DNA of 64,000 nucleotides. It comes from Janthinobacterium psychrotolerans. GTDB taxonomy: Bacteria; Pseudomonadota; Gammaproteobacteria; Burkholderiales; Burkholderiaceae_D. How positions within the stretch are numbered: the first letter of the stretch is position 1; every line of letters starts with the position of its first letter. Of the stretch, positions 1 to 64,000 are shown one piece after another. The notes beneath the pieces are model-generated. The model ran no database searches and was not told where the DNA came from. It was given only the letters and a program-made list of their open reading frames with translations. The position numbers were made by a program, and so were the translations under genes. The stretch is from contig NZ_LOCQ01000048.1 of assembly GCF_001677885.1 (NCBI RefSeq), forward strand, positions 62,001-126,000, given 5' to 3'.

Positions 1-972
1 CGGCGCATCGGCACTGGTGCACAACTCATGCGTGCGGCCACTCTCGATGTGCAGGAAACAAAAACGCGCCTTGCCTTTGATCACCAGGAACTTTTCAGTC
101 TTCGTGTGATGATAATGGCCGCCACGCGTGATGCCGGGGTGCGCCGTGAAGAAGGAAAACTGTCCTGAATCGCGCGTCTTGAGCATTTCAACAAACATGC
201 CGCGCGGATCTTCGTGCTTGACGAGCGGATAGGAAAACGTCTCCGGCTCAAAATACGTGATGTAGGTCGAGTAAAGGGCGCGCGTAAAGCCGGTGCCCAC
301 ACGCTCGGTGACGTGGGTCGTACGGCTGTCCTTGAAGGCCTGCAGGAGGTCGGCCATCTCGCCGACGGTGGTCGCGTAGACCGGCTGCACTTCCACTGGC
401 GTGCCGGCCGCTGGCACCGCATCCATGACTTTCAGGAAGTCGGCAACCACGTCATCGACATAGACCAGCCGCAGCTCGGATGCCGGATTATTGATCTGGA
501 TGGGCAAGCCATGGGAGATATTGTGGCAGAAGGTCGCCACCGCCGAGTTGTAGTTCGGCCGGCACCACTTGCCAAACACGTTCGGCAAGCGGTAGATATA
601 CACCGGCAGGCCCATCTCGGATGCCAGGGCATGCAAGGCATCTTCTGCCGCCCGCTTGCTCGCGCCATAGGCGTTTGGCAACTCGGCTTGCACCGACGAC
701 GCATAAATGATCGGCACCTGGCGGCCGCTGCGTTTTACCGCATCGCACAGCGCCTGCGTCAGGTTGGTGTTGCCTTCCTCGAATTCCGACTCCGTCTTCG
801 GACGATTCACGCCAGCCAGATGAAAAATGAATTCGGCTTGCGCAACTTTCGCGTCCAGCTCAGCGAGCGAATCGCCGCGCACGAACGTGAGGCTATCGGC
901 GCCACGCTCGCGAAGGTGGATCAACAGATTCTTGCCGATAAAGCCGTTGGCGCCGGTGACAAGTACCTTCAT
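1..972 (-). CDS. capF: CapF/FnlB-like bifunctional UDP-sugar reductase (partial)
   Basis: Reads into the left window edge without a stop, giving 324 residues. The N-terminus is an extended SDR fold with VTGANGFIGKNL at residues 5-16 and an active-site YGASK; from about residue 240 the protein changes to a cupin-like domain with closely spaced histidines (GGHYHHTKTEKF). This two-domain layout is that of CapF/WbjC/FnlB, which acts on the CapE product (cupin C3-epimerisation plus SDR C4 reduction) on the way to UDP-L-FucNAc. ATG is 3 bases after the capE stop, so the two are co-translated. The C2-epimerase (CapG/WbjD/FnlC) that would finish the pathway is expected just outside the window. Seen: both domains and motifs; inferred: the exact sugar. 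Confidence 0.85.
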   Translation of the reverse strand, partial: MKVLVTGANGFIGKNLLIHLRERGADSLTFVRGDSLAELDAKVAQAEFIFHLAGVNRPKTESEFEEGNTNLTQALCDAVKRSGRQVPIIYASSVQAELPNAYGASKRAAEDALHALASEMGLPVYIYRLPNVFGKWCRPNYNSAVATFCHNISHGLPIQINNPASELRLVYVDDVVADFLKVMDAVPAAGTPVEVQPVYATTVGEMADLLQAFKDSRTTHVTERVGTGFTRALYSTYITYFEPETFSYPLVKHEDPRGMFVEMLKTRDSGQFSFFTAHPGITRGGHYHHTKTEKFLVIKGKARFCFLHIESGRTHELCTSADAP

Positions 973-975
973 CGC

Positions 976-2010
976 TCAGCCTTCCTCGACCGGTGATTCA
1001 CCGCGCGCGATTGCCTGGACGAAATCGAGCTTCATCAACAGTTGCTTCATGCCATCGGTATCGAGACGGTCGGTATTGTGCGAATTGTAGTCGTCGTAAG
1101 TCGAGATCTTCGCCTCGCCCTCTTCAACGAATTTACCGTAGTTCAGGTCACGCAGATCTGGCGGAATACGGTAGTAGCCGCCCAGGTCTTCGGCCGCGGC
1201 CATTTCTTCACGGCTGAGCAAGGTCTCATACAATTTTTCGCCATGGCGCGTGCCGATCACGTCCACCTTGTGCGCCGGTTTTTCCATGATCGACAACAGC
1301 GCGGCGACCAGCGTTTCAACCGTGGCGGCCGGCGCTTTCTGAACAAACATATCGCCATTGGTGCCATGTTCGAATGCATACAGCACAAGGTCGACCGCAT
1401 CTTCGAGCGTCATCATGAAGCGCGTCATGGCAGGGTCGGTGATGGTGATCGACTTGCCAGCCAGTACCTGATCCACGAACAGGGGAATCACCGAACCGCG
1501 CGAGGCCATCACGTTGCCATAGCGCGTGCCGCAAATGACGGTTTTGGCATCATCGAGGCCACGCGACTTGGCGACCATGACTTTTTCCATCATCGCCTTC
1601 GAAATGCCCATGGCATTGATCGGGTAGGCGGCCTTGTCGGTACTCAGGCAGACCACGCGGCGTACGCTGTTCTGAATCGCCGCCTCCAGCAGATTGTCGG
1701 TACCGATGATATTGGTCTTGACCGCTTCCATCGGGTGGAACTCGCACGACGGCACCTGCTTCAGCGCCGCCGCATGGAAAATGAAATCAACGCCGCGGGT
1801 GGCATTCAGGACACTGGAAAAATCACGCACATCACCGATATAAAACTTCAGCTTCGGATTGTTGTACTTCTTGCGCATGTCATCCTGCTTTTTTTCATCG
1901 CGGCTGAAAATGCGGATCTCTTTGATCTCGGTATCCAGAAAACGACGCAGAACGGCGTTTCCAAACGAACCCGTGCCACCGGTAATGAGCAGTACTTTGC
2001 CTTCAAACAT
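976..2010 (-). CDS. capE: UDP-GlcNAc 4,6-dehydratase/5-epimerase (CapE/FnlA/WbjB family)
   Basis: 344 residues, full length for the short dehydratases. The dinucleotide site GGTGSFG is at residues 11-17. The catalytic set is S...M-x3-K (STDKA, then AMGISK), the Met-for-Tyr substitution characteristic of inverting and retaining sugar-nucleotide 4,6-dehydratases. HAAALKQVP is also typical. It makes the first, 4-keto-6-deoxy intermediate of UDP-L-FucNAc in the cytoplasm and passes it to CapF, encoded 3 bases downstream. The ATG is preceded by AAGGAATTGT, a good ribosome binding site. Distinguished from the other dehydratase in this locus (18944-20920) by lacking the membrane and CoA-like N-terminal domains. 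Confidence 0.88.
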   Translation of the reverse strand: MFEGKVLLITGGTGSFGNAVLRRFLDTEIKEIRIFSRDEKKQDDMRKKYNNPKLKFYIGDVRDFSSVLNATRGVDFIFHAAALKQVPSCEFHPMEAVKTNIIGTDNLLEAAIQNSVRRVVCLSTDKAAYPINAMGISKAMMEKVMVAKSRGLDDAKTVICGTRYGNVMASRGSVIPLFVDQVLAGKSITITDPAMTRFMMTLEDAVDLVLYAFEHGTNGDMFVQKAPAATVETLVAALLSIMEKPAHKVDVIGTRHGEKLYETLLSREEMAAAEDLGGYYRIPPDLRDLNYGKFVEEGEAKISTYDDYNSHNTDRLDTDGMKQLLMKLDFVQAIARGESPVEEG

Positions 2011-2018
2011 ACAATTCC

Positions 2019-2822
2019 TTATTTTTCGTTAACTGTTGCCAAGTTCAAACCTAGCGCACGCGCCACCAGTTCGTCGCGCTGGAGCACACTCGGATAATTG
2101 ATCAGGACGGCTTTATACACACCCTTGAAGACAAACAGGCTGCCAGCCGAGGCGCCAACCACGCCACAGGCGCCAACCAGCTTTTCGATGTCCTGCAACG
2201 AACCGGCGCCACCGAGGATGGTGATCGGAATACGCACCGCTTCGCGTAATTTCTGTGCCAGTGCCACGTCGTAGCCCTTCATCTGACCATCCTGGTCGAT
2301 CGAATTGAGCACGATTTCGCCCGCCCCCAGCAATTCCATCTGCTTGGCCAGTTCGATCGGATTACGTTTGGTGTTCTTGCGACCGTTGTGGATATAAACG
2401 TCGTACTCTTTGCTCAGCATGCGCTTCTTGACGTCGATGACCACTACCACGCTCTGGCGGCCCACTTCGTCGGAAATCTGGGAAACGAGCTCCGGATTTT
2501 CCACTGCCGCCGAGCTGATCGCGATTTTCTCCACACCCAGGCTGATGATGTGTTTTGCCTGTGCCGCAGTGCGAATTCCGCCGCCGTAGCACAAGGGCAT
2601 GCGGCACTCCGCTGCCAGGTCGGAAATCAGTTTGTAGTCAGGTTCGACGCCATTGACCGAGGCATCGATGTCCAGCACGATAAGCTCGTCCGATTCCTTT
2701 TCATTGAAAATCTTGACCGCATTGATCGGGTCACCCACATATTTTGGCGACTTGAACGACACTGTCTTGACCAGACCTTTTTCGTGCACCAACAGGCAAG
2801 GGATAATCCTTGGTCTGAGCAT
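2019..2822 (-). CDS. hisF2: HisF paralogue for acetamidino-sugar synthesis (HisF2)
   Basis: 267-residue (beta/alpha)8 barrel of the HisF family. Unlike histidine-pathway HisF it sits between hisH2 and sugar genes, with wbpG upstream, so its job is most likely to support ammonia delivery for WbpG. RIIPCLLV aligns column for column with the canonical N-terminus RIIACLDV, so the catalytic Asp11 of true HisF is Leu11 here; the second acidic site is kept (VIDVKKR, D129). The cyclase reaction of histidine synthesis is therefore improbable. Only 1 base separates it from the hisH2 stop. The paralogue role is established for the Pseudomonas aeruginosa O-antigen locus; for this protein it is inferred. 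Confidence 0.85.
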   Translation of the reverse strand: MLRPRIIPCLLVHEKGLVKTVSFKSPKYVGDPINAVKIFNEKESDELIVLDIDASVNGVEPDYKLISDLAAECRMPLCYGGGIRTAAQAKHIISLGVEKIAISSAAVENPELVSQISDEVGRQSVVVVIDVKKRMLSKEYDVYIHNGRKNTKRNPIELAKQMELLGAGEIVLNSIDQDGQMKGYDVALAQKLREAVRIPITILGGAGSLQDIEKLVGACGVVGASAGSLFVFKGVYKAVLINYPSVLQRDELVARALGLNLATVNEK

Positions 2823-2823
2823 C

Positions 2824-3438
2824 TTATAACTCCGCGAAATTTTTCAACAGCAAGGCACCATAATGGTGGCTTTTCTCTGGGTGAAACTGGACGCCATGGA
2901 CATTGCCCGAACTGACGGCGCAGCCAAAGTTAAGGCCGTAGGTGGCGCGGGCCGACACATGGGCCGGGTCGCTGCTGTCGAAGAAAAATGAGTGGAGAAA
3001 GTAAAAGCGCGCGTCCGACTCCAGGCCGGCAAACAACGCAGAACCCGGCGCTGGCGCAACATCATTCCACCCCATGTGGGGAAGCGGCAGTTTGGACGAT
3101 TCCTCTGACGAGCCGAACGAACGCACCCGGCCTGGAATCCAGCCCAGGCCCGCCGACGTTCCCTCGTCGCTGGCGCTTGCCAGTATCTGCATGCCGACGC
3201 AGATTCCCAGCACCGGTACCTTCTTCTCGACGACCAGGTCTTCGAGTACCGGCCGCATGCCCGACGCATCGAGCAATTCCATTGCCTTGTCGAACGCACC
3301 GACACCCGGCAGGATGATCTTGGTAGCGCCGGTCAGTTCGGCCGCTGTCTTGGCGCGCGTCGCCTCGAAACCGAGGCGCTTGTACATATTGGCGAATGCC
3401 TGGACATTGCCCAGGCCATAATCAACGATATGGATCAT
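2824..3438 (-). CDS. hisH2: HisH-type glutamine amidotransferase subunit (HisH2)
   Basis: 204 residues, class I glutaminase. Nucleophile Cys80 lies in GICVGMQ and the His/Glu pair in QFHPEKS (H186, E188); LPGVGAFD supplies the oxyanion region. It releases ammonia from glutamine. In this neighbourhood (wbpG-hisH2-hisF2) the ammonia is thought to be used for amidination of an N-acetyl group on a UDP-sugar rather than for imidazole formation. The start overlaps the wbpG stop by 4 bases, so expression is coupled. A role in histidine synthesis cannot be excluded from the sequence alone but is unlikely given the altered HisF partner and the absence of other his genes. Confidence 0.87.
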   Translation of the reverse strand: MIHIVDYGLGNVQAFANMYKRLGFEATRAKTAAELTGATKIILPGVGAFDKAMELLDASGMRPVLEDLVVEKKVPVLGICVGMQILASASDEGTSAGLGWIPGRVRSFGSSEESSKLPLPHMGWNDVAPAPGSALFAGLESDARFYFLHSFFFDSSDPAHVSARATYGLNFGCAVSSGNVHGVQFHPEKSHHYGALLLKNFAEL

Positions 3439-4580
3439 CGGAAAAACCTCTTTTCCGTACCCAGCAGGCGCATCGCACTGGCGCCCGCGCCAATCAGCCA
3501 GCGCTTGTTGCGGTAGTCACGATACGTCTTGTTTTCCCCGTCAAAAATGGCCTGCAGTTCCTCTACGGAAAGATCGAGCTTGCTGGCCACGTATTCGAAT
3601 TCCTGCTTGAGAAAATGTTCATCCATCTCAGGGCGTGATATACGGTCCAGCGCGGCTTCGCGCGTCATTTGTCCCGTCATGATCAAGCTGGAGAAGTGCG
3701 CTCGACGTTTCTGGAAGCCGAACTTGCGCGGCAGCCAGTAATCCTCGTAGAAGCGGGTAAAACGCGACTCGTGGTGCTTGTGCTGAAAACGCTTCCAGCC
3801 AAAGCGGCGTTCGAGTTCATCCTCGGCGTCTTTTTTCAGGAATGGCACCATGTTCAGCGGCTTGGCCACCTGCATGCCCAGCACATGCTGGTAATAGCCT
3901 TTGTAGACAAGGATGTCGAGCAAGGGGAACGTCTTCAGCGGACGCTTGCCGAATTTGCCGTGGATGTCGCCAAACAAGGTCTTGTCGATACCCAGATAAC
4001 CACCCCACGCTTCCGGCTCACGGCAGCATTCGGTCGAATAGTTCGATCCGGTAACCACATACTTGATCTTGTTCTTGCGCGCGAATTTGTACAGCGACGA
4101 GAAGAACGAGGCATCCTGCGGCAAATCCTGATCGGGAATCTGCGACTTCAGGAAAGCCACCTGCAAGTCCTTCATTTCCTGCCAGTTCACCACTTCCGTG
4201 TACAAGTCCAGGCCAAGGCCATCGACGAGTTTTTCGATGTTGCCGACTGCCTGGTCGGTATTCCAGCCAGCATCGACGTGATACAGCAGCGGGCGCAGGC
4301 CCATTTTCTCTTTCGCCACGTAAACAGCATAGGAACTGTCCAGCCCACCACTAAGGCCGATGATGCAATCGAAGTCCTTGCCCTTGCCATCGGCACGGAT
4401 CTTATCGGCGAGCACGGCCAGTTCGCTCGCGCCCTTTTCGTCGGTATGCCAGTTTGGAACAATGTTCGTGTCAAAATTATTGCAGTAGTTGCATGTGCCG
4501 CTGCTATCAAATTGTATGCCTGCGTCGGATGTATCCATGATACAACGGCGGCACATCTGGTAATTAGGATCCAGGTTCAT
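3435..4580 (-). CDS. wbpG: N-acetyl sugar amidotransferase WbpG/PseA family
   Basis: 381 residues. Two CxxC pairs at C10/C13 and C30/C33 suggest a metal-binding N-terminus, followed by an ATP-pyrophosphatase PP-loop SGGLDS at 77-82. The family adenylates the acetamido oxygen of a UDP-sugar and replaces it with ammonia to give an acetamidino group; ammonia comes from HisH2, encoded next with a 4-base overlap. Substrate is most plausibly the UDP-ManNAc3NAcA made by WbpA-B-E-D-I in the same cluster, as in P. aeruginosa O5. Immediately upstream lies a 29-codon relic of another WbpG N-terminus. Confidence 0.88.
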   Translation of the reverse strand: MNLDPNYQMCRRCIMDTSDAGIQFDSSGTCNYCNNFDTNIVPNWHTDEKGASELAVLADKIRADGKGKDFDCIIGLSGGLDSSYAVYVAKEKMGLRPLLYHVDAGWNTDQAVGNIEKLVDGLGLDLYTEVVNWQEMKDLQVAFLKSQIPDQDLPQDASFFSSLYKFARKNKIKYVVTGSNYSTECCREPEAWGGYLGIDKTLFGDIHGKFGKRPLKTFPLLDILVYKGYYQHVLGMQVAKPLNMVPFLKKDAEDELERRFGWKRFQHKHHESRFTRFYEDYWLPRKFGFQKRRAHFSSLIMTGQMTREAALDRISRPEMDEHFLKQEFEYVASKLDLSVEELQAIFDGENKTYRDYRNKRWLIGAGASAMRLLGTEKRFFR

Positions 4581-4593
4581 GTTTTATTTTGTC

Positions 4594-4683
4594 TTAAGTT
4601 AATTTTTCAGCTTGAAAGGTGTCATCTAGGAAGGTAATATTTGAGGCGCTAGTGTCCATTATGCAATGGTCGCAGATTTGCAG
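4594..4683 (-). pseudogene. Decayed N-terminal fragment of a second WbpG-like gene
   Basis: Reading the minus strand from 4683 gives LQICDHCIMDTSASNITF and then a further 11 codons before a TAA stop. This matches the start of WbpG (QMCRRCIMDTSDAGIQFD at its residues 8-25): the CxxC pair and the CIMDTS core are conserved while flanking residues differ, so it is a homologue rather than an exact recent duplication. It has no start codon in place (an in-frame TGA lies directly upstream) and loses homology after about 20 codons. The likeliest reading is a scar left when one wbpG allele replaced another or when intervening DNA was lost. Confidence 0.7.
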
Positions 4684-4686
4684 TCA

Positions 4687-5871
4687 CTACTCGGCGTAAA
4701 CTTTCCCATTCCAATAAGTACTGGATATAAAATTAAACGTTTTGCTGGCGCAGCGCGACCATGAATAGCGAGCCGCGATCTGCTGCGCACGAGCAGCTAA
4801 TAACTTGCGTTTCTCTTCATTAAGGATAAGGTCCTCGACCGCATCCGCTATCGTTTCCGGTTTTTCTGGATCGAAGAAAGTCCCGGCATCTTCGAGGACC
4901 TCCAACATTGGGCCTCGATCCGAACAAGCAATTGGCAAGCCGGCCGCCATTCCCTCGAGCAGCGTCACTGGTTGATTCTCGCAACTAGATGCGAATATGA
5001 AAATATTCGATTGTGCAAGGTAGTCGGTCAGCTCTGCTTGAGAAACGAATGCAACCTGAGTCACGAACTCCTGTTGCGGATCATACTTCCGTATTGCCGC
5101 ATCAAGCAGCGCCTGAGCCTGTCCCTGGCCTCCGCCGACCAGCACCAGATTGACATTGTGGCCCCGCACACGCAGTAACGCCATCGCCTCAACGACTTGC
5201 CATTGGTGCTTGTACATCTCGGTGTTCGACACATAGGTGCAGACTAATGGCTCAACTGGATTCACTGGCCACGGGCGCGTCAAGCCAATGGCACGGAAAT
5301 TCTCTCCCACCCCATGCGCGACATAGGTCACGCGCTTCAGCGCACCGCAGCTCGATTGAATAACCTTGCCAGCGTACTTGGTCAAAAAAATGACACCGCG
5401 CGCCCGACGAAACGCGGCGTTTTGCAGAAACAAGATCAGCAATAGTCGCAGGCGCGCTGTACCGTAGCCGAAGTAGGACATCACACCTTTTTCGTATGAC
5501 AGCATGTCCTGACTCAACACGACCAACGGCTGGAAGTTGCAAAGCGTGCTGGCGTCGGTCGCGAAAAGGATGTCACAGCCGGCCTGCCTGGCCTCCTCAG
5601 CCAAATCCTGCATCTGCCACCAAAGTTGGGAAAGCAGACCACGCTCCAGCGCGGGAGGGCAATGCTTGTGCAGCCACGGCAGGTCAGGCAAAGCATCGAG
5701 CAGAGTACGGTAGGCCCAGACATGGACTCCCTTGATATCGTGCTGCTCCGGGCATAAATTTTCAATAATACCAATTATATGCGCGCGCGCACCACCGGAA
5801 CGGTTGCGCGATGCGTCAATCCCAACGACAAGCGGCCGCATAGCGCCTGAATCTTTATTCATTTCCGACAT
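4687..5871 (-). CDS. Glycosyltransferase family 4
   Basis: 394 residues, GT-B fold. The C-terminal donor domain has the E-x7-E motif in full (CENQPVTLLEGMAAGLP) and LVLVGGGQGQ, so it is probably active as a retaining transferase using a nucleotide-sugar. Acceptor and donor cannot be told from the sequence; in this locus it would build the lipid-linked repeat unit on the cytoplasmic face. Its start lies 3 bases after the stop of the preceding glycosyltransferase. A second possible ATG sits 3 codons in. Base composition is more A+T rich than the flanking chromosome, as for its neighbours up to wzx. Confidence 0.82.
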   Translation of the reverse strand: MSEMNKDSGAMRPLVVGIDASRNRSGGARAHIIGIIENLCPEQHDIKGVHVWAYRTLLDALPDLPWLHKHCPPALERGLLSQLWWQMQDLAEEARQAGCDILFATDASTLCNFQPLVVLSQDMLSYEKGVMSYFGYGTARLRLLLILFLQNAAFRRARGVIFLTKYAGKVIQSSCGALKRVTYVAHGVGENFRAIGLTRPWPVNPVEPLVCTYVSNTEMYKHQWQVVEAMALLRVRGHNVNLVLVGGGQGQAQALLDAAIRKYDPQQEFVTQVAFVSQAELTDYLAQSNIFIFASSCENQPVTLLEGMAAGLPIACSDRGPMLEVLEDAGTFFDPEKPETIADAVEDLILNEEKRKLLAARAQQIAARYSWSRCASKTFNFISSTYWNGKVYAE

Positions 5872-5874
5872 CTT

Positions 5875-7086
5875 TCAGGTCCGTTGCGACTTTGCGGTGC
5901 TTGCCACTAGCGCCCGCTCTAGCACAGCCGTAAATTGCCGTGCGATAGGAACAAAGTCATAGTTATCAATGATAAACTTGCGCGCATTAATCCCGTACGC
6001 ATCGAGGGCTTCCTGTTCCAAGGCGACTAACCCCATGAGTTTTTGGCGAAAATCAGAAATGTCGCCACCTGTGAATGTGATAGCGTTGCCAAACTGCGCA
6101 CGTTGGGTGTTGATTTCATTGGCCTCGAACAGGATTGGGCAGCCACATGACTGCGCTTCGAAGAAACTCATACTGCATTGTTTCGGGAAAACGACCAAAT
6201 CCGCCGCTTGGTAAAACCCTGCAAGGTCGAAATAACGTTGGGTCGGCAACCGTTTAATTACGTTATCGGAGGCGGCAAAATTTTTCTCGACTTGTTCGCC
6301 ATACGTACCTACGCTATTGCCCACAATCAAGAATTGCAGTTCGCGCTCATTTGGCGCTGTTAACTTTTCACACAATGCACTCGAAAGGAATGCGCCTCCT
6401 TTCTGTTCATCCAGTTTGCCGGCATAGAGTACGACGAACGCGTCCTGCGACAGCCCAAGCTCAGCGCGCTTAGCGCGTCTGTTTTCAGGGTTCGGACTAA
6501 AATGCAAAGTGTCGGTCCCGAACGACAACAAATCAGTATGCGACAATGGTATACCAAGGCACTTCTCTACAAAATCGCTATCGACCACGCGGATCAACGG
6601 GATATTACGCGATAAAATAATTGGCGTGATGATACGCTTGTAAAGCCAGCGGAAGTACTTGCGGAAACGATTCAACGATGCCATCTCCAACATATGGCAA
6701 TCGAGAATAATTGGGTATGGCAGCCAGCGCGACAAGATGATGAACAGCATTCCGGTGAGTGTATCTTCACCATGTACAAACACCACATCCGGCTTTTCCT
6801 TAGCGACAGTACGGAACAGTCGCCAAAAATGCATAATCGCCCGGCCGCTGTAGAATCCATGCAGGGGCACGCGGTGAATCGGTACTCCAGTTTCCTTCTT
6901 GAAACGTGCGTCGCGCTCCTCAATACGATCAATACCGAAAAATCCTGTCAACCAGTCCGGCATTTTATCCAATTCACCTGTGACGATTGATACTTCCTGG
7001 CCGTCGATCTGTTGTAGGCGTGAGAGCAGGTTGACCTGGTATCCAGCGTCAGGGTGAATGAAATCTTCAACGTGAACAATCTTCAT
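5875..7086 (-). CDS. Glycosyltransferase family 4, atypical E-x7-E motif
   Basis: 403 residues, GT-B fold. N-terminus MKIVHVEDFIHPDAGYQVN resembles family-4 enzymes; the donor domain shows VVLYAGKLDEQKGG and FFEAQSCGCP. The first glutamate of the usual E-x7-E motif is Lys here (KQCSMSFFE), while the second is kept. Codon use and low G+C match wzy and wzx next door. It starts 12 bases after the wzy stop. Donor sugar unknown; one of the transferases adding FucNAc or ManNAc3NAcA-type residues is the natural guess. Confidence 0.8.
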   Translation of the reverse strand: MKIVHVEDFIHPDAGYQVNLLSRLQQIDGQEVSIVTGELDKMPDWLTGFFGIDRIEERDARFKKETGVPIHRVPLHGFYSGRAIMHFWRLFRTVAKEKPDVVFVHGEDTLTGMLFIILSRWLPYPIILDCHMLEMASLNRFRKYFRWLYKRIITPIILSRNIPLIRVVDSDFVEKCLGIPLSHTDLLSFGTDTLHFSPNPENRRAKRAELGLSQDAFVVLYAGKLDEQKGGAFLSSALCEKLTAPNERELQFLIVGNSVGTYGEQVEKNFAASDNVIKRLPTQRYFDLAGFYQAADLVVFPKQCSMSFFEAQSCGCPILFEANEINTQRAQFGNAITFTGGDISDFRQKLMGLVALEQEALDAYGINARKFIIDNYDFVPIARQFTAVLERALVASTAKSQRT

Positions 7087-7098
7087 AATTCTTATTTT

Positions 7099-8430
7099 TT
7101 ACTTTTTAAAGGATGTATCGAATGAGCTAATTTTTAACGCGTCGGCTTGGGCAAAATCAGGATCAGGTACTCGCCGCGAGATACTCGCTTGGATCAGCAA
7201 TACGGTGACGAGACCACCACCTGACAGTATCGCGACAGATAGCGGTAGGTTGAGCAATGCCAACCAGAAACCGGTAAGCCACATGACGACTAGGCGCGGG
7301 GCACAATGTCGCGTAAGGACGTTAATCAGATAAAAGACCAAACCTAGTGCCGCCGTTGCGAACGGAATTCCTGCCAAACCTAAGGCTGCAAATCCGTCGC
7401 TGGCCCAGAAGTTCGCATTAAAGTTCGCCTCGTATGAGCCGCTATACTCCAGGCCAATCATTTGACCCAGAGAATACTCGCCGTAAGGATAGCCGCCAAA
7501 TATCGCATTGATCGGGCCAATGTGCGTGTAGTAAGTGAACTGGTGCGATGTGAAGTACTCGTAATAAGTCGACATGGTCCACCCCCCCGTGCCTAGAATT
7601 CGAATCAGCAGAATGGATCTCGCCCAAATCCAGATCCCTTCACCTGGGATCACCAGAACCGTCACAGCTACACCGACCCCGACCCCAATTAGCAATCGCT
7701 TAAGAGCATTGCCCCCGGAGCCATAAATCACTCCAACGAGGAAAATTATCGGTCCGAGAAGGAGGCCGGCTTTGGAGCCCATCGCGATATACAGCAGCAT
7801 GCTCCCCACAACACCTATCGCCAAATCGCGCCAGTTACGCGACAGGAAACCCTTGGCGAAATAGTAGGGTAAGAATGAATACGACATCCAGCTAAGTAGG
7901 TAGTCGACGCCGAATGCGCGTTGAGTGGAAGCTGCCGTGGAACGCAAGTCGTACACATCATTGAATGACACCAGTTCCATTTGGCCAGAAAAGGTAGCGA
8001 ATAACGCCAGCATTGACACGCCCGTGAGAACATTGATGGTCATCGACAACTTTGCAGGCTCGACACTCGCTTCGATCTGTTGGCCACCACCGCTGCGCGC
8101 CATGACGAACAGCGCTCCCATACTAGCTGCCAGTACCGTTTGTAGAACAACCAATTCAAGCGCTTCCCGCTCCCACATGAACAGGAGCATGAGCTGTGCT
8201 GGTGCGTAACAGAGCACGTACAGGAGCGCAGCCCCAAAGTTGGACGGAAGGGGACTTTCCTTGAATAATGCCAAGGGAAATACTGCACACACGTAGGCAA
8301 CGAACAACCCATCTATGGCCGGATCGTTGTACACGTAATGCGCGTACGCAAAAATCGGGGTGATTGTGGTAACGTATGCATAATGGAAAAGGCCACAGTA
8401 CGCCAATCCAACCAAGATCAATTTAAGCAT
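7099..8430 (-). CDS. wzy: O-antigen/oligosaccharide repeat-unit polymerase (Wzy)
   Basis: 443 residues, almost entirely hydrophobic with roughly 11-12 predicted membrane spans and one large polar loop (about residues 270-350, rich in Tyr, Gly and Ser), the layout of Wzy polymerases. It would join lipid-linked repeat units in the periplasm. Sequence identity in this family is too low for recognition by motif, so the call rests on topology and on the position directly after wzx (starts 8 bases inside wzx) in a locus that also has a Wzz. Confidence 0.75.
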   Translation of the reverse strand: MLKLILVGLAYCGLFHYAYVTTITPIFAYAHYVYNDPAIDGLFVAYVCAVFPLALFKESPLPSNFGAALLYVLCYAPAQLMLLFMWEREALELVVLQTVLAASMGALFVMARSGGGQQIEASVEPAKLSMTINVLTGVSMLALFATFSGQMELVSFNDVYDLRSTAASTQRAFGVDYLLSWMSYSFLPYYFAKGFLSRNWRDLAIGVVGSMLLYIAMGSKAGLLLGPIIFLVGVIYGSGGNALKRLLIGVGVGVAVTVLVIPGEGIWIWARSILLIRILGTGGWTMSTYYEYFTSHQFTYYTHIGPINAIFGGYPYGEYSLGQMIGLEYSGSYEANFNANFWASDGFAALGLAGIPFATAALGLVFYLINVLTRHCAPRLVVMWLTGFWLALLNLPLSVAILSGGGLVTVLLIQASISRRVPDPDFAQADALKISSFDTSFKK

Positions 8431-9685
8431 GGTTATTCACCTCGTCGGACACACTGGTCGGGTTCTCGCAGCAGCGGTACGCCATCCAGATCAATACTGC
8501 GGAGGTGGCTGCCGAAAGAATTGCCCCAAATAACAGGGCGTGGAGTATTCCCACCCCTTTTAGACCACCAGCGATCAGCCCGAGCAGGGGAACAAATGCG
8601 CAAGCCCCTTGCACCACCAAGCCTGTGCGTACCCGCCCAGTAGCCACGAATACATAGTGGAACGGCTGGGCGACAAACTGAGCAAAAACGCCCAGGCTGA
8701 TGTACCTGACCACAAGCCCGCTGGGTCCAAACGAGGGGCCAAGCAAAAACTCGAACAATGTCGGCGCAAAAACCATTAAAGCGCCGAACACCGGCGTGGC
8801 CACTAGCAGGAGAGAACGCAGCGTATTCTGGAACAGACGAGCCGTATCCCCGCCAGCTTTCTGCATTGACACGAACTCGGCACGGAAAGCTTCGGATATC
8901 GCCCCCCCAATCAGCGAACTGGGCGCGAGCAAAAAACGGTTCGCCACAGCGTAGAAACCGACATCTTCGATCCGAAACAAGGCACGCAGGACGAAGGGGG
9001 CAGTATTGATACTGCCAGTTGCGAGCAGAAACGACGGGAATACAAACAGAGGAAAACGCTTGAATTCGCGCGCACGCGCACCCAGCGCCGACATTGACGC
9101 AAACGGTCCATGGCGCCAACCGTACCCGGCCAAAAAAAGGGTCGCCACGCTAAGCCCGACCGTATAGCCAACCACTAACCGACCAGTGAAGCTCCAGCCA
9201 CTAGCTGCAAGCGTCAGCACCACACCGACATTGGCCACTGCGTTTACGACCTGGCTTTGCGACGATCGATGATAGTCACGGGCTCGTGCCGCCCATTGTT
9301 GCGCGCAAGTATAGGCGGTTCCCACCACCGATGCGACCGGAACAAGAAAGAAATACCATGCCAGCTCTTGAGCGAAACTGTATTTGGCAGCAGCAAGTCC
9401 CGCAACTCCAGCAAAACACATCGCAATGGACAGGTAAAGGCATAGCGTTGTCAATTCCCGCGCCACGTTGTCGTCCTCCGGGAGGATGATAGCGTAGTCG
9501 TATTTGAGAGTGAACAGGCCGACAATAAGCGCATAGGCAGAGCTGAAAAGGGCGAGCGCCCCGAACTCAGATGGGTCGTACAGTCGAGTCAAAACAGGTA
9601 TTGAGCCAATCAGTATCAATTGGCTCAATGCCGATCCCGTCGCGATCTGTACGATATTTCGCGTGAACTTCGATTTCTTCAACAT
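8423..9685 (-). CDS. wzx: Polysaccharide repeat-unit flippase (Wzx)
   Basis: 420 residues, about 12 membrane spans, MATE/MOP-type exporter. The N-terminus SALSQLILIGSIPVLTRLYD is the typical Wzx opening, with the paired LTRLYDPSEFG cytosolic loop. It flips the undecaprenyl-diphosphate-linked repeat unit across the inner membrane for Wzy. Overlaps wzy by 8 bases. Together with wzy and wzz it shows that this locus is Wzx/Wzy-dependent rather than ABC-transporter dependent. Confidence 0.85.
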   Translation of the reverse strand: MLKKSKFTRNIVQIATGSALSQLILIGSIPVLTRLYDPSEFGALALFSSAYALIVGLFTLKYDYAIILPEDDNVARELTTLCLYLSIAMCFAGVAGLAAAKYSFAQELAWYFFLVPVASVVGTAYTCAQQWAARARDYHRSSQSQVVNAVANVGVVLTLAASGWSFTGRLVVGYTVGLSVATLFLAGYGWRHGPFASMSALGARAREFKRFPLFVFPSFLLATGSINTAPFVLRALFRIEDVGFYAVANRFLLAPSSLIGGAISEAFRAEFVSMQKAGGDTARLFQNTLRSLLLVATPVFGALMVFAPTLFEFLLGPSFGPSGLVVRYISLGVFAQFVAQPFHYVFVATGRVRTGLVVQGACAFVPLLGLIAGGLKGVGILHALLFGAILSAATSAVLIWMAYRCCENPTSVSDEVNNHA

Positions 9686-9739
9686 CTGTTTAACGTCTGT
9701 CCGTTCCTGCTTGCCGCGAAGAAACAGGGCCGTTTGCCC

Positions 9740-10828
9740 TTATTTATCATATCCGAGGATGAGTTCGATAACCTGTTTGGCCGAGTCACCACTACCATAT
9801 GGTGAAATATCCTTGCGCTCACGTGGCGATGTGCACTTCACCGCGCGCACGATTGCACCGCAGTCGGCACCCACCAGCGTGTTCCAGCCGGATTCGACCG
9901 TCTCGATCCATTCCGTCTCATCACGAGTAGTCACGCATGGCACACGATAGAAGAACGCTTCCTTTTGCACACCGCCCGAGTCTGTCACGATTACCGTCGC
10001 GTTTTTCTCGAGAGCGACCATCGCCATATACGACACCGGCGCCGTCACGATGAGGTTATCGAGCAGCGCAAGCTGGCCGTAGCTATCGAGTTTGGCGCGG
10101 GTGCGCGGGTGAAGCGGGAATACCACGGGCACGTCACGTGCGATTTCCGCAAGTGCACCGACGATTGCAGTCAGGCGTGCAGCGTCGTCCGTGTTTTCCG
10201 CACGGTGGCAGGTGGCCAGAACGAATTCTTTTGGTTTTAGGCCAAGCTCGTCCAACACGTTCGACTGGGTCTCGGCAATTTCACCGACGTATTTGGCCAC
10301 GTCGTACATAACGTCACCGACCAAGTGCACGCCCTTGGCCACACCTTCTGTCTTGAGATTGCCCACAGCCTCATTGGTCGGGCACAGCAACAGCGACGAG
10401 ACGCGATCAGTCAAAATTCGGTTGACTTCCTCGGGCATACGCATATTGAAAGAGCGCAAACCTGCTTCCACGTGGGCAATCGGGATGTGCAATTTGGCCG
10501 AGGCCAGCGCGCCAGCCAGCGTCGAATTCGTGTCGCCGTACACGAGTACCCAGTCCGGCGCCTCCTGAATCAAAATTTGTTCGATTGCTTCCATCATGCG
10601 CCCGGTCATGGCCCCATGCAGGCCACCAGAAACGGCCAAATGATAGTTTGGGGCAGGCATTCCGAGCTCGTCGAAAAATACCTGCGACATGTTTTCGTCA
10701 AAATGCTGACCAGTATGGATCAATACCTCATTCACACGATCCGGGAAGTGTAAACGGATTGCACGCGAAACAGCTGCGGCCTTAATGAACTGGGGTCGGG
10801 CACCGACCACGGTAACTATTTTAAGCAC
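9740..10828 (-). CDS. wbpI: UDP-GlcNAc3NAcA 2-epimerase (WbpI family)
   Basis: 362 residues from a GTG start. UDP-GlcNAc 2-epimerase fold: VGARPQFIKAA, GDTNSTLAGAL, HVEAGLRSFNMRMPEE, TDSGGVQKEAF and VTTRDETEW are all present. In the wbpA-B-E-D-I set it converts UDP-GlcNAc3NAcA to UDP-ManNAc3NAcA. GTG at 10828 is chosen because GGAGG lies 6 bases upstream and the protein then begins at the conserved [12 protein letters not shown]; the longer frame adds an unsupported MMHWWRLP. The start overlaps the wbpE stop by 8 bases. A plain WecB/MnaA-type UDP-GlcNAc 2-epimerase is the alternative, but the neighbours argue for WbpI. Confidence 0.87.
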   Translation of the reverse strand: MLKIVTVVGARPQFIKAAAVSRAIRLHFPDRVNEVLIHTGQHFDENMSQVFFDELGMPAPNYHLAVSGGLHGAMTGRMMEAIEQILIQEAPDWVLVYGDTNSTLAGALASAKLHIPIAHVEAGLRSFNMRMPEEVNRILTDRVSSLLLCPTNEAVGNLKTEGVAKGVHLVGDVMYDVAKYVGEIAETQSNVLDELGLKPKEFVLATCHRAENTDDAARLTAIVGALAEIARDVPVVFPLHPRTRAKLDSYGQLALLDNLIVTAPVSYMAMVALEKNATVIVTDSGGVQKEAFFYRVPCVTTRDETEWIETVESGWNTLVGADCGAIVRAVKCTSPRERKDISPYGSGDSAKQVIELILGYDK

Positions 10829-11921
10829 GGGTAGCCTCCACCAATGCATCAACGATCATCTGCTGCGTGGCGGAATCAAGATCCGGCGAAATCGGCAGAC
10901 TCATCACCTGGGTGGCCATGGCTTCCGATACGCTCAGGTCGCCCTCGACGCGGCAATACCCTACATAAGCTGGCTGCTGGTGCAGCGGGATCGGGTAATG
11001 TACAGCGGTCGGGATGCCAGCCTCTGTGAGCTTGACTTGGACCGCGTCGCGATCATGCACCAAAACGGTGTACTGCGCATACATGCTCGTGCGATCGGCA
11101 CGTTGGGCGACCGTTTTCACCACTCCGCTCAACAGTTCGTTGTAGCGCGCCCCCAATTCCAGCCGCGACGTGATTTCTTGTTCGAATCGATCAAGCTTGG
11201 CCAGCACAATCGCGCACTGTATTGTGTCCATGCGGCCACCCACACCCACACGGGTATGCACGTAACGCTTACTCTGACCGTGGATGCGAATTTCCCGGCA
11301 GGCTTGAGCGATCGCATCGTCGTTCGTAAAGATTGCACCGCCGTCGCCGTAACAGCCGAGCGGCTTGCTAGGGAAGAAGCTGGTGCAGCCAATGGTAGAC
11401 AAGTTACAGCTCTTACGGCCCTTATAGATGGCACCGAAACTCTGTGCCGCGTCCTCGATGACGGCGATATTACCGTGGCGCGCGGCAATCGCGTTGATTT
11501 CGTCCATGTCGCCCGGTTGGCCATAAAGACTGACCGGCATGATGGCCTTGGTGCGCGATGTAATCGCCGCTTCGATCTTGCTCACCGCGATGTTGCATGT
11601 ATCCGCCTCGATATCGACGTACACCGGCACAGCGCCCAACAGCACGATGACTTCCGCGCTGGCAACGAACGTGAATGGGGTCGTGATGACCTCGTCTCCC
11701 GGCTTGATCCCTAACGCCATCAGGCTAATCAGCAACGCTTCGGTGCCGCTCGAGACCGAAATACAGTGCTTGGCTTCAGTGAATTGTTCGAGGCGCGCTT
11801 CCATTTCGCGCACTTCCGGGCCCATGATGTATTGACCATGTTCAAGCACACGACTGATGCGCTCCTGGATTTGCGGCTTGAGCGCCTGATACTGCTGTTT
11901 TAGATCGATAAAGGGAATCAT
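10821..11921 (-). CDS. wbpE: PLP aminotransferase for UDP-3-keto-GlcNAcA (WbpE/DegT family)
   Basis: 366 residues, DegT/DnrJ/EryC1 family. Lys186 in [15 protein letters not shown] should form the PLP aldimine; IEDAAQ (D157) contacts the pyridine nitrogen. It aminates the 3-keto sugar made by WbpB, using glutamate. Adjacent to the acetyltransferase WbpD (4-base overlap) and epimerase WbpI (8-base overlap), so the three are translationally coupled in pathway order B-D-E-I. Confidence 0.9.
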
Positions 11922-12502
11922 GCTTGTTCTTCCTTAGTAACTTCGCCGTCATTGAGATGGTAACTTGCCGCCGTGTCGGCGCAGATGCAGGTGGCGTTGC
12001 CAGTTAGCGGCAGCTCCAGGCGGTTCCCTTGCTCGCTCATCCATCCGATCTGGCGTGCCGGCACGCCAGCCATCAGGGCATACGCTTTCACGTCGCGATT
12101 GACAACCGCGCCAGCGGCCACGAAGGCGTAAGCGCCGACCGTGACTCCGCACACGATGGTGCAGTTGGCGCCCAGCGTGGCGCCCTTGCGCACTACTGTC
12201 CTGCGGTATTCGTTCTTGCGCGTCACGGCCGAACGGGGGTTATACACGTTGGTAAACACCATGCTCGGACCACAGAACACGTCGTCCTCCAGCGTCACCG
12301 CATCGTAGACACTGACGTTGTTTTGTACCTTGACGTTGTCGCCAATCTGGACGTCATTACCGACATAGACGTTCTGCCCGAACGAACACGCCTTGCCGAT
12401 ACGCGCTCCGCCACTGATGTGCACCCAGTGCCAGACCCGCGTACCTTCACCGATCTGTGCACCGTCATCGACGATGGCGGTCGCATGAATATTGGAGCTC
12501 AT
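11918..12502 (-). CDS. wbpD: UDP-sugar 3-N-acetyltransferase (WbpD family, left-handed beta helix)
   Basis: 194 residues. Repeated hexapeptides ([38 protein letters not shown]) form a left-handed parallel beta-helix; [26 protein letters not shown] is the active-site loop region typical of WbpD/WlbB. It acetylates the 3-amino group from acetyl-CoA. ATG at 12502 is preferred because GGGGA lies 5-6 bases upstream and [11 protein letters not shown] matches the family start; a longer frame exists to 12553 but overlaps the wbpB end for no gain. Confidence 0.9.
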
Positions 12503-12515
12503 TGCTTTCCCCATA

Positions 12516-13574
12516 TTAATATTCGAGCGGCAGCGCAATGCGCTTGCCGTCACGCGACGACATGTACATCGCGATCAGCAGTTCCAGAGATTTGAGACCT
12601 TCACGGCCATCGGTCTCCGCGCTGGCAGTACCGCGCAGCGTCTGGATCACATTCTGGTAGTACAGCGGATGGCCAAAACCGTACACCGATGTCGTCTCAT
12701 AGCTGACATCTTTGACGCATTTATCATCTTCATGTGGCTCGGAAAACTCCCACTTCTGGATCTCGTTCACGGCCACGCCGCCGATGCGTACGGTGCCTTT
12801 CTCACCCAGGATCGTAATCGAGCCTTCCATGTTTTTCGGATAGGTGAGCATAGTGACATTGAGCGTACCCATCGCGCCACTACGCCAGCGCAACGCAGCT
12901 ACGCCACTGTCCTCGACTTCGATGTCGCGACCGAGCGTAGCGGTGTAGGCCATGACGCTTTCCACAGGGCCAACTATCCAATCAAACAGATCAATGTAAT
13001 GACTTGCCTGGTTCATGAAAGCGCCGCCATCGAACTCCCAAGTGCCGCGCCATTTAGCGCTATCGTAGTATTCTTGCGGACGGGTCCAGAAAACGTTAAT
13101 GGCCACATTGTAGATTCGGCCGAAACGACCTTGTTCGGCAGCACGCTTAAGCAACTGGAGCGTGGCGTTACGACGGTTTTGCTTTACCACGAACAACCGC
13201 ACGTTAGCCTCGTCGCAGGCCCGCACCATGCGCAAGCCGTCCTGCCAGCGAGTAGCCATTGGCTTTTCGGTCACGACATGACGCCCGGTTCTCGCCACTT
13301 CGATTGCCTGGTTGGCATGCAAACCGCTCGGGGTCGTCAGCACGACAACATCGGCAGTCGTTTTCGTCAGCATGTCGGAGAGGTGGATATGTCCACTAGC
13401 GCCGGTGCGCGCGACGGCACGCTCCAACGCTTGCGCATCGATGTCGCACACATCGACTATTTCAAAATCAGCGGCGTGTTTTTCCATCGCATCCAAATGA
13501 TTATTCGCAATACGGCCACAGCCAACTAGTGCGATGCGGATTTTTCGGTCTGTGATGGTTTGATAGTTCTGCAT
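12516..13574 (-). CDS. wbpB: UDP-GlcNAcA 3-dehydrogenase (WbpB, Gfo/Idh/MocA family)
   Basis: 352 residues. Rossmann motif [14 protein letters not shown] near the N-terminus and the family hallmark EKPMAT are visible; [16 protein letters not shown] is typical of WbpB/WlbA. It oxidises C3 of UDP-GlcNAcA to the 3-keto sugar. ATG at 13574 gives the normal family length; the frame runs open a further 15 codons upstream. It starts 13 bases after the wbpA stop, in pathway order. Confidence 0.9.
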
Positions 13575-13587
13575 AAGTGTCCAGTGT

Positions 13588-14883
13588 TTATAATCGGAAA
13601 ATAGTAAATCCAGCGGCATTCATCGCATTACGATCAAAGAGAGATTTGAGATCAGCGAGCACCGGTGCGGTACCGCGGCACATGCTCTTCAGCGCTGCAG
13701 CATCAAGTGAACGGAATTGGTCGTGGCCAACCGCGACCACTATTGCATCGACTTGATTATCGCTGTCGATCTTACCCAGCTGGATACCATACTCGTGCTC
13801 GACTTCCTCGGCATTCGCCCACGGATCGCTGACCACGGTCTCGACGCCCCATGCCTGCAACTCTTTTACAAGATCCGCAATCTTACTATTGCGTATATCC
13901 GGGCAGTTCTCCTTGAACGTCACGCCCATGATGCCAATTTTACTACGTGCAACATCAATACCCTTCTGCAACATTAACCTAATGACATTACGTGCTGCGT
14001 AACGTGCCATGTTGTCATTGATGCGACGGCCAGCCAGAATAACCTGTGGATGGTAGCCCACTGCTTCGGCCTTATGAGTAAGGTAATACGGGTCGACCCC
14101 GATGCAGTGGCCACCCACCATGCCAGGCCGGAACGGCAGGAAATTCCATTTACTGCCAGCAGCGTCAAGTACATCCTGAGTGTCGATGTTGAGGCGAGCG
14201 AAAATCACTGACAACTCATTTACGAGGGCGATGTTCAAGTCGCGCTGCGTGTTTTCGATGACCTTTGCCGCTTCGGCAACTTTGATGCTAGCAGCAGGAA
14301 AAGTCCCGGCAGTGATAATGCTTGCGTACAGATCGTCAACCAGTTTGGCGATCTCCGGGGTCGATCCGCTGGTGATTTTCTTAATCTTGGTAAGAGTATT
14401 AATCTTGTCACCCGGATTAATGCGCTCCGGGCTATAGCCACAGAAAAAATCCTGGTTGAACTTAAGGCCGGAAAACTTCTCCAGTACAGGAACGCAGTCT
14501 TCTTCGGTAGCACCAGGGTAGACAGTAGACTCATAAATGACGATATCTCCCTTTTTCAGAACCTTACCTACGGTCTCGCTAGCCTTGAGTAAAGGTGTCA
14601 GATCCGGTCGTTTATATTTATCGACCGGGGTTGGAACCGTAACTATAAAACAATTACATGAACGCAAATCCTCAACCTCGATGGTAAAACTCAAATATTC
14701 TGCGGCTCGCAATTCATCAGCCGTAGTCTCGAGCGTAAAATCCTTACCAATCTGCAGTTCTGCGATACGCTTCTGATTAATATCAAATCCTACGACCGAA
14801 CGCCTGCGTCCGAATTCGACAGCAAGTGGAAGTCCAACATAGCCCAAACCAACAATTGCTACTTTAATTTCGTTCAAGTTCAT
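13588..14883 (-). CDS. wbpA: UDP-N-acetylglucosamine 6-dehydrogenase (WbpA)
   Basis: 431 residues, UDP-glucose/UDP-ManNAc dehydrogenase superfamily. NAD site VGLGYVGLPLAVEFG at 11-25 and catalytic Cys260 in GGHCIGVDPYYLTH; three domains of expected length. It makes the uronic acid from UDP-GlcNAc, the first step of the ManNAc3NAcA route. First gene of the sugar set, preceded by a 168-base gap after wzz in which I recognise no gene. A related enzyme acting on UDP-ManNAc (WecC) is the alternative, but the WbpB-E-D-I neighbours fit WbpA. Confidence 0.88.
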   Translation of the reverse strand: MNLNEIKVAIVGLGYVGLPLAVEFGRRRSVVGFDINQKRIAELQIGKDFTLETTADELRAAEYLSFTIEVEDLRSCNCFIVTVPTPVDKYKRPDLTPLLKASETVGKVLKKGDIVIYESTVYPGATEEDCVPVLEKFSGLKFNQDFFCGYSPERINPGDKINTLTKIKKITSGSTPEIAKLVDDLYASIITAGTFPAASIKVAEAAKVIENTQRDLNIALVNELSVIFARLNIDTQDVLDAAGSKWNFLPFRPGMVGGHCIGVDPYYLTHKAEAVGYHPQVILAGRRINDNMARYAARNVIRLMLQKGIDVARSKIGIMGVTFKENCPDIRNSKIADLVKELQAWGVETVVSDPWANAEEVEHEYGIQLGKIDSDNQVDAIVVAVGHDQFRSLDAAALKSMCRGTAPVLADLKSLFDRNAMNAAGFTIFRL

Positions 14884-15051
14884 ATTTTTCTCTACGTTAC
14901 ATATTTAGTTACGCACAATTTAAAGACACTCAACGCAATGGGCGTCACCCACGTTCATTTGAACGCTAGCAACATGGTCAACTCGTTGCGTGCATCGGAA
15001 GCTCGGCATGCGTATCTGTCCGATCTCATAAAAATGGATTACAAGGCAAGC

Positions 15052-16278
15052 TCACTTGAACCGAAGATATGATTTCAACTCATCCCAGCGGGCTGCTCCT
15101 CCTGGCATCGCCATAGCGCGTTGTTTAGACTCCAAAAAGAACGCCCAAGCTACTGCTGCAAAACCAGCCATTATCGTAGCGACCAGCACGATCAGAGCCC
15201 GTTTTGGTTTGGACTTGCGCTCCGGCTCAAGCGCTGGGTCAAGTACTTGGATAAGCGAAGGCTCTTTGGCCTCTTCGAGGCGCGCAGCTTCATATTGCTT
15301 TGCCAGCAGTTCGTACAGCATTTGGTAGTACTTAAGGTCGCGCATCAGCTGAATATTATCCAGTCCTGCCTGGTTTATTTCACTTGATGGTGAGGTGCCG
15401 GTGCGACCACCTTCCAGCTTTGCCAGTTCGCTTCGCAAACTGCCCAGCTCTTCGGTGGCACGCCGGAATTCCGGATTCTGCGCTGTAACGAATGCACGCA
15501 TTGAACCAAGTTGAATTTCTTTGGCTGAAACCTGTGCCTTGAGGCGCGCGGCAGTTTCCAGAATCGCCCGACTCTCACTATCGACACTGATCACGCCGCG
15601 ACTGTCCATTGCTCCCTTAAGCTCCATTTCAACCTTTGCAAGGTTATCTTTGGCCGTTTCAAGCTGACGCTCGAAGAAAACGCGTCGTTGTGATGCTTCC
15701 GTAATGGCAAGAGTTCTGGTCAGCCCCTGTAATTCATCAATATAGCCGTTAGCCAATTCAGCAACAAATTTCTGGCCTTCGTCCTCGACGTTAACGGTGA
15801 TCATTCCATCCTTGCCAGCGGCGATCACCGTCACCGCCTGCAGACGCTCCCGCGTGACATCTTGGGACTCAGTGTCATATTTTTTTTTCAAATCAAACCT
15901 AGTGATCAGCTTGTCAGCGACTGTTCGGCTCTTCAGAATACCTATGTACAAATCGGTAGAGTTTTTTATGCCAGCCGCACCAACCGCAAGACTCGCGGCA
16001 CCACCAAGTTGCGACAGCAGCGCGGACGCCCCTGATTGCGATTGCTGTGGAGGAAGTACCTTGACTGTCGCCTGATAACGGTTAGGTAGTGTCAAACTAA
16101 TCGCCACTGCAATAATCGCCACTGCCAATGGCAATCCAATGATTAACTTTTTGCGCTTGGCCAAAATGATCATGAGATCGATCAAGTTAGTACCTGCGTC
16201 GCCGTACGATACACTTGATCCAGGCACTGATATCTGGTCTTTTTTCATGCCGTTTGGCTGCTCGTTGTAGTTTTCCAT
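15052..16278 (-). CDS. wzz: Chain-length determinant protein (Wzz/PCP family)
   Basis: 408 residues. Two membrane spans, near residues 45-65 and 360-385, flank a large periplasmic coiled-coil-rich domain; the proline/lysine-rich stretch before the second span (LEPERKSKPKRA) is the family signature. No C-terminal Walker kinase domain or tyrosine cluster, so this is a stand-alone co-polymerase, not a Wzc autokinase. It sets the modal length of the polymer made by Wzy. Start lies 6 bases after the stop of the SLBB export gene, so the two are one operon. Confidence 0.87.
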   Translation of the reverse strand: MENYNEQPNGMKKDQISVPGSSVSYGDAGTNLIDLMIILAKRKKLIIGLPLAVAIIAVAISLTLPNRYQATVKVLPPQQSQSGASALLSQLGGAASLAVGAAGIKNSTDLYIGILKSRTVADKLITRFDLKKKYDTESQDVTRERLQAVTVIAAGKDGMITVNVEDEGQKFVAELANGYIDELQGLTRTLAITEASQRRVFFERQLETAKDNLAKVEMELKGAMDSRGVISVDSESRAILETAARLKAQVSAKEIQLGSMRAFVTAQNPEFRRATEELGSLRSELAKLEGGRTGTSPSSEINQAGLDNIQLMRDLKYYQMLYELLAKQYEAARLEEAKEPSLIQVLDPALEPERKSKPKRALIVLVATIMAGFAAVAWAFFLESKQRAMAMPGGAARWDELKSYLRFK

Positions 16279-16284
16279 TATGTT

Positions 16285-18675
16285 TTAATTTCTCAGGGTT
16301 TTGACAGCAGCTGCGCCCAAGCCGAAATTAGCAAAGATTTGTGCCCATTCGCGCGTACCCTTGGTGAACTTGGTCCAAGATGTTTCCTTATCGAATTTCT
16401 CCGGCACAACGATGGAATCACCAGGCATGACTATTACGCCACCAATACCACCAAATGCCCAAGCACTCGTGTTGCGTGCTACCACGCTTCCATCGGTGCG
16501 CATGATAAAAACGTTTTCCACATCTGCGTCGACTGTCAGTCCAGCCATGTTCAAATAGTCCGCCACCCGGGTATTCGAGCGCCACATTGGTGACGCCTCG
16601 GCGTTGACAGAGCCAAATATATGGACAAACTCCGGTTTTGCCGCAATCACGAGGCGATCGCCATTTTCCAGCTTGAGTTGAGGCAAGCGCGCAAACGATC
16701 GCTCCGCCGGGTCGAGTCCAAACGCTATACGGCCAGTTGGTTTCATCTGCCTAAAGCGAACAATATTTTCTTTAGCAAGTTGCATATCCGCCAGACGTTG
16801 CGCTTCCGCAGCCTGCGCATCGGTGGGGCTAAGCGCCCGGGCATTTGCCGCGCCTTTCGATTGTTCAAGGCGCAACTGATTCTCCAGTTTGGTAGCGGCT
16901 TTTTCCAAGTTGATCTCTTGCTCCATGCGAACCTGCTCGCGATAGAATGCCGTGCCGAAAAAATAAGCATCCTGCGTCGTGCCGCCAGCCCGTGCCAATA
17001 AAGATTGCAGCGTTTCACCTGCAGTCATCTGGTACACACCCGGCACTTTTACCTCACCTTCAACCCGCACAAATATGCGGCGCTTGTCCATTGGTACTGC
17101 GACGTCCTGCTGGGAAAAAATAGTGACCGTATCGCCGGGCTGCAGTTGTACGTTATCAGGGCTCGACGGATCGGAAAACACTTTTCCAAGGTTAAATGGA
17201 ATCAGGCTCACCGTCAGATCGGAGCGATTGATACGCTCCACGACAGCGTAGTCCCAGTTGATTTCGTCAATCAACCCACCGATACGCGATGCGATATTGC
17301 CAGCCGCTTCATTGGTCGCCTTGTCGTTCTCGCCAGTACTCACCGCGCCATTTTGGCGTTTAATTGAATTGCGGGTAATCAAATATTCGCGATTAGGAAT
17401 CAGATCACTGACATGCATTCCTGGCAGGAACGGTGCGCGAATGGCTTGATCCACATTACCGCGCAGAATCACCGCATTTGAAAAATCGGGGGTAATCGAA
17501 GTAACATTGAGCACATCGCCATTTTTCAGCGTGCGCTTCAACCCCGCTTCGTTCAAGGCAAACTGCTCCACGCTACGCGGCTGATTCTTGCTCGCATCAA
17601 TACGCTCGAGATATGCGCGCCGCGGATCGGCCACAATAGGCATCCCACCGGCGATATCGAGAATCGACTCGATCGTGTCGGTAGCACTGCGCAGCTCATA
17701 AATAGCAGGGGTATTGACTTTACCGACCAGTGCGACATGGCCAGTGGCAGCCGGAATGTAAATCGAGTCTCCGTCTTGCAGCTTGATATCGGCCGACTTG
17801 TCACCCTTGGCGATGAAGGCATACAGATCGAGATCAGCAACGGTCTTGCCGCCACGTTTGACTTGCAAGTGACGCATGCTGCCGTTGACGTTCGGTCCGC
17901 CGCTGGCGAACAGCGTGGTGACCAAGGTCGACAGGCTGGACACCGTATACGTACCTGGCCGGTTTGCCTGACCCACAACGTAAACAGTGATGGCGCGAAG
18001 CTTGCCAAAATTAACACTAATTGTTACACCTTTGTACATCGTGGCGACCGCATTGCGGATGACTGACTCCGCATCTCCCGCCTTGACACCGGCCAGGGAT
18101 ACCGGACCGATCGTCGGAATCGATATCTGGCCATTGCGGTCAATCTTGGCGCGGTAGTCGATATCGATGCTTCCAGTACCGCGTATCATCAGCTCATCAC
18201 CGACGCCCAAGGGATAGTCGGCAGGCACCGGTGCGCCGGATATCGGTGTAAACGTGTCAGGGGTGTTACTGAAAAACTGAGCACCATACACTGGCAGAAT
18301 CTTGCCGGTGCTGTCGGCGATGAATTTTTGAAACTCACTGGTGTCAGCTTCAGAGACGCGAGCGGCTGACGATGATTGTGAACGCAGGTTCGGCGCTGCG
18401 CGGCCAGCGGCACGATTTGTACGATTTACAGGATTAGCCTCTTCGCTACCGTCTGCAGCGCCTGCATTGACGTTGCTATTGGCAATGCTGACACGCCGTG
18501 ACGTCTCAGGTGTGGAAGCGCCAGTACCAGTACTGGTACCAGTACCAGTACCAGTACCAGTAGATGTCATTGTCTGACCAAACGTTTCTTCCTTGGTGGC
18601 AACATTCTGGGCAGAAGCATAGATAGAAGTAACGGCCAGAACTACGGCTAAGAGGCGACGAGTGATTTTGGTCAT
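16285..18675 (-). CDS. Large SLBB-domain polysaccharide export protein (Wza-like)
   Basis: 796 residues, about twice the size of Wza. N-terminal signal peptide (TRRLLAVVLAVTSIYASA) without a lipobox cysteine, then a low-complexity Thr-Gly segment (residues 38-53), a Poly_export domain (PADYPLGVGDELMIRGTG, with SIPTIGPVSLAGV) and several SLBB repeats (for example VYVVGQANRPGTYTV, VRVEGEVKVPGVYQMTAGE, VHIFGSVNAEASPMW). It should be a periplasmic/outer-membrane export component. Absence of a lipidation Cys and great length separate it from classical Wza. Operon partner of wzz. Confidence 0.83.
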   Translation of the reverse strand: MTKITRRLLAVVLAVTSIYASAQNVATKEETFGQTMTSTGTGTGTGTSTGTGASTPETSRRVSIANSNVNAGAADGSEEANPVNRTNRAAGRAAPNLRSQSSSAARVSEADTSEFQKFIADSTGKILPVYGAQFFSNTPDTFTPISGAPVPADYPLGVGDELMIRGTGSIDIDYRAKIDRNGQISIPTIGPVSLAGVKAGDAESVIRNAVATMYKGVTISVNFGKLRAITVYVVGQANRPGTYTVSSLSTLVTTLFASGGPNVNGSMRHLQVKRGGKTVADLDLYAFIAKGDKSADIKLQDGDSIYIPAATGHVALVGKVNTPAIYELRSATDTIESILDIAGGMPIVADPRRAYLERIDASKNQPRSVEQFALNEAGLKRTLKNGDVLNVTSITPDFSNAVILRGNVDQAIRAPFLPGMHVSDLIPNREYLITRNSIKRQNGAVSTGENDKATNEAAGNIASRIGGLIDEINWDYAVVERINRSDLTVSLIPFNLGKVFSDPSSPDNVQLQPGDTVTIFSQQDVAVPMDKRRIFVRVEGEVKVPGVYQMTAGETLQSLLARAGGTTQDAYFFGTAFYREQVRMEQEINLEKAATKLENQLRLEQSKGAANARALSPTDAQAAEAQRLADMQLAKENIVRFRQMKPTGRIAFGLDPAERSFARLPQLKLENGDRLVIAAKPEFVHIFGSVNAEASPMWRSNTRVADYLNMAGLTVDADVENVFIMRTDGSVVARNTSAWAFGGIGGVIVMPGDSIVVPEKFDKETSWTKFTKGTREWAQIFANFGLGAAAVKTLRN
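18520..18561 (-). repeat. Hexanucleotide tandem repeat (ACTGGT)7 inside the export gene
   Basis: Seven consecutive 6-base units in coding frame on the minus strand: four exact ACT GGT, one ACC AGT, one ACT GGT and one ACT GGC. They encode alternating Thr-Gly/Thr-Ser just after the signal peptide. Because the unit is a multiple of three, copy-number slippage would lengthen or shorten the linker without a frameshift. Confidence 0.9.
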
Positions 18676-18943
18676 TGATGAATTCAGTTGTGGGAGGGGG
18701 CTTGATGGCGATAATTCCGCATCATATTTTAACTTAAATCATGAAAGCATGAAAAATTATTTTAAAAAAATCAATACTTTATGTCGAAGGCGTTGTAAAT
18801 CCAGGCACAACATTGGCGCTCCCCTTGCGCGTCTCCATGGGACAGCTTGAGTCGCACATCGTCCAGGCAATGCGCGCCGGTTCAGTTCGAATTGATCTCG
18901 CCATTGTCAGTGCTGAAACATGCTGGTCGGGATATTGCCAAGC
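18676..18943. other. A+T-rich spacer between wbpM and the SLBB export gene
   Basis: 268 bases upstream of the SLBB export gene and after the wbpM stop. The part nearest the export gene (18710-18790) is strongly A+T rich and is the natural place for a promoter, but I could not align a clear -35/-10 pair. No gene recognised on either strand. Confidence 0.5.
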
Positions 18944-20920
18944 TTAACGGATGGCCGGCATCATCAAGTGATCGCGTACGCCAGGCGTCACGCCAGCTGC
19001 ATCGAGCAAGGCGCGATTGGCGGCAGCGTCTTGTCCAGCCTGCAACCAAATATTGTCGGAAATATCAGACGATGGCGCATATTCCTGCACGATCTTTTGC
19101 AGATGCAAGCGGATCGCATTGTGATCGAATCGTACGCAAGCGTCCTCCAGTTGCTGCAGCATTTGCTGGAGCACCGGCCACTCGAATTCGGCTTCCTGGG
19201 CGCGCATGATCAGCGGGTGATCGGTGCCGCTGACATTGCTGCCGATGAGCAGTTCCTCATATAACTTCTCGCCAGGGCGCAAGCCGACATAATTGAGCTC
19301 GATCGTGCCAGCTGGCGTGTCCGGGGTTTTGACTTCCTGGCCACTCAAGTGCACCATCCGCACGGCGAGGTCGGCGATACGTACCGGCTCACCCATGTCG
19401 AGCACGAAGACGTCGCCGCCCTTGCCCATGGCGCCCGCCTGGATCACCAGTTGCGCCGCTTCCGGGATGGTCATGAAGTAGCGGGTAATGTCAGGATGGG
19501 TCAATGTAATCGGGCCGCCGCCGGCGATCTGCTTGCGGAAAAGTGGCACGACCGAACCCGACGAACCGAGCACATTACCGAAACGCACCATCGAGAAGCA
19601 CGTGCCGGTTTCCTTGCGCGCGAACGCCTGCAGCACCAGTTCGGCCAGGCGCTTGGTCGCGCCCATCACGTTGGTCGGGCGCACCGCCTTGTCGGTGGAA
19701 ATCAGGACAAAGCAGTTCACTTTCGCCGCGACCGCGGCCCTGGCCATGCTGAGGGTGCCATAGGCATTGTTGCGGATACCTTCGATCGGATTGTGCTCCA
19801 CCAGCGGCACATGCTTGTAGGCGGCGGCGTGATATACCGTATCGACCGCGAACGAGCTCATGATACGCGTGCATTTTTCCGTTTCCAGTGCCGAACCGAC
19901 GAAAGCCACCAGCTCCACGCTCAGCTCGCCGGTGGCACGGATTTCGCGCAGTTCCTGTTCGATCGTGTAAAGCGCGAACTCGGAAATATCCAATAAAATC
20001 AATTTGGTGGGCTCGAGCGCAATGATCTGGCGGCAAAGCTCTGAACCGATGGAACCGCCAGCGCCGCTGACCATCACCGACTTGCCGGTAATGCAAATTG
20101 ACAGCAACTCCGTGTTCGGCGCAACCACGTCACGGCTCAGCAGATCTTCGATTTCAATTTGACGCACGTCTTCTACCCGGGCATTTCCCTTGACGAGATT
20201 GCTGATCGGCGGGGTCACCTTGATGCGTACGGTGAGCATGGCAAGCCGGTCCAGGATCACGCGCTGCTCCCTGCGGCTCAGTTGCGGCATCGCCAGCAAG
20301 ACGGTCGTGATATTGTACTTTTTGACCAGACGGTCAAGCTCGCTCGACGGGTATACCTTGATGCCACGGATGATGGTATTGACACGCTGGGGGTCATCAT
20401 CGATAAAAGCAATCGGCAAATATTCGTTGCCTGGCATGATAGCGTTTGCCAGCAAGCTTCCGGCTTGTCCCGCACCATAAATGGCCACGCGTGCTTTATT
20501 AAGGTGGCTATTCTGGCTCAGGAAGCCACGCGCCAGGAAGCGGCTTGACAAGACATAAAGAATGGCAAAAAGCCAATAGATAACAAAGGTCTTTACGGAA
20601 AACAGGCCGCCTGGCAGGGCCAGGCCCAGTACGGTCAGAATCAGTGCCGAGATGGTAACGGCACGCAATGCAGTGAAGATGATCTTCTGGTCAATATAAC
20701 GAATCACGGCGCGGTACAGACCGAAATGCACGAACACCGGCAAGGAGATCATGGCTGCCGCAAGTGCGATCCACAAATACTGCGCAGGCAACTGCAGGCT
20801 GTGCCCCTGGGCCTGGAGGAGCGCCGAAAAATAGAAGATAACTGGAAGACAAAGCACATCCGCAGTCGCAGCGATCAGCCGCTTCTGGTTGCGAGGAAGG
20901 CTCAGGAAAATGTTTTTCAT
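18944..20920 (-). CDS. wbpM: Membrane-bound UDP-sugar C4,6-dehydratase (WbpM/CapD family)
   Basis: 658 residues. Four N-terminal membrane spans (about residues 15-130), a first Rossmann-like domain (VAIYGAGQAGSLLANAI), then the SDR dehydratase domain (VMVSGAGGSIGSELCRQI). The catalytic set is S...M-x3-K (STDKAVRPTNVMGATK), the Ser-Met-Lys triad known from WbpM. It makes UDP-4-keto-6-deoxy-GlcNAc, precursor of D-FucNAc or D-QuiNAc. ATG at 20920 is used; a TTG five codons upstream is less likely. First gene of the locus, divergent from the GlsB-type gene. Confidence 0.88.
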   Translation of the reverse strand: MKNIFLSLPRNQKRLIAATADVLCLPVIFYFSALLQAQGHSLQLPAQYLWIALAAAMISLPVFVHFGLYRAVIRYIDQKIIFTALRAVTISALILTVLGLALPGGLFSVKTFVIYWLFAILYVLSSRFLARGFLSQNSHLNKARVAIYGAGQAGSLLANAIMPGNEYLPIAFIDDDPQRVNTIIRGIKVYPSSELDRLVKKYNITTVLLAMPQLSRREQRVILDRLAMLTVRIKVTPPISNLVKGNARVEDVRQIEIEDLLSRDVVAPNTELLSICITGKSVMVSGAGGSIGSELCRQIIALEPTKLILLDISEFALYTIEQELREIRATGELSVELVAFVGSALETEKCTRIMSSFAVDTVYHAAAYKHVPLVEHNPIEGIRNNAYGTLSMARAAVAAKVNCFVLISTDKAVRPTNVMGATKRLAELVLQAFARKETGTCFSMVRFGNVLGSSGSVVPLFRKQIAGGGPITLTHPDITRYFMTIPEAAQLVIQAGAMGKGGDVFVLDMGEPVRIADLAVRMVHLSGQEVKTPDTPAGTIELNYVGLRPGEKLYEELLIGSNVSGTDHPLIMRAQEAEFEWPVLQQMLQQLEDACVRFDHNAIRLHLQKIVQEYAPSSDISDNIWLQAGQDAAANRALLDAAGVTPGVRDHLMMPAIR

Positions 20921-21472
20921 GGTGTGATGACTCAAAAGGGGGGCACAATTGCCCGCCCGAAGTGCAGGATTCCCGGAGGAATTTTTATAATTGTGGAATG
21001 GTACCTGAAATCATTTTGAGCTTGTGAGTTTTTAGCGTATATGCAACAATTGAAAACTATAATGTACATCTATTTCGCTGCGGAAATTGCATGAAATGAA
21101 TGATGCCAGGGCAAGTATGCCTTGGCCGTTGAGCCCCGCAACCCTCGCTGCGCCACTCCCCCACGATCCGGTATTCTTCAGCCGCCGCCATGGTATGAGC
21201 AGGGGTGCCGGCGCCATGCTGGAATTAACAATGTGTAATGGTTTTTATATATGCAAGCAGCGCGCCAGACAATGCACTGCATCGCCAACGATTTGACGCC
21301 GCATTAATTACCCAAGAGCAAGTTTAAATGGGTCCGTGCGTTTAGTTATGGCAACCGAACATTGCCAATTAATCCGCTGGACTTTTCAATCGTGCGGCAT
21401 CAATATCAAATTGCCATCCCGGTGCTAGCCGTACGCACCGGCACCTCCTTCATCCACCGCGCGGAGAATCAC
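20921..21472. other. Long divergent intergenic region
   Basis: 552 bases between wbpM (minus) and the GlsB-type gene (plus). Short frames here do not look coding. I searched for a JUMPstart/ops element (GGCGGTAG core) that often precedes O-antigen operons and did not find one. The stretch 20980-21080 is A+T rich and probably carries the wbpM promoter, though no good -35/-10 pair stands out; the right end carries the promoter listed at 21362-21390. Confidence 0.5.
21362..21390 (+). promoter_or_regulatory. Possible sigma-70 promoter of the GlsB-type gene
   Basis: TTGCCA (21362-21367) and TTCAAT (21385-21390) are separated by 17 bases, matching the -35 and -10 consensus at 5 and 4 of 6 positions. 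Predicted start about 76 bases before the ATG. No experimental support. Confidence 0.35.
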
Positions 21473-21742
21473 ATGAATTTCATTATCTGGATTGTTATAG
21501 GCGGCATCATCGGCTGGCTGGCCAGCATGGTCATGAAAACCAATGCGCAACAGGGCATTTTCCTCAATATCGTGGTGGGCATCGTCGGCGCCTTCCTCGG
21601 TGGCTGGCTGTTGTCGCCGCTGTTCGGCACCAGCACCATCAACAGCGACAATTTCAGCCTTGCTTCCCTGCTGGTGTCGTTCCTGGGCGCCGTCATTTTG
21701 CTGGGCATCGTCAATCTGCTGCGACGCGGCAAGATGCGCTAA
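21473..21742 (+). CDS. GlsB/YeaQ/YmgE family stress-response membrane protein
   Basis: 89 residues with three glycine-rich hydrophobic segments (IIWIVIGGIIGWLASMVM, ILNIVVGIVGAFLGGWL-like, and LVSFLGAVILLGIVNLL) and a basic tail RRGKMR. This is the transglycosylase-associated protein family, small inner-membrane proteins often induced by envelope, acid or osmotic stress; the molecular function is unknown. The first ATG that gives the conserved MNFIIWI start is used; the frame is open upstream for about 37 codons with no family resemblance. A strong hairpin follows. Confidence 0.88.
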   Translation: MNFIIWIVIGGIIGWLASMVMKTNAQQGIFLNIVVGIVGAFLGGWLLSPLFGTSTINSDNFSLASLLVSFLGAVILLGIVNLLRRGKMR

Positions 21743-21797
21743 GCACCCAACACGGCAGCTCTCTGGCAGATCGACAGCCAGCCAGCACCGCCTCGCC

Positions 21798-21829
21798 ATG
21801 GCCGGCCGCGCAAGCGGCCGGCCATTTTC
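21798..21829 (+). terminator. Terminator after the GlsB-type gene
   Basis: Perfect 12-base inverted repeat (ATGGCCGGCCGC at 21798-21809 and its complement at 21814-21824/5) closed by a GCAA tetraloop and followed by TTTCATT. The U-tract is short, so termination may be partial. Confidence 0.65.
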
Positions 21830-21946
21830 ATTGCTTGCGCAAGCACTGTCAGCGCCATACCACAACAAGACCACAGCACCTGTGCGCGGGTGCCTGCGCT
21901 TGCTGCTGAAATCAACTCTTTCAGCCATGCGCTGCGGAAAATGTCA

Positions 21947-21975
21947 TTGACTAGTCACACTGTGAAACGGATACT
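21947..21975 (+). promoter_or_regulatory. Possible sigma-70 promoter of the S46 peptidase gene
   Basis: TTGACT (21947-21952), 17-base spacer, GATACT (21970-21975): 5 and 4 of 6 consensus matches. The predicted leader is about 72 bases and includes a small CCGCTG/CAGCGG hairpin. The rest of the 311-base gap 21743-22053 holds the terminator above and nothing else that I recognise. Confidence 0.45.
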
Positions 21976-22053
21976 CCATGTCGTCCGCTGAAAAAAACAG
22001 CGGGTACAGACGCTAACATCCGACTTTCCTTCATGTAAAAGACCAGAACTCGA

Positions 22054-24207
22054 ATGAAAAAATCCCTGATTGCGCTCGCTATCCTGAGCAATTTTGCACA
22101 CGCCGACGAAGGCATGTGGATGCCACAACAGCTGCCACAAGTAGCCAAGGAATTGAAAGCGGCCGGACTGAAACTGGACCCGGCCACCCTGACCAAGCTG
22201 ACCGAGTTCCCGATGGGCGCCATCGTCAGCCTGGGCGGCTGCTCGGCCTCGTTCGTCTCGCCGCAAGGCCTGGTTGCCACCAACCACCATTGCGTCTACA
22301 ACAGCGTGGCGGTCAATTCCACCAAGGAGCGCGATCTGCTGGCCAACGGTTTCCTGGCCAAGACGTTTGCCGAAGAACTGCCGGCCGCCCCGGGCAGCCG
22401 CATCTTCGTCACCTCGGCCGTGACCAATGTCAGCGACAAGATCATCACCGCCGATGTGGCCAGGCTGCAAGGCAAGGCACGCATCGACGCGATCGAGAAA
22501 AACCAGAAGAAACTGGTCGCCGAATGCGAAAAAGAAGCGGGCTTCCGCTGCACCGTGTCGGCCTACTACGGCGGCCTGGAGTTCTACCTGATCAAGCAAC
22601 TGGAAATCCGCGACGTGCGCCTGGTGCATGCGCCACCGGCCGGCGTGGGCAAGTTCGGCGGCGACACCGACAACTGGATGTGGCCACGCCACACGGGCGA
22701 CTACGGTTTCTACCGCGCCTATGTCAGCAAAGACGGCAAAGCTGCCGACTTCAGCAAGGACAACGTGCCCTACCAGCCGAAACATGTGCTCAAACTGGCC
22801 AAGGATGGCCTGAAAGAAGGCGATTTCGTGATGGCGCTGGGCTACCCTGGCCGCACCAACCGTCACCGCCTGCCGTCGGAAGTGGCATTCACGTTTGACT
22901 GGAACTACCCTGCGTTCGTGAAAGCATCGGGCGAAACGCTGGCCATCATCGCGCGCGAAACCCGCGACAACAAGGATGTCGCGCTGAAATACGCGGGCCA
23001 GGTCGCTGGCGTGAACAACTATTACAAGAACCGCCAGGGCATGCTGGACTCCTACGCGGGCAGCGACTTCCTGGCACGCAAGACGGCCGAACATGAGGCG
23101 CTGAAAACCTGGGTCAACGCCAACGCCGCCCGCAAGGCAGAGTTCGCCGGTGACATCGAACAGGTGGAAAAGCTGATCGCCGAGCGCGACGCCGACACCA
23201 AGCGCGATTTCTTCCTCGGTTACGCGCAGCCACGCCTGCTGAACACGGCACGCAGCCTGTACCGCCTGGCCAATGAAAGCACCAAAGCTGACACCGAGCG
23301 CAAATCGGGCTACCAGACGCGCGACTTGCCGCGCCTGGAAGCGGGCATTACCTCGGTCGAGCGCACCTACGACGAAAAAGTCGACAAGGCGCTGGTACTG
23401 AACAGCCTGGCCAAGTACGCCGCCCAGCCAGCAGCCCAGCGCCGCGCCAGCTTTGACGCCGCCATCGGCATCAAGGACGGCATGTCGCAAGCCGACCTGG
23501 CTGGCGCCCTGGACAAACTGTATGCCGGCAGCAAGCTGGCCGACAAGGAAGAACGCAAGGCATGGCTGAAACGCACGCCAGCCGAATTCCAGGCCAGCAA
23601 GGACACCTTTATCCAGGCAGCGGTCGCCATGTATCCGGATTCGCTGAAAAACGAAGCGGAAGACGAAGAACTGTCGGGCAAGATCCAGCAATCGTACGCC
23701 AACTACATGAAGGCGAAAATCGCCTACATGAAGAGCAAGGGCCAAGCCGTCTATCCTGACGCCAACAGCACCCTGCGCGTGACGTTCGGCAAAGTTGCCG
23801 GCCGTGACCATGGCGCCGACGGCACCACCTGGACCGCGTTTACCACCGTCAATGGCGTGGTCGCCAAAGCCACCGGCGAAGGCGAATTCAATGCCCCTGC
23901 CAAGCAGCTGGCAGCGATCAAGGCCAAGGACTTCGGCAAATTCGTTGATCCGAAACTGAAAACCGTGCCGGTCGACTACCTGGCCACGCTGGACATCACC
24001 GGCGGCAACTCGGGTTCGGCCGCGCTGAACGCGAAAGGTGAATTCATCGGCCTGGCCTTCGATGGCACCCTGGACTCGATCATCTCCGATTGGGACTACA
24101 ACAAGGCCAATACCCGTTCGATCCAGGTCGACCTGCGCTATATGCTGTGGAATATGAAGCATATCGATCACGCCGACAATCTGCTGAAGGAAATGGGCGC
24201 GGAGTAA
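22054..24207 (+). CDS. S46 family dipeptidyl-peptidase (DPP7-like), secreted
   Basis: 717 residues, the usual length for DPP7/DPP11. Signal peptide MKKSLIALAILSNFAHA. The serine-protease core is split: GGCSASFVSPQGLVATNHHC with catalytic His at 78/79, and GGNSGS with Ser653 near the C-terminus, separated by the family's helical domain. It would remove dipeptides from peptide N-termini in the periplasm. Residue +18 from the catalytic Ser, which decides P1 preference in this family, is Gly (FDG), as in DPP7-type enzymes that prefer hydrophobic residues; DPP11-type enzymes have Arg. Single gene with its own terminator. Confidence 0.9.
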   Translation: MKKSLIALAILSNFAHADEGMWMPQQLPQVAKELKAAGLKLDPATLTKLTEFPMGAIVSLGGCSASFVSPQGLVATNHHCVYNSVAVNSTKERDLLANGFLAKTFAEELPAAPGSRIFVTSAVTNVSDKIITADVARLQGKARIDAIEKNQKKLVAECEKEAGFRCTVSAYYGGLEFYLIKQLEIRDVRLVHAPPAGVGKFGGDTDNWMWPRHTGDYGFYRAYVSKDGKAADFSKDNVPYQPKHVLKLAKDGLKEGDFVMALGYPGRTNRHRLPSEVAFTFDWNYPAFVKASGETLAIIARETRDNKDVALKYAGQVAGVNNYYKNRQGMLDSYAGSDFLARKTAEHEALKTWVNANAARKAEFAGDIEQVEKLIAERDADTKRDFFLGYAQPRLLNTARSLYRLANESTKADTERKSGYQTRDLPRLEAGITSVERTYDEKVDKALVLNSLAKYAAQPAAQRRASFDAAIGIKDGMSQADLAGALDKLYAGSKLADKEERKAWLKRTPAEFQASKDTFIQAAVAMYPDSLKNEAEDEELSGKIQQSYANYMKAKIAYMKSKGQAVYPDANSTLRVTFGKVAGRDHGADGTTWTAFTTVNGVVAKATGEGEFNAPAKQLAAIKAKDFGKFVDPKLKTVPVDYLATLDITGGNSGSAALNAKGEFIGLAFDGTLDSIISDWDYNKANTRSIQVDLRYMLWNMKHIDHADNLLKEMGAE

Positions 24208-24260
24208 TTGCCAACAGATAACAACAACTAATAAGCCCGGCAACGGGCGGTTGTAGCCTG

Positions 24261-24288
24261 AGCCACTTCTTCGGAAGTGGCTTTTTTT
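24261..24288 (+). terminator. Rho-independent terminator of the S46 peptidase gene
   Basis: AGCCACTTC and GAAGTGGCT form a 9-base stem around a TTCG tetraloop, followed by seven T. Textbook intrinsic terminator on the plus strand. Confidence 0.92.
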
Positions 24289-24291
24289 CGT

Positions 24292-24759
24292 CTAGCGTTT
24301 GATATTGGAAAACTGGAACGGCGAAGTTTGCGGCTGCCCGCCACGCACAATCACGCGCTGGCCATGTTCCAGCAGCAAGGCCAGGTCGGCGCCCGGATAG
24401 CGCTGCGCCAGCAGCGGATAATCCTGCTCGGCCATGCCGGTGGACAGGATCACGATGCGGTAGCCATTCTTGCCAAAGTCCAGCAGCAGCGCGGGCAATT
24501 CACCCGGACCCGGCAGCGCCGTGACGCGCACCCGCACCTTGCCCTTGCGCCGCTTGATCGACTGCCACAGCGGCAAGCTGCCCGACCTCAGGCGCAGATC
24601 GACGGCTTGTTCGGCCGGGTCGGCTACCGCCCCATCGAGCGCCAGCAGCATGCCGCGATAGCGTATCAAGGCGCCGTCGCCGGCAATCGTGACCGACCCG
24701 TCATGGGCGGCGGCGGTGCCGGCGCAGCAGCACAGCAGGATAATCAAGATCATGCGCAT
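24292..24759 (-). CDS. Small secreted protein of unknown function
   Basis: 155 residues. Signal peptide MRMILIILLCCCAGTAAA, then a mature domain with HDGSVTIAGDGALIRYRG and later VIVRGGQPQTSPF. I do not recognise the family. The ATG at 24759 is chosen over an upstream one because GGGAGG lies a few bases before it and the protein then starts with a signal peptide. It converges on the S46 peptidase terminator and is divergent from the M14 peptidase, so it is a single-gene unit with third-position G+C typical of the chromosome, which supports it being real. Confidence 0.7.
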   Translation of the reverse strand: MRMILIILLCCCAGTAAAHDGSVTIAGDGALIRYRGMLLALDGAVADPAEQAVDLRLRSGSLPLWQSIKRRKGKVRVRVTALPGPGELPALLLDFGKNGYRIVILSTGMAEQDYPLLAQRYPGADLALLLEHGQRVIVRGGQPQTSPFQFSNIKR

Positions 24760-24918
24760 GGCGCCTCCCGGGAGTGAGGCTGATTGATAACACGGCATTT
24801 GATGGCGCCCCCTGCCCTGCATCAAGCCCGGGGCGCCGGTGCTACAATTGCCTCCTTGCGAGCGCGCTTATCCAGCGCACTTTTTCTCTCCGTTTCCGCT
24901 CTCCAGACTCAGACCGCC

Positions 24919-26607
24919 ATGCCACAAGACTTGCGCACGACCTACGAACTCGGCAACCATAACCAGACCACGACCTGGCTGGAATGCATCACTTTCTACG
25001 AAGAACTTGCCGCGCGCTACCCGCAGCTGCTGCGGTTCACCCAGATCGGCCTGTCCGATTCGGGCGTGCCCATCCACGCTGGGGTGGTCAGCGCCGACGG
25101 CATATTCGACCGCGAGCAGATCAAGCAGGCGGGCCGCACCGTGTTTTTCAACAATAACGGCATCCACCCGGGCGAACCGGAAGGCATCGATGCCTGCATG
25201 GCTATGGTGCGCGACCTGTGCACGGACCCGGCCCGCCTGGCGGCCCTGGGCACGACCGTGCTGCTGTTCATTCCAATCTACAACGTCGATGGCAGCCTGA
25301 ACCGGGCGAACACCTCGCGTGTGAACCAGGATGGCCCGGAGCAGTTCGGCTTTCGCGGCAACAGCCGCCACCTGGACCTGAACCGCGACTTCATCAAGTG
25401 CGACAGCCTGAACGCCCAAGTGTTCAACCGCCTGCTGGCCAGCTGGGACCCGGACGTGATGGTCGACACGCATACGTCGAACGGCGCCGACTATCCGTAC
25501 ACCATGACCCTGATCCACACGCAGACGGACAAGCTGGGCAATGGCCTCGGTCCCTTCCTGCAGCACACCATGCTGCCGCATATCTTTGCGCGCATGGAAG
25601 AAGCCGGCTGGCCGACGTGCCCGTATGTCAATCCCGTCAAGGACAGCCCCGATCACGGCATTGCGGAATTTCTGGAAGTGCCGCGCTTTTCGACCGGCTT
25701 TGCGGCCCTGCACCATGTGATCGGCTTCATGCCCGAAACACATATGTTGAAACCGTTTGCCGACCGCTATGCGTCGATGCGCGCCCTGCTCGATATCACC
25801 ATCGCCTTTACGGTCGAGCACGGCGAGCAGATCAAACAGCTGCGCGCGCAAGCCAAGGCCGCCGGCCGCACGCAGCGTGAGTGGCCCGTCGCCTGGCGCA
25901 TGAATGAAGCGCAGCCGTCGACCTTCCGCTTCAAGGGCTATGCCGCCAAATACACGCCCAGCGTGATCGGCGACTACCAGCGCCTGTCGTATGACCGCAC
26001 CCAGCCATGGGAAAAGGATATCGCCTATTACAACCGTTTCGATGCCGATGTGGTGGTGCCTGCGCCAAAAGCCTATGTGGTGCCGCAAGCGTGGCGCGAA
26101 GTGATCGAGCGCCTGCGCTGGAATGGAGTGCAACTGACGCGCATCACCAGCGAACAGACGGTAACGGCGCGCTACTATCATATCCAACACGTCGGCACGC
26201 GCGCCGGCGCCTACGAAGGCCATATGTTCCACGACACGGTGGCGCTCGAAGCGCGCACGGCGCAGTTCACCCTGCAAGCGGGCGACTATCTGGTGAGCCT
26301 GGACCAGGACAACGCCCGCTACGCGGTCGAAACCCTGGAACCGCAGGCGCACGACAGCTTTTTCCGCTGGGGCTTTTTCAACAGCGTGCTGGAAAAAAAG
26401 GAAGCGTTTTCCGACTATGTGTTCGAAGACATGGCCTCCGAATTGCTGCGCGACGAACCGCTGCTGGCGGCCAGGTTTGCCGAATGGAAAGCAGCCAACC
26501 CGGCGTTGCTGAGCAATCAGGAAGCCGTACTGGACTTTATCTTTGAAAACTGCCAGCGTTTTGCCGAGCCGGAATGGCGCCGTTATCCGGTGCTGGCCCT
26601 GATGTAA
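24919..26607 (+). CDS. M14-family zinc carboxypeptidase
   Basis: 562 residues. Zinc ligands are visible as H-x-x-E in NNNGIHPGEPEGIDA and a later His in VDTHTSNGADYPYT; RHLDLNRDF supplies the conserved Asn-Arg region. C-terminal to the catalytic domain is about 250 residues without a recognised domain (YDRTQPWEKDIAYYNRF and onward). No signal peptide with the ATG at 24919, so a cytoplasmic peptidase is suggested; the frame is open 45 codons upstream with a start at 24784, which would add no clear signal sequence. Substrate unknown. Confidence 0.85.
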   Translation: MPQDLRTTYELGNHNQTTTWLECITFYEELAARYPQLLRFTQIGLSDSGVPIHAGVVSADGIFDREQIKQAGRTVFFNNNGIHPGEPEGIDACMAMVRDLCTDPARLAALGTTVLLFIPIYNVDGSLNRANTSRVNQDGPEQFGFRGNSRHLDLNRDFIKCDSLNAQVFNRLLASWDPDVMVDTHTSNGADYPYTMTLIHTQTDKLGNGLGPFLQHTMLPHIFARMEEAGWPTCPYVNPVKDSPDHGIAEFLEVPRFSTGFAALHHVIGFMPETHMLKPFADRYASMRALLDITIAFTVEHGEQIKQLRAQAKAAGRTQREWPVAWRMNEAQPSTFRFKGYAAKYTPSVIGDYQRLSYDRTQPWEKDIAYYNRFDADVVVPAPKAYVVPQAWREVIERLRWNGVQLTRITSEQTVTARYYHIQHVGTRAGAYEGHMFHDTVALEARTAQFTLQAGDYLVSLDQDNARYAVETLEPQAHDSFFRWGFFNSVLEKKEAFSDYVFEDMASELLRDEPLLAARFAEWKAANPALLSNQEAVLDFIFENCQRFAEPEWRRYPVLALM

Positions 26608-26635
26608 ACCAGGCAACAAGAAATCGTCCTATCCT

Positions 26636-26674
26636 GGCGCTGTACCGGAAGACCCCGGTACAGCGCCTCTTTAT
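26636..26674 (+). terminator. Terminator after the M14 peptidase gene
   Basis: 13-base perfect stem (GGCGCTGTACCGG and its complement) with a short loop, followed by TCTTTAT. Lies 25 bases before the next gene, so readthrough control is possible. Confidence 0.7.
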
Positions 26675-26698
26675 GTGCTCTACCCACAAGGTACAACC

Positions 26699-28855
26699 AT
26701 GCACTACGCACTGAACCTGCGCACCTTTATTTACAGCCATTATTTTTACCTGGGCTTGCGCGTGGCCATCGGCCTGGTCGGCCTGACCCTGCTGACACTC
26801 GAGATCAGCGACAGCGCCACCGCCATGACGGTGTGCATCGGCGCACTGTGCACCACCCTGATGGACATGCCCAGCCCGCTGCGCCACAAATTCAATGAAA
26901 TGCTGGCCTCGGTGCTGCTGTGCAGCTTTGTTACCCTGTTGATCAGCCTGTGCGGCCCCGTGCACTGGCTGTTGATGGCGGTGCTGGTGCTGGTCAGTTT
27001 CCTGGCCAGCATGATGGTGGTCTACGGCAAAAAGTCGATGCCCTTGCAGCTGGCCGCCCTGTTCATCATGACCATGTCGATGGAACACCAGATGACGTGG
27101 CAGCAGTCGTTCCACCATGCGGGCCTGTTCATGCTCGGCGGCCTCGCTTACCTGACGTATGCGATGGCGATCGCCTGGGTGCTGCGCCACCGCATCAAGC
27201 AGCAGGTGCTGGCCGAAGCGCTGTTCGAGCTGGCCGCTTACATTGACATCAAGGCCGACTTTTATGATGCGCGCTATAACCTGACGGAACAGTTCAACAA
27301 GCTGGTGCGCCATCAAAGCATCCTGGCCGACCGCCAGCAGGCCTCGCGCGACCTGATCCTGCGCAGCCACAAGAACAGCAAGGACGCCATCGTGGTGCAG
27401 GTCCACGTCTGCATGCTGGACCTGTACGAGCTGATCCTGTCGACCCATACCGATTACGCCTTGCTGCGCCAGCACCTGGCCGACTCGGAAGTGCTCACTT
27501 CGCTGCACGACCTGGCCTGCAAGGCGGCGCGCGATATCGAGTCGGTGGCCTACGCCGTCACGCGCAAGCGCGCCTCGTATGCGCACATCCATTACGACAA
27601 GGAATGGAGCGAGATCGAAGCGGAAATCGCCCGCCTGCAGGCCAGGGGCGATAGCGCCCAGGAAGCGCTGGCCACCTTGCGCGCGCAGCGCAACAAGATC
27701 CGCGCGATTTTGAAAATGATCGGTGATCTGCACCTGGCCAGCCAGACAGTCTATGCCGACGTGCCGTTCTGGAATGGCGCCGACATGGCGCCTTTCCTGT
27801 CGCAGCAGAAATACGAACTGACCACGCTGGTGTCAAACCTGCGCCTGGAGTCCCCGATCTTCCGCTTTGCGCTGCGCGTGTCGATGGCCATTTCGGTGGG
27901 GTTGATGATCGGCCACTGGCTGCCGTATGCGGCGCACAGCTACTGGATCGTCTTGACCATCGTCATCATCCTGCGGCCCACCTTCAGCATGACGCGCCAG
28001 CGCCGCGCCGACCGCATTATCGGCACCATTATCGGCTGCGTGGCGACCGCCATCGTGATCCGCTATATCCACAGCAATATCGCGCTGATGGCGATATTGT
28101 TCCTGTCGATTGTCGCCACGCCCACCTTCATTTACCTGCGCTACCGCTATACGGCGATTGCCGTGAGCCTGATGATCTTGCTTCAGATGCACCTGGTGGC
28201 GCCCAGCAACCCGAACCTGGTCAGCGAGCGCCTGATCGACACCCTGATCGGCGCGGCGGTGGCCACCGTGTTCAGCTTTGTGCTGGCCAACTGGGAATAC
28301 CAGAGCCTGCCACGGCTGATACGCCAGGTGCTCAATGTCAACCTGTCCTATATGCAGGCCAGCTTCGAACTGCTGCAAGGCAAGTGCAACGATGATTTCG
28401 CTTACCGCATCGAACGCAAGCGCCTGATGGACAGCCTGGCCGCGCTCAGTTCGGCACTGGTGCGCATGCTCGACGAGCCGGCCAGCAAGCAGCGCGCGGT
28501 GGAAGACATCAATCTGTTTATCGTGCAGAACTATCTGCTGGTGGCCCATGTGGCGGCGCTGCGCTCCATCCTGGGCCGCCACGCCAGCGAGTTGCCGGTG
28601 GCGCCCGTCAACGCCCTGCTCACGCACAGCCACACGCAGGTATGCAAGACACTGTCGCGCGCGCTGGACCAGCTCGACAACAAGGTGGCCATCAGCGCGC
28701 CGCAGCCCGCATTGCCAGCGCCATCCGTGGCGGATATCGGCTGGTCGGGCTGGCCACTGGTACAGCGGCGCATCCGCCTGCTGCAGGCCGATGCCGACAA
28801 GATCGTGGTGCATAGCGCGGCGATCGTGCATATCGTGGAGCCGAAGCAAGGGTAA
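26699..28855 (+). CDS. FUSC-family inner-membrane protein (YccS/AaeB-like)
   Basis: 718 residues with two blocks of membrane spans (about residues 15-170 and 385-540) separated and followed by soluble, helix-rich regions, the FUSC architecture of YccS, YhfK and AaeB. YWIVLTIVIILRPTFSMTRQRRADRIIGT is the conserved segment opening the second block. Members are efflux-type transporters or of unknown role; substrate not predictable. ATG at 26699 gives MHYALNLRTFIYSHYF; an in-frame start 8 codons earlier is unlikely. Confidence 0.82.
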   Translation: MHYALNLRTFIYSHYFYLGLRVAIGLVGLTLLTLEISDSATAMTVCIGALCTTLMDMPSPLRHKFNEMLASVLLCSFVTLLISLCGPVHWLLMAVLVLVSFLASMMVVYGKKSMPLQLAALFIMTMSMEHQMTWQQSFHHAGLFMLGGLAYLTYAMAIAWVLRHRIKQQVLAEALFELAAYIDIKADFYDARYNLTEQFNKLVRHQSILADRQQASRDLILRSHKNSKDAIVVQVHVCMLDLYELILSTHTDYALLRQHLADSEVLTSLHDLACKAARDIESVAYAVTRKRASYAHIHYDKEWSEIEAEIARLQARGDSAQEALATLRAQRNKIRAILKMIGDLHLASQTVYADVPFWNGADMAPFLSQQKYELTTLVSNLRLESPIFRFALRVSMAISVGLMIGHWLPYAAHSYWIVLTIVIILRPTFSMTRQRRADRIIGTIIGCVATAIVIRYIHSNIALMAILFLSIVATPTFIYLRYRYTAIAVSLMILLQMHLVAPSNPNLVSERLIDTLIGAAVATVFSFVLANWEYQSLPRLIRQVLNVNLSYMQASFELLQGKCNDDFAYRIERKRLMDSLAALSSALVRMLDEPASKQRAVEDINLFIVQNYLLVAHVAALRSILGRHASELPVAPVNALLTHSHTQVCKTLSRALDQLDNKVAISAPQPALPAPSVADIGWSGWPLVQRRIRLLQADADKIVVHSAAIVHIVEPKQG

Positions 28856-28867
28856 GCGGGCGCCGCG

Positions 28868-28901
28868 CTGTCATGAAGGTGTCATACAGCGCGGCTATGC
28901 T
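28868..28901 (+). promoter_or_regulatory. Pho box plus -10 of the PAP2 phosphatase gene
   Basis: Two 7-base direct repeats, CTGTCAT (28868-28874) and GTGTCAT (28879-28885), are spaced by 4 bases exactly as in PhoB boxes. Ten bases after the second repeat comes TATGCT (28896-28901) as -10. In PhoB-activated promoters the box replaces the -35 at this distance. The downstream gene encodes a phosphatase, which fits phosphate-starvation control. The region also folds as an inverted repeat (28862-28871 with 28886-28895). Confidence 0.65.
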
Positions 28902-28946
28902 GCGGGGGTTTTTCAGCCCCCCAGCCCTCTTTCAAGGTTCCCACCC

Positions 28947-30902
28947 ATGCATGCATTTCCCATGACCCGCCGCCTGCCCCTGGCGCTGGCCATCAGCGCC
29001 GCCCTCGCCCTCGCCGCCTGCGGCGGTTCCGATCACCATGACGACACCGCGCTGGTGATCCCGGCCGCACCGGCCGACCAGGGCGCGGTCGATACGGCGC
29101 CGCCATCGGCCACGGCCTTGCCGTTTGTCGACAATGTGGCCAGCAACCAGCGCGGCGACGCGCGCTACGCCACGGCCGCCACCAACGCCGGCGTGCGCGT
29201 GCTGATCGGCATGCTCGATATCTGGAAACCGCTGACCGAAATCGTCGACGCCGGCGTCACCGCGCCGGCCGTGGGCAACTTCCCCGCCGTTACCGCGTCA
29301 AAATGGACCGGTGTGCCCAATGACGGCACGCCAGGCGGCACCATCGTCAACGCCGCCGTGCACAACGCCAATATCGACTACGTGGTCAAAGCCACCACCA
29401 GCCGCACACCGGCGCAGGAACTGGCCGCCTATCTCGACGACCGCCGCGGCAAGGGCTACAGCATTACCGACGGCATGGGTCCGCTGACCGACGCCTGGCG
29501 CAGCGCCGCGCGCCAGACCACCAGCATCACGGCCATCGCGCCGGATGCGACCACCGTGCTGTACAACGACAGCGGCACCAATACCGGCGTGGCCGGCAGC
29601 AGCAATGCCGAGTTCGGCAACGTGGTGGCGCTGGTCAATGCCATGGGCAACAACGGCTCGACGGAACCGGCCAAGCGCTTCTACAAATACGCGCGTCCTT
29701 ACCGCTGGAGCAGCAATGTGGTGCTGGTGCCGGCGCTGATGCCGGCCAGGAGCGCCACCCCGGCCACCGATGGCGGCTTTACCAGCGGCCACTCGGCCGA
29801 AGCCGTGCGCGGCGCCGTGGGCATGGCCTACGTGCTGCCAGAGCGTTACCAGGAAATGGTGGCGCGCGGCCTGGAACTCGGTGAAAACCGCATTATCGCC
29901 GGCATGCATTCGCCACTCGACGTGATCAGCGGCCGGGTGCAGGCGCAGGCAATCGTCGCCGCCAACCTGCTCGACGCCACCACGGCCGCCACCAAGGCCG
30001 CCGCCGTGACGCAGGCGCACACCACCCTGATGGCCAGGACCGGCACCACCGCCGACACCTTTTATGACTACGCCCACTCGGGCACGGCGGCCAATGACCG
30101 CTTTGGCGACTACGCCGCCAACAAGGCCGCGTATATCCGCCGCATGACCTTCGGTTTTGCGCAGACCGGCCCGGCCACCTCGCCGGCCGTGGTGCCGAAA
30201 GGTGCGGAAGTCTTGCTCGAAACGCGCCTGCCCTATCTGTCCGACGCGCAGCGCCGCGTGGTGCTGAAAACCACGGCCATGCCATCGGGCTATCCGGTGA
30301 TGGACGATGCCGAAGGCTGGGGCCGCTTGAACCTGTTTGCCGCCGCTGATGGCTATGGCGTGTTTACCGGCAACGTGGTGGTGGCGATGGATGCGGCCAA
30401 GGGCGGCTTCAATGCGGTCGACCGCTGGCGCAACGACATCAGCGGCGCAGGCAAGCTGAACAAGCAAGGCACGGGCACCCTGAAACTGGGCGGCAACAAC
30501 AGCTGGAGCGGCGGCACGCAAGTCGAAGCCGGCCGCCTGGAAGCGCTGTCGGCCACGGCCTTCGGCAAGGGCGACGTGTATGTCAGCGGCGGCACCCTGG
30601 TCAGCAACGCGACCACCAGCCTGGCGCTGGCCGCCAAGTACACGCAGCTGGCGACCGGCAACCTGGAACTGAAACTGGGCAGCGGCCAGGCGGGTCGTTT
30701 GACCGTGGCCGGCCCGATGACGGTGGCTGGCGGCGCCCTGAAAGTGACGTTCCAGAACGGCTACAAGCCGGCCGCCGGCGACACCCTGAATGTCATCGGT
30801 GCGGCCAGCCTGAAGGGCAAGTTCGACAGCATCACCGTCGACGGTTTTAAAGTGACGCCGACCTACACGGCAACCGGCTTGCAGCTGAAGCTGGACGTGT
30901 AA
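28947..30902 (+). CDS. PAP2-family acid phosphatase lipoprotein with C-terminal passenger-type repeat domain
   Basis: 651 residues. Lipoprotein signal with lipobox LAAC (Cys25). Phosphatase motifs: K-x6-RP at 243-251, SGH at 280-282, and R-x5-H-x3-D at 315-325, all intact, so a vanadate/phosphate-type active site. From about residue 495 to the end the protein changes to an autotransporter-associated beta-strand repeat (GAGKLNKQGTGTLKLGG, GGTQVEAGRLEAL) with no beta-barrel, so it probably forms a beta-helical stalk. Likely outer-membrane or periplasmic phosphomonoesterase. A Pho box precedes it. An in-frame ATG five codons on (MTRRLPL) is an alternative start. Confidence 0.85.
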   Translation: MHAFPMTRRLPLALAISAALALAACGGSDHHDDTALVIPAAPADQGAVDTAPPSATALPFVDNVASNQRGDARYATAATNAGVRVLIGMLDIWKPLTEIVDAGVTAPAVGNFPAVTASKWTGVPNDGTPGGTIVNAAVHNANIDYVVKATTSRTPAQELAAYLDDRRGKGYSITDGMGPLTDAWRSAARQTTSITAIAPDATTVLYNDSGTNTGVAGSSNAEFGNVVALVNAMGNNGSTEPAKRFYKYARPYRWSSNVVLVPALMPARSATPATDGGFTSGHSAEAVRGAVGMAYVLPERYQEMVARGLELGENRIIAGMHSPLDVISGRVQAQAIVAANLLDATTAATKAAAVTQAHTTLMARTGTTADTFYDYAHSGTAANDRFGDYAANKAAYIRRMTFGFAQTGPATSPAVVPKGAEVLLETRLPYLSDAQRRVVLKTTAMPSGYPVMDDAEGWGRLNLFAAADGYGVFTGNVVVAMDAAKGGFNAVDRWRNDISGAGKLNKQGTGTLKLGGNNSWSGGTQVEAGRLEALSATAFGKGDVYVSGGTLVSNATTSLALAAKYTQLATGNLELKLGSGQAGRLTVAGPMTVAGGALKVTFQNGYKPAAGDTLNVIGAASLKGKFDSITVDGFKVTPTYTATGLQLKLDV

Positions 30903-30925
30903 AAACCGGAGCTTGTATAGGGCGC

Positions 30926-31037
30926 AGGTCGGATTAGCGAGGCTTCACCTCGCGTAATCCGACACCTACCACAGACGCCAACCATGTTGTCGGATTACGG
31001 CCTGCGGCCTCGGCGGCCCCGCCTAATCCGACCTACT
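30926..31037. repeat. Composite palindromic repeat, copy 1 (GTCGGATTA family)
   Basis: A left hairpin (GGTCGGATTAGCGAGG and its near-complement ending TAATCCGACA), a central GCCAACCATGTTGTCGG unit, and a right hairpin ending in CTAATCCGACCTAC. The right end runs into the S9 peptidase gene: its stop codon TAG is part of the GTAGGTCGG terminus. Same family as 58734-58883. It fills the 130-base gap between convergent genes and may also act as terminator or mRNA stabiliser. Confidence 0.85.
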
Positions 31038-32985
31038 TGAGGTAGCGCTCAAACCATGCCAGGGTGCGCTGGCGCAGGTCGCGCTGGTGCTCGGGCTTGC
31101 GCAAGGAATGGCCCTCGCCGTCATAGATGAACAGGCTCGATGGCACGCCCATGGCGCGCAGGCCGTTCCAGAATTCCAGCGACTGGGCAGCCGGCGTTTC
31201 CACGTCGCGCTCGCCGACATAGACCAGGGTCGGGGTGGTGGCCGCCTTGATGGTCGAGATCGGCGAAGCCTTGCGGTAGACCTCGGGATCGTCATAGGCC
31301 GAGGCGCCGAAGAAGGGGATCATCCACTGGTTGATGCCGTTCTGGCCGTAATAACTGATCCAGTTCGACACGCCGGCGCCAGCCACGGCCGCCTTGAAGC
31401 GCGTGCTGTGCGTTACGCCCCACATGGTCATGAAGCCGCCATACGAGTGGCCGGTCAGGCCCAGGCGCTGGCCATCAATCGGCGCGACTTTTTCCACCGC
31501 ATCGACGCCGGCCAAAATGTCGCGCCAGTCGCCGCCGCCAAAGTCGCGCATATTGGCGCGTGTAAAAGCCTGGCCCTGGCCGAAGCTGCCGCGCGGATTG
31601 GGCAGGAAGACAAAATAGCCCTTTTCCGTCAGCTCGCGCACCTGCGCGCTGGCCAGCTCGCCCGGCCCGACATAGCGCGGCGAGGCGGCCGCGCCGGGGC
31701 CGCCATGCACGACGACGATCATCGGATGCTTCTTGCCTGCCTCGACCTTCAACGGCCCCAGCAGCCAGCCCTGCACCTGGTAGCCTTCATTGCTCCAGCC
31801 GACGTTCCGCACACTCAGCTGCGGCGCCAGGGCGTCGTTGTCGCGCGTGATTTTCTTCAAGCTGTTCAAAGGTCCGGCCACCAGCTGCGACGCATGCGTA
31901 AAGTCTTCCTGCGCGGCGGCCGCTTGCGTGCCATCGGCGCTGAACGACAGGCGGCCGTCCGAGCCACCGCTGCTGATCTCACCGAGCAACTGCGGCGCGG
32001 CCGGCCCGGTTTGCGGATCGAGTTTCACCAGCGCCAGTTGCGAATCGATCAGGGCGGTGGCCAGCAGGCCATTGCCGCGCCAGACGACGCCATTGAAGGT
32101 GCCGCGATAGCCAGGCGTGAGGTTGCGCGGCGTGCCGCCGGCCAAAGGCACGGTATAGATGTCGCCGCCGATGGAGCCGAAATCGCTCATCAGGCCGCCA
32201 ATGAAGACCACCGTCCTGCCGTCCGGCGACACCGATGGCAGGTTCAGCTGCATGGCCGGCGCGGCGATCTCGCGCAGCGCGCCGCTGGCCGCGTCGACAT
32301 GGCTCAATTTCGCCACCCACCAGTTGCTGTCGCCATTGCCCTGCGCGCTGGTGGCGACAAAGCCACGGCCGTCCGGGGTCCAGTTGTATTCGTACAGATA
32401 GGTGTCGGCCGGCGAGACCAGGCGCAGCTCGCCGCCCGCGGCCGCCACCACGCCGATGCGCTGGGCGTCATCCTCGCTGCCCACTTCGCCCACCTGGCGC
32501 GCGCCCGCTTCCACGGCGCCGGCCAGCTTGCGCGCGCCGACCGTGGCCAGCAAGGCGAGCTGCTTGCCGTCGGGCGACCAGCGCGCCGTGCTGGCCACGC
32601 CCTTGAAGTTCAGCAACTCCTTCGATGCGGCCTGGCCCATGGTGGCCAGGAACAGGCTGGCCTTGCCCGCCTTGGCGTCATAGGCAATAAAGGCCAGCTG
32701 TTTGCCGTCGGGAGACCAGCTGGGCTTGTCGTAGGAACACGCGGCGCAGGGGTCGAACTGTTGCACCATGACGCCGCTGCCGGCGTCGCGCACCACGATG
32801 GCCGCATGCGGCCGTTGTAGCTGGCCACCGGTGTCGCTGGACTCGATGGCGACAATGCGCTGGCCGTTGCCGGACAAGGCCACGGCGCGGTAGTCGCGCA
32901 AGGACTGCGGTGCGGCGGCGTGGGCAGCAGCGGCAAACAGGGCGGTGGCCAGCACGCCGGCGCTGGCGATTTCAGTTATTTTCAT
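31033..32985 (-). CDS. S9-family prolyl oligopeptidase-like peptidase, secreted
   Basis: 650 residues. Signal peptide MKITEIASAGVLATALFAAAAHA; N-terminal beta-propeller (WSPDGKQLAFIAY, WSPDGKQLALLA, SPDGRTVVFIGG) and C-terminal alpha/beta hydrolase with nucleophile GHSYGGFMT, Asp in VYVGERDVETP and His in DGEGHSLRKPEHQ. It cleaves small peptides, as dipeptidyl- or acylaminoacyl-peptidase. ATG at 32985 has GGAAG upstream and begins the signal peptide; 13 upstream codons are ignored. Third secreted peptidase within 11 kb. Confidence 0.9.
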   Translation of the reverse strand: MKITEIASAGVLATALFAAAAHAAAPQSLRDYRAVALSGNGQRIVAIESSDTGGQLQRPHAAIVVRDAGSGVMVQQFDPCAACSYDKPSWSPDGKQLAFIAYDAKAGKASLFLATMGQAASKELLNFKGVASTARWSPDGKQLALLATVGARKLAGAVEAGARQVGEVGSEDDAQRIGVVAAAGGELRLVSPADTYLYEYNWTPDGRGFVATSAQGNGDSNWWVAKLSHVDAASGALREIAAPAMQLNLPSVSPDGRTVVFIGGLMSDFGSIGGDIYTVPLAGGTPRNLTPGYRGTFNGVVWRGNGLLATALIDSQLALVKLDPQTGPAAPQLLGEISSGGSDGRLSFSADGTQAAAAQEDFTHASQLVAGPLNSLKKITRDNDALAPQLSVRNVGWSNEGYQVQGWLLGPLKVEAGKKHPMIVVVHGGPGAAASPRYVGPGELASAQVRELTEKGYFVFLPNPRGSFGQGQAFTRANMRDFGGGDWRDILAGVDAVEKVAPIDGQRLGLTGHSYGGFMTMWGVTHSTRFKAAVAGAGVSNWISYYGQNGINQWMIPFFGASAYDDPEVYRKASPISTIKAATTPTLVYVGERDVETPAAQSLEFWNGLRAMGVPSSLFIYDGEGHSLRKPEHQRDLRQRTLAWFERYLK

Positions 32986-33006
32986 CAGGTAACTTCCAGT
33001 TTGAAA

Positions 33007-33035
33007 TAAAAAAACCGCCGGCAAGCGCGGCGGTT
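33007..33035 (-). terminator. Rho-independent terminator of the first permease gene
   Basis: On the minus strand AACCGCCG pairs with CGGCGGTT around a 7-base loop and is followed by a run of T. It lies directly after the permease stop. Confidence 0.9.
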
Positions 33036-33053
33036 CAGATTGTCAGACAGCGT

Positions 33054-34526
33054 TCAAACGCCCTTCTTGCCCAGGTGCGAGTGACGTATGCTGTACAGGA
33101 AATAGATGGCGATGGTGACCGCCATCCAGACGCTGAAGACGACAAAGGTGGTGTGCGGCAAGTCGCGCATGATGTACAGGCAAGCGCACACGCTCAGGCC
33201 TGGTATCACATACGGGCCGAACGGCACGCTGAAGCCTTCGATGCGGCTGGCGCCCTGCTTGTGGCGCAGTACCGGCACGGCGATCGACACCACCATGAAG
33301 GCGGTCAGGGTGCCGATGCTGACCATGTCCCACAAGTAGGTGGCGTCGATGGAACCGGCGACCAGCGCCACCACCAGGCAGACGATCAGGGTATTGCTGA
33401 CCGGCACCAGGGTGCGCGGATGGATCTTCTGGAACGATTTCGGGATCAGGCCGTCGCGGCTGATGGCGAACAGGATGCGCGTCTGGCCGTAGATCGTGAC
33501 CAGGGTCACGCTGAAGACGGAAATGACGGCGCCGGCCGACAGCACCAGCGCCGGCCAGGCGTGGCCGGTGACGTTTTGCAAAATGACCGCCAGGCCAGCT
33601 TCCTGGCCTTCGAACAGTTTCGCCTGCTGGGCGCCGAGCGCGGCCACGGCCACCAGCAGATAAAACACGGTGACGATCAACAGCGCGCCGAGGATGCCGC
33701 GCGGCACGTTGCGGGTAGGATTTTTCACTTCGTCGCCGGCGGTGGCCACCGTATCGAGACCGATAAACGAGAAGAACACCGTGCCGGCGGCGGCCGTGAC
33801 GCCCGTCATGCCGGCAAATCCTTTGCTGTTATCGGTATTAAAGAAGGGGAAAAAATTGTCGGCGTTAAAGCCGGAAAACGCCACCACGATAAAGAACACC
33901 AGGATCGCCAGCTTGATCAGCACCATGATGGCGTTCATCAGGGCCGATTCCTTGGCGCCGCGCAGCAGCATGAAGCAGCACATGCAGATCAAAAAGATGG
34001 GCGGCAGGTTGATATGGCCGGCGTGAAACTCCATGCCGTGCGGCCCGGAGACGATCATCGGCGTGCGCAGCATTTCCGGGATATGCCAGCCAAACGCGTT
34101 TTCCAGGAAGTTGTTCAGGTAGGACGACCAGCCGATCGCCACCGCGCTGCCGGCCAGCCCATATTCGAGCAGCAAACAGGCGGCCATGATAAAGGCCAGG
34201 AATTCGCCGACGGTGGCGTAGGCAAACGAATACGATGAACCCGAGGCGGGAATGCGGAACGACAGCTCCGCGTAGCACAGGGCAGTCAGGCCCGCCGTGA
34301 CGGCGGCGATCAGGAAAGACAGGATGACGGACGGGCCGGCCTTGGGTACGGCTTCGACCATGGTAAAGAAAATGCCCGTGCCGATGGTGGCGCCGACGCC
34401 GATCATGGTCAGGGAAAACAGGCCGATGGAACGGCTCAAGCCGCTGCTGCTGAGGCCTTCACCAAGGCCGCTCGTGGTATCGATCGGTTTGGTGCGGCAA
34501 AGTTTCTGGACCAGGGTTAGGCTCAC
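33054..34526 (-). CDS. APC-family amino acid permease
   Basis: 490 residues, about 12 membrane spans; LTMIGVGATIGTGIFF is the conserved glycine-rich first span of cationic/neutral amino acid transporters. The start is taken as GTG at 34526, because AAAGGA stands 6 bases upstream and the protein then reads MSLTLVQKLCRTKPID, the usual opening of this group; ATG codons at 34553 and 34583 lack a ribosome site. Substrate not predictable from sequence. Own terminator downstream. Confidence 0.85.
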   Translation of the reverse strand: MSLTLVQKLCRTKPIDTTSGLGEGLSSSGLSRSIGLFSLTMIGVGATIGTGIFFTMVEAVPKAGPSVILSFLIAAVTAGLTALCYAELSFRIPASGSSYSFAYATVGEFLAFIMAACLLLEYGLAGSAVAIGWSSYLNNFLENAFGWHIPEMLRTPMIVSGPHGMEFHAGHINLPPIFLICMCCFMLLRGAKESALMNAIMVLIKLAILVFFIVVAFSGFNADNFFPFFNTDNSKGFAGMTGVTAAAGTVFFSFIGLDTVATAGDEVKNPTRNVPRGILGALLIVTVFYLLVAVAALGAQQAKLFEGQEAGLAVILQNVTGHAWPALVLSAGAVISVFSVTLVTIYGQTRILFAISRDGLIPKSFQKIHPRTLVPVSNTLIVCLVVALVAGSIDATYLWDMVSIGTLTAFMVVSIAVPVLRHKQGASRIEGFSVPFGPYVIPGLSVCACLYIMRDLPHTTFVVFSVWMAVTIAIYFLYSIRHSHLGKKGV

Positions 34527-34704
34527 TAGCAATCCTTTTAGGAGGCGGGTCATGACAACTGAAAACGCATGAAAATGGTGCATGGGTTTTACCTGGCCGA
34601 AACCCGGAAACGATACAGTCCATTTTCAAAACTAAGCGATTATAGGGCTTTCACCGGCCCAGCCGAACAGATCTTTGATGCAAGGAAACAACGCCGGCAC
34701 CAGC

Positions 34705-34737
34705 AAAAAGCGCGCCGCTGCAATCGCAGGGGCGCGC
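34705..34737 (-). terminator. Rho-independent terminator of the second permease gene
   Basis: Minus strand GGCGCGC and GCGCGCC pair (with an inner CTGC/GCAG stem) and a run of five T follows. It begins about 25 bases after the permease stop. Confidence 0.85.
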
Positions 34738-34761
34738 CAGGATATTGCAAGATGCGCTGGG

Positions 34762-36195
34762 TTATTTCTTGCGCGGCAGATTGGCGTCAAACGGCGGCCA
34801 GCCCGCCTCATAGCCTTGCGGCACTTCTTCGCCGCCGTCTTTCGGCGCCAGCCCCAGCACGTAGTACAGCACGCTCAGCAGCAGCAGCCAGGCCGGGCCG
34901 ATCACCAGCGCGATGCGGGTATCGGGGAAATACGCCATCAGGCCGATCACGAGCGCCAGGAAGGCCAGCGAAATCCACGAGCCGTACGGCGCGAACGGCA
35001 TGCGGAACGCCAGTTGCCTGACTTCCGATGGGGTCAAGGTCTGGCGGAACTTCATCTGCGTTACCAGGATGATGCCCCAGGTCCAGACGGCGCCGAACGT
35101 GGAAATCGAGGTAACCCAGATAAACACTTTTTCCGGCACCAGATAGTTCAGCAGCACGCCGATCAGCAGCGCGCACACCGACACCATGATGGCGCGGCGC
35201 GGCACGCCGCTGGCCGTGGTTTCTGCAAACGCCTTGGGCGCCTGGCCCTGCAGCGCCAGGTTGTACAGCATGCGGCCGGTGCTGAAGATGCCGCCGTTAC
35301 ACGACGACAGGGCCGCCGTCAGCACCACGAAGTTGATGATGCCGGCGGCCGTCTTGATGCCCAGGCGCTCGAAGGTCATCACGAACGGGCTGCCGGTGGT
35401 GCCAATTTCGTTCCACGGGTAGATCGACAGGATCACGAACAGCGCGCCGACATAAAAGATCAGGATGCGCCAGAACACGGAATTGATGGCGTCGGGGATC
35501 GATTTTTTCGGGTTCGCCGCTTCGCCTGCCGTCAGGCCGATCATTTCCACGCCCAGGTAGGCAAACATCACCATCTGCAGCGACATCAGCACGCCTTGCG
35601 CGCCGTTGGGGAAGAAGCCGCCATGCGTCCACAGATTGGAAATGCCGATCGCCACGCCATCGTTGCCCAGGCCAAAGATGATCATGCCGGCGCCGCCGAC
35701 GATCATCAGGATGATGGTGACGACCTTGATCAGGGCAAACCAGAATTCGAATTCGCCATAGGCCTTGACGGCCAGCAGGTTGACGGCGCCCATGGACGCC
35801 AGGGCGGCCAGCGCCCAGATCCAGCGCGGCACGTCGGGAAACCAGATGCCCATATAGATGGCGACGGCGGTGATTTCCGCCACGCAGGTGACCAGCCACA
35901 GGAACCAGTAATTCCAGCCCGTCAGGTAGCCTTGCAACGGGCCCAGGTAATCCTGGGCATAGCGGCTGAAGGAGCCGGCGACGGGATTGTGCACCGCCAT
36001 TTCACCGAGCGCGCGCATGATCAGGAAGATCACCGCGCCACCTAAAATGTACGACAACATGATGCCGGGACCGGCCATCCTGATCGCATTGCCCGAGCCC
36101 AGGAACAGCCCCACGCCGATCGCGGCGCCCAGCGCCATCAGGCGTATCTGTCGCTCACCGAGGCCACGGTGCAAGCCTTGATCACTCGTTTTCAT
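34762..36195 (-). CDS. Amino acid permease, AAT family (ProY/AroP-like)
   Basis: 477 residues, 12 membrane spans. RQIRLMALGAAIGVGLFLGSG is the standard first span of the proline/aromatic/GABA permease group; MRALGEMAVHNPVAGSFSRYA follows as expected. Located between RidA-like and another amino acid permease gene, which points to amino acid uptake, with ProY or GabP-type specificity the best guess. Spacing to the RidA-like gene is 62 bases with no terminator visible, so co-transcription is possible. Confidence 0.87.
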   Translation of the reverse strand: MKTSDQGLHRGLGERQIRLMALGAAIGVGLFLGSGNAIRMAGPGIMLSYILGGAVIFLIMRALGEMAVHNPVAGSFSRYAQDYLGPLQGYLTGWNYWFLWLVTCVAEITAVAIYMGIWFPDVPRWIWALAALASMGAVNLLAVKAYGEFEFWFALIKVVTIILMIVGGAGMIIFGLGNDGVAIGISNLWTHGGFFPNGAQGVLMSLQMVMFAYLGVEMIGLTAGEAANPKKSIPDAINSVFWRILIFYVGALFVILSIYPWNEIGTTGSPFVMTFERLGIKTAAGIINFVVLTAALSSCNGGIFSTGRMLYNLALQGQAPKAFAETTASGVPRRAIMVSVCALLIGVLLNYLVPEKVFIWVTSISTFGAVWTWGIILVTQMKFRQTLTPSEVRQLAFRMPFAPYGSWISLAFLALVIGLMAYFPDTRIALVIGPAWLLLLSVLYYVLGLAPKDGGEEVPQGYEAGWPPFDANLPRKK

Positions 36196-36257
36196 TGCTT
36201 GTCTCCGTCTTTTTTATCATGCGCCGGCCGGCTTGCGTACCGGCGCGTGTCATACTT

Positions 36258-36719
36258 TTACTCAGCCAGTTCGGCGATCAGTTCGATCTCCACGCAGGCG
36301 CCCAGCGGAATTTGCGCCACGCCAAACGCGGAACGCGCATGCTTGCCGCTGTCGCCAAACACTTCCACAAACAGTTCCGAGGCGCCATTGGTGACCAGGT
36401 GCTGCTCGGTGAAGTCCGGCGTGGAGTTGACCAGGCTCATCACTTTGACGATGCGCTTGACCTTGTTCAGGTCGCCGCCGCAGGCGTCCTGCAGGGTGGC
36501 CATCAGCTCGATGGCGATGCCGCGCGCGGCCTGTTTGCCCTCTTCCGTGGTGGTGTCCTTGCCCAGCTGGCCGACCCAGACCTTGCCGTCCTTCTTGGCC
36601 AGGTGGCCGGACAGGAACACGGTGTTGCCGGTGCGCGCATGCATCACATAGGCGGCGGCGGGCGCTGCCACAGTCGGCAATTCGATATTGAGGGATTTCA
36701 GTTTTTCGTAAAACGACAT
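36258..36719 (-). CDS. RidA/YjgF-family protein lacking the catalytic arginine
   Basis: 153 residues, the longer Rid subgroup. Family core VFLSGHLAKKDG and AFGVAQIPLGACVEIELIAEL are present. In RidA the arginine of the VARLP-type segment carries the imine deaminase; here the matching position is Gln (VAQIP), so deaminase activity is doubtful. ATG at 36719 has GGAG upstream; a start 7 codons earlier is ignored. Next to the amino acid permease, so a role in amino acid catabolism is plausible. Confidence 0.85.
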   Translation of the reverse strand: MSFYEKLKSLNIELPTVAAPAAAYVMHARTGNTVFLSGHLAKKDGKVWVGQLGKDTTTEEGKQAARGIAIELMATLQDACGGDLNKVKRIVKVMSLVNSTPDFTEQHLVTNGASELFVEVFGDSGKHARSAFGVAQIPLGACVEIELIAELAE

Positions 36720-36861
36720 GCTATTTCTCCAATAAAACAAAGTGAACGATGAGCAGAGCGGCGCACAGAAAATATAACTGTGACAACAATTCCAGATTAA
36801 ACCCCATCATAGGGGGGAATGCCCAGTTTAAGTTCACAAATAGGTGGGGTTATTCAGTGGA

Positions 36862-38454
36862 TTATACCGAGCGGGCATGCAAACACAGGCCTGGCTCGTC
36901 CAGCCCCAGCTGTTGCAGGAAAGCCTGGTCGTGCGACACCACCAGCAAGGCGCCCCGGTATTGCGCCAGCATGCGCTCCAGCGCCTGCAAGCTGGCCAGG
37001 TCCAGGTGATTGTCGGGTTCATCGAGCAGCAGCAACTGCGGCGGCGTTGCGGCATACAGTTCGGCGGCCAGCGCCACCTTCATGCGCTCGCCACCGCTCA
37101 GCAGGCCGCTGGCCATGGTGGCGCGCGCACCGGCGATGCCCAGCAGCGCCAGCCGCGTGCGCAGCTCGCCTTCAGCCATGCCGGGATTGCGCGCCTGCAA
37201 GCGCTGCACCGCGCTCAGCTCGCCATCGAGCGGGCCCGCGTGCTGGTCCAGCCAGGCCAGGCGGCCATGGCGCAACACCTCGCCGCTGGCGGGCGCCAGC
37301 CGGCCGGCGATCACGCGCAGCAAGGTCGACTTGCCGCTGCCATTGTCGCCCGTCACCGCCAGCCGGCGCGGACCGGACAGGACCAGGTCAAGCGGCTGCG
37401 CCTGGCCATGCGGCAAGACCAGTCCACGCAATTCCAGCATCAGCTTGCCATTGGGCACGCTGCTGTCCGGCGCCAGCAGCAGCCGTTCGGCATCTGGCGC
37501 GCAGCGCTCGCCCGCTTCCCTCACCCGCTGCTGGCGCTCGGCCTGGGCCGCCTGCGCGCGCAGGCGCAGCTTGCCCTGGCTGTCCTGGCTGCTTTCCTTG
37601 CGCGCATCGAGCAGCAGCTTGCTTTGATTCGCATGGCGCCCGTCGCGCTCGCCGCGCGCCAGATGGCGCTGCTGGCGCTCGGCCAGTGCCTGCGCCTCGC
37701 GCCGGGCGCGTTTTTCACCGGCTTTTTCGGCCTGCAACGCCGCCTGCAATCCCGTTTGCTCCAGGCGTCGTTGCTCGGCGTATAACGCGTAGTTGCCGCC
37801 ATAGCTGCGCAAGCCCTGGGCAGACAGTTCAACGATCTCGTCAACATGGCCCAGCAGGCTGCGGTCATGGCTGATCAGCAGCAGGCCGCGCGGCCAGCAC
37901 GCGATCTGCCGCTCCAGCCGGGCGCGCTGTGTGACGTCCAGGTGATTGCTGGGCTCGTCAAGAATCAGCCAGCCGGCCTGCGACTGCCAGGCGCAGGCCA
38001 GGGCGATGCGCTGGCGCTCGCCACCGCTCAGGCTGGCGGTAGGCGTATCGGGCAACAGCTGGCCCAGGCCGATCTCGTCCAGCGATTGTTGCAGGCGCGC
38101 GCCGGCATCCCAGCGCTCGCCCACCAGCGCATAGTCGGCCTCATCGATGGAGCCGGCAGCGATGCGGTCGAGCGCGGCCAGCACGCCATCGACACCGGCC
38201 AGCGCCGCCACGGTAGGAAAGTGTACGGGCGAGAGTTCCTGTGGCACATGGCGCACGCCGCCATCGCAGCGCACGGCGCCACTGTGAGGCTTGACCTCGC
38301 CGGCCAGCAGCCGCGCCAGCACGCTTTTGCCCGCGCCATTGGCGCCGACCAGGCCGATACGGTGCGGCGTAAAGGGAAACAGCAATTGGTGAAACAGCGG
38401 CGTGCCATCGGGCAGCACATAAGACAGACGATCGAGTTGCAGTAATGCAGGCAT
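36862..38454 (-). CDS. ABC-F family ATPase (translation-associated type)
   Basis: 530 residues, two ABC domains without membrane spans. Domain 1: GANGAGKSVLARLLAG, LSGGERQRIALA, WLILDEPSNHLD. Domain 2: GDNGSGKSTLLRVIAG, LSGGERMKVALA, LLLLDEPDNHLD. A charged helical linker (about 240-330, rich in Arg, Gln and Glu) joins them, as in ABC-F proteins that act on the ribosome. Members range from translation factors to antibiotic-resistance proteins; which applies is unknown. ATG at 38454 is supported by AAGGAG seven bases upstream; the open frame before it adds 59 unlikely codons. Confidence 0.87.
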   Translation of the reverse strand: MPALLQLDRLSYVLPDGTPLFHQLLFPFTPHRIGLVGANGAGKSVLARLLAGEVKPHSGAVRCDGGVRHVPQELSPVHFPTVAALAGVDGVLAALDRIAAGSIDEADYALVGERWDAGARLQQSLDEIGLGQLLPDTPTASLSGGERQRIALACAWQSQAGWLILDEPSNHLDVTQRARLERQIACWPRGLLLISHDRSLLGHVDEIVELSAQGLRSYGGNYALYAEQRRLEQTGLQAALQAEKAGEKRARREAQALAERQQRHLARGERDGRHANQSKLLLDARKESSQDSQGKLRLRAQAAQAERQQRVREAGERCAPDAERLLLAPDSSVPNGKLMLELRGLVLPHGQAQPLDLVLSGPRRLAVTGDNGSGKSTLLRVIAGRLAPASGEVLRHGRLAWLDQHAGPLDGELSAVQRLQARNPGMAEGELRTRLALLGIAGARATMASGLLSGGERMKVALAAELYAATPPQLLLLDEPDNHLDLASLQALERMLAQYRGALLVVSHDQAFLQQLGLDEPGLCLHARSV

Positions 38455-38783
38455 GCGGATACTCCTTGTACAAGGCTGGCGAACCCGCGCGGTGGCGGGA
38501 TGGGCTGGGCCGTGCACAAGCACGGCAGTATCAATGGCGCATGTCGAACCGTCCTGAAGAAATAAGATGGAGAAGCGCGAGTGTAGCAGAAGATGAGAAA
38601 TCGGACATCTGGCAATGATGATGCCTTCCACGGTTTAATACATTGCAATACGGTCACTGCATCGAGACACATTTCAAGAATAGTTTTGCATGTAATGCCA
38701 TCAAAATTTATAATTCAACTATTGGGTTTCATTTTCCAAAAAATTCCTGTCTTGCACGGATTGATTATCAGGAAGCGCGATCC
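38455..38783. other. Divergent intergenic region
   Basis: 329 bases between the ABC-F gene (minus) and the AraC-type gene (plus). The right half is A+T rich and carries the promoter listed at 38686-38714. The left half has no clear promoter for the ABC-F gene beyond its ribosome site, and no gene. Confidence 0.6.
38686..38714 (+). promoter_or_regulatory. Sigma-70 promoter of the AraC-type regulator gene
   Basis: TTGCAT (38686-38691), 17-base spacer, perfect TATAAT (38709-38714). Predicted start near 38721, leaving a leader of about 62 bases. Confidence 0.6.
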
Positions 38784-39686
38784 ATGAATATCAATTACGA
38801 CACTGAGAATTATCGCATGCCACATTCTCTTGCATATCACGTTGTTGTCAATGCACTGGAGGGAAAATCCGGCTGGACTCCGATGAACCGCTTTTCTTCT
38901 GCAATTTCGCACATCATTGGTGGCCACCTGCCTTATCAGCGTTATCATGCCGCTGGCAAGGCCAGAATGCTGGCAAAAACCGGTGCGGGAGTCATTGAGC
39001 GCATGGTCAACGACTTTCTTGCGACCGACATGAACCCCGGGTATCTGCTCCTGTCATCGTTTCAGCAAGAAACTGATGTGTTGACTGCCTTTAATGCTTA
39101 CAACCAGTCAGCCAGGCTTGGCGTACAAACAAGGCTGGGGACGCATGGATATGCGCGTCGTTCTGGCAATCAAAGCGCTGTACAACTGGAAAACGAAGCT
39201 GCCGCCCATGCAGGGCGCACCGAGCTCGATGACCCGGATCCTTGCCGCCAAGGTACGCTTGCCATTGTCGAGACGATGCTGTCCACCACCAGGAAAAATG
39301 CCTTGCTACCGCACGGGCCGCAGAAACGCAGTCTCACGTCCATGGCCAGGCTACTCGGCGTTGAGTCATCAACTGCGGCAGAGGTTGCAATTCTGTTTGA
39401 GCAAGAGGGTTACCTTCCCATTGCAGATGTCGCGCGTAGCCTCGGCTGCCATCAACGCACGCTCGAGCGCAGGCTGCGCGAGTCGGGCATTACTGCCGAA
39501 TCTCTCCGGCAAGCATCAAGGCTGGTACGCGCATCTCATCGTCTGGCATCCCCTGACAGTCTCACCACGATTGCCTTTGCCGAGGGATTCTCGGACCTTG
39601 CCCACATGACGCGGGCCTTCCAGCATGCATCTGGAATGCCACCCAGCCTGATCCGCAAATTAATACGTCTTCCGCATGTCCCATAG
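38784..39686 (+). CDS. AraC-type transcriptional regulator with unrecognised N-terminal domain
   Basis: 300 residues. The C-terminal third carries the double helix-turn-helix of AraC proteins (IADVARSLGCHQRTLERRLRE, then IAFAEGFSDLAHMTRAFQ). The first 190 residues match nothing I recognise and presumably sense a ligand or mediate dimerisation. Start supported by AGGAAG upstream. G+C at third positions is lower than in the neighbouring genes, which hints at recent acquisition. It stands 392 bases upstream of the DUF2844/DUF3443 pair on the same strand and is a candidate regulator of it. Confidence 0.8.
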   Translation: MNINYDTENYRMPHSLAYHVVVNALEGKSGWTPMNRFSSAISHIIGGHLPYQRYHAAGKARMLAKTGAGVIERMVNDFLATDMNPGYLLLSSFQQETDVLTAFNAYNQSARLGVQTRLGTHGYARRSGNQSAVQLENEAAAHAGRTELDDPDPCRQGTLAIVETMLSTTRKNALLPHGPQKRSLTSMARLLGVESSTAAEVAILFEQEGYLPIADVARSLGCHQRTLERRLRESGITAESLRQASRLVRASHRLASPDSLTTIAFAEGFSDLAHMTRAFQHASGMPPSLIRKLIRLPHVP

Positions 39687-40078
39687 CCCGTCCGGCGCCG
39701 GATGGTTGCAATGAAATAGATAGCCCGATCCGCCGTTTAACTCAGGGCGTCCAAAGCAAGGCGTGGCTTCATTTCATTGCCTCAAAATTTCCATCATTTC
39801 GTCGCTTGCTGGCATTGCCGCACATTTCTGCTCATCAGGACATGAGATGGCATTCAGGTGTTTCCAGCAATTGGCAGGCGATTCTTTTATTTCACATCAA
39901 TCGGAGATTGTCGCATAGATTCAATCTTTTTCTGAACGGCTGCTGTATTTTTTGTCCCGTTGTCAATTCAGTTCTCCAGCACTATCCCCACTGTTATGGA
40001 TATCTTTATTTGCAACGATACATGGCCGCATTCGGCCAATAAAAAATTCAAATCAGTAGCAAATGAAAAGGTGCATGC
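39687..40078. other. 392-base intergenic region with a long-range inverted repeat
   Basis: No gene seen. It holds a perfect 10-base inverted repeat, GCAATGAAAT (39708-39717) and ATTTCATTGC (39771-39780), 53 bases apart, and a G+C-rich palindrome at about 39690-39702. The right half is A+T rich and must carry the promoter of the exported pair downstream; no clean -35/-10 was found, consistent with an activator-dependent promoter. Confidence 0.5.
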
Positions 40079-40621
40079 ATGTCAGATCACTCAGCCAACG
40101 GCCCACTGCGGCTCACAAATATCCGCTCGCAATCGCGGCTTCCAATCATGGCCATCGCAGCTTGGGCATGCCTGTTTTCCAGCGGCGCCCAAGCCGGGCT
40201 GGGCGGCACTATCCCGACTGCCCAAGGTCCGGTGGAGGACGCCAGGAGCATGCATGCGCGCTCCTTCTCCACCCTTTCCAACGCTGCGGACTCGACGGGC
40301 TCGTCTTATTCCGCCCATCAAATCATCCTGCCCGATGGCGGCATCGCCACCGAGTTCTCCGATGCGGGTGGCTTCGTATTCGCCGTGTCGTGGGCAGCTC
40401 CTACCATGCCTGACCTGGCGGCCCTGCTGGGCGTCTACAAACCATTGCTTGATCGCGCACAACAGCGCCAGCAAGCGTCGCACATTCGCTCTCCGCGCCT
40501 GCTCAATGCCGCGTCGGGGGACTGGACCATCGTATCAAGCGGACACTTGCGTGCCTATTCCGGCTATTCCTTCCTGAGCTCGCGCCTGCCCACCGGCTTT
40601 GACCTGGCCAAGCTGCGCTGA
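40079..40621 (+). CDS. DUF2844-family exported protein
   Basis: 180 residues. N-terminal signal peptide with cleavage expected after AQA at residue 39, giving a mature protein that begins GLGGTIP. Conserved features of the family: HQIILPDGGIATEFSDAGGFVFAVSW in the middle (seen here as DGGIATEFSD and FVFAVSW) and a short Tyr/Ser-rich C-terminus. Function unknown. AAAGG lies upstream of the ATG. Followed 46 bases later by the DUF3443 gene, with which it typically pairs in Burkholderiales; they are probably co-transcribed. Confidence 0.75.
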   Translation: MSDHSANGPLRLTNIRSQSRLPIMAIAAWACLFSSGAQAGLGGTIPTAQGPVEDARSMHARSFSTLSNAADSTGSSYSAHQIILPDGGIATEFSDAGGFVFAVSWAAPTMPDLAALLGVYKPLLDRAQQRQQASHIRSPRLLNAASGDWTIVSSGHLRAYSGYSFLSSRLPTGFDLAKLR

Positions 40622-40667
40622 GCACACGCCGGCGACGCTTCTCCCACTTCACATCATCAAGGATTTC

Positions 40668-42161
40668 ATGAAACCGCCCTCTTTCTCGCACCGCTTCCGC
40701 GCGTCAATTCTGCCTGCCGCACTTGCGCTGTCGACCACCCTCGCCCTGGTGGCTTGCGGAGGTGGCAGCAACTCCGATTCTCAGCCTACGCCTCCTGTCA
40801 CAGTGAGTCCACCGGTAACGCCACCTGTAGTTGTGGAGCCGCCCGTGGTCGTCGCCCCACCTGTCGCAGTGGAGCCACCAGTGGTGCTCACGCCGCCCGT
40901 GGTCACCACGCCCCCAATCCTTGTGCCAATTGAGCCGCCGATTATCGTGGCACCGCCTGTCAACCAGCCTGGAGGCTCACCGCTGAACCCGGTGGCAGCC
41001 GTCATCGGCGATGATAATGTCGCGCCGATTTACGTCGATGCCGGTCCTTTTGCCAAGAGGCCCATTCCGAACATGATTTTCGCTGACGTCAAAGTCTGTG
41101 CTCCAGACAATCCCGTCAACTGCGCCGTCATCGACCACGTCCTGGTCGATACCGGCTCGACCGGATTGCGCGTATTTGCAGACCAAATGCCCGCGCAACT
41201 GCTGGCGGCTTTGCCAGCCGCCACATCCGGCGGCGAGCCGTTGGCAGAATGCCTGAGTTTCGTATCAGGAACCACCTGGGGCAGCGTGCGCAAAGCCAAT
41301 ATCGGCATGGGCGGGGTCAGTCAGGCGGGCAAGCTGGCGGTCAACACACGCATCCAGATCATCAGCGATCCCGCGCCCCAGGTCGCTGATGTGCCTGCGA
41401 GTTGCCAGGTTCAGGGCATTATCGTCAAAACTGCAGCCGAAATGGGTGCAAAGGGTATCCTGGGTATTGGCCAGTTTGCCCAAGACTGCGGCTCCGCCTG
41501 CACCGTGTTTGCCCCTCCGGTCTATTACTCCTGCGCGCAATCGCCCTGCCGTCAGATCCCGGTTGCATTGGCCGATCAGGTCAGCAATCCCGTGATTGGC
41601 TTTGGCGCCGACAATAACGGCAACATCATCGTCTTGCCCAAGTTGCCGAACCACGCTGCCAACCGCGCCGATGGCATGCTGATCTTTGGCCTGGGCACCC
41701 GTGCCAATAACGCTTTGCCGGCCGGCAGCGCGGTGCTGGCGTCGACTGCGCTGGGCTACTTTGCCTCGGAATTCAATGGCCGGCAACTGGTCAACAGCTT
41801 CATCGACAGTGGCTCCACCATCATCTTTTCCCCATCGACAGGCACGGTCAATCTCAGCAGTTGCCAGGGCGGCATCGCCAGCTTCTTCTGCCCCGGATCG
41901 GACCTGTCAATCACTGCGACGAACACGGGCGTACGAGGAACCGCGTCAACCATCCCCCTTCTGATCGTTGATGCCCTTGCCGCTTTTAACGCGACTCCAC
42001 AGGCTCACGCAATCGAAGGCCTGGCCGGTCCCGCTACTGCTCCGAACACCCTGTTCCTTGGCGCGAGCTTCTTCTTTGGCCGCTCGGTTGGCACGCTGAT
42101 CGATGGCCGCTCCGCCATAGGGCTGAACGTGCCTGGTCCAGCCGTGACTCATACCCCCTGA
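40668..42161 (+). CDS. DUF3443-family lipoprotein with pepsin-like aspartic protease signatures
   Basis: 497 residues. Lipobox VAC (Cys30), then a Pro-Val-rich linker (residues 40-100), then the domain. The first motif is VDTGSTGLRV (Asp161), the second FIDSGSTIIF (Asp380), the spacing and flanks of the two catalytic Asp loops of bilobed pepsin-type (A1) proteases. GILGIG (263-268) and a C-terminal FLGASFFFGRSVGTLIDG (463-480) also match the pepsin fold's landmarks. At least nine cysteines could form disulfides. So it is probably an outer-membrane-anchored periplasmic aspartic protease or derived binding protein; activity is inferred. ATG at 40668 has AAGGA upstream. Confidence 0.8.
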   Translation: MKPPSFSHRFRASILPAALALSTTLALVACGGGSNSDSQPTPPVTVSPPVTPPVVVEPPVVVAPPVAVEPPVVLTPPVVTTPPILVPIEPPIIVAPPVNQPGGSPLNPVAAVIGDDNVAPIYVDAGPFAKRPIPNMIFADVKVCAPDNPVNCAVIDHVLVDTGSTGLRVFADQMPAQLLAALPAATSGGEPLAECLSFVSGTTWGSVRKANIGMGGVSQAGKLAVNTRIQIISDPAPQVADVPASCQVQGIIVKTAAEMGAKGILGIGQFAQDCGSACTVFAPPVYYSCAQSPCRQIPVALADQVSNPVIGFGADNNGNIIVLPKLPNHAANRADGMLIFGLGTRANNALPAGSAVLASTALGYFASEFNGRQLVNSFIDSGSTIIFSPSTGTVNLSSCQGGIASFFCPGSDLSITATNTGVRGTASTIPLLIVDALAAFNATPQAHAIEGLAGPATAPNTLFLGASFFFGRSVGTLIDGRSAIGLNVPGPAVTHTP

Positions 42162-42180
42162 TCTTCCAGGCAGTTTGGTA

Positions 42181-43272
42181 TCAGCCAAACAGGTTCTTGA
42201 GTTCGCGCGGCTGCGAGCGCCAGTACTGCGGCGGGGCCTGCACCTGGGCGCCAAGCTGGGCCGCCGCATGCCAGGGCCAGCGCGGATCGAACAGCATGGC
42301 GCGCGCCAGCGCCACCATGTCGGACTGGCCGCTGGCGATAATGGTTTCGGCCTGTTGCGCCTCGGTGATCAGCCCCACGCTGATGGTCGGCATGCCGGTT
42401 TCCGCCTTGATGCGCTCGGCAAAGCCCACCTGGTAGCCGGGACTGAGGGGAATTTGCTGCTGCGGCGACACGCCACCGCTCGACACGTGGATAAAGTCGG
42501 CGCCGCGGCGCTTCAGTTCGTGGGCCAGCTGCACGCTTTGTTCGATCTCCCAGCCGCCCTCGACCCAGTCGGTGGCGGAAATGCGCATGCCGACCGCCAT
42601 GCTGGCCGGCACCGCCGCGCGCACAGCTTCATGGACTTCCAGCGGAAAACGCATGCGGTTTCCCAGGCTGCCGCCATAGGCGTCCGTGCGCTGGTTGGCC
42701 AGCGGCGACAGGAACTGATGCAGCAGGTAGCCATGCGCGCCATGGACTTCGATGCCGTCGATGCCGAGCGCATGGGCTCGCCTGGCGGCGGCGACAAACG
42801 CGGCTTTTACCTGCAATAAACCGGCTTCATCAAGCGCGATCGGCACCGTTTCGCCAGGTGCATGGGCAATCGGCGACGGCGCCACCGTCTGCCAGCCGCC
42901 GTCCGACAGGTGCACGCAGCTGCCGCCCTGCCACGGCGCGCGGCTCGACGCCTTGCGCCCGGCGTGCCCCAGCTGCACGATCAGCGGCATGGCCGAATGC
43001 TGGCGGATCGCCCGCACCACCTTGGCCAGCGCTTGCTGGTTGTCGCTTGACCACAGGCCCAGGTCCTCGGCCGAAATGCGCCCTTCCGGCGAGACCGCCG
43101 TCGCTTCCGTCATCAGGACGCCGGCGCCCGACAGCGCCAGATGGCCGAGGTGGATCATGTGCCAGTCGGTGGCATTGCCGTTCTCGGCCGAATACTGGCA
43201 CATGGGGGCGATGGCGATGCGGTTGACCAGGGACAATGGCCCCAGCTGATACGGCGTGAATAACTGGCTCAT
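42181..43272 (-). CDS. NADH:flavin oxidoreductase (old yellow enzyme, YqjM/XenA class)
   Basis: 363 residues. FMN-binding (beta/alpha)8 barrel: IAPMCQYSA near the N-terminus (the Cys of thermophilic-like OYE class), HLGHLALSGAGVLMTEA, QLGHAGRKAS, and HGAHGYLLHQFLSPLANQRTDAYGGS with the His/Asn-type substrate pair and conserved Arg. Reduces activated alkenes or nitro compounds with NAD(P)H; physiological substrate unknown. ATG at 43272 follows GGAG; an upstream frame of 8 codons is ignored. Confidence 0.9.
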   Translation of the reverse strand: MSQLFTPYQLGPLSLVNRIAIAPMCQYSAENGNATDWHMIHLGHLALSGAGVLMTEATAVSPEGRISAEDLGLWSSDNQQALAKVVRAIRQHSAMPLIVQLGHAGRKASSRAPWQGGSCVHLSDGGWQTVAPSPIAHAPGETVPIALDEAGLLQVKAAFVAAARRAHALGIDGIEVHGAHGYLLHQFLSPLANQRTDAYGGSLGNRMRFPLEVHEAVRAAVPASMAVGMRISATDWVEGGWEIEQSVQLAHELKRRGADFIHVSSGGVSPQQQIPLSPGYQVGFAERIKAETGMPTISVGLITEAQQAETIIASGQSDMVALARAMLFDPRWPWHAAAQLGAQVQAPPQYWRSQPRELKNLFG

Positions 43273-43430
43273 GGATGACTCCGACTGAAGGAACACTGAT
43301 TTTACTGTGGCTGAAAAATTTCCGGATTACACCTGCTTACGTTTGATACAGCGCAACGTCTAGCTTGGCGCGTGGCTCAGCGGTAATCTGGCTACATCGT
43401 CAACCCAGACATGTTTTTCAGGAGACCAGC

Positions 43431-43988
43431 ATGAACAACGCTACCAACACCACCGCACGCATCCACCCTTTGATGGCCGGCGCCGCCATTTCCGCCACGG
43501 TACTGTGCCTGGTCGGCGCGGCATCGATTGCCGGTATCTTGCCGAACTCCCGCGCCAACAATGCGCCGGCCGTGCCGGCGGAACTGGCGGCCACCAACCT
43601 GGCAGCACCGCAAGCGCTGGCACCAGTGGCCGCACCGGTTGCAGCGCCAGTGGCCGCACCGGTAGTGGCGCAAGCGGCACCAGCGCCAGCACCGGTGGTG
43701 CACAAACGCGTGGTGCACCGCGTGGCGCAAGCGCGCCCGGCCAGCCGCGATGACGACTACGCTTACCGCGACACCGTCTACCGCGAACCGGTACGCCAGC
43801 AGCAGCCGGCACCGGCACCGGCACAACCGAACTATGTGGGCATCGGCACCGGCGCCGTGATCGGTGGACTGATCGGCAACCAGGTCGGTGGCGGCCGCGG
43901 CAAGGCGCTGGCAACGGTGGCCGGCGTGATCGGCGGCGGCTTCCTGGGCAATGCAGTGCAGAACCAGGTAGAGCAGCCACAACGCTAA
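43431..43988 (+). CDS. Glycine-zipper 2TM-domain envelope protein
   Basis: 185 residues. Hydrophobic N-terminal segment (residues 15-35), then an Ala/Pro/Val-rich low-complexity linker (about 55-90), a charged middle (RDDDYAYRDTVYREP) and a C-terminal glycine zipper (GIGTGAVIGGLIGNQVGGG, AGVIGGGFLGNAV). Such proteins sit in the periplasm or outer membrane (Rick_17kDa-like); role unknown. Good ribosome site AGGAG. Its stop directly abuts the DUF1993 stop on the other strand. Confidence 0.85.
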   Translation: MNNATNTTARIHPLMAGAAISATVLCLVGAASIAGILPNSRANNAPAVPAELAATNLAAPQALAPVAAPVAAPVAAPVVAQAAPAPAPVVHKRVVHRVAQARPASRDDDYAYRDTVYREPVRQQQPAPAPAQPNYVGIGTGAVIGGLIGNQVGGGRGKALATVAGVIGGGFLGNAVQNQVEQPQR

Positions 43989-44498
43989 TTAATCATACGG
44001 TCCGAGATAGTCGAGTTTGCCGATGGACACGCCGTTGTTGCGCAAGATGGCGTGAACCATGGCGACATGGAAATAGAAGTTCGGCAGGGCAAAGCCAAGC
44101 AAATAGTCGTCGCCGTTGAAGCGCTTGCCCTCGTCGGTCCAGTTCAGCACCACTTCGCGCTGGGCGCTGCCCGCCATCTGGCCGGCGTTGACGCCATCGA
44201 CATAGGCGATGGTGTCGGCAATGCGCTGCTGCAGCTGCTCGAACGATGCCTCATTGTCTTCGAAACGCGGCGCCGGTATGGTGCTCAGGCGCTCGACCGA
44301 CATTTTCGCCGTATCGCTGACGCGCTGCACCTGCGCTGTCAGGTTCAGCATATCGGGCGCCAGCTGTGCGCCCAGTAAAATTTCCGGCACGATGCCGCCC
44401 TGCTCGACATGGGCCTGCGCTTTTTCCAGCAGGTTTGCAACGACGCGCAAGCCGCGCACGAAGACGGGGATGGTGGCCTGGTACATGGATACGGACAT
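43989..44498 (-). CDS. DUF1993 (DinB-superfamily-like) protein
   Basis: 169 residues. MSVSMYQATIPVFVRGL, LAPDMLNLTAQVQRVSDTAK and FALPNFYFHVAMVHAILRNNGVSIGKLDYLG are typical of DUF1993, predicted four-helix bundles related to DinB. Possible metal ligands are the histidines near the C-terminus. No known reaction. Located convergent with the glycine-zipper gene and beyond the terminator of the arginine operon, so it is separate. Confidence 0.85.
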   Translation of the reverse strand: MSVSMYQATIPVFVRGLRVVANLLEKAQAHVEQGGIVPEILLGAQLAPDMLNLTAQVQRVSDTAKMSVERLSTIPAPRFEDNEASFEQLQQRIADTIAYVDGVNAGQMAGSAQREVVLNWTDEGKRFNGDDYLLGFALPNFYFHVAMVHAILRNNGVSIGKLDYLGPYD

Positions 44499-44581
44499 TG
44501 TTCACTCCTGAGTAGTGGCGATAAGCCAGTGTAGCCGAGGGCGGCACAAGCCGTGCGTACGCTGCGCCACGATGAGCGGCC

Positions 44582-44623
44582 AAAAAAATGGCGCCCGTCA
44601 GGAAACCCTGCGCTGGCGCCATT
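44582..44623 (-). terminator. Rho-independent terminator of the arginine operon
   Basis: On the minus strand AATGGCGCC pairs with GGCGCCATT around a 19-base loop, followed by seven T. It lies 25 bases after the aruE stop. Confidence 0.9.
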
Positions 44624-44648
44624 GCCTTGCCTTGTGCATCGCTGAAAA

Positions 44649-45662
44649 TCAGGCCACCCGCACCACCATCAGCCCGGCGCGCAAGCCCACGCGCACATCG
44701 GGATTCGGGAACACCACCAGCTCTTGCGCATGTTGCACCGTGTAGACCGTCTCGCCATCGCTGGCGATCACGGCATGCTGGGGCAAGGACGTGAAATTGT
44801 GCGTGCCGCGGTCGAACGCCATGCGGAAATCATCGCTGTGCTTGATGATTTCCTGGGCCACCTTGAACACATGCGGCGGCGCCTTGACGGGTCGCGGCGG
44901 CGCGCCGCGCAGCAGGCTGTTCAAAGCCTGCGACACCTCATCGAACAGCGACAGATCATTTTGCCCCAGCACGCCCACGCGGCCCAATTCCACCGTGCTG
45001 GCGGCCGCGCCGCAATGCTCGGCCGAGTAATAGCTGTAGGTGCCGGCCGATTGCGGGTTCATGATGATGGCGCCGATCGCCGCCTGGCCCAGCCAGTCGA
45101 CCAGCGCCGCCCTGGCGCCCTCCTCCACCAGGTCCGGCACGATGGCAAAGGTCGGGTAGACGGACGGGCGGATCGCCGTATGCAGGTCCAGGTGCCAGCG
45201 CACCGGCCCCGCATGACTGAAAAACGCCGTGGTCGCCGCGATCATTTCGTCGGCGCGCGCGCTTTCCGCCGCTTGCGCCAGAGAACCGCGCACGGGACGG
45301 AACATGCGGTTCAAATCGGCGTCGATAAAGCGCTTGCCGGCGCGAATCGCATCGACATTGCCCACGCACACCAGCAGGTCGACCGCCAGCGCATGCGGTT
45401 GCGCCGACACATCGCGCGACAAGGCGTCGAGCAGGTGCGCCAGCACTTCGATCGGCCCCGTCTCGTCGCCATGCACGCCGACCGACAGCACCACGCTGGG
45501 GCGATTGACGTCTGCCGCATTCGCCTTCACCTGCAGCATGCCGGGCGCCGGCAGCGCCACGGCAAAGCCGGCGTCCCTGAACAACTGCGCAACAGCGCCG
45601 AAGTCCGCCTGCGCCAGCGCCTGCACGGCCGGCGGCAAGCCGCCAGATTGTGCTGCCGTCAT
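44649..45662 (-). CDS. aruE: Succinylglutamate desuccinylase (AstE/AruE)
   Basis: 337 residues, M14-like zinc amidohydrolase. Zinc motif HGDETGPIEVL and a second His in HLDLHTAIRPS; SAEHCGAAASTVELG is also conserved. It hydrolyses N-succinylglutamate to succinate and glutamate, the last step of the succinyltransferase pathway. ATG at 45662 overlaps the gdhB stop as TGATG, so translation is coupled. Last gene of the operon, followed by the terminator at 44582. Confidence 0.92.
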   Translation of the reverse strand: MTAAQSGGLPPAVQALAQADFGAVAQLFRDAGFAVALPAPGMLQVKANAADVNRPSVVLSVGVHGDETGPIEVLAHLLDALSRDVSAQPHALAVDLLVCVGNVDAIRAGKRFIDADLNRMFRPVRGSLAQAAESARADEMIAATTAFFSHAGPVRWHLDLHTAIRPSVYPTFAIVPDLVEEGARAALVDWLGQAAIGAIIMNPQSAGTYSYYSAEHCGAAASTVELGRVGVLGQNDLSLFDEVSQALNSLLRGAPPRPVKAPPHVFKVAQEIIKHSDDFRMAFDRGTHNFTSLPQHAVIASDGETVYTVQHAQELVVFPNPDVRVGLRAGLMVVRVA

Positions 45663-48600
45663 CAGGCCGCCACTTCCGCCGGCACGCCGCGGTTCACCGT
45701 TTCGGACAAGGTCCACACATCGAGCATGGCCTGTTCCAGTTCGGTCGCCGCCACATAGGCCGACAGGCCCAACGCGCTCGTCACCGCATCGACGGCATTG
45801 CCTTCACCCTGCTCGGCGCGCGCCAGCACTTGCGTCAGCAAGCGCTGTTGCGTGCGGCGCAGGGCTTGCTGCGCATAGCTGCGCAACTGTTCCTGCGACT
45901 TGCCTTGTGCGGCCAGCTTCAGGCCACGCTCGAGCGTGTCGATGCCGGCCTGGCTGCGCAGGGCCAGGCCCACTTGCAAAAAGGCCGCCAGGTCCATTGC
46001 CGCAGGACGCGGCACCGACAGGGCCGGGAACAGGAAACCCGCCACCACGTCGAGCGCATCGACCGCATCCCAGGCCTGCACAAAGGCCGGCGTCAAGCCC
46101 GGCACCAGCGCCGCTTCCGACTTGATGCCGACGGCTTGCAGCAGCTCGCGCTTCGACTGCGCGCCGAACAAAACGGTCAGCTCGGCCAGGCCGGCGCCGC
46201 GCAGTTGCTCGCCCGGCACCGACAGCACGCCGGCCAGCATGGTCCGGTGCAGCGCGCGCGTTTGCGCATCGACCTTGATCGACACCTCGCGCGGAATCGT
46301 CAAGGCGTCCGCATCGAGCGCATCGAACACCGGCGCCAGGTTCAAGGCCACCCAGGCCTGGCCCCAGGCCAGGATCACGCTGGACTCATCCACGTTGTAT
46401 TCGGCCGCCAGCTCGCGCAGCATCAGCGGGCCGCAGCGGTTGACCACTTCATTGGCCAGCACGGTGGCCAGGATGGCGTTGGCCAGCGGATGGTCGAGCG
46501 CCGAGCGCGTTGCCACCAGCAGCGACGGGAAGTACGGTTTCAATACCGGCTCGGCCCAGCTCTCGTCCGTCAGCGGCAAGGTCGCCAGGATGCGCTTGTA
46601 GCGGTTCTTCACGTTGGCGATCACCACCGCCAGTTCCGGCGTCGTCAGGCCACGGCCGTCCTGCTTGCGGCGCGCCAGTTCGGCCACCGTCGGCAGCTGC
46701 TCCAGGTCGCGTGACAGGGCGCCCTCTTCTTCCAGGCTGGCGATCAGCGCCGCATAGCCGTCCTGCACCGCAGCCTCGCTTTGCGCCTGCAGTTCGCGCA
46801 CCAGCAAATGCGTCTGCTGCGTGTTGTCGCGCAGGACCAGGCGCTCCACATCGTCCGTCATCGCATACAGCTCGCGGTTGCGGTCCGCTTCGGACAGCTT
46901 GCCGGCGTTCACTTCCACGTCGAGCCAGATCTTGACGTTCACTTCATGGTCGGAGCAATCGACGCCGGCCGAATTATCGATCGCATCGGTAAAGATGCGG
47001 CCATCGGCCAGCGCGAATTCGATGCGGCCGGCTTGCGTGGCGCCAAGGTTGCCGCCCTCGGCCACCACTTTGACGCGCAGCGCATTGCCGTTGACGCGAA
47101 TATTGTCATTGGCGCGGTCCTTGACCTGGGCGTGGGTTTCGTTTGACGCCTTGATATAGGTGCCGATGCCGCCGTTGTAGAACAGGTCCACCGGGGCTTT
47201 CAAGATGCGGTGCATCAGTTCTTCCGGCGGCAACGACGTTTCCGCGATATCGAGCACGGCGCGGATCTGCGGCGACAGCGCAATGCTGCGCGCGCTGCGT
47301 GGATAGACGCCGCCGCCTTCCGAGATCAGCTCCTTGTTGTAATCTTCCCACGACGAGCGTGGCAGCGCGAACATGCGCGCGCGCTCGTCGAACGAGACGG
47401 CGACATCCGGCGCCGGGTCGAGGAAGATATGGCGATGGTCGAACGCGGCCACCAGTTTGAGCTGGCGCGACAGCAGCACGCCGTTGCCGAACACGTCGCC
47501 CGACATGTCGCCCACGCCGACCATGGTGATCGGGGTGGTGTTCATGTCGTGGTCCATTTCATAGAAATGGCGCTTCACGGCTTCGAACGCGCCCTTGGCG
47601 GTGATGCCCAGTTTTTTATGGTCGTAGCCGTTCGAGCCACCCGAGGCGAAGGCGTCGCCGAGCCAGAAACCGCGCTGCACGGCGATGCCGTTGGCGATGT
47701 CCGAGAACGTCGCCGTGCCCTTGTCGGCGGCCACCACCAGGTAGGGATCGGCCTCGTCAAAGCATACGGTGTCCTGTGGCGGCACGATATTGCCCAGCGA
47801 GCGATTGTCCGTCACTTCCAGCAGGCTGGCAATGAACAGGCGATACACGGCTTCGCCTTCGGCGGCGATGGTTTCACGCACGGCGTCCTTCGGCATCTGC
47901 TTGCAGACAAAACCGCCCTTGGCGCCGGCCGGCACGATGACGGCGTTCTTCACCATCTGCGCTTTCACCAGGCCCAGCACTTCGGTGCGGTAGTCTTCCA
48001 TGCGGTCGGACCAGCGCAGGCCGCCACGGGCGACCGGGCCGCCGCGCAGGTGCACGCCTTCGAAACGGCGCGAGAAGACAAAGATTTCGCGGTACGGACG
48101 CGGTTCCGGCACCAGCGCCAGGCTGCTGGTGTCGAACTTGAAGATGATCTTGTCGCCGGCCTGATTGTTCTGGAAGTAGCTGGTGCGCAGGGTGGCCGTC
48201 ATCAGGTCGGCCAGCGCGGCCAGGATTTCCTCGGTGTCGGCGTGATTGACCGACGCCAGGCCGGCCTTGATGCCGGCAATCGTTTCCAGCGCGGCGGCGT
48301 GCCGCTCGGCGGACAGCGACGGATCGAAGCGCTGCAAGAAGGCGTCGACCAGGGCCTTGACCAGGCCCGGCTGGCGGCGCAGGCTCTCGGCGATATAGCG
48401 TACCGAGAAGCGGCTGCCGGTCTGGCGCCAGTAGCTGGTGTAGGCGCGCACCAGCTGCACTTCGCGCGTCGACAGGCCGCCTTCGATCACCAGGCCATTC
48501 AGGCGGCCGTCTTCGACCGTGTCGTTGAACAGGGCGGCAAACAATTCCTCGGCCACCTTGGCTACTGCCGGCTGCGCCAGCTTGGCGGCGCTGGTCGCGT

Positions 48601-50359
48601 CCACCGTCAGGCTGGTGACGAAATAGCGCGTGCCTTCGGGCGAGAAGATCGAATAGGCCTGCTCGCGGTCGATCGCCACGCCGGCGTTATGCAGCGCCGG
48701 CAAAATGGTCGACAGCGACGGCACGCGGTTGGCCGAATACAGGCGGATGGTGGTGACGGGACCGGACTCGATGCGCACGGCCACATTGGCCGCATCGGTA
48801 TTGCGCAAGATGGTGTCGAGGTCGCGGTAGGCGACGGCCGGCGCGGTGGCGGCCACGTAATCGAGCGGCAGGGTGGCGCAGAGTTTACGCAGGCTTGCGC
48901 GCAAGGCCACGTCCGGCACGGCGTCGGCCACGGCAGCAAAGCCGTTGTGCCAGCCATCGAGCACGCCCAGCAGCGGCTGCTCGATATCGGTTTCCAGGTC
49001 CAGCGGATAGCGCGCCGCATGGGCGATCAGGTAGACGCGCGCCAGCGGGCCGTCGGCCACCAGGGTCTGCATGCTGACATGGGTGGCGCCGGAACTGGTT
49101 TTCAGCGCTTTGGCCAGGGCGCTGGCGACGCTGGCGCTGTAGCGCTCGCGGGGCAGGTACACCAGCACGTTCAGGTGGCGCGCATACACGTCGCGGCGCG
49201 CAAAGACCTTGGTGCGCGGCTGCTTGTACAGCGAGACGACGGCGCCACACACCTGCGCCAGCCAGTCCAGGTCCGCTTCCAGTGCTTCGGTACGCGGCAG
49301 GGACTCGAGGATTTCACGGAATTTCTCGGCGCGGAAGCCTTGCTGGCGCACGCCGGCCAGGCTCAGCACCTTGGCCACGCGGCCGCGCGCAAACGGCAGT
49401 GCCGCCAGCGGGGTGGAGTTGCCGGCGCGCGTAAACAGGCCGACGAAGCAGTGCTCGCCGAGGATGGCGCCTTGGGCGTCGGTGTCGCGCACGCCGATGA
49501 AATCGAGCTGCTGGTCGCGGTGCAAGGTGCCGGCCACGTCGGCCTTGACGATGGACAGGCTCGATTCGCGCTTGGACAGGGTGTCGAAGTCGCCGGGAAT
49601 ATTGGCCAGGCAGCTGCCATAGACCGGGTGGGCGGTATCCTGCAGCACGCCGATGCGGCTGGGCAGGTCGCGTTCCAGTTCGCGCACGCCGGATTTGACG
49701 CGGTAATAGGCATAACCGAAGACTTCGAAACCGCCGCTGCGCGCCCACTCCAGAAAGGCGGCCACTTCCGGGCCTTCTTCGCCCTGGCTGGCGGCGGCCA
49801 CCGCCGACAGCCGCTCGCCCATGGCGGCGCTGTCGCGGCGCACCACGGCGGCGTCGCGCGCCACCAGTTCGATCGCGGCCACCAGCGCGGCTTGCGCGTC
49901 GGCGGTCAGTTCTTCGTCCAGCAGCACCAGCACGAAGGATTCGAGCGGGTCACCCGGCTGGCGCACCGCGTCCACGCTGCCGTCAACCGCGCGGCGCACC
50001 GGCAGCACGGTATTCATCACGCCGCGCACGGCCAGGTGCTGGCGGCGCATGGCCATCACGATGGAGTCGACCAGGTAAGGCATGTCCTGGTTCAGGATCA
50101 GCAAGGCGCTCGCCATGCCGCCACGGCCATCGGCGTAGCGCAGCGTGGCGATCTGGCAGCCGTCGCCGCCGCGGGTGGCCGCTTGCGTGAAGCCGTCGAC
50201 CAGCACCGGCGCGAGGCTATCGGGCGCGATATCGGCCAGGTCTTCCGCGTCGAGCGAATCGAGCCAGGCTTGTACCAGGTCGGTGACGCTCTTGCTGGCC
50301 GCGCTGGCCTGCACCAGTTGCAGCGTTTGCGTGCGCAAATCTTGTGGCGTGTGGTTCAT
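45662..50359 (-). CDS. gdhB: NAD-specific glutamate dehydrogenase, large 180-kDa class
   Basis: 1565 residues, the usual size of L_GDH-180 enzymes. N-terminal ACT-like regulatory region, then the catalytic part (for example VVPAGAKGGFVCKQ, GVGDMSGDVFGNG, SDHEVNVKIWLDV) and a long C-terminal domain. Oxidises glutamate to 2-oxoglutarate and ammonia with NAD. Encoded inside the arginine-succinyltransferase operon between aruB and aruE, so it can pass the glutamate made from arginine into the TCA cycle. GGAG upstream of the ATG. A 121-base gap before it could hold an internal promoter. Confidence 0.93.
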   Translation of the reverse strand: MNHTPQDLRTQTLQLVQASAASKSVTDLVQAWLDSLDAEDLADIAPDSLAPVLVDGFTQAATRGGDGCQIATLRYADGRGGMASALLILNQDMPYLVDSIVMAMRRQHLAVRGVMNTVLPVRRAVDGSVDAVRQPGDPLESFVLVLLDEELTADAQAALVAAIELVARDAAVVRRDSAAMGERLSAVAAASQGEEGPEVAAFLEWARSGGFEVFGYAYYRVKSGVRELERDLPSRIGVLQDTAHPVYGSCLANIPGDFDTLSKRESSLSIVKADVAGTLHRDQQLDFIGVRDTDAQGAILGEHCFVGLFTRAGNSTPLAALPFARGRVAKVLSLAGVRQQGFRAEKFREILESLPRTEALEADLDWLAQVCGAVVSLYKQPRTKVFARRDVYARHLNVLVYLPRERYSASVASALAKALKTSSGATHVSMQTLVADGPLARVYLIAHAARYPLDLETDIEQPLLGVLDGWHNGFAAVADAVPDVALRASLRKLCATLPLDYVAATAPAVAYRDLDTILRNTDAANVAVRIESGPVTTIRLYSANRVPSLSTILPALHNAGVAIDREQAYSIFSPEGTRYFVTSLTVDATSAAKLAQPAVAKVAEELFAALFNDTVEDGRLNGLVIEGGLSTREVQLVRAYTSYWRQTGSRFSVRYIAESLRRQPGLVKALVDAFLQRFDPSLSAERHAAALETIAGIKAGLASVNHADTEEILAALADLMTATLRTSYFQNNQAGDKIIFKFDTSSLALVPEPRPYREIFVFSRRFEGVHLRGGPVARGGLRWSDRMEDYRTEVLGLVKAQMVKNAVIVPAGAKGGFVCKQMPKDAVRETIAAEGEAVYRLFIASLLEVTDNRSLGNIVPPQDTVCFDEADPYLVVAADKGTATFSDIANGIAVQRGFWLGDAFASGGSNGYDHKKLGITAKGAFEAVKRHFYEMDHDMNTTPITMVGVGDMSGDVFGNGVLLSRQLKLVAAFDHRHIFLDPAPDVAVSFDERARMFALPRSSWEDYNKELISEGGGVYPRSARSIALSPQIRAVLDIAETSLPPEELMHRILKAPVDLFYNGGIGTYIKASNETHAQVKDRANDNIRVNGNALRVKVVAEGGNLGATQAGRIEFALADGRIFTDAIDNSAGVDCSDHEVNVKIWLDVEVNAGKLSEADRNRELYAMTDDVERLVLRDNTQQTHLLVRELQAQSEAAVQDGYAALIASLEEEGALSRDLEQLPTVAELARRKQDGRGLTTPELAVVIANVKNRYKRILATLPLTDESWAEPVLKPYFPSLLVATRSALDHPLANAILATVLANEVVNRCGPLMLRELAAEYNVDESSVILAWGQAWVALNLAPVFDALDADALTIPREVSIKVDAQTRALHRTMLAGVLSVPGEQLRGAGLAELTVLFGAQSKRELLQAVGIKSEAALVPGLTPAFVQAWDAVDALDVVAGFLFPALSVPRPAAMDLAAFLQVGLALRSQAGIDTLERGLKLAAQGKSQEQLRSYAQQALRRTQQRLLTQVLARAEQGEGNAVDAVTSALGLSAYVAATELEQAMLDVWTLSETVNRGVPAEVAA

Positions 50360-50480
50360 CTTGCATCTCCATGTCGTGGTGTGTGTGCAGCGCGGCCATG
50401 CGGGCTTATGGCTGGCCGGCCGTGCTGGTCAGGGATGGGGTTGGCCCGTCCAATTCTGTTATCCGGTATTGCGGTTGCTG

Positions 50481-51827
50481 CTATGCCTGGCTCTCGTACA
50501 ATCCCGGCAAGTTGAGGATGACCGTCAGTTCTTCAAGCGCAGCATGCACTTCCAGCGCCAGCTGCGGGTCTGCCAGGTCGGACGGCTCCAGGTGGTCGCG
50601 GTAGTGCTTTTCCACCCACGCCACCAGCCTATGGTACAGCGCTTCGGTCATCAGCACACCCTGGTGCATGGCGCGCGCCTCGGTTTCGGTCAAGGCGACG
50701 CGCAAACGCAGGCAGGCCGGCCCGCCGCCATTGCGCATGCTCTGGCGCAGATCGAAATGAATCAGCTCGTCGATCGGCGCGTCGCTGGCCACCAGGTTTG
50801 CCAGGTAGCGCGAGACGGCCTTGTTTTCCTGGCACTCCTGGGGTATCACCAGCGCCATCTTGCCATCTTCTTTTGTCAACAGCTGGCTGTTGAACAGATA
50901 GCTGGTCACGGCGTCCGCAATCGGCACCTGGCCGGTGTCGACGCGCAGCGCGACCAGATCCGCACCGGCGTGCGCCACCGCGCGGCGCAGCTGCGACAGG
51001 CTGGCCTCTTCATCGGCAAACGCCTGCTCGTGATGGAACAGCACATTGCCATTGCCGACCGCGATCACATCGTTGTGGAACACGCCCTGGTCGATCACCT
51101 CGGGGTTCTGCTGCACGTAGACGCAGCGTTTGGCATCCAGTCCATGCAGGCGCGCCACCGCCTGCGACGCTTCCAGGGTCTGGCGCGCCGGATAGCGTTT
51201 AGGGCTTGGTGCCGATGGGTCGAACTCCACCCGGCCGTAGACGAACAATTCGACCGACGGCGCGCCGTGCGCGGCGCCCAGGCGCGTATGGTTGGCGGCG
51301 CCCTCGTCGCCAAACGCCGGCGTCGAGGGCAGCGCGTCATGCACGGCAAAGTGTTGTTCATCGCCGAAGATGGCGCGCAGGCTGCGCGCCGACTGCGCGT
51401 GCTCGAAGGCGCGGTGCAGCTTGTTGTTCAGGTTGGCGGCCGTGAAGTGCACGCGCCCGTCCCGCGTGTCGGCCGACGGGCTGACGGTGGCGGCGTTGGC
51501 GGTCCACATCGGCGAGGCGGAATAGGCGCAGGCCAGGATCACCGGCGATTCTTTATACGCGCGCGCCAGCACATCGGCGTCGCTGCCCGTAAAACCGATG
51601 GCGCGCAGCAGGCGGAAATTCGGCCGGTCCTGCGGCGGCAGCAGGGCCTGCGCAAAACCGCGCGCGGCCAGCGCGCGCATCTTGGCCAGGCCCTGCAAGG
51701 CGGCCTGCCTCGGATTCGACGCGCTCTTTACGTTGCTGAACGAAGCGACGTTGCCGAACGAGAGCCCGGCGTAGTTGTGCGAGGGGCCCACCAGGCCGTC
51801 AAAATTGTATTCGCGCGTGCCTTGCAT
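50481..51827 (-). CDS. aruB: N-succinylarginine dihydrolase (AstB/AruB)
   Basis: 448 residues. Amidinotransferase-type fold: [19 protein letters not shown] at the N-terminus, catalytic His in [12 protein letters not shown] and nucleophile Cys in [14 protein letters not shown] near the C-terminus. Splits succinylarginine to succinylornithine, CO2 and two ammonia. ATG at 51827 is correctly spaced from AAGGAG; a GTG two codons upstream overlaps the ribosome site. Nine bases after aruD. Confidence 0.94.
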
Positions 51828-51836
51828 GGTCACTCC

Positions 51837-53327
51837 TTAGAAATGCAAACCGGGCGACAGCTTGGCCGGCAGGGACAAGGCCGCGTTCTCGATCGAGGCG
51901 ACCGGATAGGCGCAGTAATCGGCCGCGTAATAGGCGCTCGGGCGATGGTTGCCGGACTTGCCGACGCCGCCGAACGGCGCCGTGCTGGCCGCGCCCGTGG
52001 TCGGGCGGTTCCAGTTGATGATGCCGGCGCGCGCGCGGGTCTGGAAGCGCTGCCACAGCGCCGCGTCGTCCGACAGCAGGGCCGCCGCGAGACCAAACTC
52101 GGTGGCGTTGGCGACCTTCAGGGCCGCGTCAAAGTCGGCCACGCGGATCACCTGCAGCAGCGGGCCGAACCACTCTTCGTCCGGGATGCCTTTCGCATCG
52201 GTGACGTCGACGATGCCGGCCGTGACCAAGCCCGCTTCCGGGTTGAGCTGGCGCATCTGCAGCAGGGTGGTGCCGCCCCTGGCGACCATGTCCATCTGCG
52301 CCTGCACCAGGCGTTTTGCCACGGCGGCGGAGACGACGGGCCCCATGAACGGCTCGGGCTGGGCGTTCGAAGCGCCCAGGCCCAGCTTGCCCGCCACCTC
52401 CACCAGGCGCGCAATGAAAGCGGCACCAAAGGCGTTGTCCTGCACCACCAGGCGGCGCGCGCAGGTGCAGCGCTGGCCGGCCGAGACAAAGGCGGAGAAG
52501 ATCGCGTGATGCACGGCCGCGTCGACGTCCTGGATGTCCCACACCACCAGCGCGTTGTTGCCGCCCATTTCCAGCGCCAGCATCTTGCCCGGCTGGCCGC
52601 CGAACTGGCGGTGCAAACTCACGCCGGTCTGGCAGGACCCCGTAAACAGCACCCCGTCGAGCAAGGCGTTCGCGCCCAGCGCCACGCCGGTATCGCGCGC
52701 GCCGTTGACCAGGTTGATCACGCCATCGGGCAGGCCGGCCTGCTGCCACAGCTGCACGGTTTTAACCGCCGTGCGCGGCGCATACTCGCTGGGCTTGAAG
52801 ACGATGGTGTTACCGGCGATCAGGGCCGGCACGATATGGCCATTGGGCAGGTGGCCAGGAAAATTGTAGGGACCGAACACGCCGAACACGCCGTGCGGGC
52901 GGTGGCGCAGCACGGCCTCGCCGTCGGCGATGGTGCTGTGCGTGACGCCGGTGCGCGCATTGTAGGACTGCACCGAGATGTCGATCTTGTTGGCCATGGT
53001 GGCCACTTCCGTACGCGACTCCCACAACGGTTTGCCCACTTCTTCCGAGATCAGCCGCGCCAGTTCTTCGGCATTGGTTTTCAGCAGGTCGCGAAAGCGC
53101 ACGCAGGTGGCGATGCGCTCCGCCAGTGGCGTGTCGGCCCAGCTGTCAAACGCGGTGCGGGCGGCCAGGCAGGCCTGCTCCACATCGCCGGCCGTGGCGG
53201 CCAGGCTGGCCCAGGTCTGGCGGCCGCTGGACGGGTCGATGGTCACCAGTTCGGCGCCGCTGCCGGCCAGCCAGGCGCCGTTGATAAAGTTGGACAAGGC
53301 GGATGCTGCATTGAATTGTTCAGACAT
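51837..53327 (-). CDS. aruD: Succinylglutamate semialdehyde dehydrogenase (AstD/AruD)
   Basis: 496 residues, aldehyde dehydrogenase family. Catalytic Cys in SAGQRCTCARR and glutamate in LEMGGNNALVVWD; GPYNFPGHLPNGHIVPALIAGN is the nucleotide site. Oxidises succinylglutamate semialdehyde with NAD. Start at 53327 has GAGGAAG upstream and overlaps the aruG end by 8 bases. Confidence 0.94.
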   Translation of the reverse strand: MSEQFNAASALSNFINGAWLAGSGAELVTIDPSSGRQTWASLAATAGDVEQACLAARTAFDSWADTPLAERIATCVRFRDLLKTNAEELARLISEEVGKPLWESRTEVATMANKIDISVQSYNARTGVTHSTIADGEAVLRHRPHGVFGVFGPYNFPGHLPNGHIVPALIAGNTIVFKPSEYAPRTAVKTVQLWQQAGLPDGVINLVNGARDTGVALGANALLDGVLFTGSCQTGVSLHRQFGGQPGKMLALEMGGNNALVVWDIQDVDAAVHHAIFSAFVSAGQRCTCARRLVVQDNAFGAAFIARLVEVAGKLGLGASNAQPEPFMGPVVSAAVAKRLVQAQMDMVARGGTTLLQMRQLNPEAGLVTAGIVDVTDAKGIPDEEWFGPLLQVIRVADFDAALKVANATEFGLAAALLSDDAALWQRFQTRARAGIINWNRPTTGAASTAPFGGVGKSGNHRPSAYYAADYCAYPVASIENAALSLPAKLSPGLHF

Positions 53328-54372
53328 GGGTATGCTTCCTCGGGTTGAGTGACAGCGTGCGCACGGTGTCGCCGTGCCGGCAGCGCAGCAGATGCAATTC
53401 ATCGTCGTGCAAAGCCAGCTTGCCGCCTTGCGGCATGGCGTCGGTGACGATCATGCGGAAATCCTTCAGGTCGGTGTTCGACACCAGATACGGTTCGGCA
53501 TCGGCCGCCAGCGCGCAGGCTTCCAGGCCGCCTGGCGCATCGAGCACGGCCGGCAGGCTGTCACGCATGGCGCGCAGTTCGGACACGCGCGCCTGCAGCA
53601 CCGGGCCGGCGTCGAAAATGTCGACATAGCCTTCGAAGTGCAGGCCTTCCTGTTCCAGCAAACGGCGCGCGGGCGCCGTGCTCAGGTGGACCTTGCCGAT
53701 CACCTCCTGCGCCTCGTCGGGCAGGTAGGCCACGTACATGGGCTGACGCGGCATCAGCTCGGCGATGAAGGACTTTTTGCCAAGGCTGGTGAGGTCGTCG
53801 ACATGGTGAAAATCCATCTTGAAGAAGTGGCGGCCCAGGCCTTCGTAGAACGGCGAACTGCCGTCCTGGGCCTGGTAGCCGCGCATCTCGGCGATCAGTT
53901 TTTCGGTGAACAGGTGCGGGAACTGGGCGATGAACAGGAAACGGCTTTTCGACAGCAGCTTGCCGTTGGTGCCGCTGCGGTAATCGGGGTGCAAGAACAG
54001 CGAACACAGTTCGGTGCTGCCGGTCAGGTCGTTCGACAGGTACAGCGTTTCCATGCGCGTAAATACATCGAGCTCGCGGCTGGAATGGACCAGGGTGCCG
54101 ATGCGGTAATTGTAAAACGGCTCTTCCAGGCCGACCGCGCCCTTGATGGCGCACACGCCGGCCAGGCGGCCCGAGTCGGTATCCTCCATGACGAACATGT
54201 AGTCGCGCTTTTCGGGTGGGATGGTTTCGGCGAACGAGGCGCAGGCAATCGCCAGCCGGTCGCCCAGCATGGTCATGTCGGGTTTGAGGGTGGTCATGCC
54301 GGTGCCGACCTGGCTGGCCAGGCCGTACAGGGCGTCGAGATCGGAAGCGTTGATGGCGCGAACTACTAGCAT
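53320..54372 (-). CDS. aruG: Arginine N-succinyltransferase beta subunit (AruG/AstA)
   Basis: 350 residues, GNAT-related AstA family. VVRAINASDLDALYGLASQVG opens the protein; SLFLHPDYRSGTNGKLLSKSRF and MFVMEDTDSGRLAGVCAIKG form the acetyl-CoA-like site. With AruF it would form the two-subunit enzyme that succinylates arginine (and ornithine) from succinyl-CoA, as described for Pseudomonas. ATG at 54372 fits the family start; the frame is open 40 codons upstream. Overlaps aruD by 8 bases, 13 bases after aruF. Confidence 0.92.
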   Translation of the reverse strand: MLVVRAINASDLDALYGLASQVGTGMTTLKPDMTMLGDRLAIACASFAETIPPEKRDYMFVMEDTDSGRLAGVCAIKGAVGLEEPFYNYRIGTLVHSSRELDVFTRMETLYLSNDLTGSTELCSLFLHPDYRSGTNGKLLSKSRFLFIAQFPHLFTEKLIAEMRGYQAQDGSSPFYEGLGRHFFKMDFHHVDDLTSLGKKSFIAELMPRQPMYVAYLPDEAQEVIGKVHLSTAPARRLLEQEGLHFEGYVDIFDAGPVLQARVSELRAMRDSLPAVLDAPGGLEACALAADAEPYLVSNTDLKDFRMIVTDAMPQGGKLALHDDELHLLRCRHGDTVRTLSLNPRKHTHV

Positions 54373-54385
54373 GCGGTGGTCTCCC

Positions 54386-55417
54386 TTAGATGCGGACGCA
54401 AATGACGCTGTCGCCGGCGGACACCGCCAGCGTGTCGAGCAGCTCGGCGGGCAGGCCCACCGTGTCTTGCGCTTCAAGCGCATCGCAGACAAACGTCACG
54501 GCGCGGAAATTGCGCTCGGCGCCGGAGGCGATTGCATAATTGACTTTCAGGCCGGTGCGGCTGGGCGTCATGCCTGCCGTCACCTTGCGGGTCAGCGAAC
54601 CCGTAAACGAGCGCAGCGAATTCTTGTGCGCCTGCAGGATCGGTCCGCCGTCGAAAATATCGATGTAGTCATCGGCTTCGAAGCCCTCTTCCGTCAGCAG
54701 GTTGAAGGCCAGTTCGCCGCTCGGATGGATCTGGCCCATGGCCGCCTGCGCGTCGCCGGGCAGCAGCGGCACGTAGACCGGATAGTGCGGCATCAGTTCG
54801 ACGATCAGGGTGCGGTTGCGCGCGCCGCCGATGACTTTTTCGGCATCGAGAAAATCCATCTGGAAGAACTTGCGGCCCAGCGCATCCCAGAACGGCGACT
54901 GGCCGTCGCCATCGGTAATGCCGGCCAGCGGCACGAAAAAGCGGTCGCCGAAACGGTGCGGCGCCAGGACCGCGAACAGCAGCCGCGCGCGCGACAGCAG
55001 CGCCGCTTCCAGGCCCGCCTGCTCCATGTTGCGCACATAGAAACCGGACAATTGCGAGTACGCCGTCAGCTCCGAACACAAGGTCAGCGCATGCACGCTG
55101 TGGCTGATGTTCAGGTCGCGCGAGACCTGCTGGATGACGTCGTTGCGAAAGGAAAAATAGGTGCCATTCGAGCCGGCCGAGGCGAAGATGGCGGCCGTGC
55201 CGAGGATGCTTTTGTCCGCCAGCGATTCGAGCACGAACAGATACGATTCTTCGCTGGGGATGTCGACATGGGCGGCAAACGAGGCGATGGAGCGCTCGAC
55301 GGAAGCGGCGATTTTCTCGCGCGTCTTCGGCAGGGTATGGACACCCGGCATGGTGATCGCGGCCAGCGCTTCAAGGGCTGCGATATCCGCAATTTCTACC
55401 GGACGGACAACATACAT
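54386..55417 (-). CDS. aruF: Arginine/ornithine succinyltransferase alpha subunit (AruF)
   Basis: 343 residues, paralogue of AruG with the same fold (VRPVEIADIAALEALAAIT, LDAEKVIGGARNRTLIVELMPHYPVYVPLLP, YIDIFDGGPILQAHK). The alpha/beta pair is typical of Pseudomonas-type pathways, whereas E. coli has a single AstA. Start has GGAG a few bases upstream. Gap to aruC is 85 bases with a stem-loop. Confidence 0.92.
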   Translation of the reverse strand: MYVVRPVEIADIAALEALAAITMPGVHTLPKTREKIAASVERSIASFAAHVDIPSEESYLFVLESLADKSILGTAAIFASAGSNGTYFSFRNDVIQQVSRDLNISHSVHALTLCSELTAYSQLSGFYVRNMEQAGLEAALLSRARLLFAVLAPHRFGDRFFVPLAGITDGDGQSPFWDALGRKFFQMDFLDAEKVIGGARNRTLIVELMPHYPVYVPLLPGDAQAAMGQIHPSGELAFNLLTEEGFEADDYIDIFDGGPILQAHKNSLRSFTGSLTRKVTAGMTPSRTGLKVNYAIASGAERNFRAVTFVCDALEAQDTVGLPAELLDTLAVSAGDSVICVRI

Positions 55418-55448
55418 GGAGACTCCTTACTCACAGGGTAAAACCAGG

Positions 55449-55476
55449 CCGGCCCGCGGCAAAGGCGGCGGGCCGG
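55449..55476 (-). promoter_or_regulatory. Intercistronic stem-loop between aruC and aruF
   Basis: CCGGCCCGC and GCGGGCCGG form a 9-base stem with a short loop in the 85-base gap. No U-tract follows, so it is more likely an mRNA-processing or stabilising hairpin that sets aruC apart from aruFGDB than a terminator. Confidence 0.4.
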
Positions 55477-55502
55477 TGATGTGATGCGGGGGGTGTTACA
55501 CC

Positions 55503-56744
55503 TTATGCCTTGAGCAGGCCGTCGATGCCAACGCGCAGCAAACGGCCCGCTTCGGCAATCTGCGCGTCCGACACGATCAGCGCCGGCGCCAGGCGCACCA
55601 CGTCCATGCCGGCGATCAGGACCATCAGGCCCTGCGCTTCGGCCGCCTTCTGGATGTCTTTCGCGCGGCCTTTCCAGGCATCGCTGACGACCAGGCCCAG
55701 CAGCAAGCCGCTGCCGCGCACCGCCGAGAACACTTGCGGGTAGTCGTTGATCAGGCTTTCCAGCATGGCGATGGTGTTGACGCTGGCTTCTTTTACACGC
55801 GCCAGGAAGGCCGGCGTATTGATCGTTTCCAGCACTTTCAACGCGACCGTGGTGGCCAGCGGGTTGCCGCCGTAGGTGGTGCCGTGGCTGCCGACATTCA
55901 GGGTTTGCGCCAGTGTTTCGGTGGTCAGCATGGCGCCGATCGGATAGCCATTGCCCAGCGCCTTGGCGGCGGTCAGGATGTCCGGTGTCACGCCATAGCC
56001 CATGTAGGCGAACAGGGCGCCGGTACGGCCCATGCCGCACTGCACTTCGTCAAAGATCAGCAGGGCGCCGGTCTTGTCGCACAGCGCGCGCAGTTCTTTC
56101 AGGAATTCAGGGTTGCCCGGCACCACGCCGCCTTCGCCTTGCACCGGCTCGACGATCACCGCGCACACATCGTCGCCGATGGCGGCGCGCGCCGCTTCGA
56201 TATCGTTGTAGGCGATATGGTCGATCGATGGCGGCAGCGGTTCGAAGCCTTCCGTGTACTTCGACTGGCCGCCAACCGACACCGTAAACAGGGTGCGGCC
56301 ATGGAAGGAGCTGAAGCAGGAAATGATGCGCGACTTGTGTGCGCCGAATTTCGTGTGCGCGTATTTGCGCGCCAGTTTCAGCGCCGCTTCATTGGCTTCC
56401 GCACCCGAGTTGCAGAAAAACGCGCGGTCGGCAAAGGTCGCTTCGGTCAGCGCTTGCGCCAGGCGCAGCACCGGCTCGTTGGTGTAGCCATTGCCCAGGT
56501 GCCACAGGGTATTGATCTGTTTGGTCAAGACATCGACCAGCGCCGGATGGCAGTGGCCCAGGCTGTTGACGGCGATGCCGGAGGTGAAATCGAGGTAATG
56601 CTTGCCGGACTGGTCCCACAGGTCGAGGCCGGCGCCGCGCACGGGCACCATGGCGGCGGGAGCGTAGGTGGGAACGAGAACCTGATCATAGGTTTCGCGG
56701 GTGACTGGACGAGCCGTTACGGTCGAATCAAGCTTGGCATTCAT
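55503..56744 (-). CDS. aruC: Succinylornithine aminotransferase (AruC/AstC)
   Basis: 413 residues, class III PLP aminotransferase. Lys in [18 protein letters not shown] binds [19 protein letters not shown] is the preceding Asp motif. It converts N-succinylornithine to the semialdehyde and may double as acetylornithine aminotransferase (ArgD). ATG at 56744 follows GGGGA; in-frame TTG/ATG codons at 56759 and 56756 have no ribosome site. First structural gene, behind the ArgR-type operator. Confidence 0.9.
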
Positions 56745-56803
56745 GGCATTCCCCATCAATATGTTAGGTACTCCCGCAGCTACGACAGCTGCGCGTGTAC
56801 TGC

Positions 56804-56868
56804 ATTATAAAAAGCGGGATGCTAAAACTCTTTTGAATCTGCGACAAGGTTTTTCACAATTCATCACA
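56804..56868 (-). promoter_or_regulatory. ArgR-type operator and promoter of the aru operon
   Basis: On the minus strand two direct-repeat half-sites are seen: TGTGAT-N8-AA (first six bases at 56863-56868) and TGTCGC-N8-AA (56841-56846), 22 bases apart. This matches the TGTCGC-N8-AA half-site described for the AraC-type ArgR of Pseudomonas aeruginosa. A perfect TATAAT lies downstream (56804-56809) with no good -35, as expected for an activated promoter. A GCAGCT/AGCTGC hairpin (56776-56792) sits in the short leader. Confidence 0.65.
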
Positions 56869-56885
56869 GGAAAGCCTTGCTGCGT

Positions 56886-57830
56886 CTAGCTTGGCGGCAT
56901 CAATTTGCGCTGGCGCTCTTCGCGCGGCGTATTGCCGAACAGGGTGCCAAACGCCGTGGAAAAGTGCGAACCCGACGAAAAACCGCACATCAGCCCCACT
57001 TGCACGATGGAGTAATGTGTATCGAGCAATAGTTGCCGCGAGCGCTGCAGCCGCAGCTCCAGGTAGTAGCGCGACGGCAGGCTGCCCAGGTATTGCTTGA
57101 ACAGCCGTTCGAGCTGGCGCCGCGACAGGCCGACCAGGCTGGCGATGTCGTCGGTCGACAGCGGCTCCTCGATATTGGCCTCCATCAGGGTCACCGCTTC
57201 CGACAACTTCGGCTGCAGCACGCCGAAACGCGCCTGCAGGGCGACGCGCTGGCGCTCTTCCTTGCCGCGCACCTTGTCCACACACAGCGCTTCCTTGACC
57301 AGGGCCTGGGCGTCGGCGCCGAAAATGGTGTCGATCAGGGTCAGCGAGAAATCGATGCTGGCCGCGCCGCCGCAACAAGTGAGATGGGGGCCGTCGATAT
57401 CGAACAGGTGCGGCGTCAGGATGGCGCGCTCGGCCTTGGCTTCCGCATCGGCATACAGGGCCCATGGCAGGGCGATGCGCACGCCATCCATCACGCCCGC
57501 GTCGGCCAGCCACAGTACGGCCGCGCCGACGCCACCCCAGAATGGCGCAGAACGGCAGCGCTCGATCACGGCACGGCACAGCTCGCCTGACAGCGGCGCC
57601 TGGGTTTCATCGGCCACCAGCAGCGCCACATGCCAGTGGCCGCCCTCCGCGGCCACCTGCTGCGGCGTGCGGATGTCGAGCTGGAACGCTTGCGGACCGA
57701 GCGCGCGCGCGCACAGGCGCAGCGGCTGCACCAGGCCGGCCCAGGTGATCGACTCGGCGTCGCCGGCGTTAATCAGCAGCAGGCGCAGCGGTTTATCGAG
57801 GCCGATACGGGAGAGAGTGGCAAAGGACAT
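56886..57830 (-). CDS. argR: AraC/GlxA-type arginine regulator (ArgR, Pseudomonas type)
   Basis: 314 residues. N-terminal GATase1-like domain of the GlxA kind and a C-terminal double HTH (LSTDDIASLVGLSRRQLERLFKQYLG, then GLMCGFSSGSHFSTAFGTLFGNTP). In Pseudomonas the AraC-type ArgR activates aru genes and gdhB in response to arginine; here it is encoded directly upstream of aruC on the same strand. Not related to the E. coli-type hexameric ArgR. No other ArgR is visible in the window. Confidence 0.85.
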   Translation of the reverse strand: MSFATLSRIGLDKPLRLLLINAGDAESITWAGLVQPLRLCARALGPQAFQLDIRTPQQVAAEGGHWHVALLVADETQAPLSGELCRAVIERCRSAPFWGGVGAAVLWLADAGVMDGVRIALPWALYADAEAKAERAILTPHLFDIDGPHLTCCGGAASIDFSLTLIDTIFGADAQALVKEALCVDKVRGKEERQRVALQARFGVLQPKLSEAVTLMEANIEEPLSTDDIASLVGLSRRQLERLFKQYLGSLPSRYYLELRLQRSRQLLLDTHYSIVQVGLMCGFSSGSHFSTAFGTLFGNTPREERQRKLMPPS

Positions 57831-57945
57831 CGGCAGGCGCAGTCGGCTCTAAGCTGGAGTGCGCACATGATACCGGAGTTTGGGGGCGCGGAGTCCGCCA
57901 TGGCGCCACGCGTTTGGCGCACCGGAAAAAAGCGGGCCACAAGGA

Positions 57946-57951
57946 TATAAT
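57946..57951 (+). promoter_or_regulatory. TATAAT box just before the MarR gene
   Basis: Perfect TATAAT ending 8 bases before the ATG. If it is the -10 hexamer the transcript would begin at or next to the ATG, that is, without a leader. No convincing -35 at the right distance. Confidence 0.4.
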
Positions 57952-57959
57952 CACGGCCT

Positions 57960-58394
57960 ATGGGTGAACGATATTTAAAAAGTATCCGGCTGCTGGCTGA
58001 GTGCATGCAAGGCTTCGAACGGTTTTCGAGCGACTTTGTGCGCCAGTACGGCCTGACGCATGCGCAGTTCGACATTATCGCCACGCTGGGCAATACCTGC
58101 GGCATGCCTTACAAGGAACTGGGCCAGAAAACCCTGATCACCAAGGGCACGCTGACGGGGGTGATCGAACGGCTGGAGCAAAAGGGACTGGTCCGGCGCG
58201 AACGCTGCCCACACGACAAGCGCTCCTACTCGGTGCGCCTGAGCGTTGAAGGCGAGCAAGTGTTTCATGACGTGTTTCCCAAGCTTACCAGGCAAGGGCA
58301 ACAGTTATTTGAAGGCTATACCGAAGACGATTTCGTCCGGCTGGAAAACAGCCTGGCGGGACTGAAACAGGCCATTGCAAACGGCCACAGCTGA
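57960..58394 (+). CDS. MarR-family transcriptional regulator
   Basis: 144 residues, winged HTH: YKELGQKTLITKGTLTGVIERLEQKGLVRRE is the recognition region and CPHDKRSYSVRLSVEGE the wing. Divergent from argR with 129 bases between, so it may regulate its own gene and the small gene downstream. Target and ligand unknown. No ribosome site of normal spacing before the ATG. Confidence 0.87.
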   Translation: MGERYLKSIRLLAECMQGFERFSSDFVRQYGLTHAQFDIIATLGNTCGMPYKELGQKTLITKGTLTGVIERLEQKGLVRRERCPHDKRSYSVRLSVEGEQVFHDVFPKLTRQGQQLFEGYTEDDFVRLENSLAGLKQAIANGHS

Positions 58395-58437
58395 AAACTC
58401 ATCAAGCAAGCATCCAAAAATATCAAAGGAAATCAAG

Positions 58438-58722
58438 TTGAAAACCTCCCTGCTCGACGGCAAAAAACCTGCCCATTTCGATAAACACATCATCGGCAAT
58501 CTGCTGCTCAACGCCAGCACGCCGGAACTGGTGCGCCAGGAAAAACTGATCATCGGCATCCGCAACGAAGACGGCGAAATCTACCGCCTGATCGGCGCCA
58601 CCAAGCACAACAGCTTCATGAACGCGGTCGAGGAACTGTTCGACCTGGGTCTGACGGATGAACTGGAAGACAGCGATGAACTGGTCGAAGGCTGTGACGC
58701 GATTTTCAGCGAAGTGTTGTAA
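58438..58722 (+). CDS. Small unknown protein downstream of MarR
   Basis: 94 residues from a TTG start with AAAGGA seven bases upstream. Sequence is polar (KTSLLDGKKPAHFDKHII, then GIRNEDGEIYRLIGATKHN) with a strongly acidic C-terminus (DELEDSDELVEGCDAIFSEVL). No family recognised. Third-position G+C is high and codon use normal, which supports coding. 43 bases after the marR stop, so probably same transcript. A longer TTG-started frame from 58375 overlaps marR and has no ribosome site. Confidence 0.6.
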   Translation: MKTSLLDGKKPAHFDKHIIGNLLLNASTPELVRQEKLIIGIRNEDGEIYRLIGATKHNSFMNAVEELFDLGLTDELEDSDELVEGCDAIFSEVL

Positions 58723-58733
58723 GTTTTATACAT

Positions 58734-58883
58734 CGTAGGTCGGATTAGCGCGCAAGCGCGTAATCCGACACCACCACGGTCGCAGCCAACAATGCTGTCG
58801 GGTCACAGCCAACAATGCTGTCGGGTCACCGCCAACAATGTTGTCGGATTACGCGCGGCTTCGCCGCGCTAATCCGACCTACG
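58734..58883. repeat. Composite palindromic repeat, copy 2, with three 23-base tandem units
   Basis: Ends are inverted copies CGTAGGTCGGATTAGCG and its complement ending CCGACCTACG. Left hairpin 58734-58770, right hairpin about 58838-58883 (GCGCGGCTTCGCCGCGC core). Between them three tandem 23-base units (58779-58801, 58802-58824, 58825-58847) each containing GCCAACAATG and TGTCGG. Copy 1 at 30926-31037 has only one such unit. Confidence 0.9.
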
Positions 58884-58935
58884 CCTGTTTACAAAAAAAT
58901 CAATTTGAAAAAGTTCCGCAGAGAAATATTGCGAG

Positions 58936-58941
58936 TATAAT
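58936..58941 (+). promoter_or_regulatory. TATAAT box just before the HDOD gene
   Basis: Perfect TATAAT ending 7 bases before the ATG at 58949, with no Shine-Dalgarno sequence in between. As for marR, this geometry fits a leaderless transcript; a chance match in an A+T-rich stretch is the alternative. Confidence 0.4.
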
Positions 58942-58948
58942 TTTTTCG

Positions 58949-59797
58949 ATGAACAGACTCGACGCCTTTAAAAGTATCGCCGCACTTGCTGGCCGTGGCG
59001 AGCTGACCTTCCCCGCCAACGTGAACGCTTCGCTCAAGCTGCAGCAGGCGCTGGCCGATCCCGATTGCCATATCGAAGCGGCTGCCAAGCTGGTGCAGGC
59101 CGACCCGCTGCTGGCCGCGCGCACGGTGGCGATTGCCAATTCGGTCGCCTTCAACCGCTCCGGCATTGAAATTACCAGCGTGCGCAACGCGGTGCAGCGC
59201 CTCGGCGTGCGCACCTTGCAATCGGTGGTGGCCGCGCTGATCGTGCGCCAGCTGGGCAGCACCATTACCGATCCGGTACTGCAGGCCAAGGCCGCCCAGC
59301 TGTGGGAGCACACGGCCCATGTGGCGGCGCTGTCGCAGGTGATCGCGCGCCGCGTGACCAAGGTCGACGCCGATACGGCGCTATTTGCCGGCATCATGCA
59401 TGAAGTGGGCGGCTTTTACCTGCTCTCGCGCGCGGCCGAATTCCCCGGCTTGCTCGATGGCGAACCGCAGGAATGGATCGAATATGGCGAGCAGGCCATC
59501 GGCCAGGGCGTGCTGGCCAAGCTGAAGGTGCCGGAAGCGGTGATGAACGCCATCGGCTCGCTGTGGGAAGGCCTGCGCGCGATTCCCCCCGAATCGCTGG
59601 GCGACACCCTGCTGCTGGCCAACGACCTGGCGCCGGTGGCCTCGCCGCTCAACGAAAGTCCGGCCGCGATTGCCGTGCGCAACGCGCGCGCTGCGCGCGG
59701 CATCGACTGCCTGATCGGCGACGACGCGACCTTGTCGAGCATCCTGGCCGACGCCGACGAGGAAGTGCAGTCGCTGCTGCACGTGCTGGTTCACTAA
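58949..59797 (+). CDS. HDOD-domain signalling protein
   Basis: 282 residues. HDOD domain (HD-related, no metal ligands kept in full): NASLKLQQALADPDCHIEAAAKLVQADPLLAARTVAIANS, then AVQRLGVRTLQSVVAALIVRQ and LFAGIMHEVGGFYLLSRA. Such proteins act in signalling, motility or phosphate/c-di-GMP control; target unknown. ATG at 58949 begins the domain; a frame open upstream passes through the repeat and is ignored. Not adjacent to any obvious partner. Confidence 0.87.
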   Translation: MNRLDAFKSIAALAGRGELTFPANVNASLKLQQALADPDCHIEAAAKLVQADPLLAARTVAIANSVAFNRSGIEITSVRNAVQRLGVRTLQSVVAALIVRQLGSTITDPVLQAKAAQLWEHTAHVAALSQVIARRVTKVDADTALFAGIMHEVGGFYLLSRAAEFPGLLDGEPQEWIEYGEQAIGQGVLAKLKVPEAVMNAIGSLWEGLRAIPPESLGDTLLLANDLAPVASPLNESPAAIAVRNARAARGIDCLIGDDATLSSILADADEEVQSLLHVLVH

Positions 59798-59997
59798 TCT
59801 TTCTTGACCGGCGCCACGGGCGCCAGCAGCGGTTTGGCGTTCTCGACGATCAGCACATGCTTGTCAATCGCCGGCGTGCGTTGCCGCTGCTGCACCATCA
59901 TTGTGGCAACAGCCTTGGTACTGAGCAGCGGCTTGGGATGGCGTGGGAAGAACACGGTGTTCCTTGTCGTGATTGAATCTTGCCTAGATGCAGGCAC
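59794..59997 (-). CDS. Short unknown protein or gene remnant after the HipA/HTH pair
   Basis: 67 residues from a GTG start. The second half (MMVQQRQRTPAIDKHVLIVENAKPL... in part) uses G+C-rich third positions like genuine genes of this chromosome, and its stop overlaps the HDOD stop by 4 bases. No family recognised and no ribosome site seen. May be a small gene, a tail of a decayed one, or a chance frame. Confidence 0.35.
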   Translation of the reverse strand: MPASRQDSITTRNTVFFPRHPKPLLSTKAVATMMVQQRQRTPAIDKHVLIVENAKPLLAPVAPVKKD

Positions 59998-60008
59998 TTA
60001 TCAACTTT

Positions 60009-60329
60009 TCAAGTGCCGGCTATCGTTCCCCGTGGCGGCACGCGCGGCCGCGGCCTGGCCACCGCCCCTGGCGCCATGCCCATGGGACGCAACAGTTTTT
60101 CCGCCGTCACCAGGGTCGGGCTGGACACTTCGCGTTCAATATCCTGCAAGGTGCGTGGCGATACCGCGCACAGTTTGGCGTATTCGGCGATGGTCAGGCG
60201 CAAGGCGTTACGGATGGTGCGAATGACCGCCGGAATCGGCATGGCGGGATCGGCCGCCAGTTCGGCCGCCAGGGCCCGGCGCACTTGCACCTGCTCGGCC
60301 GCCGTCAGCGGATTGAAGCGCTTGTCCAT
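60009..60329 (-). CDS. HTH protein, putative antitoxin partner of HipA (HipB-like)
   Basis: 106 residues. XRE-type HTH: LRLTIAEYAKLCAVSPRTLQDIEREVSSPTLVTAEKLLRPMG. A short Pro/Arg-rich tail follows. ATG follows the HipA TAG with no gap (TAGATG), so the two are translationally coupled. Encoded downstream of the toxin, opposite to E. coli hipBA. The HTH would repress the operator overlapping the hipA start and neutralise HipA. Confidence 0.8.
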   Translation of the reverse strand: MDKRFNPLTAAEQVQVRRALAAELAADPAMPIPAVIRTIRNALRLTIAEYAKLCAVSPRTLQDIEREVSSPTLVTAEKLLRPMGMAPGAVARPRPRVPPRGTIAGT

Positions 60330-61619
60330 CTACAGGTTCTCCAACTGCGCACGGACATTGTCCAGCGCTTTATTCATCGGTGCCAGAAAGCGCTCCTCGA
60401 TGCCCAGCGCGCGGGCATCGTCGAACAGCGTCGACAACGGCAGGGCCATGGCGGCAACAGCCGCCGTCACGGCATGCAGGTTCACCTGCGCCGCCGCGCA
60501 GGCCTGCTCGATCACGCTGCGCCATACGGGTGAGCCACCATCATCGCCCTGCCAGCGCATGCGCCGCGCAATCCCGTCCGGATGGAGCCACATCGGCGCA
60601 AAATCGAACAGTGGGGTAAGTGCCATGGTGCCGTCGTGCCGCCGCTGGATGGCGGTGTTGCGGGCATGATTGTCTTTATTGCCCAGCACGATGTTCGCCA
60701 CATCGCGTTTGATATATTCGATGATGTCACGCGTGGGATCAGTAGCCACTTCACCGAGTTTCCCGCACACATCGTTATGGGAAGGGACTCTTCCAAATCC
60801 GCCGATGCCGCACAGTGACGCGATGCTTTCCTGGCCTTGACGCACGACACCGTCTTGTGTGACGGCACGGTCGAAGCGTGGAATGAACAAGGCGCGCTCG
60901 TGCAGCATCAGATCGGCATGGACATCGAGTCCCAGCCCTTTTGCCAATTGCATGTAGGGCGCTTCCAGGCGGAGAATATTGGCCAATGCCTCATCTTTGC
61001 CACGGCCAAATTTGACGATGTAATGCGCTTTCGCCTCTTCATCAGGCAGCGTATGGTCAAGATAAAACAGGCCGTCGTGCGCTTGCGTGAGCAGTATTTT
61101 GGGCCACTCGCCCTGCACACCGGACGAACCGGCCAGGAACAAGCCATGCTGCGCAAGATACTCATTGAAATCATCCGCCCGGGCAGCGACCTCCTCAGTC
61201 GAGAAACCTCGCATCCTGTTGCCGCTACGTTCCATGATCCATGCATGTGCTTCCTTGATGCGCAGGTTACCAATCGGGTTGCCGGCGCCGGCGCATAGTA
61301 GCGCCCAGTCGGCGGCCGGCCCCGCAGCGCCGTCTCTTTTCAGCTGTTTCAGCAGTTCGATGCGGCCATAGCCTTGCGGTAGCAAATCGGCCAGGAATGC
61401 CGGCCAACGGTCTTCTGCATAGCTTTCCAGATCGACTGGCACATTGACAGACAGGGCCGCGGCATCATTACTTTTCCAATAACGAATTGCATAGTCAGGA
61501 AGATAGACAAGATAGGTAGCGGCAGCGACGCCCAGATCGACCTCGCCCGTCAGGTCCAGCACGGCGGCATCCTGCCAGATAGCATCGGCGAAGACCTGTA
61601 GTGTGCAAGTAGTATCCAT
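60330..61619 (-). CDS. hipA: HipA-family serine/threonine kinase toxin
   Basis: 429 residues. HipA N-terminal part (LLPQGYGRIELLKQL), glycine-rich loop with Ser165/166 (AGSSGVQGEWPKILL), catalytic loop NKDNHARN (Asp316, Asn321) and metal Asp339 in PLFDFAPM. In E. coli HipA such a kinase phosphorylates glutamyl-tRNA synthetase. All key residues are intact, so it should be active. ATG at 61619 is used, with a GTG two codons earlier as alternative; no Shine-Dalgarno is seen, which suggests low or leaderless translation. Confidence 0.85.
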   Translation of the reverse strand: MDTTCTLQVFADAIWQDAAVLDLTGEVDLGVAAATYLVYLPDYAIRYWKSNDAAALSVNVPVDLESYAEDRWPAFLADLLPQGYGRIELLKQLKRDGAAGPAADWALLCAGAGNPIGNLRIKEAHAWIMERSGNRMRGFSTEEVAARADDFNEYLAQHGLFLAGSSGVQGEWPKILLTQAHDGLFYLDHTLPDEEAKAHYIVKFGRGKDEALANILRLEAPYMQLAKGLGLDVHADLMLHERALFIPRFDRAVTQDGVVRQGQESIASLCGIGGFGRVPSHNDVCGKLGEVATDPTRDIIEYIKRDVANIVLGNKDNHARNTAIQRRHDGTMALTPLFDFAPMWLHPDGIARRMRWQGDDGGSPVWRSVIEQACAAAQVNLHAVTAAVAAMALPLSTLFDDARALGIEERFLAPMNKALDNVRAQLENL

Positions 61620-61633
61620 ATACACAGAATACT
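61611..61633. promoter_or_regulatory. Hip-type operator overlapping the hipA start
   Basis: AGTATCC (61611-61617) and GAATACT (61627-61633) form an inverted repeat with one mismatch around 9 bases. The half-site TATCC is that of the E. coli HipB operator TATCC-N8-GGATA. It covers the hipA ATG, a position expected for autorepression by the HTH partner. Confidence 0.5.
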
Positions 61634-61708
61634 AGCATTTATAAGTCCGGTAGCAGCCATATTAATGATAGTTAAATGCGTAAACAAAAAACGGCTGCTA
61701 TTTATTGG

Positions 61709-61733
61709 CAAAAAAAACCCGCTCGAAAGCGGG
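61709..61733 (-). terminator. Rho-independent terminator of the glutathione transferase gene
   Basis: CCCGCT and AGCGGG around CGAA; on the minus strand followed by eight T. Located 100 bases after the glutathione transferase stop. The rest of the 214-base gap 61620-61833 holds no gene. Confidence 0.9.
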
Positions 61734-61833
61734 TAAAGTCCAAAGCTAGGGATGTCCTGAAAGAGACAGCTCCATCTTATGGCCGCCCTGCAGCAGCATC
61801 CGTGCGCTGGCTAACCCAAGGCAGATAAACGCC

Positions 61834-62451
61834 TTACCACAGCGGATTGGTCTCCTGCCAGGCCGGCAGTTGCTGCACCCGCGCAAACCAGGCTTGCAGA
61901 TGCGCGTACTGCGCCAGCGGCAATGCCACCTTTTCGCTGTACATCATCGGCGCGGCCAGCGCGAAGTCGGCCAGGCTGACTTTGTTGCCGCAGACCCAGC
62001 TGCGTCCAGCCAGGTGGTTGTCGAGCACCAGCGCGCACTCGGTCAGTTCGCGCTCGCCGCGCGCCACTTCCAGAGGATCGGCGTCGCCGCCGCCCGTCAT
62101 GCCCTTCCAGGCCCGCTCCCACGTCAGCACGCCGATGGCCGGCGCGTAGTGCTGGGAACACCAGAACATCCAGCGGTCGACATCGGCGCGCGCCTGGGCT
62201 TCTTCCGGATACACGGTCTGGCCCGGCGCCTTGCCGGCCAGGTATTGCATGATGGCGCACGATTCCCACAACAAAAAGGTACCATCGGCCAGCACCGGCA
62301 CCTTGACGTTGGGATTGAGCTCGGCCAGGCGGCGGCGGTCGTCCATGTTCATCAGGTCGACTTCGGCCAGTTCGACCGGCAGCTCCAGGTGGATCGCCGT
62401 CATCAGGGTACGGCGGGCGTTGGACGACATGGGGTTGTGATACAGGCGCAT
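61834..62451 (-). CDS. Glutathione S-transferase family protein
   Basis: 205 residues. N-terminal thioredoxin fold: MRLYHNPMSSNARRTLMTA, cis-Pro in NVKVPVLADG and glutathione-contact ES in LLWESCAIMQYLAG; C-terminal all-helical domain. Active-site Ser/Cys class is not certain. Start at 62451 follows GGAG; the frame is open 16 codons upstream. Lies 73 bases downstream of a WYL regulator on the same strand, which may control it. Confidence 0.88.
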   Translation of the reverse strand: MRLYHNPMSSNARRTLMTAIHLELPVELAEVDLMNMDDRRRLAELNPNVKVPVLADGTFLLWESCAIMQYLAGKAPGQTVYPEEAQARADVDRWMFWCSQHYAPAIGVLTWERAWKGMTGGGDADPLEVARGERELTECALVLDNHLAGRSWVCGNKVSLADFALAAPMMYSEKVALPLAQYAHLQAWFARVQQLPAWQETNPLW

Positions 62452-62524
62452 GATGGTGGCTCCGGTCAGTGAAGAAGCCACCATGGTAAGCAGCGGCACT
62501 GACAGTTTTTGTCAGGAGCAAAAA

Positions 62525-63223
62525 CTAACTTTCAGGTTCGATATCGTACATCTTGCGCCACACGCCGAGCAGCTCGTGGCGGCGTTTCGGATAGCGCTCG
62601 CCGCCGTCGACGCTGGCGATGCGGTCGATGCGGAAATGGCGGTAGTCGCCGCGTAATTCGCACCAGGCGGCCAGCAGGCGCTTGCCCTCGAAATAGGCCA
62701 GCGCAAACGGCCAGACGGTGCGTGCGGTGGCGCTGCCGTGCTCGTCCTGGTAGCCCAGGGTCAGCTTGCATTCGTGGCGGATCGCCTCGCGTACCGGCTG
62801 CACGAAACGGTCGGCCACGGCGCCAGCATCGGCCGCCGGACCCAGCGGTACCCACAAGCTGGTCTCGGCCATGCTGTCGCGCAAGTCACGTGGCGAGGCG
62901 GTGGCGATTTTTGCCAGCGCCTTGCTGGCCGCCTGCGCCAGCGCCGCATCGCCCTGGCGGCGTACCCAGCGCGCGCCCAGCACCAGTGCTTCGAGCTCGT
63001 CGGCGTCGAACATCAGCGGTGGCAGAAAGGCGCCGCGGCGCAGCAGATAGCCGACGCCGGCTTCCCCCTGCAGCGGGGCGCCAAGCTCGGCCAGGGTCTG
63101 GATATCGCGGTAGATCGTGCGTTCGGACACGCTCAGCTGCTGCGCCAGCTGGGCCGCCGTGACCGGTACCCGTCTGGCGCGCATGGCGTCCATCAATAGG
63201 AACAAACGGCCACTGCGGCTCAT
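62525..63223 (-). CDS. HTH/WYL-domain transcriptional regulator (YafY-like)
   Basis: 232 residues. N-terminal winged HTH (VTAAQLAQQLSVSERTIYRDIQTLAELGAPL) and a C-terminal WYL-type domain with VWPFALAYFEGKRLLAAWCELRGDYRHFRIDRI. WYL domains bind small ligands or nucleic acids and often regulate metabolic or stress genes. Ribosome site AGGTGA before the ATG. Probably regulates the glutathione transferase gene downstream. Confidence 0.87.
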   Translation of the reverse strand: MSRSGRLFLLMDAMRARRVPVTAAQLAQQLSVSERTIYRDIQTLAELGAPLQGEAGVGYLLRRGAFLPPLMFDADELEALVLGARWVRRQGDAALAQAASKALAKIATASPRDLRDSMAETSLWVPLGPAADAGAVADRFVQPVREAIRHECKLTLGYQDEHGSATARTVWPFALAYFEGKRLLAAWCELRGDYRHFRIDRIASVDGGERYPKRRHELLGVWRKMYDIEPES

Positions 63224-63238
63224 GATGCGCTCACCTGT

Positions 63239-63265
63239 AAAAAAACGGCCACCTGTGGTGACCGT
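63239..63265 (-). terminator. Rho-independent terminator of secF
   Basis: ACGGTCACC and GGTGGCCGT (one G-T pair) around ACA, followed by seven T on the minus strand, 33 bases after the secF stop. Confidence 0.9.
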
Positions 63266-63297
63266 TCTGATAATTCAAGATACTGAAACTGGCCGGC

Positions 63298-64000
63298 TTA
63301 CACCACGGCGCCGTCGGTTTCGTCTTTTTCCTTGACCGGCTTGATCAGGTCTTCACGCTTGACGCCCAGCCACATGGCGATCGCCGCCGCCACGAACACG
63401 GACGAGTAAATACCGAAGCAGATACCGATGGTCAGCGCCAGCGCGAAATGGTGCAGGGTCTGGCCGCCGAAGATCAGCATCGACAGCACCATCATCTGGG
63501 TCGAGCCGTGGGTGATGATGGTACGCGAGATGGTGCTGGTAATCGCGCTGTCGATCACTTCATGCACGGTTGCCTTGCGCTGCTTGCGGAAGTTTTCGCG
63601 GATACGGTCAAAGATCACCACCGATTCGTTGACGGAATAGCCGAGCACGGCCAGGATCGCCGCCAGCACCGTCAGCGAGAACTCCCACTGGAAGTAGGCG
63701 AAAAAGCCCAAAATAATGACCACGTCGTGCAGGTTGGCGATAATCGCCGAGACAGCGTATTTCCATTCAAAACGGATGGCCAGATAGACCATCACGCCCA
63801 GGATCACCATCACCAGTGCGTTCAGGCCGTTCTGCGCCAGTTCCTCGCCCACTTGCGGGCCGACGAATTCAACCTTTTGCAGCAACACCGCTTCATTGCC
63901 GGCGGTGTCCATGCAGGCGCTCTTGAGTACGTGCTCGCCTTTTGCGGTGACGGTGTCGATGGCCTTGGTGCTGCCCTGCTCGACCTTGCACAGCGCGTCG
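63298..64000 (-). CDS. secF: Protein-export membrane protein SecF (C-terminal part)
   Basis: Partial: runs off the right window edge with the frame open; 234 residues are present. VEFVGPQVGEELAQNG, then five membrane spans, LGYSVNESVVIFDRIRENFRK (the SecF signature) and TISRTIITHGSTQMMVLSMLIFGG. With SecD it forms the periplasmic pulling component of Sec export, powered by proton flow. secD and yajC are expected further right on the same strand. Normal C-terminus and a terminator right after. Confidence 0.95.
   Translation of the reverse strand, partial: DALCKVEQGSTKAIDTVTAKGEHVLKSACMDTAGNEAVLLQKVEFVGPQVGEELAQNGLNALVMVILGVMVYLAIRFEWKYAVSAIIANLHDVVIILGFFAYFQWEFSLTVLAAILAVLGYSVNESVVIFDRIRENFRKQRKATVHEVIDSAITSTISRTIITHGSTQMMVLSMLIFGGQTLHHFALALTIGICFGIYSSVFVAAAIAMWLGVKREDLIKPVKEKDETDGAVV

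Follow-up and report, generated by a model that had tools for sequence, protein, structure and literature searches.

We find it likely that DUF3443, a lipoprotein encoded in the 64,000-nucleotide stretch of Janthinobacterium psychrotolerans DNA analysed here (the window), is an aspartic protease that is exported, anchored by a lipid, and built on the two-lobed fold of pepsin, and that it is encoded beside a small secreted protein of the family DUF2844. The pairing of the two genes, the export signals, the predicted fold, and the invariance of two aspartates were computed; that the protein is a working protease is a reading of these results that we judge to be probable.

In the mechanism we propose, D161 and D380, one contributed by each lobe, would form the catalytic pair at a cleft, with a hairpin near residues 198-206 lying over it. 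DUF3443 would be made as a lipoprotein at C30, kept off the membrane by a spacer of variable length, and probably stabilised by disulfides, and many members of the family have scant space for an N-terminal prosegment like that of eukaryotic pepsins. DUF2844 would be secreted as a small soluble protein that controls or folds DUF3443 in trans, its x-Leu-Gly N-terminus, carried on a flexible tether, serving as the docking element. The presumed activity of DUF3443 would be the cutting of peptides.

A predicted exported lipoprotein and its neighbour

The original prediction described an exported DUF2844/DUF3443 pair, and both reading frames were recovered where it had placed them, with Pfam matches that agree with its family labels and pass the curated cut-offs (339.9 bits against 25 for PF11925, and 80.9 bits against 22.4 for PF11005). 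Features of the two proteins are collected in the table. Only 46 bases separate the stop codon of DUF2844 from the start of DUF3443, a spacing that suggests one transcription unit; a promoter and terminator scan found no promoter-like site 5' of the pair. The pair is flanked upstream by a gene for an AraC-type regulator and downstream, on the opposite strand, by one for an FMN oxidoreductase. Each family has a single match in the whole 5.84-Mb genome, and the nearest named DUF3443 relative, from Janthinobacterium sp. SUN073, matches across residues 1-497, with 66% identity in the best segment.

Table. Features of the DUF2844-DUF3443 pair in the window
Feature	Position	Strand	Basis
DUF2844 (PF11005) secreted partner, 180 aa	40079..40621	+	Pfam E 1e-22; AF2 pLDDT 83.5
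Predicted DUF2844 signal peptide, ...SSGAQA cut before GLGG	40079..40195	+	by eye
Predicted mature N-terminus G-L-G-G, x-Leu-Gly motif	40196..40207	+	157/169 distinct relatives by regex
Folded core of DUF2844, residues 78-166	40310..40576	+	AF2 secondary structure
DUF3443 (PF11925) pepsin-fold lipoprotein (predicted fold), 497 aa	40668..42161	+	Pfam E 2.1e-101, ATG at 40668; AF2, Foldseek
Lipobox L27-V-A-C30	40746..40757	+	sequence; regex lipobox in 103/107 relatives
Pro/Val-rich spacer, residues 31-104	40758..40979	+	sequence
Predicted protease-fold domain, residues 116-487 (Pfam boundaries)	41013..42128	+	Pfam, AF2, Foldseek
First catalytic-type loop D161-T-G-S (N lobe)	41148..41159	+	invariant D
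Putative flap hairpin F198-V-S-G-T-T-W-G-S206	41259..41285	+	model strands 190-198, 201-214; conservation
N-lobe hydrophobic-hydrophobic-Gly motif G263-I-L-G-I-G	41454..41471	+	G266 in 110/110 rows
Second catalytic-type loop D380-S-G-S (C lobe)	41805..41816	+	invariant D
C-lobe F463-L-G-A-S-F-F-F-G-R, place of second hydrophobic-hydrophobic-Gly	42054..42083	+	G465 in 110/110 rows

The lipobox cysteine and the Pro-Val spacer behind it, both part of the original prediction, can be read directly in the translation. A lipobox was picked by regular expression in the tabulated share of relatives, the picks not being checked singly; three more are visible by eye, and the one left over is L014. Ten cysteines are conserved across a 110-row alignment, namely C144, C152, C195, C246, C289, and C294 (each in 107-109 of the rows), C399 and C408 (106), C274 (96), and C278 (95). 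Together with the lipobox they place DUF3443 outside the cytoplasm, with the periplasm or the cell surface as the best reading of its position.

The length of the segment behind the anchor bears on how such a protein could be kept in check. The prosegment of an ordinary pepsin has about 45 residues. Between the lipobox cysteine, as picked by regular expression, and the equivalent of the conserved N117, which lies close to where the domain begins, DUF3443 proteins have a minimum of 13 residues and a median of 35, so that many members are too short to hold one. The window protein has 87 residues there, mostly its Pro/Val-rich spacer, and some members have longer inserts.

Predicted fold and putative active site

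An AlphaFold2 model of DUF3443 residues 105-497 (393 residues, built with 60 sequences) reached a mean pLDDT of 94.5 and a pTM of 0.93. The fold search proposed in the original prediction was run on this structure with Foldseek against 350,542 PDB chains and gave 558 matches at E<=10, 416 of them at E<=0.001. Every one of the 50 matches listed is an aspartic protease of the pepsin type (lowest E 2.5e-12, with probability 1.00), including rhizopuspepsin, endothiapepsin, penicillopepsin, plasmepsins, BACE1/2, cathepsin D, chymosin, and Sap5; a fold other than bilobed beta, the outcome that the prediction had named as contrary to its claim, did not appear. Identity to these listed matches is 11-15%. 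Their TM-scores are moderate (0.46-0.53 by query and 0.49-0.62 by target) and the rmsd is 6.3-7.9 A across some 400-440 columns, which would be explained if lobes or loops had shifted relative to known pepsins, as they may have. We regard the two-lobed pepsin fold, with equivalence of the active site, as highly probable.

The two loops named in the original prediction lie at the residues it gave, V160-D161-T-G-S and F378-I-D380-S-G-S; in the translation its intermediate motif reads G263-ILGIG and its C-terminal motif F463-L-G-A-S-F-F-F-G-R. In the model, D161 lies at the end of a strand, D380 right after a strand, and G465 right before a short helix. The resulting order of D-T-G, hydrophobic-Gly, D-S-G, and Gly-helix, along with the spacing and the fold match, suggests that D161 and D380 would meet in one site. 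The 219 residues between the two aspartates equal the distance in L116, a bacterial pepsin of PF00026 (D70 and D289). Family A1 proteases carry a tyrosine in the flap; the hairpin at 198-206 may act as the flap here, and its residue 202 is Tyr in 87 of the 110 rows but Thr in the window protein, with Phe at residue 198 in 103.

A family alignment, another check that the prediction had called for, consists of the window protein and 109 loci. It leaves out L001, which repeats the window, L114, which belongs with L113 to a single gene, and L008, L110, and L112, whose profile matches are weak and under the family cut-off. Both aspartates are present in every aligned member that holds the region: D161 in 109 of the 109 rows with a letter there, and D380 in all 110. 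The second outcome that the prediction had named as contrary, a common loss of one Asp among family members, thus did not appear either. The glycines behind them are kept as well, G163 in 108/109 rows and G382 in 110/110. Because most relatives had been fetched by a pattern containing D161, the 29 loci found by profile were counted apart, and these gave D161 in 28 of 28 (one row lacking the region) and D380 in 29 of 29. Single departures from the loops occur as DAGT in L029, DSGL in L051, and DTSS in L077, and 16 of the 110 rows have Gln at residue 159.

Excerpts of PMC4814920 define family A1 by a hydrophobic-hydrophobic-Asp-[ST]-Gly-[STA] motif in each lobe, and the window protein has both, as L-V-D161-T-G-S and F-I-D380-S-G-S. 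The two-lobed fold, a further mark of A1, is seen in the predicted model only (AF2 and Foldseek). Family A1 also has a hydrophobic-hydrophobic-Gly in each lobe. All rows carry the one of the N lobe. Its C-lobe counterpart is FLG in the window protein and D-W-G in most relatives, with D at residue 463 in 87/110 rows and W at residue 464 in 92/110. The single-lobe arrangement of family A2 does not describe these proteins, as the 109 rows holding both regions have two D-[ST]-G loops per chain.

Could the loops have arisen by chance in a protein without the pepsin fold? PF00026 shows no significant sequence match to DUF3443, as such an account would expect, but the model is confident, every listed Foldseek row is pepsin-type, and the invariance of D161, D380, G266, and G465 across the alignment means that the motifs are not accidental, which leaves this explanation with next to no probability. 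A more serious alternative is that DUF3443 keeps the pepsin fold as the scaffold of a binding or sensor protein and does not cut anything. Plant xylanase inhibitors (TAXi) have kept the pepsin scaffold and are not proteases. Among bacteria, the pepsin-fold domain of PE_PGRS16, whose structure is solved, is reported in PMC6819658 to have shown no proteolytic activity, and the change in the second hydrophobic-hydrophobic-Gly of most relatives is in keeping with this alternative. Binding would not, however, need two invariant aspartates backed by nearly invariant glycines over deep divergence, and PecA, with the same DTG/DSG pair, is reported as active in the same source. We therefore consider a non-proteolytic DUF3443 improbable and prefer a working protease.

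The partner DUF2844 and the distribution of the pair

DUF2844 accompanies DUF3443 with few exceptions. Of 111 gene rows, 110 have it within the fetched stretch; with L113 and L114 counted once, as pieces of one gene, this makes 109 of 110 distinct genes, and the sole exception (L109) is truncated by the end of its contig. DUF2844 follows DUF3443 in L103 and L105, and L028 has it 2.9 kb upstream, separated by two further frames that look like lipoproteins. Among 250 genomes of the order, DUF3443 was detected in 25 at E<=0.001 (24 over the cut-off) and DUF2844 in 22, all of which hold DUF3443. For the three genomes with DUF3443 and no Pfam match to DUF2844, an iterated profile found the partner in one (G375, locus L105), DUF3443 sits at a contig end in another (G483, locus L109), and the DUF3443 match itself is sub-threshold in the last (G414). 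Where several copies exist, the numbers agree (two of each in G249 and three in G482); in G510 an additional match to DUF2844, incomplete, lies on a separate contig that lacks DUF3443. Five plasmid records carry a relative; one of these copies (L151) has no DUF2844 within 4 kb, and two others that were examined do have it. A correlation between DUF3443 and DUF2844 distances (r 0.893 over 105 loci, with shuffles reaching at most 0.187) was given no weight, because any two linked genes would show it.

The AF2 model of DUF2844 shows a confident bbb-a-bbb core, with 40 N-terminal residues that are of low confidence and probably disordered. A fold search recognised no known fold, the best E values being 0.32 in the PDB and 0.06 in viral models. 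An x-Leu-Gly directly after an AxA-like site was picked by a loose regular expression in the fraction of distinct sequences given in the table, a few picks lying at unusual distances that may reflect chance, and the sequences behind the count are not independent, 60 loci coming from one genus. Among the 12 that the expression missed, eight show xLG by eye and four lack the N-terminus. A conserved x-Leu-Gly on a flexible, poorly conserved tether is likely to be a docking peptide.

Taken with the pairing, these features suggest that DUF2844 most likely acts on DUF3443 in trans, as a folding partner, an inhibitor, or an activator. Among narrower versions, that DUF2844 is a trans prosegment or inhibitor of DUF3443 is a tentative possibility. 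So too is a fuller form of the idea, in which DUF2844 would be a separately encoded, secreted inhibitor-chaperone, a trans-acting prosegment whose x-Leu-Gly docks in or near the active cleft; we hold this to be possible and far from certain. DUF2844 could instead be a dedicated substrate, with DUF3443 trimming its N-terminus or tether and the processed DUF2844 serving as the effector. The close linkage is in keeping with a substrate, as are the conservation of the N-terminus and the probable disorder of the tether behind it, and as is the processing by PecA of itself and of other exported proteins, reported in PMC6819658. Against this, linkage alone cannot tell a substrate from an inhibitor, and x-L-G already stands where signal peptidase is predicted to cleave, which makes a second cleavage unnecessary for its exposure. 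We consider the substrate role rather unlikely, and the remaining probability goes to an adaptor or some other role.

The original prediction called such proteases rare in bacteria, a statement that needs qualifying: 458 stretches of the genome collection encode a relative, and PMC6819658 already describes an exported bacterial aspartic protease, the mycobacterial PecA. Of 299 phylum genomes, 8 hold DUF3443 (7 over the cut-off), as do 22 of 149 near-relative genomes and 57 of the 58 from one genus, where it is in some cases present only as fragments. For scale, PF00026 occurs in 7 of 398 phylum genomes (6 over the cut-off) and is absent from the genome of the window. Within Janthinobacterium the distribution is patchy, with DUF3443 in 4 genomes, including G000, and none in at least 20 others listed. 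A phage origin was dropped, as no relative was found in viral contigs or phages.

The genus with near-universal DUF3443 we take to be Burkholderia, because the B. glumae plasmid pBGF2 shows the same pair behind cheZ. Among 48 fetched loci of this genus that hold the pair as a second or third copy, 47 have it immediately after cheR-cheD-cheB-cheY-cheZ; none of the 12 first copies fetched has this position. A terminator-like hairpin follows cheZ in L182 and L195 (among four sequences inspected by eye), and none of 48 intervals contains a site of the sigma-28-type pattern, so that we read the adjacency as stable synteny and not as evidence for a flagellar role. When flanking frames at 80 loci were clustered, with no filter for real genes, two clusters spanned most loci and the others at most 22 of the 80; we take the two broad ones to be the pair itself and its opposite strand.

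Relation to known aspartic proteases

The original prediction read DUF3443 as an A1 (pepsin) protease. The predicted fold and the order of the motifs bear this out, whereas the sequence does not place the family in PF00026 or MEROPS A1. In Pfam, the full-length protein matched neither PF00026 nor any other aspartic protease family at E<=10, and PF00026 was absent at E<=1 from sets of 60 and 26 members. Sequence searches of the PDB with the protein, the domain, and two family profiles returned few matches and no pepsin at E<=10. Profile comparison (hhalign) with three bacterial A1 proteins gave a probability of 5%, aligning only the second DSG loop. Assignment to A1 by sequence alone was dropped, the PDB searches and profile comparison having failed to support it, and a six-sequence alignment of bacterial PF00026 proteins was set aside, the second Asp of two groups being misaligned.

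Freed of its Pro-rich spacer, the window domain does match PE-PGRS_C (PF20729), a domain that Pfam names as aspartyl peptidase-like. The match, at E 6.8e-4, covers residues 151-277 with the stretch from D161 to GILGIG and scores 19.5 bits against a curated cut-off of 33. PE-PGRS_C was matched by 4 of the 60 members at E<=1 (best 1.7e-6) and Asp_protease_2 by 7 (best 4.2e-4), the best match to an unrelated family being 0.015; in the more diverse set of 26 the numbers were 2 (best 6.8e-4) and 4 (best 4.2e-4), against 0.011. A rescan of ten members returned PE-PGRS_C only in L010 (0.0082) and Asp_protease_2 only in L077 (0.012). All of these matches to the two families lie under the curated Pfam cut-offs. 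In L110 a DUF3443 and an Asp_protease_2 match overlap, and L112 also has a weak DUF3443 match; comparison with these two proteins reached 88% across the first DTG region, which we count as a link and not as a proof. Both L110 and L112 show DTG loops of their own when read by eye. Judged by sequence, DUF3443 appears homologous to the aspartic protease clan and nearest to PE-PGRS_C; it looks like a separate family of the clan, outside both A1 and PF20729.

Comparison with characterised groups gives the same picture of partial likeness. With family A1 (pepsin, endothiapepsin, and BACE1), DUF3443 shares two predicted lobes and two D-[ST]-G-[ST] loops, with a Gly-containing loop after each and the order unchanged; it differs in having a lipid anchor and no significant sequence similarity or recognisable prosegment, and in the altered second hydrophobic-hydrophobic-Gly of most relatives. 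PecA and the PE-PGRS_C domain resemble it in being an exported bacterial aspartic protease domain with DTG before DSG (PMC6819658, in part), and the N lobes are weakly similar at the E values given above. PecA is a mycobacterial PE_PGRS protein and a substrate of type VII secretion, and PMC6819658 cites 4EHC as the PE_PGRS16 structure; unlike PecA, DUF3443 has a lipobox, many cysteines, and the DUF2844 partner. The shewasins and other bacterial A1 pepsins are two-lobed homologues too, to go by PMC2761423 and PMC4814920, which report these proteins without a signal peptide and shewasin D as mainly cytoplasmic; PMC4814920 also has the shewasins lacking a prosegment. DUF3443, by contrast, carries export signals. 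The retropepsin-like proteases (A2) share its D-[ST]-G motif, in line with the Asp_protease_2 matches, but a retropepsin has one lobe and must dimerise (PMC2761423, in part), while DUF3443 has both lobes in one chain.

The searched literature, outside of which most subscription papers fall, contains no paper naming DUF3443, DUF2844, or PF11925; the string PF11005 occurs in malaria papers, where, from the titles, it looks like part of Plasmodium gene names. Nor did it yield a paper on a bacterial pepsin-like aspartic lipoprotein or a Burkholderia aspartic peptidase, the periplasm-related papers having other subjects by their titles. Prior recognition may exist in MEROPS, InterPro clans, or the AlphaFold DB.

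These results give a large unnamed family a testable chemistry. The bacterial pepsin types that we found in print are the shewasins, cytoplasmic where tested, and mycobacterial PecA; if our reading is true, DUF3443 would add to them a pepsin type that Gram-negative bacteria export and anchor by a lipid, and it would have a bearing on how the two-lobed fold arose, a subject of PMC2761423. The partnership with DUF2844 poses the question of how a pepsin-like protease is controlled without a prosegment. If the tentative trans-prosegment model is true, the pair would amount to a zymogen system of two genes for a pepsin-like protease; it would be widespread in Burkholderiales and would found a new family within the aspartic protease clan.

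Residues 463-464 and relatives with other architectures

In most DUF3443 relatives in the family alignment, the second hydrophobic-hydrophobic-Gly motif (residues 463-464 in window-protein numbering) reads D-W-G, while the window protein has F-L-G. The Asp of D-W-G is an additional conserved acidic residue close to the putative active site, and the window protein does not have it.

Three loci outside the alignment gave weak profile matches below the family cut-off. Since D-[ST]-G loops are also seen by eye in the first halves of the L110 and L112 frames, these sequences may encode two pepsin-like domains in tandem. The third frame, L008, combines bacterial Ig/cadherin-like domains, a stretch that matches Asp_protease_2 (E 8e-7) and PD40 propeller repeats.

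Features at loci with DUF3443 relatives
Feature	Locus	Coordinates	Strand	Remarks
DUF2844/DUF3443 pair	L150 (B. glumae pBGF2)	3268-8365		cheZ on one side; VOC gene, then flhB on the other
DUF3443 plasmid copy	L151 (B. vietnamiensis)	4022-5098		
Lipoprotein-like frame, 681 aa	L110	349-2391		second half a weak DUF3443 match, also Asp_protease_2
Lipoprotein-like frame, 670 aa	L112	319-2328		second half a weak DUF3443 match
Long open frame, 1080 residues	L008	1-3240	-	spans whole locus
Two extra lipoprotein-like frames	L028 (Janthinobacterium MAG)	853-3773		between DUF2844 and DUF3443

Chemotaxis genes and plasmid copies

Directly upstream of second or third copies of the pair, on the same strand, lie cheR-cheD-cheB-cheY-cheZ at 47 of the 48 loci fetched (L181-L228, all from one genus, probably Burkholderia; the sole exception is L186). 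None of the 12 first copies fetched from that genus had the che block directly ahead. Two more genomes of the order (G415 and G483) carry a cheB-like gene near DUF3443 (loci L104 and L109). Chemotaxis and flagellar genes are also present on pBGF2, a 23-kb plasmid, and no DUF2844 was found within 4 kb of the B. vietnamiensis plasmid copy.

DUF3443 in small, fragmented genomes

In six small, fragmented genomes of the genus represented by L181-L228 (G626, G628, G649, G667, G668 and G673), DUF3443 is seen only as partial stretches. Several of these contain internal stops, a picture that would fit decay of the gene in reduced genomes.
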